This document shows positions 1 to 64,000 of a DNA stretch of 64,000 nucleotides, one piece after another; positions within the stretch are counted from its first letter, which is position 1, and each line of letters starts with the position of its first letter. The DNA comes from Methanothrix sp. GTDB lineage: Archaea; Halobacteriota; Methanosarcinia; Methanotrichales; Methanotrichaceae. The stretch is taken from assembly GCA_029907715.1 (NCBI GenBank), contig JARYLI010000001.1, forward strand, positions 124,001 through 188,000. Direction: 5' to 3'. The notes under the pieces are model-generated. The model was not told the origin of the DNA and did not search any database. It saw only the letters and a program-made list of their open reading frames with translations. The translations under genes were made by a program, and so were the position numbers.

Positions 1-615
1 ACCTTCGTCACAGGATGCAGGAATCCCGGATACCTGTCACTGATACTCCGCGGTGGCACACAGCAGGTCGTCGACAGCCTTGAGAGGGCGCTGGATGATG
101 CCCTTCACGCCGTTGCCACAGCGATTGAGAGCGGCAAGCTGCTGGCCGGAGGCGGCGCACCCGAGACTGCCGTGAGCATAAGGCTGAGACAGTACGCAGC
201 ATCTCTGAAGGGCCGGGAGCAGCTCGCGGTCGAGAAGTTCGCCGAGGCGATGGAGGTTGTGCCAAAGACGCTCGCCGAGAACGCCGGCTTCAATCCGATC
301 GACAAGATGGTAGCTCTGAGAAGCAAACACGAAAAGTCTGGCAGCACATACGGACTCAACGCATACACCGGGGAGATCGTGGACATGTGGGATATCGGCG
401 TCGTCGAGCCTCTCAGGGTGAAGGTCCAGGCGATCTACTCCGCAACAGATGCAGCAAACCTTATACTCAGAATAGACGATGTGATCGCCGCCAAGAAGAA
501 GGAGGAGGAAGAGGAGAGGGAGGGCCAGATGCAGGGCGGAATGCCCGGAATGGGTGGAATGGCTGGGATGGGTGGAATGGGCGGAATGGGTGGATTCCCG
601 CCTGGCATGATGTGA
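1..615 (+). CDS. Thermosome (group II chaperonin) subunit, C-terminal part
   Basis: The reading frame is open from base 1 and ends at 615, so the 5' part lies outside the window. The visible ~204 residues match the end of a group II chaperonin: the equatorial-domain segment with GGGAPE, then the conserved NPIDKM and GLNAYTGEIVDMW regions, and a DVIAAKKK segment. It ends in an acidic-lysine linker and a Gly-Met-rich tail (repeats of GGM), the hallmark of thermosomes and related chaperonins. The family forms ATP-driven double-ring cytosolic folding machines. Which paralog (alpha, beta or gamma) cannot be told from this fragment. Confidence 0.96.
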   Translation, partial: TFVTGCRNPGYLSLILRGGTQQVVDSLERALDDALHAVATAIESGKLLAGGGAPETAVSIRLRQYAASLKGREQLAVEKFAEAMEVVPKTLAENAGFNPIDKMVALRSKHEKSGSTYGLNAYTGEIVDMWDIGVVEPLRVKVQAIYSATDAANLILRIDDVIAAKKKEEEEEREGQMQGGMPGMGGMAGMGGMGGMGGFPPGMM

Positions 616-854
616 GTTCTCTCCACCCGCATCATCTCCTTTTCCAGTTCTTCAGCCATCGATATCTGCAGCATTCATTTCTGTCTGAATGCAATAAATG
701 CCGGTTTTGCTGTACCTTATTCGAGCAGCAGACCGTCCAGCCTCAAATCACGGGTTTTACTTGAGAGACTGCAAACATGCGCAGCAGTTCACCGGCAATA
801 TTCTAATACAATCAGCCCAAACCCGCGGCGAGTGATCTCGCGAGCGGTATTGAC

Positions 855-3620
855 ATGGACGAGATATGCCTTACGATCGACGGTGTTGAGGTGAGGGTCC
901 CCAGTAGGACGACGATCCTGAATGCAGCACGAAAGGCCGGAATCTACATCCCGGCGCTCTGCGATCACCCGGATCTGAAGCCGATAGGCATCTGCAAGCT
1001 CTGCATAGTCGAGATCGCAGGCTGGGAGACGTATCCGACGGCCTGCACCACGTATGCGGAGAGCGGTATGGTCGTTCGCACCAGCACCCCTGAGATACAG
1101 GATATCCGGAGGAACACGCTGGAGCTCCTGCTTGCGATCACCAGCCACCCCGTGAGCTGCCTGATCTGCGAGCGCAAACGCGACTGCTCTGAGCTAAAGG
1201 AGTGCATGCGCAAGTTTCCCGCCACAGTGGGATGCAAGTACTGCCCGAAGGATGGGGAGTGCGAGATTCAGATGGCTGCAGATCACCTCGGACTTGAGAG
1301 GATCAGATATCCTGTCTCATACAAGGGAATGCCGGTGCTCAGGGAGCCGTTCTTCGACCGGGACTACAATCTCTGCATAATGTGCGGAAGATGCGCCAGG
1401 ATATGCTCTGAGCTCAGGGGCGAGGGTGTTCTCCAGATGATCGCAGACTATCACAGAGGCAGCCGGATCGGACCAGAGTCGCTCATCGATAGCAACTGCA
1501 AGTTCTGCGGGGCATGCGTCGATGCCTGCCCGACTGGTGCTCTCTACGCGAGGATCGAGAAGTGGGAGCGGGCCGACAGGAGTGTGGTTACTACATGCCC
1601 GTTCTGCGGGGTCGGCTGCCAGATGGAGGTTGGCGCCAGGAACAACCACATCGTGAGGGTCAGAGGTCACAGGGACGGAGCAAATGAGGGGCAGCTCTGC
1701 GTGAAGGGCAGGTTCGGGCTGGAGTTCGCAGAGAGCCCTGATCGTCTCAGGACCCCGATGATAAGAAGAGACGGAGAGCTCGTCAGTGCCACCTGGGACG
1801 AGGCGCTGGATCTGATCGCAGAGCGTCTCAGCTCCTTCAGAGGCGATGAGTTCGGCATGGTGGCATCTGCCAAGTGCACCAACGAGGAGGTGTATCTGGC
1901 CCAGAAATTCGCCAGGGTTGTTATGGGCACGAACAACATAGATAACTGCGCAAGGCTCTGCCACGCATCAACGATATCGGGTCTGTCAATTGCGATAGGC
2001 AGCGGCGCGATGACCAACTCCATAGATGATATCAGGAGCGCTGAATGCATACTGGTCATAGGATCGAACACCACAGAGCAGCATCCGGTTATAGGCCTTC
2101 GCATAAAGGAGGCGAGGCGGAGGGGCGCCAGGATCATCGTGATAAACCCGCGCCGGATCGAGCTGTGCGATATCGCAGACATCTGGCTCAGGAACCGTCC
2201 TGGGACAGATCTGCCCCTCATTCTGGGGATGTGCAGATCGATAAAGGATGCAGGGCTCGAGGATGTGGAGTTCATCAGGGACCGCACCGAGGGCTTCGAG
2301 GATTTTGCGAGATCCCTCGATGATATTCAGATGGATGCCATCTCCAAAATCACAGGCGTCGAGGAGTCGCTCATCAGAGAGGCCGCGCTGCTCTACGCAA
2401 ACGGCAAGCCATCCTCCATAGTCTACTCGATGGGCATTACGCAGCATGCCTCAGGAACCGATAACGTGCTTGCGCTCGCGAATCTGGCGATGATGACAGG
2501 CAACATAGGCGTGCCCGGCGGTGGGATAAACCCGCTCCGGGGTCAGAACAACGTCCAGGGGGCGTGTGATATGGGAGCGCTCCCGAACATGCTGCCCGGA
2601 TACCAGAGCGTCCTGAGCGCCGAGGCCAGGGCCATGATCGAGGGGATCTGGGGGATGAGCATACCTGAGCGCCCCGGTCTGACGCTGGTCGAGATGTTCG
2701 ATGCAGCGAGAAGCGGCAGAATAAAGGCGATGTACATCATGGGAGAGAACCCCGTGCTGAGCGAGCCCGATGCAGGGCATGTCGTCGAGGCGCTGAGGAA
2801 CCTGGATTTTCTTGTCGTGCAGGACATATTCCTGACGGAGACAGCGCAGCTCGCGGATGTCGTGCTACCGGCCGCATGCTCACTGGAGAAGGACGGGACC
2901 TTCACATCCACAGAGCGAAGGGTCCAGATGGTTCGCAGGATCCTGGATCCGCCTGGGGATGCGAGGCCTGACTGGTGGATCCTCCAGGAGCTGGCGCTCA
3001 GAATGGGCTACAGAAAGGGATTCTCGTTCAGCTCCACCGCGGAGATAATGCGCGAGATCTCCAGGGTCGCGAGGATATACGGCGGGATATCCCATGAGCG
3101 TCTTGAGGGCGGAGGTATACAGTGGCCGTGTCCTGATCCCAGCCACCCCGGTACACCGTACCTGCACAGGGATGGGTTCGCAAATGGAAGAGGCAGATTC
3201 AGAGTCCTGAGATACAGGCCCCCTGAGGAGATTCCGGACAGCGAGTATCCAATGGTGCTCCTGACAGGGAGGATTCTCTATCACTACCACACAGGCACGA
3301 TGACAAGAAGGGTCCACGATCTGGAGTACCTGCGAGGAGAGGAGGTGGTTGAGATAAACCCGGAGGACGGAACGGCCCTCGGGATAAATGATGGTGATAC
3401 TGTGGAGGTCTCATCTAGGCGTGGATCTGTCAGGGCGAGGGCCAGGCTCACAGACAGGTCTCCGAGAGGGACTTTGTTCATGACCTTCCACTTCTCTGAG
3501 ACCCCAACAAATGTATTAACATCCAGGTTCCTAGATCCTGTGGCAAAGATACCCGAGCTCAAGTTCTGCGCGGTTCGCATAAAAAAGATCCAGGAGTCGC
3601 AGCATGTACAGGATATGTGA
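855..3620 (+). CDS. fdhA: Formate dehydrogenase-type molybdopterin oxidoreductase, large iron-sulfur form (FdhA1)
   Basis: A 921-residue protein. Domains in order: an N-terminal 2Fe-2S ferredoxin domain (C36, C47, C50, C64); a His-Cys segment of the NuoG type (H98, C102, C105) followed by additional cysteines C111, C117, C127, C130, C136; a 2x[4Fe-4S] ferredoxin domain (C174/177/180/184 and C215/218/221/225); the proximal 4Fe-4S of the Mo/W-bisPGD catalytic domain (C248, C251, C255, C282); and the catalytic domain. In the motif CARLCHAS, C369-H370 occupy the Mo-ligand Cys/SeCys-His position of formate dehydrogenases. This makes it a formate dehydrogenase-like catalytic subunit with a complete electron wire. 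First gene of a four-gene operon; its end overlaps the flavoprotein gene by 17 bases. Substrate is inferred from the family; other small oxidised carbon substrates are possible. Confidence 0.9.
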   Translation: MDEICLTIDGVEVRVPSRTTILNAARKAGIYIPALCDHPDLKPIGICKLCIVEIAGWETYPTACTTYAESGMVVRTSTPEIQDIRRNTLELLLAITSHPVSCLICERKRDCSELKECMRKFPATVGCKYCPKDGECEIQMAADHLGLERIRYPVSYKGMPVLREPFFDRDYNLCIMCGRCARICSELRGEGVLQMIADYHRGSRIGPESLIDSNCKFCGACVDACPTGALYARIEKWERADRSVVTTCPFCGVGCQMEVGARNNHIVRVRGHRDGANEGQLCVKGRFGLEFAESPDRLRTPMIRRDGELVSATWDEALDLIAERLSSFRGDEFGMVASAKCTNEEVYLAQKFARVVMGTNNIDNCARLCHASTISGLSIAIGSGAMTNSIDDIRSAECILVIGSNTTEQHPVIGLRIKEARRRGARIIVINPRRIELCDIADIWLRNRPGTDLPLILGMCRSIKDAGLEDVEFIRDRTEGFEDFARSLDDIQMDAISKITGVEESLIREAALLYANGKPSSIVYSMGITQHASGTDNVLALANLAMMTGNIGVPGGGINPLRGQNNVQGACDMGALPNMLPGYQSVLSAEARAMIEGIWGMSIPERPGLTLVEMFDAARSGRIKAMYIMGENPVLSEPDAGHVVEALRNLDFLVVQDIFLTETAQLADVVLPAACSLEKDGTFTSTERRVQMVRRILDPPGDARPDWWILQELALRMGYRKGFSFSSTAEIMREISRVARIYGGISHERLEGGGIQWPCPDPSHPGTPYLHRDGFANGRGRFRVLRYRPPEEIPDSEYPMVLLTGRILYHYHTGTMTRRVHDLEYLRGEEVVEINPEDGTALGINDGDTVEVSSRRGSVRARARLTDRSPRGTLFMTFHFSETPTNVLTSRFLDPVAKIPELKFCAVRIKKIQESQHVQDM

Positions 3621-4488
3621 GAAAGAGGTTCTTGCTCCCAACATAATACACATGCGCTTCGAGGCGCCGCGGATCGCCGGGGCTGCACGTCCGGGGCAGT
3701 TTCTCATACTCAGAGTGGATGAGAGGGGCGAGAGGCTGCCCCTGAGCCTGGCAGGATGGGACCCGGAAAGGGGCACCGTTGACGTCGTCTTTTACGTTCT
3801 CGGCACGAGCACGATGAAGCTCGCATCCCTGAAGGAGGGGGACCACGTGCTCAATCTGGCAGGCCCGCTGGGTGAGCCGACGGAGATATCCCGTTTTGGT
3901 GATGTGATATGCGCCTGTGGATGCTTCGGGATCGGGCCGACCATCCCTCTAATAAAAGCTCTGAGGGATGCAGGCAACCGTGTTGTGACCGTGGTGGAGG
4001 GGCGCGGCAGGAGCTTCATATTCTGGGAGGACAGGCTCAGGGATCTCAGCGACGAGCTGCATGTTGTTCTGGGAGATGGGAGCTGCAGCGAGCCTGGCTG
4101 GGCGAACGAGTTCATCTCCAGATACCTGGCAGAGGGCAAAAGGGCTGACAGGATCTTCGTTCACGGCTGCCCCTTCATGATGATGGTCGTCTCAGAGGCG
4201 TCGAGGCCATTTGAGGTGAGGACCGTGGTCAGCCTCACACCCCTAATGGTCGATGGAACAGGGATGTGCGGAGCATGCAGGGTTGAGGTAGGGGGAGAGA
4301 CCAGGTTCGCCTGCGTGGATGGGCCTGACTTCGATGGTCACCTGGTGAACTGGAGGACGCTCACAAACAGGATGCGCCAGCTTGTTGATGAGGAGGATCT
4401 CTCCCAGCGGCTGTGGGAGAGGAGGAACTGGCACAGGCTTGTGCAAATTCAAACGAACGGCAATACGAACGGTCGGTGTTACAGGTGA
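3604..4488 (+). CDS. Flavin/2Fe-2S NAD(P)H oxidoreductase subunit (HydG/NfnA/SudB-like)
   Basis: A 294-residue protein of the ferredoxin-NADP reductase-like superfamily. A flavin-binding barrel carries the RLPLSLAG motif (about residues 44-51). An NAD(P)-binding half starts near the glycine-rich segment CFGIGPTIPLIKA. The C-terminal MCGACRVEVGG...FACVDGP region (C222, C225, C237) matches the 2Fe-2S site of NfnA, sulfide dehydrogenase and the gamma subunit of archaeal sulfhydrogenases. Only three cysteines are visible in this site; the nearby Asp in VDGTGMCG may be the fourth ligand, as known for NfnA. It is wedged between two formate-dehydrogenase-like genes with overlaps or very short spacing, so it probably passes electrons between them and NAD(P)H. 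Confidence 0.9.
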   Translation: MYRICEKEVLAPNIIHMRFEAPRIAGAARPGQFLILRVDERGERLPLSLAGWDPERGTVDVVFYVLGTSTMKLASLKEGDHVLNLAGPLGEPTEISRFGDVICACGCFGIGPTIPLIKALRDAGNRVVTVVEGRGRSFIFWEDRLRDLSDELHVVLGDGSCSEPGWANEFISRYLAEGKRADRIFVHGCPFMMMVVSEASRPFEVRTVVSLTPLMVDGTGMCGACRVEVGGETRFACVDGPDFDGHLVNWRTLTNRMRQLVDEEDLSQRLWERRNWHRLVQIQTNGNTNGRCYR

Positions 4489-4543
4489 TGGGGATCTTCT
4501 GCACATCTCAAAGAGCGATGAAAATGCCCATGCATGCAGGGTG

Positions 4544-6556
4544 ATGGCATTGGATGCGATTGAGACGACCTGTGTCTACTGCGGCTGCGGCTGTGGCCTT
4601 TATCTGCACGTGGAGGACAACAGAATAATCGCTGTCACCCCATCCATGAAACCACCCGCCAGTGGAAGGCTCTGCGCAAAGGGCTGGCTCCTTCACGGCT
4701 TCGTGAACCACCCGGAGAGGCTCAGAGAGCCGCTGATACGCAGGGGAGATCGTCATGTTCCGACATCCTGGAGCGAGGCGCTCTCATTCATAGCGAGATC
4801 TTTTGATGAGATAAAGAGGGATTCAGGACCTGATGCACTCGCGGTTCTCACATCTGCGAAGGCAACGAACGAGGAGAACTATCTTCTCATGAAGCTCTGC
4901 CGCGCAGCACTCGGATCCAACAACATCGACAACGTCGCGCGGCTCTGCCATGCGCCCACGCTCTTCGCTCTCGGCTCATCTCTTGGGAGTGGATCGATGA
5001 CGAACCCGATAGAGAGCCTTCTCCACTCTGATGTTATAATGATCATCGGATCGAACACGACCGAGCAGCATCCTGCGGTCGCCCTTCATGTAATGGAGGC
5101 CAGGAGAAAGGGCGCCAGGATCATAGTGGTGGATCCGAGGATAACGCAGATGGCGGAGATCGCAGATCTGCACCTCCAGTTGAGGCCCGGCACTGATATA
5201 GCCCTTTTAAATGCGATCCTGAACATCGTCATCCAGGAGGGGATGATCGATGAGGAGTTCATACGCTCGCGGACGGAGGGGTTCGATGATATTCGCGATC
5301 ATCTCGCCGAATACTCGCCTGAGGTTGCGGAGCGAATATGCGGTGTGCCAGCAGAACTCATACACGATGCCGCTGTGATGTATGGCGGCGCAGAGGCTGC
5401 TGCTATTGTGTACGCTATGGGCATAACTCAGCACGCATACGGCACGGACAACGTTCAGGCGATCGTAAACCTTGCGCTCGCAACTGGAAATCTCGGGAGG
5501 GACGGCTCCGGCATATATCCACTTCGGGGTCATCAGAACGTGCAGGGAGCGTGCGATATGGGCGCGCTTCCAGATTACTACACCGGATATCAGAGGGTAT
5601 CTGAGTTCAGAGAAAAGTTCGAGGATGCGTGGAAGGTGGAGCTTCCCGCATCCCGGGGCAGGACTGCAATCGAGATCATGAGCTCCGCGGGATCTGAGAT
5701 CAGGGGGCTGTACATCTCTGGAGAGAACCCGGCCCTGAGCTACCCGGACAGCTCAAGGATCAGAGGTGCGCTGGAGTCTCTCGATCTCCTGGTGGTCTCG
5801 GATATATTCCCGACAGAGACGACCAGGATGGCGGATGTTATTCTTCCAGTCGCATCATTTGCAGAGAAGTACGGGACCGTGACCTCAACAGAGAGAAGGG
5901 TCCAGCTCATCAGAAAGGCGATCGATCCTCCGGGGAGTGCACTGCCCGAGTGGGTCGTGGCAGCGAGGCTTCTCGAGATCTTCGGCGTCTCATCGGATTA
6001 TAATTCCCCGGCTGATGTGATGAAGGAGATAGCGGCGCTGACACCGAGCTATGGCGGCATCTCCCATGAGCGGCTGGAGCGCGGCGGCATCCACTGGCCG
6101 TGCCCGACGCAGGAGCACCGTGGAACGCCTGTACTTTACAGAGACGGTTTTCCGCGCGGGCGTGCTGTGTTCAGGCATGTTGACCAACGCAGTCTGGATG
6201 ATGAGAGGTTCACGCTGATCATAGGCAGGAGCCAGTACCACTTCCACACAGGGAGCATGACCAGAAGGGTCTGCATACTGGAGCGCGAGGTGCCTGAGGC
6301 GTTTGTTGATATGAATCCAAAAGATGCAGCAGCCCTTGGAATAAGAAACGGGACCGGATTGATCCTGGAGTCGGAGAGCGGAACCATAAGGGCGAGGGCC
6401 AGGCTGAGCGATAACGTGAGGGAGGGCGTACTCTTCATGCCGTTCCACTTCAGGGAATCTCCTGTGAATCTCCTCACAAAATGGCAGCTCGATCAATTCT
6501 CGAAGATTCCGGCTCTTAAGATTGTATCCGTCAGAGTCAGAAGGGAGGACGCATGA
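4544..6556 (+). CDS. fdhA: Formate dehydrogenase-type molybdopterin oxidoreductase, short form (FdhA2)
   Basis: Second catalytic subunit, 670 residues from the chosen ATG. The frame is open upstream to 4382 but that extension overlaps the previous gene and has no family resemblance. The start at 4544 sits on an AGGGTGATG Shine-Dalgarno-like run, and a TTG at 4550 is an alternative. Unlike its operon partner it lacks the N-terminal ferredoxin domains and starts directly with the proximal 4Fe-4S motif (CVYCGCGC, then LCAKG). It retains the VARLCHAP catalytic Cys-His motif, the MGITQHAYGTDN segment and the C-terminal molybdopterin dinucleotide-binding domain with GRSQYHFHTGSMTRR. The two paralogs are similar throughout their catalytic halves, suggesting duplication. 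Its four-base overlap with the next gene points to co-translation. Confidence 0.88.
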   Translation: MALDAIETTCVYCGCGCGLYLHVEDNRIIAVTPSMKPPASGRLCAKGWLLHGFVNHPERLREPLIRRGDRHVPTSWSEALSFIARSFDEIKRDSGPDALAVLTSAKATNEENYLLMKLCRAALGSNNIDNVARLCHAPTLFALGSSLGSGSMTNPIESLLHSDVIMIIGSNTTEQHPAVALHVMEARRKGARIIVVDPRITQMAEIADLHLQLRPGTDIALLNAILNIVIQEGMIDEEFIRSRTEGFDDIRDHLAEYSPEVAERICGVPAELIHDAAVMYGGAEAAAIVYAMGITQHAYGTDNVQAIVNLALATGNLGRDGSGIYPLRGHQNVQGACDMGALPDYYTGYQRVSEFREKFEDAWKVELPASRGRTAIEIMSSAGSEIRGLYISGENPALSYPDSSRIRGALESLDLLVVSDIFPTETTRMADVILPVASFAEKYGTVTSTERRVQLIRKAIDPPGSALPEWVVAARLLEIFGVSSDYNSPADVMKEIAALTPSYGGISHERLERGGIHWPCPTQEHRGTPVLYRDGFPRGRAVFRHVDQRSLDDERFTLIIGRSQYHFHTGSMTRRVCILEREVPEAFVDMNPKDAAALGIRNGTGLILESESGTIRARARLSDNVREGVLFMPFHFRESPVNLLTKWQLDQFSKIPALKIVSVRVRREDA

Positions 6557-7533
6557 TGTTCTTCCTCGAAAAGAAGGATCTACCCGAGCTGCTCAGAAGG
6601 GCGGGCGCGTTCTTCGAGATCATCGCTCCTGTTCTCGTAAACGGAGAACCGCAGCTCGTCTCATGGAAAGGAGAGGATCTCGCGCTCAGCGCTCCGAATC
6701 AGCTCATCCCTCCCACACGGATGTTTCTCCCGCCGCGTGAAACTCTCTTCGCATACCTCCAGGAGAGCGGCCTTTACACCTTTAAAGTCCCGGAGGTCAG
6801 GAACAGACTGATCGTCGGCGTGAGGCCATGCGATCTCCGGGCACTCTCCCTTCTGGACAGGATAATGCTCTCCGAGCCTGCTGATGAGCTGTACTTAAAA
6901 CGCAGAAGATCAACTGCGATCATCGCTCTGAACTGCACCGAGCCGTCTGAGAGCTGCTTCTGTGCCCAGATGGGGGCCGGACCAGAGGCGCACGAGGGCT
7001 TCGATCTCCTTCTCACAGATCTGGGAGAGGGCTATCTCCTGGAGACTGGATCGCCAGCTGGCATCGTTCTCGCCAGGCTCTCAGAGGAGCTTCTTGAGAG
7101 AGGCGATGATGCGGAAAAGAGGAATCTGATGAGAGAGAGCCGCGAAAGGATCATGAACGCCAGGCCCTGGCTCTCTCAGGACCGCATGAGAACCAGGCTC
7201 AGGGAGATCGACTGGAGATCCCTGGCAAAGGATTGCATCTCCTGCGGCGGATGCAGCTTTGTATGCCCCACGTGCCACTGCTTCACAATCGCAGATCTCG
7301 GTTTGCCTGATGGGGAGAGAATCAGGTGCGCTGACTCCTGCATCCTCTCAGGATTTCACAGAATGGCATCGGGAGCAAACCCGAAGGCCAGACCTGAGGA
7401 GAGGCTCCTCTCATGGTACATGGAGAAGCTGGAGCACATGCTGATACGTGCGGGAATGCCCGGCTGCGTTGGATGCGGAAGATGTGACAGGGTCTGCTTC
7501 TCAGGTCTGCACAGGACAGATATCTTCAGGTAA
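6553..7533 (+). CDS. 4Fe-4S electron-transfer subunit, sulfhydrogenase beta / AsrA-like
   Basis: A 326-residue soluble iron-sulfur protein. The RPCDLRAL motif (residues 91-98) and two C-terminal cluster motifs, C228/231/234/238 in CISCGGCSFVCPTC and C305/308/311/315 in CVGCGRCDRVC, match the beta subunit of archaeal sulfhydrogenase (HydB) and anaerobic sulfite reductase subunit A. In those complexes this subunit works with the flavin/2Fe-2S gamma subunit to exchange electrons with NAD(P)H or polysulfide. Here no hydrogenase subunits are present; the catalytic partners are the two formate-dehydrogenase-like proteins. The ATG overlaps the preceding stop (ATGATG/TGA region), so it is the last gene of the operon. 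Confidence 0.88.
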   Translation: MMFFLEKKDLPELLRRAGAFFEIIAPVLVNGEPQLVSWKGEDLALSAPNQLIPPTRMFLPPRETLFAYLQESGLYTFKVPEVRNRLIVGVRPCDLRALSLLDRIMLSEPADELYLKRRRSTAIIALNCTEPSESCFCAQMGAGPEAHEGFDLLLTDLGEGYLLETGSPAGIVLARLSEELLERGDDAEKRNLMRESRERIMNARPWLSQDRMRTRLREIDWRSLAKDCISCGGCSFVCPTCHCFTIADLGLPDGERIRCADSCILSGFHRMASGANPKARPEERLLSWYMEKLEHMLIRAGMPGCVGCGRCDRVCFSGLHRTDIFR

Positions 7534-7653
7534 GCCCTGGAAAGGATTCGAAGCGCTGTTTCTAAGGCTGCCCTCCTTCCGACCGCATTTCCCTTCCGGT
7601 TCATGTGCTCGAACGTTGAGATCCAAAACTTGCAGCCATGTAGGAGTCTCCGG

Positions 7654-8095
7654 TATTTGCTCAATACTGTGAGCGTGATCGAGTTACTGATCAAGTGAAG
7701 CCGCTATGGCGCAGCCGTTCATCCAGAAATCTGCATTGGTCATCGGTTAAGGATTTTATGTAAATATATTAAATTTGACAAATTGAGATCTCCCCATAGT
7801 GAAGAGTTTGATTCAAATCGACCGCCTGTGGACTTGAGTCCTGATAGCAGTACTGAGGCGAGATAAGACTATTAAGTCCAAAGCTCTTATCCATCTGATA
7901 ACTTGACCCAAAGAGGCACCAGTCACGCTATGCGTTCCTTCCGAGGGTATGAGTGCATTCAGCAACCGGCCCGCATGTCCTTCAAGTTGCTGAATACATA
8001 AGAGCGAAGTCCAATTCTACACATGTCGATCTTAACCGATGACGCATGCAGAAATCTGCGAAGAGGGCAGCTTACCTCAACGTATCGAGCATGTT
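7654..8095. repeat. Nested inverted-repeat elements A(B(C)), about 440 bp
   Basis: Three short elements are stacked here. Element A starts near 7654 (TTTGCTCAATA) and resumes at 8049 to end near 8095 (TATCGAGCATG). It is split by element B (about 7735-8048) whose ends are TGGTCATCGGTTAAG and CTTAACCGATGACGC; the 11-mer CAGAAATCTGC is present on both sides (7724-7734 and 8049-8059). B is itself split by element C (7882-8006) with the flanks AAGTCCAA on both sides. The uninterrupted B and A sequences can be read at 10935-11246. No ORF of transposase type is present. The rest of the 7534-8228 gap shows nothing else I can name. Confidence 0.85.
7882..8006 (+). repeat. Element C copy 1 (about 125 bp, inside element B)
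   Basis: Begins AGCTCTTATCC and ends CATAAGAGCG, so the ends are a near-perfect inverted repeat. The inner part holds a second inverted pair (GCATTCAGCAAC / GTTGCTGAATAC). It is flanked by AAGTCCAA on both sides, an 8-bp target duplication visible by comparison with the uninterrupted element B at 11083 onward. Same family as the copies at 12029, 32129, 37793, 47715 and 56862. Confidence 0.9.
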
Positions 8096-8228
8096 CATTT
8101 TCCACGCGCCAGGATAAAACGAGGGTAAAAACGCAAGCTGCAGAGCAACGCACGCAATTATAGGAAAGCAGGCAGAAGATCCCTCCCATTCAGGGGAAGG
8201 GACGAAGTCACACGGAATTGAGAACAGA

Positions 8229-8432
8229 TCAGCTGCTGGAGGAGAGCGTATCCAGCTCTCTGGAGACCCTCTCAATCCTCTCCCGCAGCTTCTCCCTGAC
8301 CGCCTCTATCGCAAGATCCGCAAACCCTGTATCCTTGACAGCGGTTTCGAAGTCGCTTATGGCCTCCTCATAGGACTTTATGTAAACATACATCATGGCG
8401 AGGTAAACGCTGCTGGTTTTGTTTATATCCAT
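8229..8432 (-). CDS. Small hypothetical protein (67 aa)
   Basis: A 67-residue, predicted helical, charged protein. The first half (SVYLAMMYVYIKSYEEAI) resembles one helix pair of a tetratricopeptide-like repeat, but one pair is too little to assign a family. The second half is an acidic/basic helix (EAVREKLRERIERVSREL) that could form a coiled coil. The ATG at 8432 is preceded on the minus strand by GGTGGT, an acceptable ribosome-binding site. It ends in a serine run. Neighbours are repeat elements on one side and a gap on the other, so context gives no functional clue. I do not recognise it. Confidence 0.55.
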   Translation of the reverse strand: MDINKTSSVYLAMMYVYIKSYEEAISDFETAVKDTGFADLAIEAVREKLRERIERVSRELDTLSSSS

Positions 8433-8788
8433 ACCACCACTGGCTCCTGTATGCCTTTAGGCTCTTATTCAGAGAGCCGTCCCGCAGGTTGCAGATCCAT
8501 GTACATATAGACGATTCATCTAAATGCTATTGTACAGATAAGCACCGGAACGTGGCGACGCCGGAAAATCAACATAAATGGATGCTTTACAGTGGCATGT
8601 CATCTGGATGATCAGCCAGAATGAAATGTCTGAGGAACCAACGCAATCGACTCCATCCCGATGCCATAAGGCCACGGGCTTGAATGAGTGCTCGAATCAC
8701 TGAATACAGAAACCAGCGATCGCCATCGACACTTAGCGACTCTGCGAGGTCACATGCATACGTCCACACAAGCTTTCATCGGGCCGCC
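8433..8788. other. Gap with no gene recognised
   Basis: About 350 bases between the small hypothetical gene and thiI. A 60-codon GTG-started minus-strand frame (8587-8769) exists but has no family resemblance and no clear ribosome-binding site. No tRNA or repeat copy was recognised. Confidence 0.5.
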
Positions 8789-9934
8789 TCATAAAGGAGA
8801 CTGCCTCTCCTTCCTCACCTTCACGATCTCCATTTCATCAGCGAGTTCCACTGCGATCTCCCTAAGACCCAGCTCCCTCTCGATTCCCAGGATCTCATCG
8901 AGCTTTGCCTTCGTCACAGGCTTCCTCGGAGCTGCACGGCACTGCTTAGATCCTGTGGAGACATCGTACGTGCCGATCCTGCGCGCCAGATCCATGATCT
9001 CAGTCTTGTCCATCGCGATCAGCGGATGGTACAGCGGCGCCTCGATCCCGACCTGCTCTGCCATGATGTTCTCAGGGGTCTGGGATGCCACCTGTCCAAG
9101 AGAATATCCGGTCACGATGCCGTTTGCTCTCAGCCGCTTCATCACGACAGAGGAGACGTGGTACATCAGCCTTCTGCACAGAACGCAGGTCTCCCGGGGA
9201 TATCTGGATGAGATGAGCTCGATCGCACGTGCGTTGCGCACGATCATCAGATCCAGATGCCTTCCGGACATCCAGCTCTGAAGTATCTCAGCCTGCCTGA
9301 TCACCTGCTCCCTGGAGTCAGCGTATGGCGAAGCATCAAAGTGGAGAAGCGAGACTGGAGATCCGCGACGCATGATCAGCCATGCCGCCACTGGAGAGTC
9401 GATGCCGCCGGAGATCAGCGCGAGCATCCTGGACTGCGACCCGAGGGGAAGACCCCCCACGCCACGCATGATCTCGGTGAAGACCAGCACCCTGTCCTGG
9501 CGGGCCTCGACGAATATCTCCAGATCGGGGTTCTTGAGATCAACATCTGCCCCTGTGGCACGCTGAACCGCAGCTCCGACCTCCACCGCTATCCTCTCGC
9601 TGGATATGTCACCTCCGGCCCGCCTCGCCCGTATGGCGAAGCTCTTCGGCGAGCGCATCATGGCGATGCTCACCGCAAGCTCGGAGATCTCAGCTATCCC
9701 TGGCCTGACACTGTAGGCAGGGCTTACCGAGACAACACCAAAAACTCTGGAGATCGTGGAGGGGGCTCTCTCATCTGAGGTGTGGACGTATATCCTCCCG
9801 CCCTCTCCTGTCATCCTGAAATCTATACCGGCCGCGCGAAGATCGTGGGATATGTTCGCTCTCAGAAGCCTCTCCCAGCTCGACCTGGTCCAGCTGTCCT
9901 TGAGAGCGACCTCTCCATACCGAACCAGAACAAG
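8789..9934 (-). CDS. thiI: tRNA 4-thiouridine sulfurtransferase ThiI (start codon unresolved)
   Basis: ThiI transfers sulfur to uridine-8 of tRNA and can serve thiamine thiazole synthesis. The protein has an N-terminal ferredoxin-like/THUMP part and a PP-loop ATPase domain with the motif ALISGGIDSPVAAW, followed by the cysteine-containing region ETCVLCRRLMY and a second conserved Cys in GSKQCRAAP. The first ATG is at 9814, but upstream codons in the same frame continue as LVLVRYGEVALKDSWTR, the conserved ThiI N terminus, beginning at about 9934. No ATG, GTG or TTG lies between that point and the in-frame TGA at 9974-9976; only CTG codons (9928, 9958, 9967) are available. The coordinate given marks where family similarity begins. 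The upstream small gene ends at 9942, so the two are probably co-transcribed. Confidence 0.88.
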   Translation of the reverse strand, partial: LVLVRYGEVALKDSWTRSSWERLLRANISHDLRAAGIDFRMTGEGGRIYVHTSDERAPSTISRVFGVVSVSPAYSVRPGIAEISELAVSIAMMRSPKSFAIRARRAGGDISSERIAVEVGAAVQRATGADVDLKNPDLEIFVEARQDRVLVFTEIMRGVGGLPLGSQSRMLALISGGIDSPVAAWLIMRRGSPVSLLHFDASPYADSREQVIRQAEILQSWMSGRHLDLMIVRNARAIELISSRYPRETCVLCRRLMYHVSSVVMKRLRANGIVTGYSLGQVASQTPENIMAEQVGIEAPLYHPLIAMDKTEIMDLARRIGTYDVSTGSKQCRAAPRKPVTKAKLDEILGIERELGLREIAVELADEMEIVKVRKERQSPL

Positions 9935-9941
9935 TTGAGGT

Positions 9942-10118
9942 TTATCTGGTGGATGCAGCCTTCTCAGACCTCTTCATCCATCTGCGCCTGGAACCGCTGG
10001 ATGTGTACTTGTGAAGGGGTCCCGGCTTCTTGTAGGATACTTCTGAGCTCGGTACCATGCGGACCTGTCCCTTTCGGCCCTTTATCTTCTGCCAGACTAC
10101 ACTTCCTGTTTTTCCCAT
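9942..10118 (-). CDS. Small basic conserved protein (58 aa)
   Basis: A 58-residue, strongly basic protein starting MGKTGSVVWQKIKGRKGQVR and rich in Lys/Arg/Ser at the C terminus (KYTSSGSRRRWMKRS). It resembles a short methanogen family of unknown function that I remember as DUF5350, but I could not verify this. The ATG at 10118 follows GGTGA at a normal distance; the longer frame to 10181 is not needed. Its basic character suggests nucleic-acid or ribosome contact, which is an inference. It lies directly upstream of thiI with its stop inside the region where thiI must start, so a shared transcript with a tRNA-modification enzyme is likely. Confidence 0.65.
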   Translation of the reverse strand: MGKTGSVVWQKIKGRKGQVRMVPSSEVSYKKPGPLHKYTSSGSRRRWMKRSEKAASTR

Positions 10119-10212
10119 GGTCACCGAGGTAGCCATGGCCTGAATTAAAAACCTTTCGTGATTGCATGCGAGCATCACCACAAACCGCCCTGAGACGTGC
10201 GACGGAAAGGTT

Positions 10213-10232
10213 AATTATCACCGGTAATAATT
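10213..10232. promoter_or_regulatory. 20-bp near-perfect palindrome, candidate operator
   Basis: AATTATCACCGGTAATAATT reads as an inverted repeat centred on ACCGGT with a single mismatched pair. It lies between the divergent small-basic-protein/thiI genes and the DUF1232 gene, about 30 bases before the latter's start, where a regulator could act on either promoter. Confidence 0.5.
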
Positions 10233-10262
10233 CCCATCAAGGGCCTTCAAGGAGGTCACTCC

Positions 10263-10697
10263 TTGGATAGATTTGACAAGATACTCGAGAAGGACATAGA
10301 GGGCTATGAGGGAAAGCACAGCGATCTCGTGAGATACGCCCCTGCGTTTTACAGGCTCATGAGCCGCATGCTCGGGGATCCGGAGCTGCCCAGGCGCATG
10401 TGGAAGCTGGTCATAGCTGCGATAGCATATTTCATACTGCCATCCGATATCATCCCTGAGGAATCGCAGGGGGCAGTTGGATACGTGGACGACATATTCC
10501 TGTGCGCCATGGTCGCTGATCAGGTGCGCACCACCACAGGATCTGATGAGATACTCCTGAGGAACTGGGACGGCGATGAATCTGTAATCCCGCTCATTCG
10601 CGATATACTTGGCAGGGAGAAGGAGCTGATAGGCGACAAGAAGGATGCCCTCATGAGCTACATCGGCTATGAGGAGCTGATAAACGCCAGTCAATGA
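10263..10697 (+). CDS. DUF1232 (YkvA-like) protein
   Basis: A 144-residue protein. The stretch at about residues 55-82 (RMWKLVIAAIAYFILPSDII, then a GYVDDIFL motif) is the signature of the DUF1232/YkvA family: one short hydrophobic segment followed by a conserved P-D-x-I-P and D-D pattern. It probably associates with the membrane. Biochemical function of the family is not established. The start is a TTG at 10263, chosen because GGAGGT lies seven bases upstream at 10251-10256 and the DRFDKIL N terminus has no ATG. A palindromic candidate operator precedes it. Repeat elements follow it downstream. Confidence 0.8.
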   Translation: MDRFDKILEKDIEGYEGKHSDLVRYAPAFYRLMSRMLGDPELPRRMWKLVIAAIAYFILPSDIIPEESQGAVGYVDDIFLCAMVADQVRTTTGSDEILLRNWDGDESVIPLIRDILGREKELIGDKKDALMSYIGYEELINASQ

Positions 10698-10934
10698 GCT
10701 TTCTCTGAACTTGGGCGCAGTCCTTCCTTTCGCTCTCATTTGCTCAGCAACTTGGAGTTCGGGGAGCAGTTGCTGGTAGCACTCATCTGCTCATCAGGAG
10801 TGCGTTGCAGGGTCAATGCACCTGCGAAGTTGCCGATAGGAGCGCTCCTATACAGCTTTGCATCGTGAGGTTGGTGATTTGGGAAGCAAATCGGCAACAT
10901 GCAGCCGATAAAGTATAAATTTTAAATAAAAATT

Positions 10935-11246
10935 ATTGGTCATCGGTTAAAGATTTTATGTAGATATATTGATCATGAAATTTGACAAATTGAGCTCGCG
11001 CCAGATTGGAGAGTTTGATTCAAATCGACCGCCTGTGGACTTGAGTCCTGATAGCAGTACTGAGGCGAGATAAGACCATTAAGTCCAATTCTACACATGT
11101 CGATCTTAACCGATGTGTTTGCTCGATATCGTGAGCTTGCTTGAGTTACTGCTCAAGTGAAGCCGCTCTGGCGCAGCCGTTTATCCAGAAATCCGCCAAG
11201 AGGGCAATTTACCTCAACGTATTGAGCATATTCTAACCGATGACGC
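10935..11246. repeat. Element B interrupted by element A
   Basis: Element B begins ATTGGTCATCGGTTAAAG and its inverted end is TAACCGATGACGCATG. Close to that end it is split by element A (11116-11233). The 9-mer TAACCGATG occurs on both sides of A (11107-11115 and 11234-11242), an exact target duplication. Left part 10935-11115 gives the uninterrupted sequence of the B core, useful for reading the C insertion at 7882. The rest of the 10698-11321 gap shows no gene. Confidence 0.88.
11116..11233 (+). repeat. Element A copy (118 bp) with 9-bp target duplication
   Basis: Starts TGTTTGCTCGATATCGTGAGC and ends CGTATTGAGCATATTC, giving imperfect terminal inverted repeats. It includes an internal hairpin TTGAG-TTACTG-CTCAA. 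Other copies: split around 7654-8095, split around 28986-29213, and reversed at 46105-46222. Confidence 0.85.
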
Positions 11247-11321
11247 ATGGAATACTTCTGCATGAAGACCGGATATCCCCATGCGAGGCAGGCGGTCCTA
11301 TGAATATCTGAGCGTATCGAC

Positions 11322-11870
11322 CTACTTCAGGGCCAGCGTCTCTCTCCCAACTTTAAGCATTGCCTCCCTTCCGGCGAGGAGCTCGACGAGCTTCAGGGCG
11401 AAGTCCATGGCTGTGCCCGGTCCCTGGCTTGTGACAATCTTATCATCAACGACCACGCGTTCGTCCATGTACCGCGCACACGCAGCCACCTCTTCTTTTC
11501 CAGCTGGATGGACTGTGGCCATCCGGCCGTCCAGAACCCCCGCCTTCACGAGGACAGACGGTGCGCCGCATATCGCAGCCACGTACTTGCCGGCTGCAGA
11601 CATTTTCCGGACAGCGTCGAGAACACGTTCATCTTTGCCCAGGTTGATGAACCCAGGATTCCCTCCAGGGAGCACTATCGCATCCGCACTCTTCAGGTCC
11701 ACCCGGTCGAAGGTGGTGTCCGGAATAACCCTCACACCATGTGAGCCCTGGATTGTACCCTCCCTGAGGCCGGCGATCTCCACATCGATTCCAGCGCGCC
11801 TGAGGATGTCAACCACTGTCACAAACTCGATCTCCTCAAAGCCCTCCGCAAGCGGCACCACAACCTTCAT
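11322..11870 (-). CDS. DJ-1/PfpI family protein
   Basis: 182 residues, the usual length of single-domain DJ-1/PfpI proteins. The N terminus MKVVVPLAEGFEEIEF carries the conserved Glu of the family. The nucleophile-elbow motif AAICGAPSVL holds the catalytic Cys, and the ALPGG-type strand appears as IVLPGGNPG. Family members act as glyoxalases/deglycases, chaperones or peptidases, so the exact activity stays open. The ATG at 11870 is preceded by GGAGGT on the minus strand; the longer frame to 12104 runs into a copy of element C and is not coding. Monocistronic, between repeat elements. Confidence 0.9.
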   Translation of the reverse strand: MKVVVPLAEGFEEIEFVTVVDILRRAGIDVEIAGLREGTIQGSHGVRVIPDTTFDRVDLKSADAIVLPGGNPGFINLGKDERVLDAVRKMSAAGKYVAAICGAPSVLVKAGVLDGRMATVHPAGKEEVAACARYMDERVVVDDKIVTSQGPGTAMDFALKLVELLAGREAMLKVGRETLALK

Positions 11871-12028
11871 GACAGAACCTCCAGACAGAATCTCCAGATC
11901 GAATATGACGGCAGAGCAAATATATTTGATGATGCCCGTTGCTCTCCGGATTGCTGTGCTGGATAAGTCCCTCGAATCGTCATGCAACATGCCACTGAAA
12001 TTTGTAGCGGAAAAGCCCAGAATCGATA

Positions 12029-12152
12029 CGCTCTTATCCATCTGATAACTTGCCCAAAGAGGCACCGGTCCTGCTATGCGCTGTTGGCGAGGGAATGGGC
12101 ACATTCAGCAACCGGCCTGCATGTGCTTCAGGTTGCTGAATACATAGGAGCG
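12029..12152 (+). repeat. Element C copy 2
   Basis: 124 bp from CGCTCTTATCC to CATAGGAGCG, same internal order as the other copies (ATCTGATAACTTGCCC, GCTATGCG, ATTCAGCAACC, GGTTGCTGAATAC). No flanking duplication is visible, suggesting an older insertion. It lies in the divergent space between the DJ-1 and Hsp20 genes; the remainder of that 587-base gap holds only the Hsp20 promoter. Confidence 0.88.
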
Positions 12153-12413
12153 TCCTCAAGTATATGTGATATCGAAGAGTTTGTGTGGTGCTGTGTGGAT
12201 AGCTATCGATTTCTGACAGGCCGCAGCGATCCGATCCCGCGGCCAGAATCTGGCGTGCGTCGGAGCAAATCTGCAGCGGCTCTTAGATCTCTCTGATCCA
12301 GGTGCATGCCCAGCAGCATCTTCGCGAATTTCCTCTGTGAACATGCATGCTGCCCGCCTGAAACAAAGCAAAATTATTTTCCATGAATCAGCGTATGCCT
12401 GTTTCATAGAAAA

Positions 12414-12423
12414 CTATTTATAG
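12414..12423 (+). promoter_or_regulatory. TATA box for hsp20
   Basis: CTATTTATAG lies about 35 bases before the Hsp20 ATG. Just downstream TAGTAC occurs twice (12421-12426 and 12435-12440), at the place where an archaeal heat-shock repressor would sit; the regulator itself is inference. Confidence 0.6.
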
Positions 12424-12457
12424 TACTTCAAAACTAGTACATACCGAGGTGAAAAGA

Positions 12458-13045
12458 ATGTGGAGGAGAAGGTATCCGTCGATCTTTGATATCTTCGAGA
12501 GCTTCATGAGAGGATTCCCGTTCGAGCGAAAGGAGCGCTTTGAGGAGGACTGGTTCCTGTCCCCCTTCGAGGAGATGATAAAGAGGTTCGAGACCGAGAT
12601 GCCGAAAGAGTTCAGGGAGCTCGTCAGAGAGGAGGAGACTCCTGAGGGCAAGGTGAGAAGGTACGGGCCGTTTGTGTACGGCTTCAGCTACGTGGTCGAG
12701 CCAGGGAAGGAGCCGATCTTCAGGGAGTTCGGCAACATCAGGCCCTCATATCGCGGCATCGAGGCCAGCATAGGTCGCGAGCCTCTTGTCGATATAATGG
12801 AGGAGAAGGACAGCTACAAGATCTTCGTGGAGCTGCCGGGTGTGGACAAGTCCAATGTCAAGCTCGATGTCGCCGAGGACAGCGTCGAGATCAGGACGGA
12901 TGACGAGAAGAGGTTCTACAAGATGATCCAGCTGGAGCGCCCTGTCGATCCGGACAGCGCAAAGGCCACCTACAACAACGGCGTGCTCACCCTGACGCTC
13001 GAGAAGAAGGAGAAGCGGAAGGGCAAGGAGGTCAAGATCGAGTAG
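12458..13045 (+). CDS. Small heat shock protein, Hsp20/alpha-crystallin family
   Basis: 195 residues. The C-terminal half is an alpha-crystallin domain: PLVDIMEEKDSYKIFVELPG opening, the A-x-x-x-n-G-V-L-T-L signature as ATYNNGVLTLTL, and a lysine-rich tail ending EVKIE, which can act as the I-x-I-type oligomerisation tail. The long N-terminal arm is rich in Phe, Arg and Glu (FESFMRGFPFERKERF), typical of substrate-binding arms though longer than usual. The family holds unfolding proteins in an ATP-independent way. The GTG at 12449 belongs to the GAGGTGA ribosome-binding site, so the ATG at 12458 is preferred. Confidence 0.93.
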   Translation: MWRRRYPSIFDIFESFMRGFPFERKERFEEDWFLSPFEEMIKRFETEMPKEFRELVREEETPEGKVRRYGPFVYGFSYVVEPGKEPIFREFGNIRPSYRGIEASIGREPLVDIMEEKDSYKIFVELPGVDKSNVKLDVAEDSVEIRTDDEKRFYKMIQLERPVDPDSAKATYNNGVLTLTLEKKEKRKGKEVKIE

Positions 13046-13057
13046 ATATTAAAATTA

Positions 13058-13067
13058 TATTTTTTAT
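13058..13067 (+). terminator. T-rich terminator after hsp20
   Basis: TATTTTTTAT begins 13 bases after the hsp20 stop, in an AT-rich stretch; archaeal terminators are typically such U-runs. Confidence 0.5.
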
Positions 13068-13379
13068 CATATCTTACGAGTTAGATTCCTCTTAGGACGT
13101 CGCTGCATCAGGCTCATCTCCATGAATTATCGAGATCTGGCCTGAACCGGTTTCTCTCGACCGTTGGAGGTCTATTTTCCGTCAGTCTCTACCCATCCGA
13201 TAATTCAAATGGATGCGCCGGTTTTTATATGCTTGGCGAGCTGGGGGATGTTGCTGAACGCATCATCGCCGGATCACGTGGCCAGATCAGTACCCACTGG
13301 AGCGAGCCATCAGCTGGATAAGAGCGGGCTGTTTTGTGCGTGAATCAATAAATTCAGCGCCACTTGTAAGCCTCCCCCT
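13068..13379. other. Gap with no gene recognised
   Basis: About 310 bases between the hsp20 terminator and the convergent tsr3 gene. It contains fragments reminiscent of element C (TTGCTGAACGC near 13253) but no full copy, no tRNA and no supported ORF. Confidence 0.5.
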
Positions 13380-13868
13380 TCACATGTACTCGCTCTGTAT
13401 CCTCACGACCTCAGCGCTGTCCCTTGCAGCTGCGTACTCCTCGAGAGGCTCCCTGTTGAGCTCGAGGAATGTGTGCCCCCAGGAGAACTTCGAGAGCACA
13501 AGCTCTGCCTGCTCCCTCTCTCCCAGAATGAAAAGTGCAGCCGCAAGTGCCTCCGCAGTTGATAACCTGAAGGGCCTGCCGAAGTTCACAGGGTTTGCAG
13601 CAAGGAGAAACGGCAGGGCTCTTGTGTTTGCACGAATCCTCTCGAAGACGCTCTCGGCCTCCGCCCAGCTGCAGTCAAGGGCTGCAAGTCCTTTTCCTGC
13701 AGATCTGTCTTCCGGAGACAGCGCTCGCTCAGAAAACGGGCTTAGAACCAGGTACCCTCTGAGATCGGTGATCCTGTGTGTCAGTCTTGCAATCCCGAAG
13801 CGCGCCAGCTTTCTTCCCGTGCATTTCTTCGGATCGCACTGGTTTGCGTGGTATACCAGGAGATGCAT
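13380..13868 (-). CDS. tsr3: Tsr3-type rRNA aminocarboxypropyltransferase (DUF367)
   Basis: 162 residues. The N terminus [19 protein letters not shown] is the conserved RLI-like region of the Tsr3/DUF367 family, followed by the SPEDRSA motif, LDCSW, and [18 protein letters not shown], the SAM/substrate-binding signature. In archaea and eukaryotes Tsr3 adds the 3-amino-3-carboxypropyl group of SAM to a pseudouridine of the small-subunit rRNA during ribosome maturation. The ATG at 13868 gives the standard length. It is divergent from valS. Confidence 0.93.
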
Positions 13869-13956
13869 CTCATCAGAGTGTAACCGATAATCCTATTAAC
13901 GTTGTGTTCAACCCTCCGTACATCCCTGCAAGGGAGAAGTATCAGGAGCTATCCCG

Positions 13957-16524
13957 ATGAGCGAGATCTCCAAGGAGTACAACTTCAAAGAGGTAGAGGA
14001 GAAGTGGATTGAGAGGTGGGATCCCTCCGTCTATTACTTCGACTGGGGATCGGAGAAGCCGCAGTACATAATCGATACACCCCCACCCTATCCCACTGGG
14101 AACTTCCATATTGGGAACGCCCTCAACTGGTGCTACATCGACTTCGTGGCCAGGTACAAGCGCATGCGCGGCTACAATGTCATGTTTCCCCAGGGATGGG
14201 ACTGTCACGGTCTCCCAACAGAGGTGAAGGTGGAGGAGACGTATCACATAACCAAGAATCAGGTCCCAAGGGAGGAGTTCCGCAGGCTCTGCGAGGAGAT
14301 GACCGCTCAGGCGATAGAGAGGATGCGACGCACGATAACACGTCTCGGCATCTCAACCGACTGGTCGAACGAGTACATCACGATGAAGCCTGAGTACTAT
14401 GTGAAGACGCAGCGATCATTTGTGCAGATGTATGAGAAGGGGATGATATACAGAGAGGATCACCCTGTCAACTGGTGCCCGAGGTGTGCCACAGCCATAG
14501 CATTTGCAGAGGTTGAGTACGATACCAGAATGACAACGCTGAACTACATGCGCTTCGAATCTGATTATGGATCTCTGGAGATCGCCACAACGAGACCTGA
14601 GCTTCTGCCTGCATGTGTCGCTGTCGCGGTCAATCCAAATGATGAGAGGCATATCAGATTCGTCGGAAAGAGCGTTAGGGTCCCTCTATTCGATTACGAG
14701 GTCCCTGTCCTCTCGGATCCTGCAGTCGATCCTTCATTCGGCACCGGCGTGGTCATGATCTGCACATTCGGCGACAAGCAGGATGTTCGCTGGTGGGTCG
14801 AGCACAAACTCCCGCTCAGGCAGGCCATAGATAGAGATGGGAGGCTGACCGAGATCGCCGGGAAGTTCAGGGGCATGGGCATCACCGATGCGAAGAAGGC
14901 GATAGTGGAGGAGATGCTCTCCAGGGGTATAATCTACAGGCAGGAGCCTCTGGAGCAGAACGTGGGCCTCTGCTGGAGATGCAAGACGCCGATAGAGATT
15001 CTCTCTGAAAGACAGTGGTTCGTGCGCATATATCCAGATGTGATAATCAGAACTGCTGACGAGATCAAGTGGGTGCCGGAGCACATGAAGCTCAGGCTGA
15101 AGAACTGGACTGGAACCATGGAGTGGGACTGGTGCATCTCAAGGCAGAGGGTCTTCGCAACGCCGATACCTGCCTGGTACTGCAGGAGATGCGGGGAGGT
15201 CATGGTCGCGAAGGAGGAGTGGCTGCCGCTTGATCCCACAAAGACGCAGCCTCCGGTGAGCTGCAGCTGCGGATCGAACGAGTTCGAGCCTGAGGAGGAC
15301 GTTCTGGACACCTGGATGGACAGCTCCATATCAGCTCTCCACGTCACGGGCTGGCTGAACCGCGAGGATCCGAGGTATCCAGCACAGCTCCGGCCGCAGG
15401 GTCATGATATAATCAGGACGTGGGCATTCTACACAATACTCCGCTCGATGGCGCTCGTCGGTGTGAAGCCCTGGGAGACGATACTGATCAACGGCATGGT
15501 CCTCGGCGAGGACGGCAGGAAGATGTCAAAGTCGCTGAACAACTTCGTCATCCCTGAGGAGGTCTTCGAGAAGAATGGAGCCGATGCCTTGAGGCAGTGG
15601 GCAGCCCTCGGAGGCTCACCTGGCTCAGACGTGATGTTCCAGTGGAAGGAGATCGTTGCCGCTGGCAGGTTCCAGCAGAAGCTATGGTCGATCTACAGGT
15701 TTGCGGCCCCGTTCGCTTCTGATACAGATGCGCCTCTCTCCCAGATCGACCGCTGGCTTCTCGGCGAGCTCGGTGCGCTCGTCTCAAGGGTGACAGATGC
15801 GATGGAGGCCTTCCAGTTCGACGAGGCGTTCAGGGCGATACGCGCCTTCACGTGGGAGGTGCTGGCCGACGATTACATAGAGATTGTGAAGTCCAGGTTG
15901 TACGGTCCTGACTCCGTGGAGCGGAGGGCTGCACAGGCGACGCTCTACAGAGTGCTGGATGTCCTCTGCAGGCTCATGGCGCCCTTCATACCATTCATCA
16001 CAGAGGAGATCTACAGCTCGCTCACAGGAAAGAGCGTCCACACCCAGAGCTGGCCTGCCATCGAGAGATACTCATCTCCTGAGGGGGCTCTGATACGGGA
16101 GATCGCAGCCGCAATAAGGCGATACAAGGCAGAGAGGGGTCTGGCGCTGAATGCGCCGCTGCCGGGCATAGAGATCTACACAGAGATGGATCTGGAGACG
16201 TTTGATCTGAGCGGAGTGGCGAACGCTCCGGTACAGCTCGGGAAAGGGCAGCCTGAGATCGAGAGCAGGGCGGTCGCTGTGAAGCCTGTGATGCGCCTGA
16301 TAGGTCCGAGGTACAGGGATCACGCGGGGAAGATCATAAAGAAGCTCACGTCCATGGATCCGGCGGATCTTGAGAGGATGCTGGCATCAGGGCCTCTTGA
16401 GATCGAGGGGGCAGAGATCACGCCAGAGATGGTCGAGATCGTGAGGGAGACGCTGTCCAGGGGAGAGGCGGTCGATGTTCTCAGGCTCGATAGAGCGACG
16501 GTGGTGATAAGGAGGAGCTCTTGA
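13957..16524 (+). CDS. valS: Valine--tRNA ligase
   Basis: 855 residues, class I aminoacyl-tRNA synthetase. N-terminal [17 protein letters not shown] holds the HIGH-type motif (HIGN), and [11 protein letters not shown] follows. A CP1 editing domain is present, zinc-type Cys pairs occur as CPRC and CWRC and again CRRCGEVM...CSCGS, and the KMSKS motif is intact in [11 protein letters not shown]. The C-terminal anticodon-binding domain starts around [14 protein letters not shown]. The WDP and [15 protein letters not shown] motifs separate it from Ile/Leu enzymes. It charges tRNA-Val. The next gene starts within its stop codon. Confidence 0.97.
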
Positions 16525-17093
16525 TAGAGGTTGAGGCCAAGGCCAGGGCGCCGGAGGATGCAGAGGAGAGGATCCTGCAGATGGGCGGTGTGCTGGAGGG
16601 GTTGGAGAACCACACCGACATATACTTCCGCTCCCCAGTTCGCGATTTCGCATCCAGCGACGAGGCGCTGCGAATAAGGATCAAGGATGATGGAGCGTAC
16701 CTCACATACAAAGGTCCGAAGATGGATCTGAAAACAAAGACGCGGCTGGAGCTGAGCGTCAGGGTGGATGATGCAGCCACCGCCGAGAAACTGCTCGAGT
16801 CTCTGGGATTTTCCAGATTCGCTGTTCTCAGAAAGAGAAGAGCGAAGTACAGGCTGGGCGATGCGATCGTGGCTATTGACGATGTCGATGGGCTTGGAAG
16901 ATTTGTGGAGGCGGAGATAGCGGTGGACCATGACAACCCCACAGACAGGGCGCGTGTGCTCGAGATAATCTCCAGCGTTGGCATGGGCAGGCCGATCAGA
17001 CTATCGTACCTGGAGCTTATCGAGATCGCGCGGTCGAGTGCTGCAGCTTCTGGCAACCTTGGAGAAAGCCCTCCTGCAGAGTCGGAACCATAG
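16521..17093 (+). CDS. cyaB: Class IV adenylate cyclase-like CYTH protein (CyaB)
   Basis: 190 residues. Opens with the ExExK signature (IEVEAKA), followed by the charged strands of a CYTH tunnel fold: [50 protein letters not shown]. The family includes class IV adenylate cyclases and thiamine/inorganic triphosphatases; archaeal members are often called CyaB but the in-cell substrate is unproven. The start is TTG at 16521, overlapping the valS stop (TTGA), with AGGAGG just upstream, so translation is coupled to valS. Confidence 0.88.
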
Positions 17094-17211
17094 CAGCTAA
17101 TGCCGTATCATTGAGTTCGGATGCATTCTGTGAATGACGCCATGTCAGAGCATACTGGTTCCTGACATGGGCCACTGATTCGACCCTGCGATCCTTTCCT
17201 GAGCGATCGCA

Positions 17212-17220
17212 AATTTAATA
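17212..17220 (+). promoter_or_regulatory. TATA box for mtd
   Basis: AATTTAATA lies about 26-34 bases before the mtd ATG, leaving a leader of only a few bases. Confidence 0.55.
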
Positions 17221-17245
17221 CTCATCCTCTTACCTCCAGACCAGC

Positions 17246-18073
17246 ATGTTCAAGATCGGTTTTATAAAGCTCGGAAATATCGCGTCTTCTCTTGTTGTTG
17301 ATCTCGCGCTGGACGAGATCGCGGAGCGGACGGAGATCGAGTCCAAGGTTGTATCACATGGACCGAAGATGTCCAGGAGCGAGGGCGAGCGGCTGGCAGA
17401 GGAGATGCGCGCCTGGTGTCCCCAGCTCGCTGTCGTCGTCAGCCCGAACGCTGCGACGCCCGGGCCCACTGCTGCAAGGAACATGCTGAAGGGAATTCCG
17501 CTCATAGTCGTATCTGACGGACCCACCAAGAAGGAGTCAAGGGATGCGATGGAGGCAGAGGGCTTCGGCTACATCATCCTCCCGATGGATCCGCTCATAG
17601 GGGCGAAGCGCGAGTTTCTGGATCCGGCTGAGATGGCGATATTCAATGCAGACGCGCTCAAGGTGCTCAGCATATGCGGCGCTGTCAGGCTTGTGCAGGA
17701 GGAGATCGACAGGGCGATCGCATCTGTGGCCGCTGGATCTCCGCAGCTTCCACACATACTCGCCACACCGGAGCTCTGCGCAGAGCGCATGGACTTCGCA
17801 AATCCATATGCCAGAGCGAAGGCGATCGCTGCGCTCTACATGGCCCAGACGGCTGCGTCCATCGATGCGCAGGCCTGCTTCAGGCTCAAGGAGCTCGAGG
17901 CGATCGCCCTCGCTGCAGCCGCAGGGCATGAGGTCATTCGAGCAGCTGCAAGGCTCGCGGACGAGGCGAGAGAGCTGGAGAAGTCCGGGGACACTGTATC
18001 TAGAAAGCCCCACGCCCGGTCGGGAGATCTGCTGGTGAAGAGAGGGCTTCTGGAGAAGCCGGCGAAGATCTGA
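17246..18073 (+). CDS. mtd: F420-dependent methylenetetrahydromethanopterin dehydrogenase
   Basis: 275 residues, the normal size of Mtd. The N terminus MFKIGFIKLGNIASS and the segments VVSPNAATPGPTAARNML and LIVVSDGPTKKE are strongly diagnostic. The enzyme oxidises methylene-H4MPT (or H4SPT) to methenyl-H4MPT with reduction of coenzyme F420 in the C1 pathway of methanogens. It is cytosolic and acts as a homo-oligomer without a cofactor of its own. It is monocistronic here with its own TATA box, and the following gene is unrelated. Confidence 0.97.
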   Translation: MFKIGFIKLGNIASSLVVDLALDEIAERTEIESKVVSHGPKMSRSEGERLAEEMRAWCPQLAVVVSPNAATPGPTAARNMLKGIPLIVVSDGPTKKESRDAMEAEGFGYIILPMDPLIGAKREFLDPAEMAIFNADALKVLSICGAVRLVQEEIDRAIASVAAGSPQLPHILATPELCAERMDFANPYARAKAIAALYMAQTAASIDAQACFRLKELEAIALAAAAGHEVIRAAARLADEARELEKSGDTVSRKPHARSGDLLVKRGLLEKPAKI

Positions 18074-18211
18074 TGCGATCCTCTCTAAGGATCGTGCATT
18101 TTTTGAGCGGAGACGATAAAGACGATGGCCCATGCGGTCAGACCGCCATTGAGAAGAGATCTGGTGGTCCCACTCCGGCGATCGGCTTTATCTCTTTCCT
18201 GAGGTTCTGTA

Positions 18212-18865
18212 ATGCATATGGCGATGAAGCTCCCTCCAGTGAAGGTGCGCAGCGCGTTTGATGTCAGGTGGCTCTGCCACAGGTTTTTCGCTCCCATCTG
18301 CCTCGAGGAGAAGAGGCGCGGCGAGCATCTATCTCTCCTCAGAGATCACTGGTCCGGCCGGGAGGAGGAGCAGAGGAAGATCGATCTCGGGGAGAGGGTA
18401 TCATTCGATATAGCCCTGCCAATACCCGCGCGGGACAGGGGTTTCGCTGAGACGTGTGAGGGGGTGGAGTTCTTCTGGGAGATCTTCAAGTGCAGGAGAT
18501 GCGGACGGTGCTGCTACACCCCCGGTGCAGGCCTGGTTCTGGAGGAGGGCGATATCCGGAGGATCTCGGGGTTTCTGGGCTCGAAGAAACGTCTCAGATC
18601 GATGTGCAGAAAGGGCGAGGATGGGACATGGATACTGAAGCAGCCCTGCCCCTTCTATGACAGGAGTGATGGCTGCAGGATCTACGAGGTCAGGCCGCTG
18701 ACCTGCAGGCTGTACCCCCTTCATCCACCGCTCAGGGATATGCCGTTCAACCTCGCCGTCGACTCCTTCTGCCCTGCAGCCAGGGAGGTGGCGAAGAAGA
18801 CACTGGGCTGGTGGGCGATCTGCGAGAAGCACTGGGCTGAGATAGTAAAAGCATCTCAGAAATGA
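18212..18865 (+). CDS. YkgJ-type cysteine-cluster protein
   Basis: 217 residues. The central motif FKCRRCGRCCYTPG, followed by CPFYDRSDGCRIYEVRPLTC with RLYP, is the CxxCxxCC ... C ... C pattern of the YkgJ/UPF0153 family, presumed to bind an iron-sulfur cluster or zinc. Function is unknown. The ATG at 18212 follows GAGGT with six bases between; in-frame ATGs at 18218 and 18224 are possible alternatives. It converges on the phosphatase gene, with a large inverted repeat between them. Confidence 0.85.
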   Translation: MHMAMKLPPVKVRSAFDVRWLCHRFFAPICLEEKRRGEHLSLLRDHWSGREEEQRKIDLGERVSFDIALPIPARDRGFAETCEGVEFFWEIFKCRRCGRCCYTPGAGLVLEEGDIRRISGFLGSKKRLRSMCRKGEDGTWILKQPCPFYDRSDGCRIYEVRPLTCRLYPLHPPLRDMPFNLAVDSFCPAAREVAKKTLGWWAICEKHWAEIVKASQK

Positions 18866-18955
18866 TGATGCGGAGCTGCGATCTTTGGAACCATTCCCTG
18901 CTGCGGACCACAGCGCTTTGCTTGCGCTCACTGTGCTGATGGGAGCTCCGCATCA
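18866..18955. repeat. Long inverted repeat between convergent genes
   Basis: TGATGCGGAGCT (18866-18877) and AGCTCCGCATCA (18944-18955) are perfect 12-bp inverted copies. Inside them CACAGCGC and GCGCTCACTGTG form a second pair. The structure fills the whole space between the two convergent stop codons and reaches into the phosphatase stop. It may be a bidirectional terminator or an old mobile element. Confidence 0.7.
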
Positions 18956-19621
18956 GATCATGCCTGTGGCGCGCATGTGATCGATTATCTCAGCGAACCC
19001 CTCACCGAAGGGGCGCTCTGCAACGTACATTGCTGCTGATTTGACAGATGGATGCGCATTCCCGACAGCGGCCGGAAAACCTGAGATCTCCATCATCGGT
19101 ATGTCGCTCGGGCTGTCGCCGATGGCTGCGATGCTTTCAGCTGGAATCCCCAGCCTCTCAGATATTCTTCTGAGTCCCGTGCCCTTTGTTATTCCCCTGT
19201 TCTTTATGTGAATGGCAAAACCTGTATCGACAAGATCCACAGGAATGTTCAGGGACTCCAGGTACCTGGAGGCTGCATCCACATCAAAGCCGCGGATGAG
19301 CACGAGATCTGTGAGACGGTACCTGGAATCGAACTTTTTTATGCCGAACCTCTCTTTGAGGTGCTCATACGCCTCGTCGCACATTTTCCTGTCGCCGACG
19401 ATCTCTATTCTGTCGTCCGATGATATCACCCCGCCGTTCTCTGCGACGAAGTGTCTCACCCCGAAGAGCACCGCTGCAGCTCTGGTGAAACAGTGTGTGT
19501 TGCCTGTCACGAGTATCACAGGCACCTCAAGCTCCCTGATCACGCTGACAGAGACCGGGCTCAGAACCCGCCTCTCATCTGTGAGTGTGCCGTCGATGTC
19601 AACGGCCACCGCCTCAATCAA
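18953..19621 (-). CDS. Phosphoglycolate phosphatase, archaeal HAD type
   Basis: 222 residues of the HAD superfamily, Cof-like subfamily. The nucleophile motif is [10 protein letters not shown] at the N terminus, motif II is VILVTGNT, and motif IV is [14 protein letters not shown]. Length and order fit the archaeal phosphoglycolate phosphatase / sugar-phosphatase group known from Thermoplasma. It removes the phosphate from 2-phosphoglycolate or similar small phosphates. The start is TTG at 19621, overlapping the radA stop by three bases, with GGAGGGT upstream, so it is translated from the radA transcript. Confidence 0.85.
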
Positions 19622-20586
19622 TCCCTGAGACCCTCCATCGTCACGGAGAAGACCGCCTCGCCGTCCGGGAGGTTCGGGGAGTCGACGAGCCTGGCTATGC
19701 GCTTGTCACCCTTCGACTTTCTGAGGTAAACCCTGAACGTCGCGGTATGGCCCAGGACGTGACCTCCAACAGGCTTCGTGGGGTCACCGAAAAACGTGTC
19801 AGGCTTCGCCATCACCTGGTTCGTGACGAGTATCAGCGCGTTGTTCAGATCCGCGAATCTCATGAGATCGTGGAGATGCTTGTTGAGCTTCTGCTGCCTG
19901 TCGGCCAGGGTTCCGCGGCCGACGTACTCGGCCCTGAAATGCGCAGTCACAGAATCGACTATCAGGAGCCTCACAGGGTGTTCGGTCTCCCTGAGGCTTT
20001 CTGCAAGCTCCATGGCGCTCTCAGCCAGCAGGATCTGGTGGTTCGAGTTGTAGGCCCTGGCGACATGTATGTTCTTCAGGAAATCCTCAGGCCGCCACTC
20101 CCGGTCATCTATCGCCCTGAGCCCCATGACCATCTGCGATATCCTCTCGGGCCTGAATGTGTTCTCTGTGTCTATGATGATCGCCGAACCGTTCAGGCCG
20201 CCGAGCTCCGGCGGAAGCTGGACGTTCACCGCGAGCTGATGGGCCACCTGGGTCTTGCCCGAGCCGAACTCGCCGTACAGCTCCACTATCGCCTGAGTCT
20301 CCATGCCGCCGCCGAGCAGCTCGTCGAAGTTCCTGCTGCCTGTGGTTATCTTGCCGACGAGCTTCCTGCGCTCCAGAACCTGATCTCCGGTCTCGAACCC
20401 TCCGATATCTGCGGCCTCCCTCGCTGCAGCGATTATCTTCGCAGCTGTGGCCTCGCCAACCTCGGCTGCTGCCACAAGCTCCCCGGGTGAGGCGACTGCT
20501 ACAGCCTCTATTGTTGTAAACCCCGCCTCCCTCAGCTTCTCCGCGGTGGCAGGCCCAACACCAGGTAGATCCTCCAATAGCTTCAT
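19618..20586 (-). CDS. radA: DNA repair and recombination protein RadA
   Basis: 322 residues. An N-terminal helix-hairpin-helix domain ([17 protein letters not shown]) precedes the RecA-fold ATPase core with Walker [10 protein letters not shown], Walker B RLLIVDSV and the conserved [15 protein letters not shown] region. The polymerisation motif region [12 protein letters not shown] is intact. RadA forms filaments on single-stranded DNA and carries out strand exchange. It is followed by the phosphatase and preceded by an RPA gene in the same direction, a sensible repair grouping. Confidence 0.97.
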
Positions 20587-20619
20587 CCGATCTCAGTACT
20601 CCTTACGGATATAACACGT

Positions 20620-21735
20620 TTATCCAGGCGGCGCGAAAGTGATCCTGCTCCTCCGGCCGCAGCTGATCTCCAGCTCGCCATTCCAGCCGTTCTTGACCTG
20701 TCCGCCCATTATCTCGACCCTGTAACCGAGATCCGCGTTCTCCAGCAAACGGTGGAGATCACCCCAGAGAGAGACCCTCACACGCCCGGTCTCATCTGTG
20801 ACGTTTATGCTTGTGACATATCCCTTTGTGCCATCCTCCCTCTGAAACTCCCTGAGCTCGCCGATCCCTGTCAGGTATCCGGCTATGTTGCACACCTCCC
20901 CCACCCTGAGGTCTGCGATAGGCGTGAAGCGCTCATGGTACTGAACCTCAGAGGAGCTCTTTCTTATCACAGTGTACCTGCTGGTCTGGAGCTCTACGAA
21001 CCCGTATCTCTCCCGGGAGCTGCAGTTGATAACCTCCAGAACATCCCCCTCCGAAACATCGATGAGAGCATGATCGTTCCAGAGCGTGATGCCGATGCTC
21101 CCTGTCTCATCTCCTAGGAGCATGCTCCTGACGAACCCCCTCGAGCCGTCCTTTCTTGTGAACTCCCTCGCCTCACCAGGATCGATGATCTTTGCTATTA
21201 TGCTGATCTCGCCCATATCAGGCTGTATCTCCGCGATCTTCAGAGGCTCGACCCTGACCTTTATGTCTCTGTCAGCCTCCTGGATGCTGCAACCCCTCCC
21301 GATGCTTATCTCGGTTCCAGATCTTCCGAGCCGTGGGAAGCCTCTGACCTTGAGGCACTGGTCGACCCTGATATCCCCCGAGCTTATCAGATCCGTCGCA
21401 TCATCCCAGAGTGTCACCTTTATCATCCCGGTCTCGTCGCCCATGGTGAGAGATGCGACCTTTCCAGTTGATCCATCCGACCGGCTGAACTCCCTCACCT
21501 CAGAGATCTGGATCACCCTGCCGATGAACGTGACCGCTCCGGACTCTGGCCTGATATCCTTTATCCTGGTCAGAATCTCGCCAGCGCCGAGCTCATGTGC
21601 GACGAGCATGGCAGCTGTTAGAGGATCGCATAATCCGCCCATGAGGGAGACCTTCTCGTTAACTCTGGCCTCGAAGTCCTCGATGCTTATTCGATCTGAG
21701 ACCTGCCTGAAGATCTCCTCGAGCTGCTCGTCCAT
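20620..21735 (-). CDS. Replication protein A-like single-stranded DNA-binding protein
   Basis: 371 residues with three consecutive OB-fold repeats, each with the pattern REF-R-DG-GKV-S-DETG-I-V-LW (for example VREFSRSDGSTGKVASL then DETGMIKVTLWDD; AREFTRKDGSRGFV then DETGSIGITLWND; LREFQREDGTKGYV then DETGRVRVSLWGD). This is the layout of methanogen RPA large-subunit homologues. No C-terminal zinc finger is visible. It coats single-stranded DNA in replication and repair. The ATG at 21735 follows AGGGTG. It lies just upstream of radA, with only 33 bases between. Confidence 0.9.
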   Translation of the reverse strand: MDEQLEEIFRQVSDRISIEDFEARVNEKVSLMGGLCDPLTAAMLVAHELGAGEILTRIKDIRPESGAVTFIGRVIQISEVREFSRSDGSTGKVASLTMGDETGMIKVTLWDDATDLISSGDIRVDQCLKVRGFPRLGRSGTEISIGRGCSIQEADRDIKVRVEPLKIAEIQPDMGEISIIAKIIDPGEAREFTRKDGSRGFVRSMLLGDETGSIGITLWNDHALIDVSEGDVLEVINCSSRERYGFVELQTSRYTVIRKSSSEVQYHERFTPIADLRVGEVCNIAGYLTGIGELREFQREDGTKGYVTSINVTDETGRVRVSLWGDLHRLLENADLGYRVEIMGGQVKNGWNGELEISCGRRSRITFAPPG

Positions 21736-21760
21736 CCGACACCCTCTGCTGAATGCTTCC

Positions 21761-23464
21761 TCAATGCTCCTTCAGGTACTCTGCGCCGCATCTCTCGACG
21801 AAGATCTCGCAAACCTCTGCAGGATCCCCATCCGCGATTATCTCCCCGTTCTCGAAGAGTATCGCGCGGTGGGCGACCTCCTTCACGAGATCCACATGAT
21901 GGCTGACGATGATTATGGTTGTGCCGTATCTCGCCTGGATCCGCTTCATGGCGTTCGCCACGTCTCTGAGGGTTATAGGATCTATGTCCCCGAAGGGCTC
22001 ATCCAGTATCAGTATGCTCGGATTTGCAGCCAGCAGTATCGCCAGCGACGCCCTGACGCTCTCTCCACCGCTTAGCTGCTCCGGGTACTTGTCGAGGACA
22101 GAGGTGTCCAGGTCCATGATCCTGAAAACCGGCTCTGCAAACCTCCTCGCCTCTGTATCGGGGAACTTCGGGAAGAGCTCCGAGAGGACCTCCCTGTCCA
22201 CACCCAGCCTCTCAAGAACCGCCTTCGCCTCATCCTCACGCATATCTGTGAGCGTGTAGAGCATATCCAGGACGCGATCGCTTATACCTATCTCCGCAGC
22301 GACCTCCCTCGCATACTCTATCACATGCTGCCCCTTGACTCCAAGCTTGTACGCTATCTGCTCCAGGATCGTCTCGTGGGGCATCAGGGCGAACTCCTGG
22401 TACATTATGCCCAGCCTTCTCCTGATCTCCATTCTTGTGGGCGAGTATGTTGTTATGTCGACCCAGCCATCCTCATGTCTGTAATAGATATGGCCATCAT
22501 CCGGCATCCTGAGGCCCTCGATCATCGTGAGCAGTGTGGTCTTGCCCGCGCCGCTCGATCCAATTATGGCAGTCGTCTCCCCCCGGTTTATGTTCAGCCT
22601 CAGGTTTGAGATCCTGAGAACCTCGCCCGTTCCAACGAGATAGTTCCTCTTGAAGAGACGTCTCACCAGTATCTCCGGCTCGGGCGGCTCAGGCCTCGGT
22701 GGAAGAGGCACTGCCGGGCCGATCTTGGAGAGGAACATCTTCAGTACCTCGGAGGGCTTGCCGATCGTCCTGATGGAGCCGCCATCCAGCCAGATCAGGC
22801 GATCTGCGAGGTACCTGTGTATCTCGGGGAGATGCGAGACAACAAGTGTTGTGAGTCCGAGCTCCTCGTTGACCTTCTTTATTGTATCCAGGACCTCCTG
22901 CTTCGTTTTCGGGCAGGCCATTGTGGCAGGCTCATCGAGCAGAAGCAGCCTCGGCTTTTTGGCGAGCTGTCTCGCTATCAGCAGTCTCTGCTTCTCCCCG
23001 CCGCTCAGGATCGTTGCGAGATGGTTCGCCTTGTGCCCAAGGCCGACGAGCTCCAGAAACCCCTTCGCCTCCTCGTAATACTCGTCGTATCTCGCATCCT
23101 CCGGTATGGGAAGAGCCTCGTAGCCTGTCTCTCTGGAGTACACGCGCCTGACGACGTTCTTTATCGCGGATTCTGTCCAGAGACCGAACTCACGCTGGAG
23201 ATGTATCGCTGTTATCCTTCGCTGCTGCATCCTGACGTCCTCACCGGACTCAGGGGTGATCTCGAGGCCGTCTATGACGATCCTGCCAGCATCGAAATCC
23301 TCTATGCCTCTGAGTATCCTCATGAGGGTGCTCTTCCCACCTCCACTCTTTCCGACGATACCGAGGATCTCACCCTCATTTGCGCTGAAGCTGACATCCT
23401 TCAGAGCGAGAATCTTCCGCCCCTTCACATCGTATGTCTTGCAGACTCCCTCGACCTCAAGCAT
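21761..23464 (-). CDS. atwA: Methyl-coenzyme M reductase system component A2
   Basis: 567 residues with two ABC ATPase domains in one chain and no membrane segments. First domain: Walker A GKSGGGKST, signature LSGGEKQR, Walker B LLLLDEPA. Second domain: Walker A GSSGAGKTT, signature LSGGESVR, Walker B ILILDEPF, His-loop VSHHVD. The insert in domain 2 (long helical segment around TLTDMREDEAKAVLE) is typical of AtwA. Component A2 binds ATP and helps reductive activation of methyl-coenzyme M reductase. Its presence marks the organism as a methanogen or relative. It follows metG by 20 bases. Confidence 0.95.
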   Translation of the reverse strand: MLEVEGVCKTYDVKGRKILALKDVSFSANEGEILGIVGKSGGGKSTLMRILRGIEDFDAGRIVIDGLEITPESGEDVRMQQRRITAIHLQREFGLWTESAIKNVVRRVYSRETGYEALPIPEDARYDEYYEEAKGFLELVGLGHKANHLATILSGGEKQRLLIARQLAKKPRLLLLDEPATMACPKTKQEVLDTIKKVNEELGLTTLVVSHLPEIHRYLADRLIWLDGGSIRTIGKPSEVLKMFLSKIGPAVPLPPRPEPPEPEILVRRLFKRNYLVGTGEVLRISNLRLNINRGETTAIIGSSGAGKTTLLTMIEGLRMPDDGHIYYRHEDGWVDITTYSPTRMEIRRRLGIMYQEFALMPHETILEQIAYKLGVKGQHVIEYAREVAAEIGISDRVLDMLYTLTDMREDEAKAVLERLGVDREVLSELFPKFPDTEARRFAEPVFRIMDLDTSVLDKYPEQLSGGESVRASLAILLAANPSILILDEPFGDIDPITLRDVANAMKRIQARYGTTIIIVSHHVDLVKEVAHRAILFENGEIIADGDPAEVCEIFVERCGAEYLKEH

Positions 23465-23484
23465 CCTTCAACACCTCAGCGAAA

Positions 23485-25494
23485 TCATCTGATCCCGGAT
23501 CCGGGTGGAACTTCCCTATCAGGCCTGAGAAGTACAGCATTCCCATTTATGTCTGCTGCAAGAAGCATCCCCCTCGACTCCACGCCGAATATCTTCACAG
23601 GCTCGAGGTTTGCAACAACAACCACCTGCCTGCCAACGAGCTCCTCGGGGCTGTACATCTTCGCGATTCCAGCCACAATCTGGCGCCTTTCGCCTATGTC
23701 GACAATGAGCCTGAGAAGCTTATCCGAGCCCTTTATCCGCTCTGCCTCAAGAACTGTGCCAGCCCTCAGGTCAAGCGCCTTGAACTGTTCAAACGATATC
23801 ATCGGTTTCTCCTCCACTCCCTCCTCAGCACCCTCCGCCCTGCGGATCCGCTCCCTGAAGATCTCCTCCAGCTTCTTCACTGTTGAGTCTTCCATCCTGC
23901 TGAACAGTATCTTCGGGGTGCCCAGAGCCTGACCCTCTGGTATGGGCTGAACCGCATCCATGAACCTCACCTTATCAAGAGAATCCATACCGAGCTGGCT
24001 CCAGGCGACCGCCATCTTGGATGGCATGAACGGCTCCATGAGTATGACCATCGCCTTCGCCATCTGGAGACAGTTCCTGAGCACCGAGCCAGCTGCCCTT
24101 CGATCCGAGCGTATCAGCTTCCACGGCTCATGCGACTGGAAGTAGGTGTTCGCGTAATCAGCGAGTGAGAGCACCGCATCCGAGGCCCTCTTGAACTCAT
24201 ATTCCATAAGTGACGAGGATACATCCCCGACACTCATCTCTATTCTCTTCATGACCTCAGGGTCCAGCTCACCCTCCGGTACCTTTCCGTCGAAGTTCTT
24301 CACAGCAAATGTCACAGCTCTGTTCAGGAAATTGCCGAAGGCGCCCACAAGCTCTGTGTTGACCTTCTCCTGCAGGATCTTCCAGGAGAAGTTCACCTCC
24401 TTTGTGTGAGATGTGTAGCTTGCCAGGTAGTACCTGAGATAATCAGGCTCAAGGCCCTGATCTAGATAGTCGTCCTTCACCCAAACGACATATCCGCGGC
24501 TCTTCGAGAACTTCTTGTCGTCGATCTTGAGCATGCCGCTCGCAACGACATCGCTCGGAAGCGTGTAGCCAGCGCCCTCGAGCATGGCGGGCCAGAAGAT
24601 GCAGTGATGATAGATGATATCCCCGCCTATGAAGTGGATTATGCGGCTCTTCCCGCGCCAGTACCTCTCCCAGGGCACACCGTGCGCTTTACACCACTCC
24701 TCTGTGAATGAGATGTATCCGATGGGCGCATCGACCCAGACGTAAACGACGAGATCCTCGCTCCCAGGAAATTTGACGCCCCAGCTCATGTTTCTTGTTA
24801 TGCACCAGTCCTTGAGCTCCTGCCGGACCCACTCGAGCGCGTAGTTCCTTGCACTGGCAGTACCGCCCAGCCTCTGGAGGTAATCAAGAAGGAATTCCCT
24901 GAACGCGGAGAGCCTGAAGAAGTAGTGAGTCTGCTTCCTGTACTCCGCCCTGGAGCCGCAGACCTTGCATACCGCATCCTTTATCTCTCCAGGCTCCAGG
25001 TGCCTCCCGCAGCCCTGATCGCACTCGTCCCCTCTCGCCGGCACACCGCAGTACGGGCATATCCCCTCAACGTATCTATCGGGAAGGAACCGCTCGCATC
25101 TCGGGCAGTACGCCAGCTCGATCTCTCTGGGATAGACGTGTCCCCTCTCCATCAGAGCCCTCACGATCTCCTGAGTCCTGTGATGATTCGAGGGATCATC
25201 TGTGCATCCGAAGTAGTCGAACCTGACGTTGATGCTCCTGAAGACCTCCTCGAAGTGCTTGTGGTAGAACTCCACAAGCTCCCTGGGGCTCATGCCCTTC
25301 GATTCGGCATTGACCACTATGGGAGTGCCATGGGCGTCTGATCCGCAGATGAAGAGGACATCGCGGCCCATCCTCCTCAGAGCTCTCACGAATATATCCG
25401 CAGGAACATACGTTCTTAGATGTCCTATGTGGGCCGGGCCGTTCGCATATGGCAGACCACATGTAACCAGAATGGGATCGTTATCTGTGGGCAA
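23485..25494 (-). CDS. metG: Methionine--tRNA ligase
   Basis: 669 residues, class I synthetase. The HIGH motif is intact in GPAHIGHLR, the KMSKS equivalent is KKFSKSRG, and the zinc-binding insert has CPRC...[17 protein letters not shown]...CKVCGS. A C-terminal EMAP/Trbp111-type tRNA-binding domain ([15 protein letters not shown] ... [10 protein letters not shown]) is fused to it, as in many archaea and bacteria. It charges initiator and elongator tRNA-Met. First gene of a minus-strand run continuing into atwA and probably rpa-radA. Confidence 0.97.
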
Positions 25495-25602
25495 CTATGA
25501 ACACCTGGCTCCAGTATTGAGCTAAAGGAGATATAGGTTTTCCTTCAGCAGTGGATGAATCACAATCCCCTGCAGCGCGCATTACAATTAATTTCCACGA
25601 AA

Positions 25603-25612
25603 CATATATATA
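25603..25612 (+). promoter_or_regulatory. TATA box for the regulator gene at 25640
   Basis: CATATATATA is a strong archaeal TATA box. The expected transcript start about 25 bases on excludes the TTG at 25613 as start codon. Confidence 0.65.
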
Positions 25613-25639
25613 TTGAACAATCTTGTATCTGATGTGGTG

Positions 25640-26038
25640 ATGGGGTTGAAAAAGGTACCACTGCCCGATCCCAGCGATGAGCAGGAGGAGTTTTCTTCCA
25701 TACTGATGGAGATTGGACTGAGGAGAAATGTTGCCAAGGTTCTCACATATCTCGCAGGGGTTGTCGAGGCGACATCGAGGGACATAGAGACGAACTCAGA
25801 TCTGAGGCAGCCGGAGGTGAGCATCGCCATGCGAGAGCTCCGAGAGCTGGGATGGATCTCCGAGAGGGACGAGAAGAATCCGGGGAAGGGCAGGCCCTAC
25901 AGGATATACAGGCTCGAGAAGAGCATCGATGAGATCATAAATTATCTGGAGGATCAGAAGCTGCAGGACATCGAGAGGACCATGCACCAGATAGAGCGCC
26001 TCAAGGAGCTCCGGAGTGTGGAGGCGCGAGGGGCTTAG
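25640..26038 (+). CDS. Winged-helix transcriptional regulator (TrmB/ArsR-like)
   Basis: About 132 residues. A winged helix-turn-helix spans roughly the middle: ILMEIGLRRNVAKVLTYLAG, then the recognition region DLRQPEVSIAMRELRELGWI and a wing with GKGRPYRIYRLEKS. The C-terminal helix (IINYLEDQKLQDIERTMHQI) looks like a dimerisation coiled coil. It resembles small methanogen regulators; targets are unknown. The ATG at 25640 is chosen because the TATA box at 25603 places the transcript start downstream of the TTG at 25613; TTG 25646 with the overlapping GGTGATGG site is an alternative. Confidence 0.8.
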   Translation: MGLKKVPLPDPSDEQEEFSSILMEIGLRRNVAKVLTYLAGVVEATSRDIETNSDLRQPEVSIAMRELRELGWISERDEKNPGKGRPYRIYRLEKSIDEIINYLEDQKLQDIERTMHQIERLKELRSVEARGA

Positions 26039-26244
26039 CTGCAGCCTGCATCAATCCACAGGACTGATCACATGCTGATAGAGAGGTTGATCAAGACCAA
26101 GACAGGCATTCACGCGGCACACATTTTGATTACAGATTAAAATTATAATCTAATATATGGTAGTTAAACCATGCATCATCTGAATACTGTTAAATGCCAT
26201 AAAGATATATTACCCGTGTAATCTCAGCCTCACTATCAAAAAAT

Positions 26245-26254
26245 CTATATACTA
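26245..26254 (+). promoter_or_regulatory. TATA box for ftsZ
   Basis: CTATATACTA ends about 40 bases before the ftsZ ATG; the upstream stretch 26130-26250 is markedly AT-rich. Confidence 0.6.
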
Positions 26255-26294
26255 ATTGCACAGTAAAACCAAACAAGCATGTAGAGGGGATGGC

Positions 26295-27401
26295 ATGAAG
26301 TCCATAATCGACGAGGCCCTGAGCAGGGCTGAGCGGGAGGGAAGGGCTGAGCCCACAAGCGCCACAGACGAGGATCTGGTCTCGGTCCTCGAGGGACTCA
26401 CAACAGTCATAAGGGTGATAGGCTGCGGTGGGGGGGGATCCAACACCATAGACAGGTTATCGGAGGCTGGCATCCAGGGAGCTGAGCTGTATGCGATAAA
26501 CACAGATGCCCAGCACCTTCTCCACATCAATGCCGACCGCAGGTTCCTGATCGGCAGGAGGACGACCAGAGGGCTGGGTGCCGGAAGCCTGCCGGCCATC
26601 GGGGAGGAGGCCGCCCAGGAGGATATCGAGCAGATAAAGGCAGCTGTCCAGGGGGCTGACATGGTATTCATCACATGCGGCCTGGGGGGTGGAACCGGCA
26701 CAGGTGCATCGCCTGTGGTCGCCGAGGCTGCAAGGGAGGCTGGCGCCCTCACCATAGCGATAGTGACGCTCCCGTTCAGCGCGGAGGGCTCGATAAGGAT
26801 GGCGAACGCTGAGGCCGGCCTGAAGAGGCTGAGGGAATCTGCTGACACTGTAATCGTCGTTCCAAACGACAAGCTCCTTGAGGTCGCGCCAAACCTGCCG
26901 TTGCAGGCCGCATTCAAGGTGGCGGACGAGGTCCTGATGAGATCCGTGAAGGGGATAACAGAGCTGATCACCAGGCCCGGGCTGATCAACCTCGACTTCG
27001 CGGATGTCAAGACTGTCATGTCTCACGGTGGTGTGGCGATGATAGGCCTCGGGGAGGCGGACGGCGAGGAGAGGGCAAGAGACTCCGTGATGAGGGCTCT
27101 GCGCAGCCCTCTGCTTGACGTGGATGTCTCCGGTGCGACCTCAGCGCTTGTCAATGTCGTTGGCGGGCCTGACATGACCATCGCGGATGCGGAGATGGTG
27201 GTGGAGGAGGTCTACAGCAGGATCAACCCCGATGCGAGGATCATATGGGGCGCTCAGATAGATCCTGAGCTCAAGGGCACGATAAGAACAATGCTTGTGG
27301 TGACCGGCGTCTCCTCCCCGCAGATACTCGGCAGGGACGAGGGGAGGCGCGTGGTATCGAAGCACGGGATCGACTTCCTGAGCAGGCGCGCACGGTACTG
27401 A
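26295..27401 (+). CDS. ftsZ: Cell division protein FtsZ
   Basis: 368 residues. The tubulin-like GTPase motifs are clear: [14 protein letters not shown] near the N terminus, the G-box [16 protein letters not shown], and the T7-loop region with [11 protein letters not shown]. FtsZ polymerises into the cytokinetic ring. No obvious C-terminal conserved peptide of the bacterial kind is seen; it ends in [13 protein letters not shown]. The ATG at 26295 follows GAGGGGATGG and fits the TATA box at 26245; the upstream in-frame ATG at 26256 would precede the transcript start. A small winged-helix gene follows after 20 bases. Confidence 0.97.
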
Positions 27402-27421
27402 GGCAAAGGGCGTGAAGATTG

Positions 27422-27736
27422 ATGTTGGCAGAGAGGGTGACCAGTGAGCTTGAGATGCTCAAGAGGCATCTGACGATCCTGAAGTGCGTGGTGGAGAACG
27501 AGCCCATAGGCATACTCAAGCTGGCAGAGGAGACGAAGATACCCAGCCACAAGGTGCGCTACTCTCTCAGGGTCCTCGAGCAGGAGGGGCTCATAGCAGC
27601 CTCCGCTCCGGGGGCGATCACCACTTCCGCGACCGGTCCCTTCCTGGAGGGGCTGGATGCGATGATCGAGGAGATCGTGAAGGCGACGCTGGAGCTCAAG
27701 CGCATCGAGATACCACGCAGGCGCAGGGAGGTGTGA
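27422..27736 (+). CDS. Small winged-helix protein downstream of ftsZ
   Basis: About 104 residues. The helix-turn-helix lies at about 28-62 (IGILKLAEETKIPSHKVRYS, then LRVLEQEGLI), followed by a short helical C terminus ending in a basic run (EIPRRRREV). Probably a DNA-binding regulator; such proteins are conserved in methanogens but the role is not known to me. It sits 20 bases after ftsZ and is likely on the same transcript, so a link with cell-division control is possible but unproven. Start choice among TTG 27419, ATG 27422 and TTG 27425 is uncertain. Confidence 0.75.
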   Translation: MLAERVTSELEMLKRHLTILKCVVENEPIGILKLAEETKIPSHKVRYSLRVLEQEGLIAASAPGAITTSATGPFLEGLDAMIEEIVKATLELKRIEIPRRRREV

Positions 27737-28093
27737 CTCAACAGCAGCGCAATCTCTTTGACGGCACTCAAGCAATGCAGCGCAAATAGGTCAGCGCCTT
27801 GGCTGGAACATCCTCATCGGGCACCTGTCAGAGTCTCTGCCCGCCTGGGTCTCGTTTCCCAGAGTGGCGCACATCCCCTTACTTTTATCTATGGGCTGGT
27901 AGAATCTGCAGTCTTCACATGTTGGCATATTGATCAGACCACATTACCAGTCATCGATATAAAAGTCCATCCCCGGCGCGCTCTGATGCGCACCGGTACA
28001 GCTGCATGTCATCTCAGATCCAGGCTGAGGCAGGATTGCTGCTGCATGCCTTCGTCATGCTTTTCCTGCGAACATCACAGGGAGGAACCCCGA
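27737..28093. other. Gap with no gene recognised
   Basis: About 357 bases between the convergent winged-helix gene and the exported protein. Open frames here (for example 27758-28294) are overlapped by the real gene and show no family resemblance. No repeat copy was recognised. Confidence 0.5.
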
Positions 28094-28879
28094 TTATATT
28101 CTCAGCATGTACGACCTCCCTGCGGCGAAGTATCTTGTCTGGACGTAGCGGTATCCGCCCCTGGAGACCGCGATCTTGTGGTTCATGTTGCCCAGAACTG
28201 TGAAGCTGATGGTGCCATCGATCAACCCATCATCTACGTCTCTGTATCGATATGTATCATCGACAACGACATCAAATCCCCTGAGAGTGCCTGAGGTCAC
28301 GGTGATCATGGCAAGCCCGGCGTAATCCGGAGGGATGTACCTGCCGCCTGTTACATCAATGATCACAGCACTGCTCGGGAGGTTGTCCTTAACAAAGAGC
28401 AGTATGTGCCGGCCCGGGGTATCAGCATAGAAGCTAAGATAGCTGTATGTGCCGAACCAGTACCTCCTGGTGTTCGTGCTCCCGCTCGGGTATATCTCGA
28501 TGAGGTCTCCAGGTCCCGCATACGGCGCTGTCGCAACCAGTGAGACCGTGCCGCCCAGCGGGCAGGTCGTGTACTGCCTCCACGCGCGACCGTCTGCGAT
28601 CCAGAGCATGTTCGCGCCTGATAGCATTGATCTGTACGATGAGAAGCTCACCTCCCTGCTGCCGAAGTAGACAGCCTGAGGCTGATTCTGCTCCAGATCA
28701 AAGCTCATGAGCGCCTCCGGGGCGGAGTCGCTGGCAGACTGTCCCGCGCTTACATCCTGCGCATACGATACCTCCCCTGAAACCGGGGTCTCTCCCTCGC
28801 CTTCGATCCACTCCTCAGCCAGCCCGCCTGAGAGCAAAAGCGAGAGAACGACAGGAACAAGAATTTTCCACGATGGCAT
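28094..28879 (-). CDS. Exported protein of unknown function
   Basis: 261 residues. A signal peptide is evident (MPSWKILVPVVLSLLLSGGL), followed by an acidic linker (EEWIEGEGETP). The mature part is rich in Tyr, Gly and Ser and looks like beta-sandwich domains: YFGSREVSFSSYRS, then IADGRAWRQYT, a region around GPGDLIEIYPSG, and a C-terminal domain with RGFDVVVDDTYRYRDVDDG. No catalytic motif or membrane anchor is visible, so it is likely released or bound at the cell surface. The family is not recognised. An AT-rich promoter region follows at 28885-28910. Confidence 0.75.
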   Translation of the reverse strand: MPSWKILVPVVLSLLLSGGLAEEWIEGEGETPVSGEVSYAQDVSAGQSASDSAPEALMSFDLEQNQPQAVYFGSREVSFSSYRSMLSGANMLWIADGRAWRQYTTCPLGGTVSLVATAPYAGPGDLIEIYPSGSTNTRRYWFGTYSYLSFYADTPGRHILLFVKDNLPSSAVIIDVTGGRYIPPDYAGLAMITVTSGTLRGFDVVVDDTYRYRDVDDGLIDGTISFTVLGNMNHKIAVSRGGYRYVQTRYFAAGRSYMLRI

Positions 28880-28985
28880 GATATGCGATTATAATTTTAT
28901 GTTATAAAAATTTTTGTGACTTTTTCATGGTGTTCTGTTCTAGAGTCCTAACTTCACATAACAACCATCCTGCGTGAGATAACGT

Positions 28986-29213
28986 ATTTGTCAATATCGT
29001 GAGCTTATAGTATTCCGTATAAGTTGATATAATATTGCACGCCACATAAAATCATCTATAAAGTATGACACATCCATTAGATTTTAAATGGATTTACATG
29101 AAGTGACGCAAAGGACTATAATTGAGTTACTGCTCAAGTGAAGCCGGCTATCATCGGGCATGGTCGTTTATCCAGAAATCCGCCAAGAGGGCAATTTACC
29201 TCAACGGTTCGAG
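28986..29213 (+). repeat. Element A copy split by a 113-bp AT-rich insertion
   Basis: The left end of A (TTTGTCAATATCGTGAGCTTA, 28986-29006) and the rest (ATTGAGTTACTGCTCAAGTG from 29121 to GGCAATTTACCTCAACGGTTCGAG at 29213) are separated by an unrelated AT-rich stretch. That stretch shares a 17-mer (29046-29062) with 47871-47887. The remainder of the 28880-29373 gap shows no gene other than the promoter region of the rhodanese operon. Confidence 0.75.
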
Positions 29214-29373
29214 ATACCGTAACAGAGCAGTAAAACCAACAATCTCAATATTTGCAATATGATTGTCAAAGATTTCTGGACTGAACATTCGCAGATCAGC
29301 TCTCGATACATTGAAATAGAATCCTGTAAGAACAGTATGCTGCAGTTCTGTTGCTGAGTGGGGTTTGAGTTCC

Positions 29374-30249
29374 ATGAGAGAGTATCCGTATCCCTCAAAA
29401 GGTGAGGTCAGGTGGGTATCTCCGGACTGGCTGGATGAAAACATGGATAATGTTCGAACAATTGATGTCCAGCCGAATGTGCATGACTACATAATGGGCC
29501 ACATCCCCGGGGCTGTTTACATGAACGAGGGGCTTCTGAGGGTTGCACGCAGGAGGCAGCCGGCCAGCTTCGTGCCGGCAGAGTCGATAGAGGCTGTGTT
29601 CAGAAGCATGGGGATATCCGGAGATGTGCCGGTGGTTGTCTACAGCGGCCCTGGAGTTTACAGCAGATGTGCCGCGGGGATTGGCGATGGTCTGGAGCAG
29701 ACCATGGTCGCGTACGCGCTCGTGCGCTTCGGCCACCGCATGGTGCACATACTGGATGGTGGCATCGAGAGCTGGATGGAGTCCGGACGGAAGCTGACGA
29801 AGGAATTTCCTGATGTCCAGGAGGGTGGCTTCAGATCTGAGATAAGACGCGAGCACTTTGTGGAGATGGATGAGCTGAGGAGCATTATGGGAAGAGATGA
29901 TGTCATTATATTCGATGCAAGGCCTGTCTCATCGTATGAGGGACAGGCCATGTGGATCAAGCCAGGGCACATCCCCGGCGCACACAGCCTTCCATGGAGG
30001 CGGTTGATGACGGAGAAGAACAGCCGTCTTCTCCGGGATGATGAGGAGCTGAGATCCCTGATTGGCGGCTTCGACCTGAAGGGCAGGAGGATAATCGTAT
30101 ACTGCGGCACGGGCAGGGAGGCAACAAACGAGTATCTGTTCTTCAAATACTATCTCGGACATCCGGATGTCAGGATCTACGAGGGGTCCTTCACGGAGTG
30201 GTCCTCCTATCCGGAGAACCCGACGGTCACAGGCCCGAATCCATGGTGA
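29374..30249 (+). CDS. Two-domain rhodanese (thiosulfate sulfurtransferase family)
   Basis: About 291 residues with two rhodanese domains. The C-terminal domain has the active-site loop IVYCGTGREATNEY with the catalytic Cys. The N-terminal domain has VVYSGPGVYSRC, where Ser replaces that Cys, so it is structural as in the standard tandem rhodaneses. HIPGA motifs (GHIPGAVYM, GHIPGAHSL) precede each loop. It moves sulfane sulfur to acceptors such as cyanide, thiols or proteins. ATG 29374 is preferred to TTG 29365, though GGGGT lies closer to the TTG. The MBL-rhodanese gene follows after four bases, so they form a sulfur-handling operon. Confidence 0.88.
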   Translation: MREYPYPSKGEVRWVSPDWLDENMDNVRTIDVQPNVHDYIMGHIPGAVYMNEGLLRVARRRQPASFVPAESIEAVFRSMGISGDVPVVVYSGPGVYSRCAAGIGDGLEQTMVAYALVRFGHRMVHILDGGIESWMESGRKLTKEFPDVQEGGFRSEIRREHFVEMDELRSIMGRDDVIIFDARPVSSYEGQAMWIKPGHIPGAHSLPWRRLMTEKNSRLLRDDEELRSLIGGFDLKGRRIIVYCGTGREATNEYLFFKYYLGHPDVRIYEGSFTEWSSYPENPTVTGPNPW

Positions 30250-30253
30250 GAGC

Positions 30254-31606
30254 ATGCTCTTTGAGAGGATATCATCCGAGGGTCTGGCGCATCACTCGTA
30301 CATCGTGGGCGACCGCGGGAGCGCTGTTGTCATAGATCCGAGGCTGGATTGCGATGTTTATGTGGATATAGCCTCGAGAAACGGTATGCGCATAACAGAC
30401 ATCCTTGAGACGCACAGGAATGAGGACTACGTCATAGGTTCCGTTGAGCTCTCCGCCCTTACGGGAGCATCTGTCTGGCACGCGGATCCTGAGCTCGATT
30501 ACCTGTACGGCGCGCCCGCCAGAGATGGGCAGGTATGGCAGATCGGCTCCTGGCAGATCGAGGCGATATCAGCGCCCGGCCACACGCTCGGCTCTATGGC
30601 CTACCTTCTGAAGGATCGCGCCGGGGTTCCACATGCGGTCTTCACCGGAGATGCGATCTTCGCGGGCGATGTCGGGCGCGTTGATCTCCTCGGCATGGAC
30701 CGCGCTGAGGAGCTTGCGGGCATGCTCTACGAGAGCATCTTTCAGAGAATACTCCCGCTGGGCGATGGTGTCCTCCTCTGCCCGGCGCATGGGGCTGGCT
30801 CTGTCTGCGGGTCTGCGATAACTGACCGCCCCTGGACGACGGTGGGGATGGAGCGGCTCCACAACCCGAAGCTGAGGGCGGGAAGCAGGGCTGAGTTCGT
30901 CAGAACTGTTGCTGTTGAGCTCGAGAGGCCCCCGTACTTCAGGCGGATGGAGGAGCTGAACATAAAGGGTCACAGGCTCAATAGGAGTGCCATCCCTCCC
31001 CTCTCCCCGGAGGTGGTCAGAGAAGCTCTCGATGAGTGTGTTATTCTTGATACAAGATCTGAGGTGGCATACGGCGGGGCCCACATACCGGCATCGCAGT
31101 TCATATGGATGGATGGGCTGTCCGCACTCGCAGGATGGTTTTTATCTTATGATATGCCGTTAATCCTGGTGGGCGATGAGATCGAGAGGGCGGCCAGAGT
31201 TCTGATGAGAATGGGCTATGATGATATCTCAGGATACCTCAGTGGGGGAATGCTGGCCTGGCACATGGCCGGTCTCGAGAGCAGCTCTGTGAGAACCGTG
31301 ACCGTCCAGGAGCTATGCAGGCATCTGGACCAGGGCGGCAAGGCATGGATACTCGATGTGCGATCAGATGAGGAGGTCTCTGAGGAGAGCATAACCGGAG
31401 CGCATCACATCCATGTCACACAGCTGCCCCGCAGGATGGACGAGGTGCCCAGAGAGAGAGCGGTCTACATATTCTGCGGCAGCGGCATGCGCTCCATGGT
31501 GGCAGCATCGTTCCTCAAGAGGCATGGCTGGAAGAGCATAGCGGTTGTTCTCGGAGGTCTGGCGGGCTGGAAGAGCGTGACATGCCCTGTTGTGAGGCGG
31601 GTGTGA
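30254..31606 (+). CDS. MBL-fold hydrolase fused to rhodanese domains
   Basis: 450 residues. N-terminal metallo-beta-lactamase domain (about 1-235) of the glyoxalase II/persulfide dioxygenase type, with ISAPGHTLGSMAYLL, VFTGDAIFAGDVGRVD and LLCPAHGAGSV. The first metal motif, normally THxHxDH, reads THRNEDY, so two His positions are Asn and Tyr. Two rhodanese domains follow: one around VILDTRSEVAYGG...HIPAS, with no clear active Cys, and a C-terminal one with AYIFCGSG-type loop (VYIFCGSGMRSM) bearing the Cys. Similar bacterial proteins act in persulfide metabolism. ATG 30254 follows GGTGAGAG; the longer frame overlaps the previous gene. Confidence 0.88.
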   Translation: MLFERISSEGLAHHSYIVGDRGSAVVIDPRLDCDVYVDIASRNGMRITDILETHRNEDYVIGSVELSALTGASVWHADPELDYLYGAPARDGQVWQIGSWQIEAISAPGHTLGSMAYLLKDRAGVPHAVFTGDAIFAGDVGRVDLLGMDRAEELAGMLYESIFQRILPLGDGVLLCPAHGAGSVCGSAITDRPWTTVGMERLHNPKLRAGSRAEFVRTVAVELERPPYFRRMEELNIKGHRLNRSAIPPLSPEVVREALDECVILDTRSEVAYGGAHIPASQFIWMDGLSALAGWFLSYDMPLILVGDEIERAARVLMRMGYDDISGYLSGGMLAWHMAGLESSSVRTVTVQELCRHLDQGGKAWILDVRSDEEVSEESITGAHHIHVTQLPRRMDEVPRERAVYIFCGSGMRSMVAASFLKRHGWKSIAVVLGGLAGWKSVTCPVVRRV

Positions 31607-31609
31607 TCC

Positions 31610-32026
31610 GTGCCCATTCTGAGGGGTGAGGAAGAACTGAAAAAGGTGTTAAAAGGGTCCAGGACTGTGGCGGTGCTGGGCGCCTCCACCGATCCCCACA
31701 AGCCCAGCTTCTTCGTATCGCTGGTGGTAAGGACGTACGGCTTCAGGATGTTCTTCGTCAATCCGAACCATGCGGGGGAGGAGATCCTGGGGGAGCGTGT
31801 CTATGCATCACTAAGAGACATACCGGTTGATATAGACATCGTGGACGTGTTCAGAAGGCCATCCGCAGCCAGGGAGGTGGCGGAGGAGATCAGAGCAAAG
31901 GGATGCAGGACCGTCTGGTTCCAGCCGGGCACTGAGGACATGACCGTGGTAAGGGAGCTCGCAGACGAGGGCTTCAACGTTGTGGTGGGCTGCTGCATGA
32001 AGGTCGAGTGCAGAAAGCTTCTGTGA
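31610..32026 (+). CDS. CoA-binding domain protein (YccU-like)
   Basis: 138 residues, a single Rossmann CoA-binding domain. The N terminus has TVAVLGASTDPHKPSF; then NPNHAGEEILGERVYASL, VDVFRRPSAAREV and the C-terminal VVVGCCMKVECRKLL with three cysteines in a row of seven residues. Family members bind CoA; the Cys-rich tail matches the form often coupled with sulfur genes, perhaps carrying CoA persulfide. This is inference. GTG start three bases after the MBL-rhodanese stop, so third gene of the operon. Confidence 0.86.
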   Translation: MPILRGEEELKKVLKGSRTVAVLGASTDPHKPSFFVSLVVRTYGFRMFFVNPNHAGEEILGERVYASLRDIPVDIDIVDVFRRPSAAREVAEEIRAKGCRTVWFQPGTEDMTVVRELADEGFNVVVGCCMKVECRKLL

Positions 32027-32128
32027 GACTGCCGGGATGGATCACATGGAATCTTTGGGACGACTGCGAACTGCGGGCCAAGAACGCTGAATGGCATTTC
32101 AGGAACCGACGTCCACTGGCATAAACGC

Positions 32129-32330
32129 CGCTCTTATCCATCTGATGGCTCTACAGAGGAGACGGTGGTTCTGCTATGCGTTCGTTTCGACTTATCTTCG
32201 AATGCGTCGAAGCGTTTCGACGAAGTCGAAACTGTCGAAACCCTTCGACTATGCCGAATGCGTGGTGATTGAATGAGCGCTTTCATCGACCACATTACAC
32301 AACCTCCAGGTTGTCAAGCAAATAGAGAGC
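32129..32330 (+). repeat. Diverged element C copy interrupted by a GTTTCGAC palindrome cluster
   Basis: CGCTCTTATCCATCTGATGG at 32129 and GGTTCTGCTATGCG at 32167-32180 match element C. The right end is degenerate (ACAACCTCCAGGTTGTCAAG, then CAAATAGAGAGC). Between them lies a block with GTTTCGAC at 32184 and 32214 and its inverse GTCGAAAC at 32225 and 32234. The rest of the 32027-32579 gap shows no gene. Confidence 0.65.
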
Positions 32331-32579
32331 TGATCGCGAATTTTGCAGTGCCACATACTGTTGATCTCAGTGATACGAGCAAACGACATGAATCTCAGTG
32401 AAGTAACTTTATAGGCTTTGATCTTATTCGACAGCTACGATCAGCATCACAGGAGCCTGCATGATTAAAGAAGTATCCTGCCAGCGAGCACCGATCCCTG
32501 ACAGTACGTTCGGTGAGCAGGGCCTGCGACCTCCGATTAAGTTGGACCGGCAGGTCTCGAAAAACTGGAAGGAGGGCAG

Positions 32580-33332
32580 ATGATGATGGTGAACCTCGGT
32601 GGAATCGTGCCACTCTCCACTGTTGACTGGCCGGGGAGGGTCTCTGCAGTGATCTTTCTGAGAGGGTGTCCATTCAGATGTCCGTTCTGCCAGAACGCGG
32701 AGCTTCAGAGCGGATGGACACCTGTGGACATCTCAGAGCTGATGGATCGCCTCTTTCCCAGAAGGGGCGCGGGCCAGAGCATACTCCACGAGTTCAGCGG
32801 ATCTCTGCGCATCGACTCCGTCGTTCTCTCAGGAGGTGAGCCGCTCGCGCAGAGAGAGGCTGCCCTTGCTATAGCGCGAGAGGTAAACGCACGCGGCCTC
32901 GATCTGGGGGTCGAGACGAACGGTTACCATCCGGAGACCCTTGAGGCTCTGATATCCGAGGGATATCTGCGCATGGTCTTTCTCGACATCAAGGCAGCCC
33001 CCAGGGAGGATGCGTACCTCAGGGCAACGGGGTATCAGCGCAGAGACACACTCCAGCGGGTTCTCAGGAGCCTGGATGTGATTGTGGAGAATCATGTACC
33101 GTTCGAGATAAGGATCACCGTCTTCCCCGGGATGCCCTCGGAGGATGAGCTGAAGGAGATCTCCGATCTTCTGCAGCATGTGGCACCCCGCTCCCTCGAG
33201 TCGGTCGTCCTGCAGCAGGGCATCCCTCCACGCGGCGAGTTCGAGCCCGTCTCTGAGGAGGATCTCAGGAGGTTTGCGCGATCGTTAAAGTTTAACGTCA
33301 GGATCAGATCCATGAGGAGGAGCGTTCCTTGA
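32580..33332 (+). CDS. nrdG: Radical SAM activating enzyme, NrdG type
   Basis: 250 residues. The N terminus GGIVPLSTVDWPGRVSAV is the usual opening of archaeal anaerobic ribonucleotide reductase activating proteins, followed by the radical-SAM cluster motif GCPFRCPFCQN (CxxxCxxC) and the GGEP-type SAM motif LSGGEPLAQ. It would generate the glycyl radical of an anaerobic reductase using SAM. Other glycyl-radical activases share this pattern, and no partner reductase gene is in the window. ATG 32580 follows GGAGGG. The next gene overlaps by four bases. Confidence 0.85.
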   Translation: MMMVNLGGIVPLSTVDWPGRVSAVIFLRGCPFRCPFCQNAELQSGWTPVDISELMDRLFPRRGAGQSILHEFSGSLRIDSVVLSGGEPLAQREAALAIAREVNARGLDLGVETNGYHPETLEALISEGYLRMVFLDIKAAPREDAYLRATGYQRRDTLQRVLRSLDVIVENHVPFEIRITVFPGMPSEDELKEISDLLQHVAPRSLESVVLQQGIPPRGEFEPVSEEDLRRFARSLKFNVRIRSMRRSVP

Positions 33333-33877
33333 GGATCATCGGGTTCGTGGGGATGCCCGGCTCCGGAAAGAGCGTGGCATCTGATGTGGCGAGGGAGATG
33401 GGCATCAGGGTCGTGGTTATGGGTGACGTGATCAGGGCAGAGGCAAGGAGAAGAGGTCTGGAGCCGACAGATGCAAACCACGGGATGGTGGGGGATGAGC
33501 TCAGGCGAGCCGATGGGGAGGACGCGATCGCTAGAAGGTGTTTAGAAGGTGTGGGCAGGGATGAAACGATCGTGGTTGATGGAATAAGGAGCGGTGCAGA
33601 GGTGGAGTACTTCAAATCGGTGGCAGATCGATTCCATCTCATCGAGATATTCACCCCTCCTGAACAGAGACAGAGGAGGATCGCATCCAGAGGCAGACCT
33701 GACGATAAGAATTGCGAAGACCTCTCTGAGGCACTGAAGAGGCGCGATGCCCGGGAGCTCGGCTGGGGGATGGGCGAGGCGATAGCTGCAGCCGAGATGA
33801 GAATATGCAACGACCGTACCCTCGATGAGTTCAGGGAGAGTATCAGGGCGGTGCTGGAAGAGCTCTGCAGGTCCTGA
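33329..33877 (+). CDS. UPF0200-type nucleotide kinase-like P-loop protein
   Basis: 182 residues. P-loop FVGMPGSGKSVASDVA at the N terminus; a LID-like region with FTPPEQRQRRIASRGR and a RRDARELGWG motif follow. This is the UPF0200/dephospho-CoA-kinase-like archaeal family, whose substrate is unknown. The TTG start at 33329 overlaps the stop of the radical SAM gene (TTGA), with a GGAGG run just upstream, so the two are coupled. Confidence 0.83.
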   Translation: MRIIGFVGMPGSGKSVASDVAREMGIRVVVMGDVIRAEARRRGLEPTDANHGMVGDELRRADGEDAIARRCLEGVGRDETIVVDGIRSGAEVEYFKSVADRFHLIEIFTPPEQRQRRIASRGRPDDKNCEDLSEALKRRDARELGWGMGEAIAAAEMRICNDRTLDEFRESIRAVLEELCRS

Positions 33878-33993
33878 CCGGAAAAGCGCGGCTTCCCCAT
33901 AGTCAGCATCACTGACGCCTGCAGCTGCAGTGCTCCTGCGTCTGGGCTGTCCTGAGGCGATGAGACCATCTGATTGCCGGCCCACTCCCGCAA

Positions 33994-34003
33994 GTTAAAT
34001 ATG
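33994..34003 (+). promoter_or_regulatory. TATA box for the zinc-ribbon/hisB-like operon
   Basis: GTTAAATATG lies 35-44 bases before the ATG at 34038 in an AT-rich patch following GC-rich sequence. Confidence 0.55.
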
Positions 34004-34037
34004 TTTGCAACAAACAGACTCCTGGAGGTGAGATTGA

Positions 34038-34196
34038 ATGTGCACAGTTGGAGGTGGCCCGGATCTCGGCGCGATTGAGGAGGGCCTGTCTGCCAAGGAT
34101 TACATATGCCTGGACTGCGGAAACAAGTTCAAGGGGATGGGCAAAAGGCCGATGTGCCCCTCATGCAAATCCAGGAACGTAAAGCTCGAGAGATGA
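34038..34196 (+). CDS. Small zinc-ribbon protein (52 aa)
   Basis: 52 residues: a glycine-rich start (MCTVGGGPDLGAIEEGLSAK) and a four-Cys zinc ribbon with CLDC and CPSC knuckles. I recall this short protein as conserved in methanogens but have no function for it; zinc ribbons of this size often accompany transcription or ribosome proteins. GGAGGTGA lies six bases before the ATG, an excellent ribosome-binding site. It overlaps the next gene by four bases (ATGA), so they form one operon. Confidence 0.8.
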   Translation: MCTVGGGPDLGAIEEGLSAKDYICLDCGNKFKGMGKRPMCPSCKSRNVKLER

Positions 34197-34645
34197 AGAT
34201 CAGGATCGCAGACGACGAGATAGCGTACCTTCGTGGCAGCACGGGAACACTGGCATTAGCCAGGACGCTTGGCAGGCATTTCTTTCTTGAGACCGACCGG
34301 GAGGAGATCGTTTTATTCACAGATCCAGATGATCTCATAGTCGCATCCTCATTCGGCACCGGCGAGGCCATTGAGCGGGGGCTGAGATGCACGATATTCC
34401 ACATCCGCGAGCTCGGCTCTCCGCTCATAGTGCTCCCGAAGGGGCATCCAGCCTCCCCAAGGCTCAGGGTGGTAGTATCTGTGGGAAAGAGGACGCGCTT
34501 GAGCTGCAGAATACAGCCCGGAACCCATCCGGAGCAGGATGTGCTCTGCGGGGCCGAGGAGATGGACGGGGTGGAGATTCACGGAACAGACGATGGCGCA
34601 GAGCTCGTCGGGTTTGAGGGAGAGGTACACATAGAGAAGCTATGA
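34193..34645 (+). CDS. Conserved hypothetical protein (150 aa)
   Basis: 150 residues, mostly predicted beta strands, with no signal peptide or membrane segment. Visible features are an acidic start (MKIRIADDEIAYLRGSTG), a segment LPKGHPASPRLRVVVSVGKR in the middle and a single pair of His in the second half. The only Cys are scattered, so no metal site is evident. I do not recognise the family. It is sandwiched by ATGA overlap with the zinc-ribbon gene and by four-base overlap with the hisB-like gene, so it shares their expression. Confidence 0.8.
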   Translation: MKIRIADDEIAYLRGSTGTLALARTLGRHFFLETDREEIVLFTDPDDLIVASSFGTGEAIERGLRCTIFHIRELGSPLIVLPKGHPASPRLRVVVSVGKRTRLSCRIQPGTHPEQDVLCGAEEMDGVEIHGTDDGAELVGFEGEVHIEKL

Positions 34646-35163
34646 CACCATCAGCACGCCGCACCACATACGAGACTGATGTGGATGTTCACATGGATCT
34701 CCACGGCACAGGGGAGGCCGAGGTCTCCACAGGCGTCGAGCTTCTGGACGACATGCTGAGAATGCTCGCAGCATCAGGGCGTTTCGATATCAGAATCAGA
34801 GCCAGAGGCGATGCGACCGGAGATCACCACCTCGTTGAAGACGTCGGGATAACACTTGGAAGCTGTCTTTCAGCAGTGAAGAGCGGCACCGGCAGCGCGA
34901 TAGTGCCGTATGGGGACTGCACCGCTCTGGCTGCAGTGAGCTTTGGGGCTCCGGGGTTCAAAGCGATTCTGAAGCTCTCCTCTGAGAGCATCGGCGGAAT
35001 GGCGCTGGAGAACCTGGAGCACTTCATGAGGTCCATGGCATACAACGGATCTTTCACGCTCCACGTTATCGCAGACGGCGGCGATGACAGGGAGAAGATC
35101 ATTTCGGCGATGAAGGCCCTCGGAGCTGCGCTAAGGAATGCGATAAGGGATGGCGGAGTCTAG
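34642..35163 (+). CDS. HisB-like protein lacking several metal ligands
   Basis: 173 residues. The fold signature of imidazoleglycerol-phosphate dehydratase is clear: ETDVDVHMDLHGTGEAEVSTG start, GDHHLVEDVGITLG (cf. DDHHTVEDVGI in HisB), the YGDC, LENLEHFMRSMAYN and TLHVIADGGDD segments. However, LLDDML replaces the FFDHML motif, so its metal-binding His is lost. The second-repeat NxHHxxEAxFKA motif reads GDDREKIISAMKA, losing its two His. It is also shorter than the usual ~195 residues. It may be a catalytically altered or structural paralog, or a highly divergent HisB. It lies in an operon with uncharacterised genes, followed by a gap and cobZ. Confidence 0.8.
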   Translation: MTPSARRTTYETDVDVHMDLHGTGEAEVSTGVELLDDMLRMLAASGRFDIRIRARGDATGDHHLVEDVGITLGSCLSAVKSGTGSAIVPYGDCTALAAVSFGAPGFKAILKLSSESIGGMALENLEHFMRSMAYNGSFTLHVIADGGDDREKIISAMKALGAALRNAIRDGGV

Positions 35164-35511
35164 GAGAGATACCACTATCTTTGATGTTCCAGTTGTGACA
35201 CAGCGGTCTCGCCCCGCATTCACGCTGATCCTCTCCAGAGATTCTCTGTTTGATATTCCAGCTGGAACTACCTCCACGCCATGAGCGTTTTCTCCGCCAT
35301 CATCACTTCCGCTGGCTGAGAGCATCTTGCATCTGTGACCGGCCGAAAGATGGAAATCCTGGATTTTCGTGTCAGTGACAGCAGAAGGAATGAAAACAGA
35401 GATGCATGAGTCCGCAGATCTGAGGGGTGTGTGGTGAACGATGCTGCCTGGCGTCAGCTGCTCCTGAGGGACGGCTGGAGTTCCCGCCATCCCGCACCGG
35501 GAGGTGTTGTG
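35164..35511. other. Gap before cobZ, with a perfect 12-bp palindrome
   Basis: No gene is supported here. TTCCAGCTGGAA (35256-35267) is a perfect palindrome, and TTGATGTTCCAG (35181) and TTGATATTCCAG (35250) are near-identical direct repeats, so a regulator site for the cob operon is possible. I see no cobalamin riboswitch consensus. Confidence 0.45.
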
Positions 35512-35967
35512 ATGGATATCGTTGAGGTTCTCAGGGAGGAGGGTATTACAGTTGATGAGATAGTCGCGACCGCTCTGGAGCTGTACGTCCCGCATCCAGG
35601 CGTCGAGACCCGCGAGAAGGCGGATGCTGTGTTCAGGAGGGAGCTGAAGATTGCGCTGTCTGACCCGAACCTAGCGCTTCTCATATACGCAGGGGTTCTT
35701 CTGGAGGAGAGGGGAAGGATGAGAATGCTCCCCAATCTGAGTGGGGAGGATTACGAGAGGGATCTCACGTATCTCATAGCCGATGAGGTGCTGGGCATGA
35801 GCATAGCGAAGTACATCGGCGGATACAAGGGAACATTCGAGTATGTCAGATATGATAAGGCAAAGCCCGGGATCCTCGCCAGGCTCGGCCCGTTCATGGA
35901 CGATGTGATCGGCGGTCTCATCGGTGGCGTCTCCTCGAACATGTACACCAGGGCGGGATTCAGCTGA
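35512..35967 (+). CDS. cobZ: Alpha-ribazole-5'-phosphate phosphatase, archaeal CobZ
   Basis: 151 residues of the phosphatidylglycerophosphatase A-like family: DEIVATALELYVPHPGVETREKA, LADEVLGMSIAKYIGGYKGTFEY-type segment, and a glycine-rich C terminus (FMDDVIGGLIGGVSS). In methanogens this protein (CobZ) removes the phosphate during cobalamin nucleotide-loop assembly. The assignment is supported by the cobS and cobY genes directly downstream. ATG 35512 follows GGAGGTG; the longer frame to 35431 is not needed. Confidence 0.88.
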   Translation: MDIVEVLREEGITVDEIVATALELYVPHPGVETREKADAVFRRELKIALSDPNLALLIYAGVLLEERGRMRMLPNLSGEDYERDLTYLIADEVLGMSIAKYIGGYKGTFEYVRYDKAKPGILARLGPFMDDVIGGLIGGVSSNMYTRAGFS

Positions 35968-36725
35968 GAGATCTGCTCTTCGCAGTTAGGTCCGGCTTCG
36001 GCTTCCTCTCCACGATACCAGTTGGCATATCAATGGAGGGGATCGAGGCCCTGATGAGGCATGTCTACATCTTTCCAATCATCGGGCTCTCCCTGGGCCT
36101 GATCTTCGCAGCAGTGGCGTATCTCCTCGGCCTATTCCTGCCCCCGGATATCAACGCGATCTGCATAATGATCGCGATATACTGGGTCTGTGGAATAAAT
36201 CACATAGACGGCCTCGCAGACTTCGGCGATGGTGTGACCGCGCACGGGAGCCCTGAGAAGAAGATAAAGGCCATGAAGGACGTGAACCTCGGATCTGGAG
36301 GGGCTGTGTTCGTGATACTGGTTCTCCTCGCGCTCTTCTCAGCGATCAGATCCATGGATCATGTGCTTCTTCCAGCTGCTCTTGTCGTCTCAGAGATTTC
36401 AGCAAAGCAGTCCATGCTGGCGTTTGCAGCGTTCACAGAGCCGTTTAAGGCAGGCCTGGGCCAGATCATGATAGAGAGGACCGGGAAGAGGGAGTTCCTC
36501 ACAGGGCTTATCATCTCCTCAACCGCATCAGCTCTCCTCCTGAAGACAGCAGGAGTGATCATGCTGATGCTCTCCATACTATCCGCACTCCATCTGGCGC
36601 GCGTCTCAAGGAGAAACTTCGGCGGTGGATCGGGCGATGGCATAGGCGCATCGAATGAGATTGGAAGGGCAACAGCGCTCTGCGCAGCCCTCGTGCTGGG
36701 GGTGACGGGCTGGACTGTGTGGTGA
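35964..36725 (+). CDS. cobS: Cobalamin synthase CobS (probable CTG start)
   Basis: About 253 residues, integral membrane. It joins alpha-ribazole (phosphate) to adenosylcobinamide-GDP. The conserved motif FGFLSTIPV occurs upstream of the first ATG (36033), so the true N terminus is earlier; NHIDGLADFGDGVTAHGS is the family's DxxxDG active-site region. No ATG, GTG or TTG is available in frame. The reading LRDLLFAVRSGFGFLSTIPV starts with CTG at 35964 and overlaps the cobZ stop as CTGA, exactly like ATGA overlaps elsewhere in this operon, with GGCGGGAT upstream. Six or so hydrophobic segments are visible. Confidence 0.88.
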   Translation: MRDLLFAVRSGFGFLSTIPVGISMEGIEALMRHVYIFPIIGLSLGLIFAAVAYLLGLFLPPDINAICIMIAIYWVCGINHIDGLADFGDGVTAHGSPEKKIKAMKDVNLGSGGAVFVILVLLALFSAIRSMDHVLLPAALVVSEISAKQSMLAFAAFTEPFKAGLGQIMIERTGKREFLTGLIISSTASALLLKTAGVIMLMLSILSALHLARVSRRNFGGGSGDGIGASNEIGRATALCAALVLGVTGWTVW

Positions 36726-37327
36726 TGGCCGGAGGCAGGGGCACCCGGCTCGGAATGGGCGAGAAGCCGATGGTCCGTCTCTTCGGAAAACCGCTGATCG
36801 ATTACGTCGTCTCCGCCATAAAACCACTGATCAGGAGGATGATCGTGGCCACGACCAGCGCCACACCGGAGACGAGAATATGGTCTCTGGGGAAGGATTT
36901 GGAGGTCACAGAGACCTCTGGCTCAGGCTACATCCCCGATATGATCGAGGCTGTTGAAAGATCGGGGATATATGGACCTGTGATGGTGATAATGGCGGAT
37001 CTTCCCCTCATCACAGAGGAGATCATAAGAGAGGTAATTGATGTATACAGATCCAGACCGGAGCCTGCGCTCTCCGTCCATACCCCTCTGAGCCTCCACA
37101 GATCCCTCGGCAGACGGCCTGACGTGATCTTCAACTACTGGGGAGAGCTCATAGTGCCGGCAGGCGTGAACATCCTCAGGGGATCGAATATCTCAGAGGA
37201 GCAGGAGGATTTCCACCTCATCATGAACAGGATCGAGCTCGCGATCAACATAAATACACCTGAGGATCTCAGGATCTGCGAGAGCATCATCAGAAGACGC
37301 ATGGTATCGCAGGGTGATATGGATTGA
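36719..37327 (+). CDS. cobY: Adenosylcobinamide-phosphate guanylyltransferase CobY
   Basis: 202 residues, nucleotidyltransferase fold. The N terminus MAGGRGTRLGMGEKPMVRLF is the nucleotide-binding signature; MVIMADLPLITEE matches the metal-binding Asp loop. Archaeal CobY is the GTP:adenosylcobinamide-phosphate guanylyltransferase replacing bacterial CobU. GTG 36719, GTG 36722 or ATG 36725 could be the start; all are inside or next to the cobS stop, so translation is coupled. Overlap with the following gene is also four bases. Confidence 0.88.
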   Translation: MVMAGGRGTRLGMGEKPMVRLFGKPLIDYVVSAIKPLIRRMIVATTSATPETRIWSLGKDLEVTETSGSGYIPDMIEAVERSGIYGPVMVIMADLPLITEEIIREVIDVYRSRPEPALSVHTPLSLHRSLGRRPDVIFNYWGELIVPAGVNILRGSNISEEQEDFHLIMNRIELAININTPEDLRICESIIRRRMVSQGDMD

Positions 37328-37689
37328 ACGGGGACATTATCAGCATAGAGGGAGAGGTCTACAGGATCTCAGAGCTTGAGCTTCTAACAGGCGAGAGAAA
37401 CCCGGCGAACGCCAGGGATTACATACTCCTGCTCGCGAAGGTGCTTCAGAACCCGATGAGGCTTCCGGAGCTGCTCAGGGAGTTCTGCACGCTGAGAAAC
37501 ACGCTCAGTGAGCCTGAGAAGGAGGAGCTGCGCATGGCACTCCTCAGGGTGCAGATAGACAGCGAGCTCAGGATGCATGAGGACATCCTGCGCTTCCAGC
37601 AGAGACGGTATGTGGCCCAGGTGATAGAGATACTCATCTTCAAGGAGCTTCTGCTAGCTCCCAGGGAGATCGAGGGCGATTTTGAGTGA
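37324..37689 (+). CDS. Hypothetical protein at the end of the cob operon
   Basis: 121 residues, largely helical. It opens with NGDIISIEGEVYRISELELL, then runs as charged helices (ARDYILLLAKVLQNPMRL, LRVQIDSELRMHEDILRF) to an acidic C terminus. No Cys, no membrane segment and no motif that I recognise. The TTG start at 37324 overlaps the cobY stop (TTGA). Placement suggests a role linked to cobalamin genes, but this is inference from position only. An element C copy follows downstream. Confidence 0.7.
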   Translation: MNGDIISIEGEVYRISELELLTGERNPANARDYILLLAKVLQNPMRLPELLREFCTLRNTLSEPEKEELRMALLRVQIDSELRMHEDILRFQQRRYVAQVIEILIFKELLLAPREIEGDFE

Positions 37690-37792
37690 CTGCGAGACTC
37701 CATGTGGAACATGCCGCGGTTCGCTGAAACCAGTCCGTGCCTGAGGATCGCTTTCAGTGCGGCTTGGAGTGCTGTGTTGAATAATGTTTGAA

Positions 37793-37916
37793 CGCTCTTA
37801 TCCATCTGATGACTTGCCCAAAGAGACACCGCTCCTGCTCTGCCCTCCTTCCGGGGGAATGATCGCGTTCAGCAACCTCCAAGCATGACCCACAAGTTGT
37901 TGAATGCATAAGAGCG
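37793..37916 (+). repeat. Element C copy 4 with exact 9-bp target duplication
   Basis: 124 bp from CGCTCTTATCC to CATAAGAGCG, flanked on both sides by ATGTTTGAA (37784-37792 and 37917-37925). This is the clearest evidence in the window that element C inserts by transposition. The remainder of the 37690-38124 gap has no gene. Confidence 0.92.
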
Positions 37917-38124
37917 ATGTTTGAAATCTGATAGCAGAGACCCAGTTCATACAAATTGCAATTATAGTAAAACCGATGGCCATCGACCTTTTAGGTATCA
38001 ATTATTCAACACAGCAGCTTGGATAGCCCTGGAGAGCAGATGCGCAGCTCCGCTCTGATGCGCGCTGGCGCAATGCACATCCTCCCTGAGAGAACGTTTT
38101 TCATCCAGATGTTTATCTGAAATC

Positions 38125-38886
38125 ATGAGCCAGTTTGTTTTAACGCCAGCGGCTGGAAAGCGTCTGATCGCAAGGGCTGTGGCCGCGCATCCTGCGGTCC
38201 GTGAGGCGATGCGATCTGGCACAGTGGTTATCATCGCAGGCACCACCAACGGTTACGTGGCTGAGGAGCTGCTGGAGCTGATCGGACAGAGGGAGGGTTT
38301 CTCGAGGCACAGATTCTTCAGGGGCATCACGCTTCCTCCATGGATGAAGACCAGCGAGACGGGCAGGCTTCCGGATGAACGCGACTTCCCCGGGGATGTG
38401 ATAATAAGAGAAGGAGAATGGAGGAGAGGTCTGACGCTCTTCGATGTGGTCGATGATCTCTCCGAGGGGGATCTGATAATAAAAGGCGCAAATGCGCTCG
38501 ATCTCCAGCGCAGGCAGGCCGCAGTCCTCGTCGGGCATCCACAGGGCGGGACGATCGTTGCCGCGCTCCAGGCCGCAGTCGGTCGCAGGGTCGGTCTGAT
38601 TGTACCTGTGGGCCTCGAGAAGCGTGTCAGCGCAGACCTCATGGATCTCTCGCGCAGGCTGAACGCACCGGGAGCGAGGGGCCTGCGTCTTCTTCCAGTA
38701 CCGGGCGAGATAATAACGGAGATCGATGCGATACGCATGCTCACAGGCGCAGAGGCAGAGATCATGGCAGCGGGTGGCGTCTGCGGCGCGGAGGGCAGCG
38801 TGTGGATACATCTACAGGGAGATCAGGCTGCCTCAGAGCTCATCAGATCGATATCCTCCGAGCCGGCCTTCGACCTCTGCCCGTAA
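38125..38886 (+). CDS. Conserved hypothetical protein (253 aa)
   Basis: 253 residues, alpha/beta, cytosolic. Visible features: N-terminal KRLIARAVAAHPAV, strand-loop VVIIAGTTNGYVAEELLELI, a central FFRGITLPPWMK, the phosphate-loop-like VGHPQGGTIVAALQAAV, a LIVPVGLEKRV segment, and glycine-rich AAGGVCGAEGSVWIHLQG near the C terminus. The alternating strands and glycine loops suggest a Rossmann-like nucleotide-binding fold. I do not recognise the family. ATG 38125 gives a plausible start. It is followed by the phosphoesterase gene after about 50 bases in the same direction. Confidence 0.8.
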   Translation: MSQFVLTPAAGKRLIARAVAAHPAVREAMRSGTVVIIAGTTNGYVAEELLELIGQREGFSRHRFFRGITLPPWMKTSETGRLPDERDFPGDVIIREGEWRRGLTLFDVVDDLSEGDLIIKGANALDLQRRQAAVLVGHPQGGTIVAALQAAVGRRVGLIVPVGLEKRVSADLMDLSRRLNAPGARGLRLLPVPGEIITEIDAIRMLTGAEAEIMAAGGVCGAEGSVWIHLQGDQAASELIRSISSEPAFDLCP

Positions 38887-38939
38887 AAGTGCGATGCATA
38901 AATTACCTGCAGGGGATCAGGTGCAATGGGTGGGTTCAG

Positions 38940-39671
38940 GTGAGGTTTCTACCGGTCGCAGGAGATGCTGTCCTCATCGCAGAGGGCAAACACAGGGCCA
39001 TGGTGGTTGCGGATGTGCACCTCGGCATCGAGTACGAGCTGTGGCTCGGAGGCGCGAACGTTCCAAGCCAGACCGGAAAACTGCTCGATCGGCTTCGGGG
39101 GATGATCGATGAACACAGACCGGAGAGGCTGGTCGTGCTCGGCGACCTGAAGCACAACGTGCCCAGAACGAGCTGGCAGGAGAGGATCGAGGTGCCAGAT
39201 TTCATCAGGAACCTCTCTGAGCTCGTGGAGGTCACCCTGGTCCCGGGAAATCACGATACCGGTCTCAGGGATCTTGCGCCCGGGGCTGAGGTGTGCGAGC
39301 CTGATGGTGTGGTGATCGATGGCATCGGGTACTTCCACGGCCACACCTGGCCTGACCCGGAGGTGCTCTCATCCAGAGCCCTAATCACAGCGCACCTCCA
39401 TCCATCGGTGAGGCTCGTGGATCCGCTGGGAGCATCGAGGAGCGAGCGGGTCTGGGTGAGGGCATTCTCTGAGGAATACAAGAAAGAGGTTGTGGTCATG
39501 CCTGCCTTCAACCCGCTCTGCGGCAGCCTGCCCCTGAATGAGATGGGCGATGAGAGGGGCCCGCTCATGAAGCTCATCGATCTGAGCCGCTCCAGAATAT
39601 ATCTTCTGGACGGCACTTATCTGGGGAGGCTTGGAGAGATTATAGCAGCTCAGAGATATAAAAGGAGATGA
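38940..39671 (+). CDS. SbcD/Mre11-related metallophosphoesterase
   Basis: About 243 residues. Calcineurin-like metal motifs in order: VVADVHLGIE, VVLGDLKHN, LVPGNHDTG, and then a FHGHTWPD and a TAHLHPS motif. Together they form the two-metal site. Order and length match the archaeal SbcD-related phosphoesterases, whose physiological substrate is unknown. GTG 38940 is preferred as the start of RFLPVAGDAVL, with GGTGGG upstream; the longer frame to 38802 overlaps the preceding gene. It converges with the exported beta-helix gene. Confidence 0.88.
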   Translation: MRFLPVAGDAVLIAEGKHRAMVVADVHLGIEYELWLGGANVPSQTGKLLDRLRGMIDEHRPERLVVLGDLKHNVPRTSWQERIEVPDFIRNLSELVEVTLVPGNHDTGLRDLAPGAEVCEPDGVVIDGIGYFHGHTWPDPEVLSSRALITAHLHPSVRLVDPLGASRSERVWVRAFSEEYKKEVVVMPAFNPLCGSLPLNEMGDERGPLMKLIDLSRSRIYLLDGTYLGRLGEIIAAQRYKRR

Positions 39672-39691
39672 GAAGAGCGAAAGAGTGGCTC

Positions 39692-41020
39692 TTATATGGC
39701 CAGGCCCTTCGCGTACGCAGGCACGCATCCAGAGACCGGCCATACAAACTCGACATCCATGAGCCGTTCATCCCAGGAGCTCAGCGGGAATCTGTCGATG
39801 TTTTTTCTATCCTCGCCGCTCGGTATTTCATATGCACCGCATACCTCCTGGCAGATGTGATCGCTGTAGTAGTTGCCCTCGCTGCCGCTGTCCCACATGT
39901 TCTTCCCGTAGTACACTGAGCTGTCCAGAGCACTCTGCCTGTTGTCGATCATCGCGTTGTGATAAAGCGTGTTGTCCGTGCTGTACATGTCCAGGTGTAT
40001 GCCCACCCCATTCATCACCACACAGTTTCCAAGGATGGTGTTGTTTTCAGAGCTGGATATGTCTATACCCACTGCGTTGCCGCGCACACTGTTCCCGATA
40101 ACCACGTTATCCTTTGATCCCTTGATCCTCACGCCGGCGACGTGGTTGCTGCTCACGTTATTCTTGTGAACCGTGTTGCACCTGCTCTCGTCTGAGATGA
40201 TGATGCCATCCTCCGCGCTGTTGTGGACTGTGTTGCCTGAGATCAGATTGTTTGTCGCGCGCTCCGTTTTTATCCCGAAACCGTTTCCCCTGAGGATGTT
40301 TCCTGTGATATTGTTCTCGTAGGACTCGATGACCTCTATGCCGCACTCTCCGCTCCCATGGATGGTATTGCCCTCCACAACATTACCGCTGGACATGTTC
40401 AGAATCTCTATTCCAGCACCACGGCTCATGGACACGTTGTTCCCGGCGATCAGGTTGCTGGAGCCCTCGATCTCCACCCCGTCATGGAGGTTCTCCAGAA
40501 TCGCATTGCCCTCCAGTACGTTATCAGCACCATGTACTATGATGCCACAATCATCATTTGCATCGATTCTGTTCCACCGTACCGTGTTGTTGCTTCCCCA
40601 TATCTCGATACCCACTAGGCCGTTTCTGGTGATGCTGCTGTTGACGATGCTGCTGCCGGAGCCAGTTATCACGATCCCAGATCCTGTACACCCGCTCACA
40701 TTGCAGCCATCTATCCGGCTGCCGTTTGAGCTGAGGATTATTCCGGAACCGCGGATTGTGATGCCGCTCAGGAGCACGCCATCCGCAAGTATCCTGATCC
40801 CGCCTTCGATTACCGCGCCCTCTTGACCTGTGATGCACACGGTTTTATTGACTGCCAGGCTCTCGCTGTATATTCCTGGCTGGAGATAAATGGTGTCTCC
40901 ATCAGATGCGGAATCGAGCGCATCTCCCAGAGACCCGGTGGGCTGAACCTCGATATCTGCAGCACTGGCGGGGAGAGCAGGCTGCAGAGCGAGCATCATG
41001 ATGAGCATGAGGAACCTCAT
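39692..41020 (-). CDS. Exported right-handed beta-helix protein (NosD-like)
   Basis: 442 residues. Signal peptide (MRFLMLIMMLALQPALPASA), then a Pro-Tyr-rich start typical of NosD repeats (SLGDALDSASDGDTIYLQPG) and about a dozen parallel beta-helix turns with the N-x-I/V-x-G-N pattern (for example NTIHGSGECGIEVIES, NTVHNSAEDGIIISDE). The C terminus has a Trp/Cys-rich cap (GKNMWDSGSEGNYYSDH). Such proteins bind or cleave polysaccharides or decorate the surface; catalytic residues cannot be assigned. It follows the pentapeptide-repeat gene by four bases, so both are probably co-expressed. Confidence 0.88.
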   Translation of the reverse strand: MRFLMLIMMLALQPALPASAADIEVQPTGSLGDALDSASDGDTIYLQPGIYSESLAVNKTVCITGQEGAVIEGGIRILADGVLLSGITIRGSGIILSSNGSRIDGCNVSGCTGSGIVITGSGSSIVNSSITRNGLVGIEIWGSNNTVRWNRIDANDDCGIIVHGADNVLEGNAILENLHDGVEIEGSSNLIAGNNVSMSRGAGIEILNMSSGNVVEGNTIHGSGECGIEVIESYENNITGNILRGNGFGIKTERATNNLISGNTVHNSAEDGIIISDESRCNTVHKNNVSSNHVAGVRIKGSKDNVVIGNSVRGNAVGIDISSSENNTILGNCVVMNGVGIHLDMYSTDNTLYHNAMIDNRQSALDSSVYYGKNMWDSGSEGNYYSDHICQEVCGAYEIPSGEDRKNIDRFPLSSWDERLMDVEFVWPVSGCVPAYAKGLAI

Positions 41021-41024
41021 GATC

Positions 41025-42140
41025 TCACCCGCTCAGGTCTGACTTCAGGCGATCGTCCAGAGAAGCACCATCGAGGTTGGCCTTTTTGAGCGACCTCAGC
41101 GTGAACTCGTCGTACTCAATGTTGCGCAGGCTCGCCCCACTCAGATCCACGTTCGTCATCTCGACCATGTGCATTGTCACATCATTCAGCGCCGCCCCTG
41201 CCAGGTTTGAGTTTGTGAGAAAGACCGTGTCCATCTTTGCCTTCCTCATCTTCACTCCATGCATATCGATGCCTCTGAGATCCAGGTTGAAGAGCGATGT
41301 TTTGTACAGGTTCGCGCCGCTCAGGTTCACTCCCGTCGTCTTCACAGAATCCAGCACCACCTCTGAGACGTCCGCACCTGCCAGGTTGGCCCCGCTGAGA
41401 TCTGCGTAGCGCATCTTGCAGCTGCTCAGGTCCGCACCTCTCAGATCCGCCTCTGTGAGGTCCGCATAATCCAGGCTGGCGCTCCTCAGGTTTGCGCCGG
41501 TCATTCTCGCCCTCATCATGTATGATCGGGTCAGGTCAGAGCCGCTGAGATCCGTGCCCGTCAGATTCGCTCCGTATAGCTCAGCCCTGGAGAACTGGCT
41601 GTTACTGAATCTGCCACTGCTCATGTCAGCCCAGCTCAGATGAGCACCGACAAAGTTCGCATGGCTCAGCGATGCACCGGAGAAGGCCGCGCCTGTCAGA
41701 TCCGTGCGGAAGAACCTCGTGCTCGTCATCTCAGCATCCTTCAGAGATGCATCATCCATCATGGCCTCTGTGCAGTCTGCCATCGTCAGATTTGCGCTGA
41801 TGAGACTCGCACCGCTCAGCCGCGCGTTCCTCAGCTTCGCCCTCGATAGATCTGTGCCGTTGAGGTTCGCGCCGCTGAGATCCGCCATGCTCAGATCCGC
41901 GCCCGCCAGCGACGCGCCCTCAAGGTTTGCATTCACAAGCCATGCGGACCTCAGATATGCTCCACTCAGGTTTGCACCCCTGAGATCCGCGCCCGTCAGG
42001 TCCGACTGATTGAGATGTGCTCCGCTGAGATCCCAACCGCGCATCTCTGAGAAGCGAAGATCGGATCTATCACAGATATCCAGTGGATATGCGGTGCTCA
42101 CCAAAATTGTAAAAATTATTATTTTATAACATGGATTCAT
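41025..42140 (-). CDS. Exported pentapeptide-repeat protein
   Basis: 371 residues. A signal peptide (NPCYKIIIFTILVSTAYPL) precedes an almost uninterrupted run of A(D/N)LxG pentapeptides from about residue 45 to 365, including ADLRGANLSGAYLRSAWLVN-type coils. These form a right-handed quadrilateral beta-helix. Sixty or so consecutive repeats give a rod of about 15 full coils. Function is unknown; DNA mimicry, known in cytosolic members, is unlikely for an exported one. ATG 42140 follows GGAGGT. It heads a three-gene minus-strand run together with the beta-helix gene. Confidence 0.92.
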   Translation of the reverse strand: MNPCYKIIIFTILVSTAYPLDICDRSDLRFSEMRGWDLSGAHLNQSDLTGADLRGANLSGAYLRSAWLVNANLEGASLAGADLSMADLSGANLNGTDLSRAKLRNARLSGASLISANLTMADCTEAMMDDASLKDAEMTSTRFFRTDLTGAAFSGASLSHANFVGAHLSWADMSSGRFSNSQFSRAELYGANLTGTDLSGSDLTRSYMMRARMTGANLRSASLDYADLTEADLRGADLSSCKMRYADLSGANLAGADVSEVVLDSVKTTGVNLSGANLYKTSLFNLDLRGIDMHGVKMRKAKMDTVFLTNSNLAGAALNDVTMHMVEMTNVDLSGASLRNIEYDEFTLRSLKKANLDGASLDDRLKSDLSG

Positions 42141-42202
42141 GGTACCTCCTGGGCGCAGGTATGATATCCGGCCGCTTAAGGCAGGTTTGTGACACCATCA
42201 AA

Positions 42203-42883
42203 TCAGGCATACCTCCACTTTGGGTTCAGAGAATCGAGGTACTTTATGTCGGAGAAGCTGTACGGCGCTTTATAGTAGCTGCTGTCTGTAACAACTCCGT
42301 AGTAGCTGTCGACTGCAAGCCATCTGTCGATGTTATCAGGATCTTCAACGATTATCCACAGATGTCCCTGGTTCTCAAACCCGCTCGGGTCGTACATGTA
42401 TCTTATGTTATACCCGAACTCTGTATAAAGATTTGCCAGCTTCTGGGACCCGTCGTAGCACATTCCCAGAGGGGTCACAGGAAACATCGTAAGCCTGCTC
42501 ACAGATTTGACGAACTCCTGATTGGTTGTCATGTTGTAAGATCTGTCCTTCTGGATCTCTGCTATGGGTATCACCTGCATGATTCCTGTGCTCTTCGGCT
42601 GCTCCATCCAGAGATCCGCCAGTCTGGGAGCCCCTCCGTTGGGCGTGAGGTAAACGACCTTACCGCTGGGAAGTCTGACAGTCACATATGACCTCTCAGG
42701 GGTCGCATCGTATCCATGTGAGACGAGAAAGAACGCGAGGTCCTGCACTGTTATGCCGATATCCTCATAGCTGGAGATCAGCAGCCAAAGATCGTTGACA
42801 TCATCGGCGGACGAATGGCCGATGCTCAGCACGATCAGCAAAAAGATACATATAGCCCGGCTGCTGAGCGGCATCTCGGCCAT
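42203..42883 (-). CDS. Exported transglutaminase-like protein
   Basis: About 226 residues after choosing the ATG at 42883. A signal peptide (AICIFLLIVLSIGHSSA) leads to a mature domain with the order Cys (MCYDGSQKLANLYTEFGYN), His (NQGHLWIIVED) and Asp (WLAVDSYYG), matching the Cys-His-Asp triad of transglutaminase-like proteases. It may act on proteins or cell-surface peptides outside the cell; activity is inferred. The start could also be ATG 42874 or 42913. It is next to the pentapeptide-repeat and beta-helix genes, forming a surface-protein cluster. Confidence 0.8.
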   Translation of the reverse strand: MAEMPLSSRAICIFLLIVLSIGHSSADDVNDLWLLISSYEDIGITVQDLAFFLVSHGYDATPERSYVTVRLPSGKVVYLTPNGGAPRLADLWMEQPKSTGIMQVIPIAEIQKDRSYNMTTNQEFVKSVSRLTMFPVTPLGMCYDGSQKLANLYTEFGYNIRYMYDPSGFENQGHLWIIVEDPDNIDRWLAVDSYYGVVTDSSYYKAPYSFSDIKYLDSLNPKWRYA

Positions 42884-43314
42884 CCCATAATAGCGTCGAT
42901 GGCCTGTATACATATCTTTCGTCCCGACGCTGCTTCACCCATTTGAATTGCAGGTCATCCTGCTCCTCGCTGTTATTGAGGTCGTGTACCTGTATCATTG
43001 AAATCGGCACGCTCAACCCATCCAGATTTGTGGAATCCCCTCTATGCAGTCGTAGATTTCAGCAGAATCCATCAAGTGGTTCGAGCTGGTCATGTACCTG
43101 TATCATTGAGATCATCCGCATCGTCTCGGACCCACGCAGCATTCCGCCAGTACACGCTGAATTCTGACAGCCTGTTCGCTATTCGAGCAGATGACCCTCG
43201 AGCTCACGACCGCTCTTGGCCGCCTGGCTGTGCTCTGCGCCTCCATTTTGGCACGATGTTACCACAACCTCAACAATCGCAACCTTTAATATAGCACGGG
43301 TCGACCAGCTGGCG
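42884..43314. other. Gap with a 25-bp direct repeat
   Basis: No gene is supported. The 25-mer unit GTCGTGTACCTGTATCATTG (first 20 bases) at 42981-43005 recurs with two changes at 43089-43113, 108 bases further. The TATA box for the TFS gene is at the right end. Confidence 0.6.
43284..43293 (+). promoter_or_regulatory. TATA box for the TFS gene
   Basis: CTTTAATATA lies 22-31 bases before the ATG at 43315, predicting a leaderless or nearly leaderless transcript. Confidence 0.6.
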
Positions 43315-43623
43315 ATGGAGTTCTGTCCAGCGTGTAAGAGCATGATGATCCCCAGAGATGGGATGATGGTATGCAGAAAGTGCGGGATGAAGATACCGAA
43401 GAGCTCGAACAACCCGATAGTCTCAGTGACAAACAAGCTCGAGAGGTCTGTGCCCGTGCTTGAGCAGGAATCTGCAGGCCTGCCGACAACAAAAGCGAAG
43501 TGCCCGGAGTGCGGGAACGATACCGCCTACTGGTGGCTCAGGCAGCTGAGAGCCGCTGATGAGTCTGAGGTCCGCTTCTTCAGATGCACAAAGTGTGGAA
43601 ATACGTGGAGAGAGTATGACTGA
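43315..43623 (+). CDS. tfs: Transcription factor S (TFIIS-like)
   Basis: 102 residues, normal TFS length. The N-terminal zinc ribbon has MEFCPACKSMM and CRKCG. The C-terminal ribbon has KCPECGNDTAYWWLRQLRAA, then the catalytic acidic pair in RAADESEVRFFRC and a final CGNTWREYD. TFS enters the RNA polymerase funnel and stimulates transcript cleavage in arrested complexes. The Asp-Glu dipeptide of the hairpin (ADESE) is intact, so it is probably active. Start at 43315 fits the upstream TATA spacing. Confidence 0.95.
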   Translation: MEFCPACKSMMIPRDGMMVCRKCGMKIPKSSNNPIVSVTNKLERSVPVLEQESAGLPTTKAKCPECGNDTAYWWLRQLRAADESEVRFFRCTKCGNTWREYD

Positions 43624-44029
43624 CTCAGCTGCTCCGGCCTAAAGACCAGATAAAGATCAGAGCATGCACTGATGAGAATGCACCGCTGCAACAGGCCGGA
43701 TGACATCGGTCTGCAAGACCCAGCCTCGGGGGCTGCAACCCAAATGCAACACCCAAACTCAAATGCAATTTCAGCTTACGCATGCATCGGATTCAGCGCT
43801 GTATCCACCATACGTAGATACAGCCATTACTTTGCCGCTGCCTGTCGTCGTTTCCATGGAAACCGTCTCTCAGGAGCGGAGCCTTTTACAGGTCGGATGG
43901 CATATCAAAAGAGAATGCAGATCCTGTGGGCGGAGGTTTCCGCTACCACTGCACGCCAGGAGGTCCCGTGATGGATCACATGGAAAACTATATTAAATAC
44001 TAGATACTTTCTTTTCTGGAGGCGCTAGG
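43624..44029. other. Gap between tfs and pcn
   Basis: About 405 bases. Two overlapping frames (43672-43996) lack any family resemblance. The right end holds the PCNA promoter. Confidence 0.5.
43988..43999 (+). promoter_or_regulatory. TATA box for pcn
   Basis: CTATATTAAATA lies about 31-42 bases before the PCNA ATG. Confidence 0.6.
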
Positions 44030-44761
44030 ATGCTGAAGGCAGTTATTGATGCAGAAACCCTGCGGGATGCGATCGAGGCAGTATCTTCCTTGGTCGATGA
44101 GGTCAAGTTTACGATATCTGAGAAGGGTATCGAGCTCAAAGCGGTCGATCCGGCGAACGTCGCAATGGTCTCACTCAGGATCGATGCATCCGCGTTCGAG
44201 TTCTATCAGGCGACCCCTGGAGAGATCGGGGTCGATCTGGTGCGTCTGAGTGATTTGCTGAGCATGGCCGATCGAGGTGAGCGCGTGCGGCTCGAGCTGC
44301 TCGAGGATGAGCGAAAGCTGAAGATAGGTGTCGGCTCTCTCTCATACACGCTGAGCCTGATAGATCCGAGCGCGATACGCAAGGAGCCCAGGATTCCGGA
44401 GCTCGATCTGCCGGCGCATGTGACAATCCCGGGGTCGGAGTTCAGACGAGCGATCAAAGCCGCGGAAAAGGTAAGCGATCATGTGGTGCTGGGCGTGAAG
44501 GATGATGTGTTCTACATGGAGGCGAAGGGCGATATAGACGCCCTCAGGCTCACGATGCCCAGCTCCGAGCTTCTTGACATGAAGCCAGGCGAGGCGAGAT
44601 CACTGTTCTCCCTGGATTACCTCTCTGACATGAGCAAATCCATAGGAAAGGCCCCGGAGGTGAAGCTCGAGATAGGTATCGATTATCCGCTGCGGATCAG
44701 CTTCAGGCTGAATGAGGTCCACGTCAGCTACCTCCTGGCGCCCAGAATAGAGCAGGAATGA
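44030..44761 (+). CDS. pcn: DNA polymerase sliding clamp (PCNA)
   Basis: 243 residues, the standard size for archaeal PCNA. N terminus MLKAVIDAETLRDAIEAVSS, the conserved D-x-A-x-V segment KAVDPANVAMVSLRID, the loop KIGVGSLSYTLSLIDPS and the C-terminal PLRISFRLNEVHVSYLLAPR are typical. It encircles DNA as a trimer and tethers replication enzymes through PIP boxes. AGGCGCT precedes the ATG. The primase large-subunit gene begins inside the stop codon (ATGA). Confidence 0.97.
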   Translation: MLKAVIDAETLRDAIEAVSSLVDEVKFTISEKGIELKAVDPANVAMVSLRIDASAFEFYQATPGEIGVDLVRLSDLLSMADRGERVRLELLEDERKLKIGVGSLSYTLSLIDPSAIRKEPRIPELDLPAHVTIPGSEFRRAIKAAEKVSDHVVLGVKDDVFYMEAKGDIDALRLTMPSSELLDMKPGEARSLFSLDYLSDMSKSIGKAPEVKLEIGIDYPLRISFRLNEVHVSYLLAPRIEQE

Positions 44762-45765
44762 GGAATTTCTGGTATCCGTTCACGCATGCAGCAGCAGAGG
44801 ATATCAGGCGGATAGATGCCCCCCTTGAGGATGTGCTCAGGAGCAGGGCGTTCCAGCCTGTCAGGCGCAGGGCAGTTGAGCGTGTCCGCGGGGCGCTCCA
44901 TGGAGAGATACCGGATGCGGACATGTCTGACAGCGTGAGGCAGAACGTCGAGCTCCTGTCGTATCCTCTCGCCAGGCTGATCGTCTCGTGCATTGACGAT
45001 GACTATCTTCTGAGACGCTATGTCCTGGCGGAGGCGAAGCTCGCCCACAGGAGGCTGAGGATCTCGGATACAGAAGAGGTGCTGGAGCTTGCCAGAGATC
45101 TGGGTATGCGACCCCTATCAGAGGGGGAGAGATTCAGAATACACTTTGTCGATTTTGTGGTGTCAGCGGCAAGGTTCAGAAGCCAGAAGTGGAAGCTCAT
45201 CAACAGAAACCTGGATCGTGGCTATCTCACAGTCACCCGCGAAGAGATGCTCCGCCTGATGGAGGAGAGGATCAAGGACAGGATACAGGAGGGGCTCCCG
45301 CTCGATGCCGGAAGCATATGCGAGGGCCTGTCGGATCAGCTGAAATCCATAAGAGATGAGCTCGAATCATCGAAGCGGAACGCCATGGTGGATCTCGGAG
45401 AGTTCAATAGAGATGCTCTGCCGCCGTGCATGAGAGAGCTGCTGGAGCAGCTCGCTGCCGGCAGAAACCTGGCACACACAGCAAGATTCGCGCTCACCAG
45501 CTTCCTTCTGAACATAAATCTGGGTGTCGAGGAGATAATTGGCATTTTCAACAACAGCCCCGATTTCGATGAGGAGATGACAAGATACCAGATCGAGCAC
45601 ATCGCCGGATCTACAGGGACGAGATACACGCCGCCATCGTGCTCCACAATGCTCACATACGGCAACTGCCCTGGTGGCGATGAGCTCTGCAGGCGCATAA
45701 GGCATCCGATAAGCTACTACAGGCGTCGCGTGAAGAGGACGCTGAAATCCGGTACTCCTTCCTGA
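44758..45765 (+). CDS. priL: DNA primase large subunit PriL
   Basis: 335 residues. The C-terminal part has the Fe-S-type PriL pattern: a Cys in ALPPCMRELLEQ, another in TPPSCSTMLTYGNC, then CPGGDELCRRIRHPISYY, giving four Cys for the 4Fe-4S cluster. The helical N-terminal domain precedes it. PriL works with the catalytic small subunit PriS (not in this window) to synthesise RNA/DNA primers. The overlap with pcn places two replication genes on one transcript. Confidence 0.95.
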   Translation: MRNFWYPFTHAAAEDIRRIDAPLEDVLRSRAFQPVRRRAVERVRGALHGEIPDADMSDSVRQNVELLSYPLARLIVSCIDDDYLLRRYVLAEAKLAHRRLRISDTEEVLELARDLGMRPLSEGERFRIHFVDFVVSAARFRSQKWKLINRNLDRGYLTVTREEMLRLMEERIKDRIQEGLPLDAGSICEGLSDQLKSIRDELESSKRNAMVDLGEFNRDALPPCMRELLEQLAAGRNLAHTARFALTSFLLNINLGVEEIIGIFNNSPDFDEEMTRYQIEHIAGSTGTRYTPPSCSTMLTYGNCPGGDELCRRIRHPISYYRRRVKRTLKSGTPS

Positions 45766-45897
45766 TGGAGTTCCTGCGACCCAGCAGGTTCTATGAGGAA
45801 GGTGCGATCCGGACGGTATGTTGCGCGTGTGCGTCTCTCGCTTGCTGCGAATTTTTGGTGCGGGAATTCATCTCAGATAGCGTAGAATGCGGCTTTT

Positions 45898-46222
45898 GAA
45901 ACATGCTCAATGCGTTGACATGCGTCATCGGTTAAGATCGACATGTGTAGAATTGGACTTAATAGTCTTATCCTCAGTACTGCTATCAGGACTCAAGTCC
46001 ACAGGCGGTCGATTTGAACCAAACTCTCCACTATGGGGGAGATCTCAATTTGTCAAATTTCGTGGTCAATATATTTACATAAAATCCTTAACCGATGACC
46101 ACTGGAACATGCTCAATACGTTGAGGTAAATTGCCCTATGGGAGGATTTCTGGATGAACGGCTGCGCCAGAGCGGCTTCACTTGATCAGTAACTCAAGTA
46201 CGCTCACGATATTGAGCAAATA
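45898..46222 (-). repeat. Element B followed by element A, reversed, with an A fragment on the left
   Basis: 45919-46103 is element B in reverse orientation (CATGCGTCATCGGTTAAG ... CTTAACCGATGACC). 46105-46222 is element A in reverse (GAACATGCTCAATACGTTGAGG ... CGATATTGAGCAAAT). The end of A also occurs immediately left of B (ACATGCTCAATGCGTTGA, 45901-45918), so B looks as if inserted into or next to an A terminus. The gap 45766-46242 between priL and aroA holds nothing else. Confidence 0.8.
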
Positions 46223-46242
46223 CGGCTTTGTATCACTCCATG

Positions 46243-47526
46243 TTAACCTGCTCCGGCCAGAGGATCGTTGATATGCAAATTCGCTCCAAGCCTTCTCATA
46301 TCCTCAAAGAACGCCGGATAGGATACATCGACTGATTCCGATGTATCGATCCTTGTATCGCCTGCCACGATCCCTGCCAGGGTCAGAGCCATCACGATCC
46401 TGTGGTCGTGGTACCCGTGGAGATCCGCTCCATGCAGCTCTCCTCCCACAATCTCCAGACCGTCAGGTCTCTCCTTTATCTTTGCGCCCATCTTCGTCAG
46501 CTCGACCGCCATCGCATGGATCCTGTCGGTCTCCTTGTGGCGGACATGCTCCGCGTTTTTTATAACTGTATGCCCCTCGGCCACCGCCCCCAGCACCGCA
46601 AGCGTTGGCACGAGATCCGGGGTCAGGCTCGCATCTATCTCTGTGCCCTTCAGATCTGCCCGCGACACCCTGACCTCTCCCCTCGCGGTATCCCATGAAA
46701 CGTCTGCACCCATATCTTTGAGAATCGCAACTATCGCAGAATCGCCCTGCCTCGAGGGGAACAGGCCCTGCACGGTCACAGTGCCTGCGAGAGCTGCCGC
46801 TGCCAGAGGATACGAGGCGGATGAGAAATCACCCGGAACCGTGTACTCCTGAAGCCTGTACCTCTGACCCCCATGCATGAAGAAGTGATTCCCATCAGCG
46901 TGTATCTGGGCCCCGGCATCTCTCAGGATATCCAGAGTGATCTCGGCATACGGCCTGGACTTCAGCTCGCCCTTTATCGAGATCGTCGTATCGCCACTTG
47001 AGAGAGGGCATGCTATCAGGAGGGCTGAGAGGAACTGAGAGCTCACGCTGCCATCCAGAGATGTTGATCCGCCCCTGATCCTCCCTCTTATTACAAGCGG
47101 AGCGCGATCGTTCCCTCTTATGGAGAACGCCTCAGCGCCGAGGTCGTTGAGCGCTTTGAGAAGCGGGCCGTTCGGCCTGCTGCGTATCGAGCTGTCGCCT
47201 GTGAGGACTGCGCCGTCTGTGAGCGCTGCAACCGCCGACATGAACCTGAGCGTCGTCCCGGAGTTCAGAACATCTATGACATTCTCAGGTGTCCTGGGCG
47301 TGCCGGAGACCCCTTGAATCTCAAGAGATTCTCCTCTGAAAGTCACACTGGCCCCAAAGGCCTCGCATGCCGTTATCGTGGCCCGGGTGTCTGCAGATAT
47401 CAGCGGTCTGTGCACGCATCCCGAATCAGAGAGCGCTGTGATCAGCACAGCTCTGTGAGTGTAGCTCTTCGACGGAGGCGCGCATACAGTTCCAGAGATG
47501 GAGGAGCGTGAGACAGATACAATCAT
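46243..47526 (-). CDS. aroA: 3-phosphoshikimate 1-carboxyvinyltransferase (EPSP synthase)
   Basis: 427 residues. APPSKSYTHRA near the N terminus is the shikimate-3-phosphate binding Lys-Ser motif; VLNSGTTLRFMSA and SLDGSVSSQFLSALL follow; LTPDLVPTLAVL holds the catalytic Asp and HVRHKETDRI the conserved Glu/Arg site. It catalyses the sixth step of aromatic amino acid synthesis (shikimate-3-phosphate plus PEP to EPSP). On the minus strand a TATA-like ATATATC lies about 25 bases before the ATG at 47526, so a leaderless transcript is likely; the GTG at 47541 is less favoured. It is alone on its strand. Confidence 0.96.
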   Translation of the reverse strand: MIVSVSRSSISGTVCAPPSKSYTHRAVLITALSDSGCVHRPLISADTRATITACEAFGASVTFRGESLEIQGVSGTPRTPENVIDVLNSGTTLRFMSAVAALTDGAVLTGDSSIRSRPNGPLLKALNDLGAEAFSIRGNDRAPLVIRGRIRGGSTSLDGSVSSQFLSALLIACPLSSGDTTISIKGELKSRPYAEITLDILRDAGAQIHADGNHFFMHGGQRYRLQEYTVPGDFSSASYPLAAAALAGTVTVQGLFPSRQGDSAIVAILKDMGADVSWDTARGEVRVSRADLKGTEIDASLTPDLVPTLAVLGAVAEGHTVIKNAEHVRHKETDRIHAMAVELTKMGAKIKERPDGLEIVGGELHGADLHGYHDHRIVMALTLAGIVAGDTRIDTSESVDVSYPAFFEDMRRLGANLHINDPLAGAG

Positions 47527-47545
47527 GTGAGGTAGAATCACGGTA

Positions 47546-47555
47546 TGATATATTA
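47546..47555 (-). promoter_or_regulatory. TATA box for aroA
   Basis: Reading the minus strand, TTAATATATC lies 20-29 bases before the ATG, the distance expected for leaderless initiation. Confidence 0.55.
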
Positions 47556-47714
47556 AGAATGCGTGAGCCTCTGCAGGCGCAGTAAAAGATCGCGCTCAGA
47601 TCGCGCTCTTGCGGATTTACCTGGGAGCGGTGGTGGCGGGTTGCTGAACGCACACATTTTTGTCATATCGTGCTGTGTTGAATGTTGTTTGAGAATCCAA
47701 TAGCATATGGCCAA

Positions 47715-47838
47715 TGCTCTTATCCATATGATAACTTACCCATGGAGGTACTGGTTCTGCTATGCATCCCTGGTGAATGAATGATTGCGTTCAGCAACCA
47801 CATTGTACGACCCACATGTTGCCAAGCACATAAGAGCG
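47715..47838 (+). repeat. Element C copy 5
   Basis: 124 bp from TGCTCTTATCC to CATAAGAGCG, with the usual internal order. No clean target duplication. The 17-mer at 47871-47887 just downstream is shared with 29046-29062. Nothing else is visible in the 47527-47963 gap. Confidence 0.86.
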
Positions 47839-47963
47839 AATGAGAATTCCTAAAAACCAACTTTTTTGATATAAAATCATCTATAAAATTACTCAGCGAC
47901 ATGGGCAGATCGTAAAAGGGGGTTAATAGGAATACTCACGTATAAGAGCGAAACCAGCATACC

Positions 47964-49502
47964 TCAAAGGGATCTCACCCATACCAGAGCGGAGATCAAA
48001 AGAAGAAGCGCCAGCGCGAATCTGGATGAATATGATTCAACCTCTCCACTCCGGACGGACTCGCTGACCTCAACCTCGGTGCGCTCTGTGCTGTTTTCCC
48101 TGCCCATATTCGGCATCTCCGTGGATCTCTTCTCCAGCTTGAGAGAAGGAACATCACAGCGGAACATGTTGTTCTCAGAATCAAAGTAAATCAGGTCAAA
48201 CGGTGGAAGCATGCAGGAGTCGTTCCGGCAGCGGATCGACCAGGAGAAGGTTCTTGATGAGCCAGCAGCAAGAGCAAAGCTGAGGTCGTTCTTCCCGTTC
48301 AAAATCTCGATGCCCTCCGGGAACATTCTGTAGGCGCGGATGCCTGCATAACGGTTGCCGCTATTTTTAACATCCATGCGTATCTGGAACACATCCGGAG
48401 CTGATGAATCTCCCACATAACGTCTCGCCTCGACCTGCGGCCCGAACACATCGACAACAGGGCTCTCAGAGATCACGGTGTAAGTGCTGCCTGCCATCGA
48501 GTAACTGCAGCTCGCAGGTGGTAGAACCATACCCTCGCCAGGGCGCCTGGCCTTCACAGCGTAGCTTATGATCTCAGTCTCTCCTGGGGCGAGCTCGAAC
48601 CTCTGCTCAGGCGCCTTCTCGGATTGAAATGCGTCTCCTGCGCCATCAATGAAACTCAGATTCAGCTTAACATTTCCTGTGTTCCTGACCGTATCGATCA
48701 CGTAGTACGTCCTGCCAAAGGTCTGTGTATCCTGCACATGCTTGTGCAGCTCCAAAGGTCCGGCCACAGTTACGGGCATGAAAGATTCAGATCTGTAAAT
48801 GTTGCCGTCTGCATCCAGATATTCTGCTGTCGCCACCACCTCAATACTCACAGTCTCAGGAAGGCTGGGGGCCAGGAAGCTGATCCTCTCCCTCCACACC
48901 TCTCCCGACTTCAGAAGAGATTTGCGCATGCCTCTTCTGAGATCTCCCTGTGGTATGGTCAGTGTATCTGATGGGGGCTCGTTGAGATCGAGGTCCAGGC
49001 GGATGTTCTCCGCGTCCCCATCCCCTCTGTTCTCCACGAACACATCCACTCCGATCCGATCTCCAGCATGATAGATGTCCCTGTCAGAGGCCATGCTGAT
49101 TACAATCTCAGGTCGTGGTCCCATCCTGACTCCCAGAACCACCCGGGATTCGTTTAAGAGGTATCCTTCCCTGTAGACCTCCTTCAACTCGATTCCCAGC
49201 CTCTCCCTCCTGCGCTCGTCCCTGAGGACAAAAAGCTCGCCCTCCTTAATTACAGCTGAGGATATGGTGCCATTGCCGTGAATGCTGAGAAGAACAGCGG
49301 GATTTCCGGGCACGACAGAGACGTCGGAGAGCTCTATCGAATAACCATCCACCTCGACCATCTCGCCCGGATGAAGCTCTGCCTGGATGCTCTCGCCCCA
49401 GCCCGATGATGCAGACACCAGTAGATGAGCGGAGATCAGGAGCAAAACGACGGATCTAGCTCCTGGACAGGAGATAAACCGCAATGGCGATGATGAAGGC
49501 AT
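47964..49502 (-). CDS. Exported cell-surface protein with C-terminal membrane anchor
   Basis: About 512 residues. A hydrophobic segment (SVVLLLISAHLLVSASSG) marks a signal peptide. The mature part has repeats of beta-sandwich character (Ig-like/CARDB-like), such as YHAGDRIGVDVFVENRGDGD and DTVRNTGNVKLNLSFIDGAG. A second hydrophobic segment near the end (FALALLLLISALVWV) would anchor it. Ligand unknown. The coding start is uncertain: ATGs at 49520 and 49502 and a TTG near 49445 are in frame, and the first two overlap the end of the neighbouring gene (49456). Confidence 0.75.
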   Translation of the reverse strand: MPSSSPLRFISCPGARSVVLLLISAHLLVSASSGWGESIQAELHPGEMVEVDGYSIELSDVSVVPGNPAVLLSIHGNGTISSAVIKEGELFVLRDERRRERLGIELKEVYREGYLLNESRVVLGVRMGPRPEIVISMASDRDIYHAGDRIGVDVFVENRGDGDAENIRLDLDLNEPPSDTLTIPQGDLRRGMRKSLLKSGEVWRERISFLAPSLPETVSIEVVATAEYLDADGNIYRSESFMPVTVAGPLELHKHVQDTQTFGRTYYVIDTVRNTGNVKLNLSFIDGAGDAFQSEKAPEQRFELAPGETEIISYAVKARRPGEGMVLPPASCSYSMAGSTYTVISESPVVDVFGPQVEARRYVGDSSAPDVFQIRMDVKNSGNRYAGIRAYRMFPEGIEILNGKNDLSFALAAGSSRTFSWSIRCRNDSCMLPPFDLIYFDSENNMFRCDVPSLKLEKRSTEMPNMGRENSTERTEVEVSESVRSGEVESYSSRFALALLLLISALVWVRSL

Positions 49503-50388
49503 AGATGTACATCTGATCACTCAAAACGTGATTCTGCCCCGCTGCTTCCCTCGCAACGGCCTGCTTTGTCGTTCTGAGGGCGCTCACCTCATCGGTCTTT
49601 GGAGCAGTATTAACAGAGCTGTTCTCAGATCTGTTGGTGTGCACACTGCCAGAAGGTTCTCTTTTCATGGAGCTCTGAGAGGGCTGAGAGGAATCCAGAG
49701 GGGTTTCAGTGTTCTGAGCTCTGCTGCGACCAGTCTCCTTTTTGATCACAACCCCCTTCGGAGCATATACCACCACCGCATCGTCCCGGATCAGATCAAC
49801 TCTCCTGCTCCTACGGTACTCGATCTCTGTGTCTGGGTCCTTCCAGCGCACTGATATGTTGTGCCCGCCGCTCTCGAGCTTGATCTTGCCGACCTCGGTC
49901 ATGGAGTTCTTTCTGGCAGCTGCACACCTCTCGAACTTATCGTCGATATAGAGGCACACATCGAGATCCCTGTCGTTCTCATTCTTGACCAGAACTGTCA
50001 GGTAGAACTTCTCCGGTGCATCGTTCTTCTCTGTGTAAAGTGTCACTGGCGTCTCATATTTTACATCGGTCGTCACAGATGATTCATAGCTCTTCCGCGT
50101 ATCCTCATCCCACCAGCTTATCGTGAACCTGTGCTCGCCTTTTTCCAGATCATAAATGCCGAATTCGGCCTCGCTCTCTGATGAGACGTCCTTTGAATCG
50201 ACGAGTCTGTCGTCTATGAACAGCGATATACGAAGCCGATCATCATCTCTGTTGAACACATAGACATGCACCGCGCTCGTATCTTCTACACCAGAACCGC
50301 TGCAGCTCCCGCGGTCAGAAGCAAGAGCTGCGACGCTCACAAGAGCGATGCAGACGAGCAGGGTATGCAAGGGCATTTTCTTAATCAT
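49456..50388 (-). CDS. Exported protein with two beta-domain repeats and C-terminal anchor
   Basis: 310 residues. Signal peptide (MPLHTLLVCIALVSVAALAS) leads to two similar domains, recognisable by VYVFNRDDDRLRISLFIDDR and TVLVKNENDRDLDVCLYIDD, each followed by a GxHxxxxxWxDxDT segment (GEHRFTISWWDEDT, GGHNISVRWKDPDT). A Ser/Thr/Asn-rich stalk (PLDSSQPSQSSMKREPSGS) and a final hydrophobic helix (IYAFIIAIAVYLLSRS) follow. So it is a surface stalk protein anchored in the membrane. Same strand and overlapping with the next gene; the two are probably one operon. No known family is recognised. Confidence 0.75.
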   Translation of the reverse strand: MIKKMPLHTLLVCIALVSVAALASDRGSCSGSGVEDTSAVHVYVFNRDDDRLRISLFIDDRLVDSKDVSSESEAEFGIYDLEKGEHRFTISWWDEDTRKSYESSVTTDVKYETPVTLYTEKNDAPEKFYLTVLVKNENDRDLDVCLYIDDKFERCAAARKNSMTEVGKIKLESGGHNISVRWKDPDTEIEYRRSRRVDLIRDDAVVVYAPKGVVIKKETGRSRAQNTETPLDSSQPSQSSMKREPSGSVHTNRSENSSVNTAPKTDEVSALRTTKQAVAREAAGQNHVLSDQMYIYAFIIAIAVYLLSRS

Positions 50389-50516
50389 TTGTAATATGTT
50401 ATGTCATATTGCATGAATAAAAATTTATTTGTCATATTTAGTGACATTATTAATATTAATAATAGATTTTAATTCATATGACAAAAAGATTATATACAGC
50501 AGCCGCATCAAATACA

Positions 50517-50927
50517 ATGCGTGGGATCTTGAACGACTGGATTCTCGGCCTGCTGGTCGCTGAGGGTATACCCCTTCTTGCGCTTGTTTACTACCTGGAG
50601 CACAGGAGGAGGATGTATCTGCTCGAAAAGGGGTGTGTGCCCGTGGAAACCCCGGAGAGACGGGCAGAGCGCAGGTTGTGCAACGGTCTTTTTCTCATGC
50701 TCTCCGGAGCCTTTGTGCTCTCAATGCCTGCCCTTGCAGGCATATTCGGAATTGAAATGCGGCCAGCTCTTGAGCAGGTCCTAGCCGGGTTTCTGATCAC
50801 CTCTGCTGGACTCTCGCTGATCCTGGGCACAATTCTGCTCCAGAGGGCACGGATGCCTCTAAGGCGCCCCGAGAATTACGAGTCACATTCCATTCAGGAT
50901 ATGGGCAAGGGGGTATTGTGGAAGTGA
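50517..50927 (+). CDS. Small membrane protein (DUF6249-like)
   Basis: 136 residues. Two or three hydrophobic helices: near ILGLLVAEGIPLLALVYYLE, FLMLSGAFVLSMPALAGIFG and ITSAGLSLILGTILLQ, with a short cytosolic EHRRRMYLLEKG segment between the first two, the pattern of small integral membrane proteins often labelled DUF6249. Function unknown. The perfect TATA-like TTATATA at 50489-50495 makes the ATG at 50517 more likely than the one at 50478. It diverges from the surface-protein pair. Confidence 0.7.
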   Translation: MRGILNDWILGLLVAEGIPLLALVYYLEHRRRMYLLEKGCVPVETPERRAERRLCNGLFLMLSGAFVLSMPALAGIFGIEMRPALEQVLAGFLITSAGLSLILGTILLQRARMPLRRPENYESHSIQDMGKGVLWK

Positions 50928-50948
50928 TACCAGGACCTGATCATCAGT

Positions 50949-51716
50949 TCAAGCATCGATCGTGGGAATCATGCGGCTCAGAGGTACTGTGGCTCTAGAA
51001 TTCCATTTTTCGACCCGCCCCTTGAACACAACCATACCATCATGAAGCTCACAGACATGATCTGACATGAACCTTATCACAGCAGGGTGATGCGAGATGT
51101 AGAGGTAGCCCATGCCCCTTCTCCGCTGCACATCCCTGAGGAGATTCAGGATCTGCGCCTGGACCGAGACGTCCAGCGAGGATGTGGGCTCATCCAGTAT
51201 CACTATCTTCGGGTTCAGCAGAAGAGCTCTGGCGAGCACGATCCTCTGGTTCTGTCCCCCGGAGAGCTGCCTGGGAAAGCGGCACAGAACCTCCTCAGAC
51301 ATCCCCACACCCTCCAGCGCATCTCTTATGATCTCCATATGCTCATCTCCCGGTATTCCAAGCAGATCCAGCACCTCCCGGAAGGACCTCTCTATTGTCT
51401 TCATCGGATTGAGCGATGATTCCGGATCCTGGAACACCATCTGCACAGCTCTTCTGAACCTTATGAAATCATGCCCTCTCATATCGCGCAGGTCACTGCC
51501 GTTGAAGATCACCGCTCCTGATGATGGGCGCTCAAGCCCTGCGAGTATCCTCGCCAGAGTCGTCTTTCCCGATCCAGAGGGACCGAAGAGCCCCATAGTC
51601 TGTCCTTCCTCGACCTCAAGTGTGACATTTCGGAGCACATGCCGCTCTCTGCGGAGGAGCAGCCCTTCATGGTACACCCTGCTCACATTCTGTGCCCTCA
51701 GGTACACCTCCAGCAC
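50949..51716 (-). CDS. ABC transporter ATP-binding protein, OppF/DppF/NikE type
   Basis: 255 residues. Walker A GPSGSGKTT, signature LSGGQNQR, Walker B IVILDEPTSSLD and the H-loop YISHH are intact. It belongs to the oligopeptide/nickel importer ATPases. It lies at the distal end of a six-gene operon and partners with the other ATPase (51698-52627), whose end overlaps its start. Powers import of peptides or metals across the membrane. The cargo cannot be told from the ATPase. Confidence 0.9.
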   Translation of the reverse strand: MLEVYLRAQNVSRVYHEGLLLRRERHVLRNVTLEVEEGQTMGLFGPSGSGKTTLARILAGLERPSSGAVIFNGSDLRDMRGHDFIRFRRAVQMVFQDPESSLNPMKTIERSFREVLDLLGIPGDEHMEIIRDALEGVGMSEEVLCRFPRQLSGGQNQRIVLARALLLNPKIVILDEPTSSLDVSVQAQILNLLRDVQRRRGMGYLYISHHPAVIRFMSDHVCELHDGMVVFKGRVEKWNSRATVPLSRMIPTIDA

Positions 51717-52627
51717 CTCACAGATCTTCCACGTGATTTGTTGAGGGATGGCCTTTCACGCGAGCATGCGCTTGTCCTCAGCGGGCACCTTGGATGGAAC
51801 CTGCATCCCTCAGGGGGATCGATCATCGATGGGGTGTTTCCAGGTATGGGCCTGAACCCGCGATCAGGCATGCTCTCACGGAGTGCTTTTGTGTACGGAT
51901 GCGCCGGATCGCAGAGCACATCCTCTGTTCTTCCCATCTCCACGATCTCACCGCAGTACATCACAGCGATTCTGTCTGAGCTCGAAAGGGCGACATCGAG
52001 ATCGTGGGTTATCATGATGAGGGACGCACCGCTCTCATCTCTCACGGATCCGATCAGCCCCAGCGCAGCATCCACCATTCCCTGATCCAGGCCCTTGGTC
52101 GGCTCATCCGCTATCAGTACCCTGGGCCTGAGAATCGAAGAGCATGCGATCATAGCCCGCTGGTTCATTCCGCCGGAGAGCTGAAATGGATACAAACGCC
52201 CGGCTCCGTTCAGTCCGAGGGCGCGGAGGAGCCCATCAGCCTCATGAAGGGCCCTCTGTTTCGGGAGATCGAGATGGATCAGCAGCGGTTCAGAGACCTG
52301 ATCCAGTATTCTGTGGACGGGGTTGAGGGCTGCAGATGGGTTCTGGAATATGATCGCGATATCCCTGCCCCGTATGCGCGACATCTCCCGCTCGCTCAGC
52401 CTCATCAGATCCGTCCCCCTGTAGATCACCCTGCCCGTGACCCTCGCATTCTCCGGGAGAAGTCTCAGGACAGCGTTTGCAATCACAGATTTCCCGCATC
52501 CGGTCTCGCCCACGAGCGCCAGCGTTTCATGCTCATCGAGCGCCAGGGAGACATCGGATGCTGCCTTCACAGAGCCAGCAGGGGTGTCGAAGGTGACTGA
52601 AAGCTGGTGCAACTCAAGAAGCGACAT
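51698..52627 (-). CDS. ABC transporter ATP-binding protein, OppD/DppD/NikD type
   Basis: 309 residues. Walker A GETGCGKSV, signature LSGGMNQR (Met-Asn instead of the more usual Gln/Arg), Walker B VLIADEPTKGLDQ and a C-terminal Cys-containing extension (CRFHPRCPLRTSACS) typical of oligopeptide/nickel importers, which may bind an iron-sulfur cluster or regulate ATPase activity. Overlaps both neighbours by 14-19 bases. Acts as one half of the heterodimeric ATPase pair. Confidence 0.9.
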   Translation of the reverse strand: MSLLELHQLSVTFDTPAGSVKAASDVSLALDEHETLALVGETGCGKSVIANAVLRLLPENARVTGRVIYRGTDLMRLSEREMSRIRGRDIAIIFQNPSAALNPVHRILDQVSEPLLIHLDLPKQRALHEADGLLRALGLNGAGRLYPFQLSGGMNQRAMIACSSILRPRVLIADEPTKGLDQGMVDAALGLIGSVRDESGASLIMITHDLDVALSSSDRIAVMYCGEIVEMGRTEDVLCDPAHPYTKALRESMPDRGFRPIPGNTPSMIDPPEGCRFHPRCPLRTSACSRERPSLNKSRGRSVRCWRCT

Positions 52628-53447
52628 TCTCGGTCACCCTGTCCTCCTCCAGGAGCATGCTCATGCTCACGAGCGAAAGAACTGAAAGCGTTATGCATAT
52701 CCCTGGCGGCATGTACCACCACCAGCAACCATTTAAGAATCCACCTCTTGAGAATGCGAAGTTTATTATCATCCCCCAGCTCTTCGCGTTCGGATCCCCC
52801 AGCCCCAGAAATGACAGCGAGGCCTCGGCGATCATCGCTGAGGCAACGGTCAGCATGAATTTGGGCATGATCACGTGAATCGTATTTGGCAGAATATCTG
52901 TGAGGATTATATGTCTGTCAGAGAACCCGATGACCTTCGCAGCCTCCACAAACGCCATCTCCCTGACCTGGAGAACCCTGGACCGCACGATCCTGGCGAG
53001 CGAGGTCCACCAGAGGAGGCCCATTAACAGTGTGATCATGATGGCGCTTGGTTTCAGGAATGCGGCGACAACAATCACCAGAGGTATTTGTGGTATCATG
53101 AGGAATATGTCAGTGATTCCCATCAGCACCTCGTCCATCCATCCCCTGAAATAGCCTGCAGATGCTCCAGCAATGGTTCCTATCAGGGTGGCGATGATAG
53201 CAGATCCGAGACCGACGCCGAGTGAAACCCTCGATCCGAATATGAGCTCAGAGAGGATATCATTGCCCATGTCGTTGGTCCCCAGAGGATGATCCCGGCT
53301 CGGGCTCAGGTACGGCTCATACCGCTTCCAGGGATCGTGTGGAGCTAGGTACGGGGCGAGGACCGCCATGAGCAGAAATGCGAGAAGTACCAGAGCCCCC
53401 GGATTTGATAGCAGAGATCTTTTTGATGCTGAGAAGCCACAGCTCAT
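52614..53447 (-). CDS. ABC transporter permease, OppC/DppC/NikC type
   Basis: 277 residues. Membrane segments alternate with a cytosolic coupling helix: FLLMAVLAPYLAPHDPW near the N terminus, the EAA-type loop EAAKVIGFSDRHIILTDILP before the last helices. It partners with the upstream permease to form the channel. Overlaps its upstream neighbour by four bases and its downstream ATPase by 14. Confidence 0.9.
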   Translation of the reverse strand: MSCGFSASKRSLLSNPGALVLLAFLLMAVLAPYLAPHDPWKRYEPYLSPSRDHPLGTNDMGNDILSELIFGSRVSLGVGLGSAIIATLIGTIAGASAGYFRGWMDEVLMGITDIFLMIPQIPLVIVVAAFLKPSAIMITLLMGLLWWTSLARIVRSRVLQVREMAFVEAAKVIGFSDRHIILTDILPNTIHVIMPKFMLTVASAMIAEASLSFLGLGDPNAKSWGMIINFAFSRGGFLNGCWWWYMPPGICITLSVLSLVSMSMLLEEDRVTENVAS

Positions 53448-54370
53448 CTGCCCCTCACCCTCGGATCAAGAAGGCCATAGAGTGCATCCGCGAACATGTT
53501 CGCTGTTATCACCATTACGGTTATTATGAGAAACGAGCCCTGAAGCACGGGGTAATCCCTGTAGAGAAGCGCGCTGTAGATGAGATCCCCCATTCCACGC
53601 ATCGAGAAGACCATCTCTATGAAAAGTGCTCCGCTGAATATGAATCCAAAATCCAGAGCGATCAGTGTTATTATCGGAAGGGCTGCGTTTCTGAAGACAT
53701 GCCTGAATAGGATCTGACTGTCGTGGAGTCCTTTTGCCCTCGCATACAGTGCATACAGACTCCTTCTCTCCTGGATCACGCTTCCCCTCATGATCATGTG
53801 GTTCCGGGAGGCTGAGAAGAGGCTCATCAGGATCACAGGAAGCATGATATGATGAACTATGTTTCCGGGAGAACCTGTGGTGTAAAAACCCTTCATTGGA
53901 ACCCAGCCCAGCTGGAAACCAAATATGTAGAGGGATAGAATAGCCAGAAAGTAGGGTGGAGTGGAGTAGATGATGAGAAAGATGAACGTCTGCAGGCGAG
54001 AGCTCATGCTATTCCTCCAGCCGGCAAGCGCTCCGAGAAGCGTTCCCAGAAGAGCCCCGGTGATCACAGGCGGAGCTGCAAGAAGCAGAGTCCATTTCAT
54101 CCTCCCCAGAACGAGCGGCAGAACCGGAGAATGGAAGTGGTACGAGTAGCCGAGATTCAGGCGCAGGATCTCCTTCCAGTACATGATGTACTGCTCTCTC
54201 AGTGGCAGGTCCAGCCCCATCTCTCTCCTCATCTCCTGCACCAGATCATCGCTCAGAATCACATCCTCGCCGAGGAGGTTCGTCATGGTATCGCCGGGCA
54301 TCGCCCTCGGTATGGCGAAGTTCAGCGAGAGTATGACAAAAAGTGAGATCACATACCTGGCAGGATTCAT
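53444..54370 (-). CDS. ABC transporter permease, OppB/DppB/NikB type
   Basis: 308 residues, six hydrophobic segments. The N terminus has RYVISLFVILSLNFAIPRAM followed by the PGDTMTNLLG motif and the GLDLPLREQYIMYWKEIL region common to NikB/OppB. The EAA-like loop reads YARAKGLHDSQILFRHVFRN. It forms the heterodimeric pore with the OppC-like subunit. Starts three bases after the methyltransferase stop. Confidence 0.9.
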   Translation of the reverse strand: MNPARYVISLFVILSLNFAIPRAMPGDTMTNLLGEDVILSDDLVQEMRREMGLDLPLREQYIMYWKEILRLNLGYSYHFHSPVLPLVLGRMKWTLLLAAPPVITGALLGTLLGALAGWRNSMSSRLQTFIFLIIYSTPPYFLAILSLYIFGFQLGWVPMKGFYTTGSPGNIVHHIMLPVILMSLFSASRNHMIMRGSVIQERRSLYALYARAKGLHDSQILFRHVFRNAALPIITLIALDFGFIFSGALFIEMVFSMRGMGDLIYSALLYRDYPVLQGSFLIITVMVITANMFADALYGLLDPRVRGR

Positions 54371-54372
54371 CC

Positions 54373-55143
54373 TCAGCTCTCCGCGTGCCTGAGGGTGTAG
54401 AGCAGTGCGTCGGTGCTGTGGAAGCTGACCCGCATCTCATCATCAAGCCTGCCTGTGCTGCGCAGGTAATCCATTATCTCCTCCGGAGATCTCTCTGAGT
54501 ACCTGTACTGCTTCAGCACGTATCCGATGGGGAGCCTGTAATCCCTCGGGAAGAGCTCAACATCAAAGTCATGGCCCATATCTCTCAGAATGCTGTGCAG
54601 GCATCTGTGATCGACATGTGGTCTGGGACCGTATGCAAAATCGTTCAGTGGATCCGGAGGCTCGGCCCTGAAGACTATGAAGACGCCCAAATGCGAGACC
54701 TCCATCATCCTGCGAAGAAATGCCTCCACATCCTCCTGGAAGAGGCTGTAAGCGGCAAGCGTGTAATCGATCCTGTCAGAGATCTCAGCCTCCGGCCACG
54801 CATCGCATAAGGCTTTGATGTTATCGACTCCCCTGGCCTTTCTCATCAGAACCTGCAGCTGGTGCTCAGAGGGGTCCAGCGCGATGATCCTTCCTGCGAT
54901 TCTGGAAAGAGGTATGGCGAAGGCGCCCGTGCCAGCGCCTATGTCTAGAACCGTGGAGCCGGGATGGATCAGGGAGGAGATCCTGTCGAGGATCCTCCCC
55001 GGATAGCCCATCAGCTCCAGGATCTCGTCGTAGATCTCGTACTCCCTCCAGAACTGGTCGTTCGATATGCCTCTCTCCCTCAGATGGCGAATGTAGCTTG
55101 TTCTCCGGATGAACTCCCTCCACTGATCCACCCAAACGCTCAT
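54373..55143 (-). CDS. SAM-dependent class I methyltransferase inside the ABC operon
   Basis: 256 residues. Motif I is VLDIGAGTGAFAIPL, motif II-like IIALDPSEHQLQVL, and the C-terminal half has a beta sheet with EDVEAFLRRMMEVS. It is a class I (type 11-like) methyltransferase; the substrate cannot be read from the sequence. It lies between the solute-binding-protein gene (ATGA overlap) and the permease genes. That placement recalls operons where a small metal-chelating or peptide compound is made next to its importer, but this is inference. The longer frame to 55218 is inside the binding-protein gene. Confidence 0.85.
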   Translation of the reverse strand: MSVWVDQWREFIRRTSYIRHLRERGISNDQFWREYEIYDEILELMGYPGRILDRISSLIHPGSTVLDIGAGTGAFAIPLSRIAGRIIALDPSEHQLQVLMRKARGVDNIKALCDAWPEAEISDRIDYTLAAYSLFQEDVEAFLRRMMEVSHLGVFIVFRAEPPDPLNDFAYGPRPHVDHRCLHSILRDMGHDFDVELFPRDYRLPIGYVLKQYRYSERSPEEIMDYLRSTGRLDDEMRVSFHSTDALLYTLRHAES

Positions 55144-56714
55144 GCAACCCTCTCTACATTCAGGAAGTTCTCCAGGTTGTAGATACCATACAGCGGGTCT
55201 GAGCTCCAGCCGGTCCATTTCTTGTTGTACGGTGTGAACACCTTGTTCCAGTACAGCGCTATGCCAGGCAGGTTCTCAGCGTAGTAGTCCTGTACGCTGT
55301 GCGCGTACTCCTTAAGCTCCTCATCGCTCCTGGCAGCGAGAATGTCATCGCAGAGCTTCTGGAAGTTGGGATCGCTCAGGACGTGGAGCACACCCTCTCC
55401 GGTCCTGCGTGAGTCGAAGTAGCCGGTTCCCCAGTTCGCATGCATCATCATTCCCCAGGGAGTTGTCCTGGTGATGGTGAGGTCATACTGGTACTCATCC
55501 TTGAGCTTTATCCATGTCGCATCGTCCACGACCTTCAGCTCTGCATCTATGCCCACAGCTGAGAGGTACTCCTTCACCAGCTCTGCGACCCTCTGGAACT
55601 TCGAGCGTGCGAGGAGGAGAAGCTTCATGTCATTGCCGCCTGAATCCTCCAGAATCCCGTTGCCGTTCCGGTCCCTGTATCCCGCCTCATCCAGGATCTC
55701 CCTGGCCTTTTCAGGATTGTACTCAAGAGCTGGCGTATCCTTGAAGTACGCCATGCTGGGCGGCACAAACCCGCGGTTCGGAACAGAGCCGTATCCCAGG
55801 GCATCGATCTGGAGGATCTCCGTGTAGTTTATGGCGTATGACACTGCTTCCCTGAATTTGAGATCTGACATCGGTTCCCTGTTCAGATTGAATCCCAGGA
55901 AGACCAGGCCAACGTTGTCCTTCTCCACAAAATCGAATTTTCCGGTATCCATCAGCTTTCGAATGCCTGTGTATGGATACGTGCCAGCGTACTTGTAGTA
56001 TGCATCGACGTCTCCCTTCTCGAGCGCCATTGACAGAACATCTGAGTTCTCATACATGTGCAGCTCTATTGAATCGATCTTCGGCTCCCTGCCCTTCCAG
56101 TAGGGGTTCCTCTTGAAGTATATCACACCAGCCCCGAGGTCTGTTTTATCGATGACAAAAGGACCGCAACCGACGATTGCGCCCTCATCAGTGTATTCGG
56201 TCGGCTTATCTATCGTCTCCCACACATGCTTCGGCAGTATGTTGTATGTGGTGAACTCGAGGTTCAGCCGGGAGTAGGGCTTTTTGAGCTTGAATACAAC
56301 GGCATTCCCATCAACTGCTATCTCATCAACTGTATTTTTGATCCAGCCGGCTGGTGGGTACTTATCGGCGATGTACTCGAACGTGAACTTCACGTCCTCT
56401 GGAGTGAGCTTCGTGCCATCGCTCCAGTAGAGGTTATCATCTATCTCGAACCTCCAGGTAGTCCCATCCTCTGAGACAGAGTAGCTCTTTGCGGTCTGAC
56501 CGCTGAGAGTGCCGTCAGGGTTCATCCTCATAAGCGGCGGGTTGGAGAGGTGTGCGAAGACCCCCATGCTGGAATCGCCCAGGATGCTGGCAGATTTGAC
56601 CACATCCTGAGTGCCTATCCTGAGCACAGTCTCATCTGCAGAGCCGCATTGAATCACAGCGGTTGTCGTTAAAATTAAGACCAATATGGCGAGCTTTTTA
56701 TGTAAATTCTTCAT
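55140..56714 (-). CDS. ABC transporter solute-binding protein, peptide/nickel type
   Basis: 524 residues of the SBP family 5. A short signal peptide (KLAILVLILTTTAVIQCGSA, with Cys that could be lipid-modified although the box is not typical) leads to the VLRIGTQDVVKSASILG start, a DDNLYWSDGTKLTPEDVKF loop and the NRGFVPPSMAYF segment. It captures the cargo outside the membrane and passes it to the permease. NikA versus OppA-type specificity cannot be assigned. GGAGGT precedes the start; ATG 56714 or TTG 56717 are both possible. It is the first gene of the operon. Confidence 0.88.
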   Translation of the reverse strand: MKNLHKKLAILVLILTTTAVIQCGSADETVLRIGTQDVVKSASILGDSSMGVFAHLSNPPLMRMNPDGTLSGQTAKSYSVSEDGTTWRFEIDDNLYWSDGTKLTPEDVKFTFEYIADKYPPAGWIKNTVDEIAVDGNAVVFKLKKPYSRLNLEFTTYNILPKHVWETIDKPTEYTDEGAIVGCGPFVIDKTDLGAGVIYFKRNPYWKGREPKIDSIELHMYENSDVLSMALEKGDVDAYYKYAGTYPYTGIRKLMDTGKFDFVEKDNVGLVFLGFNLNREPMSDLKFREAVSYAINYTEILQIDALGYGSVPNRGFVPPSMAYFKDTPALEYNPEKAREILDEAGYRDRNGNGILEDSGGNDMKLLLLARSKFQRVAELVKEYLSAVGIDAELKVVDDATWIKLKDEYQYDLTITRTTPWGMMMHANWGTGYFDSRRTGEGVLHVLSDPNFQKLCDDILAARSDEELKEYAHSVQDYYAENLPGIALYWNKVFTPYNKKWTGWSSDPLYGIYNLENFLNVERVA

Positions 56715-56861
56715 CAAAGCTTTACCTCCGTTGCTACAAAAAATACTATTTTACATAAATATGTTCCGGTAACTTATTATAAAAGCGCAGAAACTGCATC
56801 AAAACCTGTGAATATATTGTCGGACGAGTATGGTTATGACAGGGTCTCACGCAGCAGTGAA

Positions 56862-56983
56862 CACTCTTATCCATCTGATAACTTGCCCGGAGAGGCAGCA
56901 GTCATGCTATGCGCTCCTGATGGGCGGATAAGTGCATTCAGCAACCTACCGCATGACCTTCAAGTTGCTAATGCATAAGAGCG
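56862..56983 (+). repeat. Element C copy 6
   Basis: 122 bp from CACTCTTATCC to CATAAGAGCG; one A replaces the usual G at the left end and a base is lost in GTTGCTAATGC. No clean target duplication. It lies between the divergent ABC operon and aEF-2. Other than this and the aEF-2 promoter the 56718-57239 gap holds only an orphan GGAGGTAATAAT at 57126 with no start codon nearby. Confidence 0.85.
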
Positions 56984-57171
56984 AGAGCAAAAAAATATTC
57001 TTCTGCTCCATAACCGTGAACTTCAAACGCAAGGATAAGAAACCTGGAAGCCTGCGATGGACAGGAGCTATAGGATGCTGGAACAAATTATGTAATATAT
57101 TTATGTTTTACTGCAATGTCGCGAGGAGGTAATAATATCATTCGGACAGGTCCGTTCGATCCTAACTAAGG

Positions 57172-57179
57172 CTTATATA
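57172..57179 (+). promoter_or_regulatory. TATA box for fusA
   Basis: CTTATATA lies about 60 bases before the ATG at 57240, giving a leader of roughly 35 bases. Confidence 0.6.
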
Positions 57180-57239
57180 GGTGGAATCAGAAGTTTTTGG
57201 GTCCGAGTTAATGCTTACACAAGTTCAGTGGTGCGTGTT

Positions 57240-59432
57240 ATGGGCAAGAGAAAGAAGATCGCAGAGCGTGTGATTGCTCTGATGGACAGGCCCGAGATGA
57301 TCAGAAACATCGGGATTGTCGCGCATATAGATCATGGCAAGACGACGCTATCAGACAACCTCCTGGCAGGCGCGGGGATGATCTCCATGGAGCTCGCCGG
57401 GAAGCAGCTCTTCATGGACTTCGACCCTCTCGAGCAGGCGAGGGGCATAACGATAGATGCCGCAAACGTCTCCATGGTCCATGAGTATGAGGGGAAGGAG
57501 TATCTGATCAACATGATCGATACTCCTGGGCACGTGGATTTCGGTGGCGACGTCACACGAGCGATGCGCGCTGTTGATGGCGCTGTCGTTGTTGTGGATG
57601 CGGTTGAGGGCGCAATGCCGCAGACGGAGACCGTTCTGAGGCAGGCGCTTCGCGAGGGCGTTCGTCCTGTTCTGTTCGTGAACAAGGTCGACAGGATGAT
57701 CAACGAGCTCAAGGTTGAGAAGAAGGAGATGGCAGTTCGTCTCGGAAAGGTCATCGACAGCATCAACAAGCTCATCAGGAGCATGGACGAGGAGCACTAC
57801 AAGGCCGGCTGGAGGCTGGATGCTGCAAACGGCAGCGTGGCATTCGGCTCAGCCCTCTACAACTGGGCCATAAGCGTTCCGCAGATGAAGAAGACCGGCA
57901 TAGGCTTTGATCAGGTCTACGAGTACTGCCGCTCGGATCGGATGAAGGAGCTGGCACAGAAGTGTCCTCTCTATGTTGCGGTCAACGACATGATAATCCG
58001 CTTCCTGCCGAGCCCGCTCGAGGCCCAGAAGAACAGGATCAGGGTCATATGGAAGGGCGACTGGAACAGCCCTGTGGGAAAGGCCATGGCGGCATGCGAT
58101 CCGAACGGACCGGTGGCGTTCATGGTCACAAAGATCAAGGTGGATCCGCATGCGGGAGAGGTCGCAACAGGACGGCTCTTCTCAGGCACGCTTGTTCGCG
58201 GCATGGAGCTTCACATCTCAGGGGTGCCACATACAAACAGGATCCAGCAGACAGGCATCATGATGGGGGCTGAGCGGATAGAGGTCGAGAGGATTCCTGC
58301 AGGAAACATCGCAGCAGTCACAGGCCTGAGAGACGCGATCGTCGGCTCGACAGTTTCGAGCGATCCGAACATGACACCGTTCGAGGTGATCAAGCATGTA
58401 TCAGAGCCGGTCATGACGGTCGCGGTCGAGGCTAAGAACATGCGCGATCTCCCCAAGCTCATAGAGGTCCTCCGCCAGACAGCAAAAGAGGATCCTACGC
58501 TCCAGATAACGATCAATGAGGAGACGGGCGAGCATCTCATGGCAGGGATGGGCGAGCTCCACCTGGAGATCGTGGCGACCAGGATCCAGAGGGACAAGGG
58601 AGTCGAGATAAAGACATCCCCCCCGATCGTGGTCTACAGGGAGTCTGTGACCGGCAAGGCAGGGCCTGTCGAGGGCAAGTCTCCAAACCATCACAACAGG
58701 TTCTACATAGAGATAGAGCCGCTGGAGCCTGGCGTGATCGAGGTCCTCAAGGAAGGAAAGATCAACATGAAGATGGAGGAGGTCGAGCGCAGGAAGATCC
58801 TGATCGACGCGGGCATGGACAAGGAAGAGGCCAGGAACGTGGTCAACTTCATCGGAACCAATATGTTCCTTAACATGACAAAGGGCGTCCAGTACCTCAA
58901 GGAGACAATGGAGCTCATACTCGAGGGCTTCGAGGAGGCGATAACTGCAGGTCCGATCTGCAGGGAGCCGGTTCAGGGTATAAAGGCGAAGCTTGTGGAT
59001 GTAAAGCTCCATGAGGATGCTGTCCACAGAGGACCCGCTCAGGTGATACCCGCGGTCAGGCAGGCGGTCCAGGCCGGAATACTCATGGCGAACCCGACGC
59101 TGCTGGAGCCGATGCAGAACGTCTTTATACAGGTGCCCCAGGACCAGATGGGAGGGGCCATGTCCGAGATCCAGGGACGTCGCGGTGTGATCCTGAGCAT
59201 GGAGACTCAGGGGGACATGATCACGATCAAGGCCAAGATGCCTGTCGCAGAGATGTTCGGATTTGCAGGCGCGATCCGGTCCGCCACAGAGGGCAGGGCG
59301 CTCTGGTCCACAGAGTTCGCAGGCTTCGAGCCGATCCCGGCAAACCTGATGCTGGATACGGTTCGGCAGATCAGGACCAGAAAGGGATTGAAGCCTGAGA
59401 TGCCGACGCCAAGCGACTATCTCAAGGCGTGA
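57240..59432 (+). CDS. fusA: Translation elongation factor aEF-2
   Basis: 730 residues from ATG 57240. G1 motif [10 protein letters not shown]3 DTPGHVDF, G4 NKVD; domain III-V features follow, with [15 protein letters not shown] including the diphthamide-target His in the conserved [16 protein letters not shown] region. aEF-2 moves tRNAs and mRNA through the ribosome. The N terminus [15 protein letters not shown] supports the ATG at 57240 rather than the GTG at 57228. GGTG precedes it. It is followed by aEF-1alpha with its own TATA box. Confidence 0.97.
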
Positions 59433-59444
59433 ACCGCTGGAAAA

Positions 59445-59454
59445 GATTTAAAGG
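59445..59454 (+). promoter_or_regulatory. TATA box for tuf
   Basis: GATTTAAAGG lies 46-55 bases before the ATG at 59500; the gene may also read through from fusA. Confidence 0.5.
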
Positions 59455-59499
59455 CAGAAAGAAAATACGGATGAAACCACTTGAAAGGAGATGAATAAA

Positions 59500-60774
59500 A
59501 TGGCAGAGACAAAGCCTCACCTTAATCTGGCATTCATCGGACACGTTGACCATGGCAAGTCAACGCTTGTCGGAAGGATGATGTATGAGATGGGGGCCAT
59601 CGATGAGCACACCATCGAGGAGTACAGGAAGGAAGCTGCTGCAAAGGGCAAGGCGACATTCGAGTTCGCCTGGGTCATGGACAGCCTGAAGGAGGAGCGC
59701 GAGAGGGGTGTGACGATCGATATAGCTCACCAGCGCTTCGATACCGACAAGTACTACTTCACGGTGGTCGACTGCCCCGGTCACAGGGATTTCGTGAAGA
59801 ACATGATCACAGGCGCCAGCCAGGCTGATGCTGCGGTGCTGGTTGTTGCTGCGCCCGATGGCGTGATGGCCCAGACGAAGGAGCATGTCTTCCTCGCAAG
59901 GACTCTTGGCGTGACACAGCTGATAGTGGCCATAAACAAGATGGACGCGACAGAGCCGCCATACGATGAGAAGAGGTTCAAGGAGGTTAAGGAGGAGGTC
60001 GGCAAGCTCCTGAGGATGGTCGGGTACAAGGTCGATGAGATCCCGTTCATACCGGTGTCTGCTTACAACGGTGATAATGTCGTGAAGCACAGCGATAAGA
60101 CCAAGTGGTACACAGGGCCGACCATACTGGATGCTCTGAACGCGCTGAAGGAGCCGCAGAAGCCGGTGAACCTCCCGCTCCGCATACCTGTGCAGGATGT
60201 TTACACGATCTCAGGCGTCGGTACGGTGCCAGTAGGGCGTGTTGAGACCGGCGTGCTCAAGAAGGGCGACAAGGTCATATTCGAGCCCGCACACGTCACA
60301 GGCGAGGTCAAGTCCATAGAGATGCATCACCAGGAGATCCCCGAGGCGTACCCCGGAGACAACATCGGGTGGAACGTCAGGGGCATCAGCAAGAACGACA
60401 TCAAGAGAGGCGATGTCTGCGGTCACGTCGACAATCCGCCGACAGTGGCGAAGGAGTTCACAGCCCAGATCGTGGTGCTGCAGCATCCGAGCGCGATCTC
60501 CGCTGGCTACACACCTGTCTTCCACTGCCATACCGCGCAGGTGGCGTGCACGATAACAGAGATCAAGGCCAAGCTCGATCCCAGGACAGGCTCTGTAAAG
60601 GAGCAGAACCCGGCGTTCATAAAGACGGGTGACGCTGCAATCATCGCTGTCAGGCCAACAAAGCCGATGGTGATCGAGAAGGTCAAGGAGATCCCGCAGC
60701 TCGGCAGGTTTGCGATCAGGGATATGGGCATGACGATCGCCGCGGGCATGTGCCAGAACGTGACTCCAAGATAA
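59500..60774 (+). CDS. tuf: Translation elongation factor aEF-1alpha
   Basis: 424 residues. GTP-binding motifs: [23 protein letters not shown], and a switch I region [13 protein letters not shown]. Domains II and III have the [15 protein letters not shown] and [11 protein letters not shown] regions. It delivers aminoacyl-tRNA to the ribosome. ATG 59500 follows GGAGATGA at six bases; the ATG at 59491 overlaps that site. The ribosomal protein uS10 gene follows after 15 bases, the usual archaeal order. Confidence 0.97.
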
Positions 60775-60789
60775 AACCGGTGTCTTAGC

Positions 60790-61098
60790 ATGCAAAAGGC
60801 GAGGATACGGCTCTCCGGGACGAACCCCGCGACGCTTGATGACATATGCAACCAGGTGCGCGGGATCGCCCAGAGGACTGGAGTGCACATGGCGGGCCCG
60901 ATTCCGCTCCCGACCAAGAGGCTGGTGGTTCCCTGCCGCAAGAGCCCTGATGGAGAGGGCTCTGCGACCTGGGATCACTGGGAGATGAGGGTTCACAAGC
61001 GGCTGATAGACCTGGATGCGGATGAGAGGGCACTGAGGCAGCTCATGCGGATCCAGGTTCCCAAGAACGTGAACATCGAGATAGTGCTCGAAAGTTAG
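60790..61098 (+). CDS. rps10: Small-subunit ribosomal protein uS10
   Basis: 102 residues. [20 protein letters not shown] at the N terminus, then [17 protein letters not shown] and the conserved loop [19 protein letters not shown]. It binds the 3' major domain of 16S rRNA. It lies 15 bases after tuf and three bases before a tRNA gene, so the transcript probably continues into the tRNA. Confidence 0.96.
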
Positions 61099-61100
61099 CT

Positions 61101-61188
61101 GGACTCGTAGTATAGTCTGGATAGAACAGAGGCCTCCGGAGGTCACCGGGGATAGCCTCAAACCCGGGTTCGAATCCCGGCGGGTCCG
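61101..61188 (+). tRNA. tRNA-Arg (CCG), with a short intron
   Basis: Acceptor stem GGACTCG (61101-61107) pairs with CGGGTCC (61181-61187), discriminator G 61188. T-arm CCGGG-TTCGAAT-CCCGG lies at 61164-61180. Anticodon stem GAGGC (61129-61133) pairs with GCCTC (61155-61159). The 21 bases between them exceed a normal seven-base loop by 14; removing 61140-61153 (after position 37) leaves loop CTCCGGA with anticodon CCG. CCGG at 61136 and 61146 can pair, as in a bulge-helix-bulge splicing site. The D-stem has an A-A mismatch. 3' CCA is not encoded. Confidence 0.8.
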
Positions 61189-61224
61189 CTGCTTTAATTT
61201 TATTTTTGGTTATTTTTGGTTTGC

Positions 61225-61797
61225 ATGTGCGAGATAGTTCTGGTCGGCAGGTCGAATGTGGGCAAGTCCACGCTCTTCAGAGCTCTGACCGGTGAGAGGG
61301 TCCCCATCGGAAGAAGGCCGGGGGTGACTGTGCGACCGTATTCTGTCAGAATCGGCAGCCTGACGTATATCGACATGCCAGGCTACGGGTTCATGAAGTA
61401 CCGGAGCTGGAGGGAGCAGGAGCGCGTCAGGGATCTCATAGTGAGGTACCTCGAGGATCATGCTGACAGGATAATAACAGCAGTACAGGTCACAGATGCG
61501 GCGTCGTTCCTGGAGATCGCGGAGAGGTGGGAGAGCAGGGGCGAGGTGCCTGTGGAGATCGAGATGTGGGAGTTTCTATGCGATTTGAAGCTCAATCCGA
61601 TACTCGCGGCGAACAAGATCGATCGGATAGCGAACAGAGAGCAGGTGCTGGACTGGATCGCGGAGCGTCTCGGCATGGAGCCGCCCTGGAGGCGATGGGA
61701 GGATCGCATAGCCCCGATATCTGCGAAGCGCGGCGAGATCGAGCCGCTCAGGCATCTTATAAAATCAAGGATGGAGACCAGCAGGAGCAGATGCTGA
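61225..61797 (+). CDS. engB: EngB-type GTPase
   Basis: 190 residues. G1 VGRSNVGKST, G3 DMPGYGFMKY, G4 NKID, with a G5-like ISAKRGEI. EngB/YihA-type GTPases take part in ribosome assembly; archaeal members are less studied. The TTG at 61216 and the ATG at 61225 are in frame; the ATG gives CEIVLVGRSN and there is no ribosome-binding site, so a leaderless transcript is likely given the AT-rich sequence just upstream. Confidence 0.9.
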   Translation: MCEIVLVGRSNVGKSTLFRALTGERVPIGRRPGVTVRPYSVRIGSLTYIDMPGYGFMKYRSWREQERVRDLIVRYLEDHADRIITAVQVTDAASFLEIAERWESRGEVPVEIEMWEFLCDLKLNPILAANKIDRIANREQVLDWIAERLGMEPPWRRWEDRIAPISAKRGEIEPLRHLIKSRMETSRSRC

Positions 61798-61955
61798 GCC
61801 ATGGGGATCTCAGGGCAGCGCCACAGTCTCACAAAAAGAGATGCTGCATCCTCTGATGTACCGATCCTGCTGTGAAATTCAGATCAGCATCTTCCAGAGC
61901 TGCTTGCTCACAGGCCGCATATTGGGATCCGATCCCCTGCACGAATGCTAGGCGC

Positions 61956-63086
61956 TCATTTCTGATCTGTGTTCTTCTCCGTTGATGCGACCGGCAGGGT
62001 GAAGAGAACCGTGCACCCCTTTCCCGGCTCCGACTCTATCCAGACCCGCCCGCCATGCGTTTCGATTATCTTTTTGACGATCGCAAGGCCGGCTCCGGTC
62101 CCCTCTGATCTGCTGTCAATCTTGTAAAACAGCCTGAAGACGTTGCTTTGATGCTTCGGATCGATGCCCATGCCGTTGTCCCTGACGTAAAACACGGTCT
62201 CTCCGTTCTTTTTGCAGCCGATATGTATCTGTGGCGACCTCTGATCCCCCATGTACTTCACGCTGTTGTCTATCAGATTGACGAGAACCTCCACAGCCCT
62301 GATCCTGCTGGCATGAACCACAGGAAGATCTCCATCGATCACCACATCAACTCCTCTGGACACCAGCTTTTCCCTCGTGAGGGTGAGGGCCTCATTCACG
62401 ATATCTGCAAATGGCACGCGCTCTCGCGACGCCAGGATCCTGCCTATCCTGCTGATCTTCAGCGTGTCATCCAGCATTTCATTGATGTCGTTCACCGCGG
62501 TCTCTATGACTCGCAGATCATCATCGATCCTCCTGGAGTTTCCGGCACGTATATCCTCTTTGAGAAATCCGAGAAAGCCGCTGATCGTGAGCAACGGAGC
62601 TCTCAGGTCATGAGATATTGTGTACAGCAGCCATTCCAGCTCCTCGTTCTTCGATTTGAGCTCTGAAGTCCTGTCGGCAACGAGCTTCTCCAGGGTCCGT
62701 TGGGAGCTTCTCAGCATCGCCTCTTTCTCTTTTCCTTCAGTGATATCCATGCTTACGATCTGCGCGCGTATGGGGCCCGAGCTCAGCGGATGGACATACG
62801 TCCTCAGATGCACCCTCTCTCCGTCAGGTCTGGTGCAGATGTGCTCGAAGCTGGATCTGTTGCCCGAGTTCAGGATATCGAGTATGCGCGAACGAGCCTC
62901 GCGATCTGCGAATGGTGGATCTTCTGTTCTGCTGATCTCCTCTCCATCCAGTCCGGTTATTGATGTGAACGATGGGTTTGCAAGCATAATCCTGCATTCT
63001 CGATCAAGATACGCCACGCCCACCGGCAGGCTCTCAAAGAGATGTCTGAAAATATCATCCGGGGCACCGTGATCTCCCAAAGCCAT
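61956..63086 (-). CDS. PAS-domain histidine kinase
   Basis: 376 residues. A PAS domain (about 15-125; SLPVGVAYLDRECRIMLANP with GLDGEEISRTEDP) is followed by a coiled-coil linker, an H-box ISHDLRAPLLTISG and an ATPase domain with N-box LIDNSVKYM, G1 DNGMGIDP and G2 GTGAGLAIVKK. No membrane segment, so a cytosolic sensor; no response regulator is adjacent. Its signal is unknown. The ATG at 63086 is preferred because AGGGTGG precedes it, and an AT-rich TATA-like stretch lies upstream; the longer frame to 63182 has an unlikely Cys-rich start. Confidence 0.9.
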   Translation of the reverse strand: MALGDHGAPDDIFRHLFESLPVGVAYLDRECRIMLANPSFTSITGLDGEEISRTEDPPFADREARSRILDILNSGNRSSFEHICTRPDGERVHLRTYVHPLSSGPIRAQIVSMDITEGKEKEAMLRSSQRTLEKLVADRTSELKSKNEELEWLLYTISHDLRAPLLTISGFLGFLKEDIRAGNSRRIDDDLRVIETAVNDINEMLDDTLKISRIGRILASRERVPFADIVNEALTLTREKLVSRGVDVVIDGDLPVVHASRIRAVEVLVNLIDNSVKYMGDQRSPQIHIGCKKNGETVFYVRDNGMGIDPKHQSNVFRLFYKIDSRSEGTGAGLAIVKKIIETHGGRVWIESEPGKGCTVLFTLPVASTEKNTDQK

Positions 63087-63243
63087 CCACCCTACACACC
63101 TTTCTGAGATACAGACATCATCAAAATATAAAAAGTCAAGCCCACAACCAAAACATCCGCAGGTGCATCTTGTTTCCAGCACCTGCGGCCCATCAAATGG
63201 CGGCTGACCATTTAGAGGCAGGTCCTACAGTCATAACCCGCTG

Positions 63244-63402
63244 TCACAGGTTCTCTCTGAGGAGCTGGTAGACGACGTAAACAGCTATCACAAAGATGGC
63301 GAGCTTCGCCAGCCACATCAGCGGGCCCCACAGGACCATCACGAGTATCACTGCCAGAATAAGGAGTATCAGGTTTCTCTCCTTTCTCTTGAATCTGCTC
63401 AT
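63244..63402 (-). CDS. Small membrane protein (52 aa)
   Basis: 52 residues: basic N terminus (MSRFKRKERN) and two adjacent hydrophobic segments, LILLILAVILVMVLWGP and KLAIFVIAVYVVYQLL. The TATA-like TTTATATATATG at 63424-63435 lies 22-33 bases before the ATG at 63402, predicting leaderless transcription. It may be a small membrane subunit or a stress peptide; no family recognised. The longer frame to 63495 lies upstream of the transcript start. Confidence 0.68.
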   Translation of the reverse strand: MSRFKRKERNLILLILAVILVMVLWGPLMWLAKLAIFVIAVYVVYQLLRENL

Positions 63403-63527
63403 GATGGATACAGTGCAGTGATGGTTTATATATATGATTGGCCGCGGATAGCTCAGGTGCTGGCTGTGGTGATGTTCCCTGAAATCGTGGAACAACGCTG
63501 GACAAAGCCTATATCCAGGCAGATCTC

Positions 63528-64000
63528 ATGGACAGCAGGAGCGTGGTTCAGATACGGGCTGTCGTGTGGTGTTCGCTGCTGTTATATCTGCTGACGATCT
63601 CCATGGCCTACAGCCAGGATATCGGCTGCAATGCGAGCGAGGGAATCTGCAGGATCGTATCTCCGTCTGAGATCGTGGGTAAGATCCGCGCCGGGGAGCC
63701 TGTGGTCTACGAGAACGTCTTCATCTCAGGGGATATCAACATCACCAGGCTGGAAAAGCCCGTGGTCTCTCCGATAAAGATAGCGAATTCAACGATCAAT
63801 GGATCTCTGAGAATCAACGGCGTTGAGTTCATGGGTCCGCTGAACCTCAGCGGCACGGTCTTCTCAGGGGAGGTGGCCGCGAGGGGTGCGAGTTTCGGCT
63901 CCGACGTCTCTTTCGCGGGCGCGCATCTGCTCAGGGAGGCTGAGTTTACCCTGACGAGGTTCGAGGGGACTGCGAACTTCATCGGGACGAATTTTCATGG
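63528..64000 (+). CDS. Exported pentapeptide-repeat-like protein, truncated by the window end
   Basis: The frame is open from ATG 63528 to the last base (about 157 residues). A signal peptide is visible (IRAVVWCSLLLYLLTISMAY followed by SQD). After a linker with CNASEGICRIV come pentapeptide-like repeats of A/S-x-F-x-G type (ASFGSDVSFAGAH, AEFTLTRFEGTANFIGTNF). This is the second exported repeat protein of this kind in the window besides the one at 41025-42140. The rest of the gene lies outside. Confidence 0.8.
   Translation, partial: MDSRSVVQIRAVVWCSLLLYLLTISMAYSQDIGCNASEGICRIVSPSEIVGKIRAGEPVVYENVFISGDINITRLEKPVVSPIKIANSTINGSLRINGVEFMGPLNLSGTVFSGEVAARGASFGSDVSFAGAHLLREAEFTLTRFEGTANFIGTNFH

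Follow-up and report, generated by a model that had tools for sequence, protein, structure and literature searches.

Three nested families of MITEs in a Methanothrix-type genome and candidate parent transposases for two of them

The nested block and other copies in the window

The window analysed here is a stretch of 64,000 nucleotides corresponding to positions 124001-188000 of contig C1 of G000, a Methanothrix-type genome of 2,006,954 bases in 55 contigs. At 7653-8096 it contains three elements, termed A, B and C, with C lying within B and B within A (Table 1). As stated in an initial annotation made from the sequence of the window, B interrupts A and is itself interrupted by C, and the joins carry exact direct repeats that place the boundaries with base precision. 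The flanking repeat reported for C is an exact 8-bp duplication. The repeat reported around B is likewise real, but measures 10 bp instead of the 11 bp given at the time, as the additional base belongs on one side to B (its initial C) and on the other to A (the base that follows). When its two parts are joined, A in the block measures 119 bp. The ORF list of the block contains no reading frame of transposase length, which agrees with the earlier remark that none of the three elements carries a transposase. The target duplications of the block differ in decay, with 5/8 matching bases for A, 10/10 for B and 8/8 for C, in agreement with a local order of insertion of A, then B, then C.

Table 1. 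Positions of A, B and C elements and of their target duplications in the window
Feature	Position	Strand	Remarks
A target duplication, left copy	7645-7652	+	8 bp, decayed, AGTCTCCG; register from empty sites in L107/L108
A element, left part	7653-7733	+	begins GTATTTGCTCAATA
B target duplication, left copy	7724-7733	+	10 bp, CAGAAATCTG
B element, left part	7734-7881	+	begins CATTGGTCATCGGTTAAG
C target duplication, left copy	7874-7881	+	8 bp, AAGTCCAA
C element, complete	7882-8006	+	125 bp, starts with A in place of C
C target duplication, right copy	8007-8014	+	AAGTCCAA
B element, right part	8015-8048	+	ends CTTAACCGATGACGCATG
B target duplication, right copy	8049-8058	+	CAGAAATCTG
A element, right part	8059-8096	+	ends TATCGAGCATGTTC
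A target duplication, right copy	8097-8104	+	decayed, ATTTTCCA; register from empty sites
B, second copy	10934-11249	+	split by A near right end (B = 10934-11114 + 11242-11249)
A within second B	11115-11233	+	8-bp duplication TAACCGAT at 11107-11114 / 11234-11241
C copy	12029-12152	+	duplication not clear
A fragment	29119-29213	+
C copy	37793-37916	+	TGTTTGAA duplicated on both sides
A right end, second copy	45898-45918	-	21 bp (TCAACGCATTGAGCATGTTTC), behind third B
B, third copy	45919-46104	-	directly behind third A
A, third copy	46105-46223	-	complete
C copy	47716-47837	+
C copy	56864-56982	+

The stretch 10935-11246 had been taken as uninterrupted versions of B and A from which the order of insertion could be read. 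However, A sits in the right end of B there, and because the nesting is reversed, an A-before-B order is not readable from this locus. The sequence A, B, C therefore holds locally at 7653-8096 but not as a general time order, as A-in-B and B-in-C arrangements also occur. A further combination of A and B, on the minus strand at 45898-46223, had been overlooked; the target repeat around its B copy measures some 20-21 bp, about double the usual 10 bp of B.

Size, ends and copy number of the three families

All three families are non-coding and short, with lengths of 119 bp for A, about 190 bp for B and 124 bp for C. Each has terminal inverted repeats, namely GTATTTGCTCAATA/GAACATGCTCAATA in A, CATTGGTCATCGGTTAAG/CATGCGTCATCGGTTAAG in B and CGCTCTTATCC/CGCTCTTATGT in C. 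A first look at G000 yielded 74 candidates for A, 58 for B and 171-191 for C, and searches with a single copy as query returned at least 43, 48 and 44 matches, respectively. Complete copies were counted by stripping nested elements one after another in 421 kb of G000, giving at least 46 copies of A, 36 of B and 110 of C; as these 421 kb, about one-fifth of the genome, were taken around matches, the frequencies of copies and of nesting derived from them are biased. With at most one mismatch allowed, an 8-bp duplication flanks 25 copies of A (20 exact) and 60 of C (50 exact), and a 10-bp duplication flanks 28 copies of B (23 exact). No clean duplication was found at about 46% of the A, 22% of the B and 45% of the C copies examined. 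Since each family numbers tens to more than 100 copies in the genome, the nested block is not a product of chance. Other copies exist and A, B and C do not form a fixed unit, so that both outcomes named beforehand as fatal to the transposition reading failed to appear.

The families differ in their distribution. C is present in all six genomes of the genus that were searched and was not detected in the genomes searched outside it, and A occurs in most of the genus genomes searched and in G014. The 13-base end of B (at most one mismatch) is found 95 times in G000 compared to 4-9 times in the congeners G001-G003, indicating that B has expanded in the G000 lineage. Unpaired B ends in this end-pattern search mostly belong to B copies that are truncated or cut by contig ends. 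Four contigs of G000 (C5, C13, C15 and C29) terminate within B copies, and the assembly apparently breaks at this repeat. At another locus, L188 1001-1404 (C15:34704-35107), a copy of A has expanded so that four units, each of about 92 bp, stand in tandem, forming a minisatellite inside a MITE.

Taken together, A and B display all the MITE features that were tested, and C displays them except for ends in common with an autonomous insertion sequence (IS). This bears out the earlier view of A, B and C as MITEs and of the block as the result of transposition into existing elements.

Empty sites in close relatives

Judged by the ThiI protein of the window, the closest named relatives are L107 (titled Euryarchaeota archaeon), L108 (Methanothrix sp.) and L109 (Methanothrix sp.; Methanothrix SKW87), with 95%, 90% and 89% amino-acid identity, respectively. 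In both L107 and L108, the one spacer that was compared is equivalent to that of the window but lacks the entire A/B/C block. The empty site reads GCAGG-ATTCTTCG-CATGCCAGG in L108 and CCAGG-ATCCTCCA-TGTGCCAGG in L107, and the register of the 8-bp duplication of A is set by these two sequences. L107 in turn carries a C element of its own in the same spacer (7969-8093, repeat AAGCGCTGT), at a point that holds no element in the window. That each of the two, the window and L107, has an insertion which the other lacks is the strongest evidence of mobility. In L109, a different MITE-like element of about 106 bp lies on the minus strand near thiI (around 7800-8100), flanked by TATA and with the ends GAGGATTCCTA / TAGGAATCCTC.

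Candidate parent elements

The initial annotation had proposed looking for full-length insertion sequences with the same termini, and such candidates were found for A and B, but not for C.

In the case of B, the relevant elements are IS4-family insertion sequences of putative ISH8 type. G010 contains a transposase frame of 438 amino acids followed by the right end CATGTGTCATCGGTTAAG. Among the kin of this transposase, in G055 and in other Methanotrichaceae, are elements of about 1.45 kb whose ends match those of B fully or almost fully. The IS at L287, for example, is 1445 bp long and both of its ends are identical to those of B. The 1.4-1.5 kb relatives are flanked by 10-bp duplications (AAATAATATT at L287, GCTGGCCATT at L286 and AATTCTTCTT at L312). 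Furthermore, the transposase at L243 matches the NCBIfam model transpos_IS4_1 (E 5e-70), and its Y(2)R(3)E(6)K motif is exact (...YGARWEVEILFKELK...). The published hallmarks of ISH8 are CAT ends, a T at position 15, a 10-bp repeat and a length of 1400-1800 bp (PMC2266710, Table 1), and all of these are found in the IS elements of the relatives that bear B ends. G000 itself contains short transposase remnants alone, at C17:31820, C15:12609 and C5:77043, the latter two of which lie close to B-type ends. An ISH8-type IS4-family element is thus the candidate parent of B, an assignment that follows from shared ends (in the range of 14-18 bp for A and B) and from the length of the duplication.

For A, the best parent candidate is an IS66-family element of 1532 bp in G017, which has the ends GAACATGCTCAATA / GAATATGCTCAATA and is flanked by a duplication of 8 bp (GTCTTCTT, L337). 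Its single long ORF contains the DDE_Tnp_IS66 domain (PF03050, E 1.6e-21, above the Pfam cut-off), and scores 144 bits against the NCBIfam model transpos_IS66, under the curated cut-off of 180. The accessory genes of typical multi-ORF IS66 members are absent from this element, and since its 1532 bp contain one long ORF it is labelled IS66-like, single-gene type. A copy of A in G014 bears on both sides the end found in the G017 element, and in G021 the same type of end adjoins the C-terminus of the transposase at several contig ends. No relative of the G017 transposase was detected in G000-G005. The putative parentage is suggested by shared ends and duplication length, and not by internal sequence or activity.

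No parent of C was found, whether by a search for its end pattern or by examination of ISL3 and DDE_Tnp_1 elements, and the mechanism proposed for C is for this reason read from its ends and duplications only. Elements with an ISL3 transposase, and the DDE_Tnp_1 elements examined in G002, have ends other than those of A, B or C. The CGCTCTTAGCCAT repeats of other genera lie within genes that read as TnpB-like and not at IS ends. The transposase between two halves of C at C12:3600-4870 of G000 resembled a parent of C at first sight, but it belongs to an IS5-family element that has ends of its own (GAGGATTCC) and is inserted in C. On C12 (L278 1100-2367), the IS5-family element within C has a broken transposase and the ends GAGGATTCCTAT. 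The element of about 106 bp in L109 possibly represents a fourth family, derived from the IS5-family element of C12.

Derivation of C from an ISL3-family element is doubtful. Its 8-bp duplications and the GCTCTT core in its first bases resemble the ends at ISL3 loci of other Methanotrichaceae, but the likeness to these GGCTCTT-type ends is limited to the six bases GCTCTT, and an ISL3 transposase was found in none of the genus genomes searched (G000-G005).

Nesting and choice of landing sites

In the 421 kb of G000, C-in-B, B-in-C, B-in-A, A-in-B, C-in-C and C-in-A nestings were found, the last with five insertions in four hosts. As these include opposing orders, the active periods of A, B and C must have overlapped. 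About 15% of the window is non-coding under a simple ORF rule, and about 20% of this non-coding DNA consists of MITEs, so that stacking alone needs no special explanation. In agreement with this, the overall frequency of nesting roughly equals that expected for insertion into non-coding DNA. The excess over chance is the repeated use of identical landing sites.

One site in B (AAGTCCAA or AAGTTCAA) is occupied by six C copies, and a neighbouring site, AGACTATT, holds two more, one per orientation. A single origin, with one entry of C into B and later spread of the combined unit through B's ends, would account for six copies of C at one site, and the outer duplications around such units are intact (e.g. 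CAGAAATCTG, GATGCTTGTC and AATCATAATA), as would be expected if they can move. As the sole cause it is contradicted by the inserts themselves, which fall into three subfamilies that are only 70-79% alike and of which one is reversed, and by the B parts of the two units of the same type and orientation, which are only 88% alike. These features imply that C entered this site in B independently four times or more, for which the chance bound, at one of 181 positions, is 2.5e-6 (four of six). Nests that are wholly copied composites are accordingly quite improbable, though some copying of B-with-C units may have occurred alongside separate insertions.

The centre of C, in turn, is occupied by B in four or more copies, and both orientations occur. 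A matrix built from 22 non-nested B insertions ranks the C-centre site first of 114, so that B's own target preference explains its presence there. The target preference of C, by comparison, explains AAGTCCAA in B poorly (rank 21 of 181). It has been considered whether the families form a mutual network of landing pads, each holding the preferred target of another (B into the centre of C, C into AAGTCCAA in B, and both B and C into the ends of A). Such a network is rather unlikely; if it existed, it would steer insertions away from genes and allow high copy numbers to persist in a compact genome.

Proposed origin of the nested block

We consider it highly probable (about 0.9) that the MITE families A, B and C are unrelated to one another, that a different DDE transposase mobilized each of them in trans, and that the nests arose by successive insertion. 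B would be mobilized by an ISH8-type IS4-family transposase that generates a 10-bp duplication, A by an IS66-family transposase and C by a third enzyme, the latter two generating duplications of 8 bp. At 7653-8096, A would have entered the intergenic spacer, followed by B into A and lastly by C into B. The parent transposases of A and B would since have been lost or have decayed in G000. Nesting would be common because MITEs fill much of the scarce non-coding DNA and because the B transposase appears to favour 10-bp sites that are near-palindromic, such as the one close to the centre of C. The boundaries, the duplications, the copy numbers, the empty site in two relatives, the several nesting orders and the candidate parents that match A and B in their ends and in duplication length are direct observations, from which the transposition events themselves and mobilization by parents now lost or decayed are deduced. 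The doubled target repeat of B at 45919-46104 and the share of copies at which no clean duplication was found weigh against this reading.

That A, B and C are instead functional intergenic modules under selection, such as structured RNAs, regulatory elements or chromosome-organising repeats, would fit their high copy number, the presence of C in every genus genome searched and inverted repeats that are able to fold (z -3.7 for B and -2.7 for A), but is very improbable in view of the fixed-length duplications at most copies, the presence/absence differences between close relatives (in one spacer), the ends that A and B have in common with transposase-bearing elements and an Rfam scan of the window that returned tRNA alone and no match for A, B or C.

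Under the preferred reading of successive insertion, three MITE families are described in a methanogen genus for which the open-licence literature searched describes no specific MITEs (Methanothrix/Methanosaeta), and two of them are tied to candidate parent transposases. Furthermore, the reciprocal nesting implies an overlap in time between the activities of unrelated MITE families, and the elements explain differences in an intergenic spacer between close relatives as well as some assembly breaks.

Comparison with known systems

Archaeal MITEs of Sulfolobus, Halobacterium and Haloquadratum have been reviewed (PMC10969869), and the families described here resemble them in being short, non-coding and multicopy, with terminal inverted repeats and target duplications. 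The words IS66, IS4 and nested are absent from that review, whereas here candidate parents are available for two families and nesting is reciprocal and site-biased. With the ISL3 family, C has in common the 8-bp duplication and the GCTCTT core near the end, but is unlike it beyond these six bases. The IS that bears the ends of A combines the DDE_Tnp_IS66 domain with an 8-bp duplication, and 8-bp repeats are also found in IS66 members (PMC3281130); this candidate parent is compact, with one gene in 1.5 kb, and A at 119 bp codes for nothing. B shares the CAT ends, the T at position 15 and the 10-bp duplication with ISH8, a subgroup within the IS4 family (De Palmenaer et al. 2008, PMC2266710). 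The matching IS elements in relatives are about 1.45 kb long and carry Y(2)R(3)E(6)K, whereas B has a length of about 190 bp and codes for nothing. No apparent target specificity was seen for ISH8 in that study, in contrast to the palindromic preference over 28 B copies observed here, which provides ISH8-type insertion with a target preference that can be measured.
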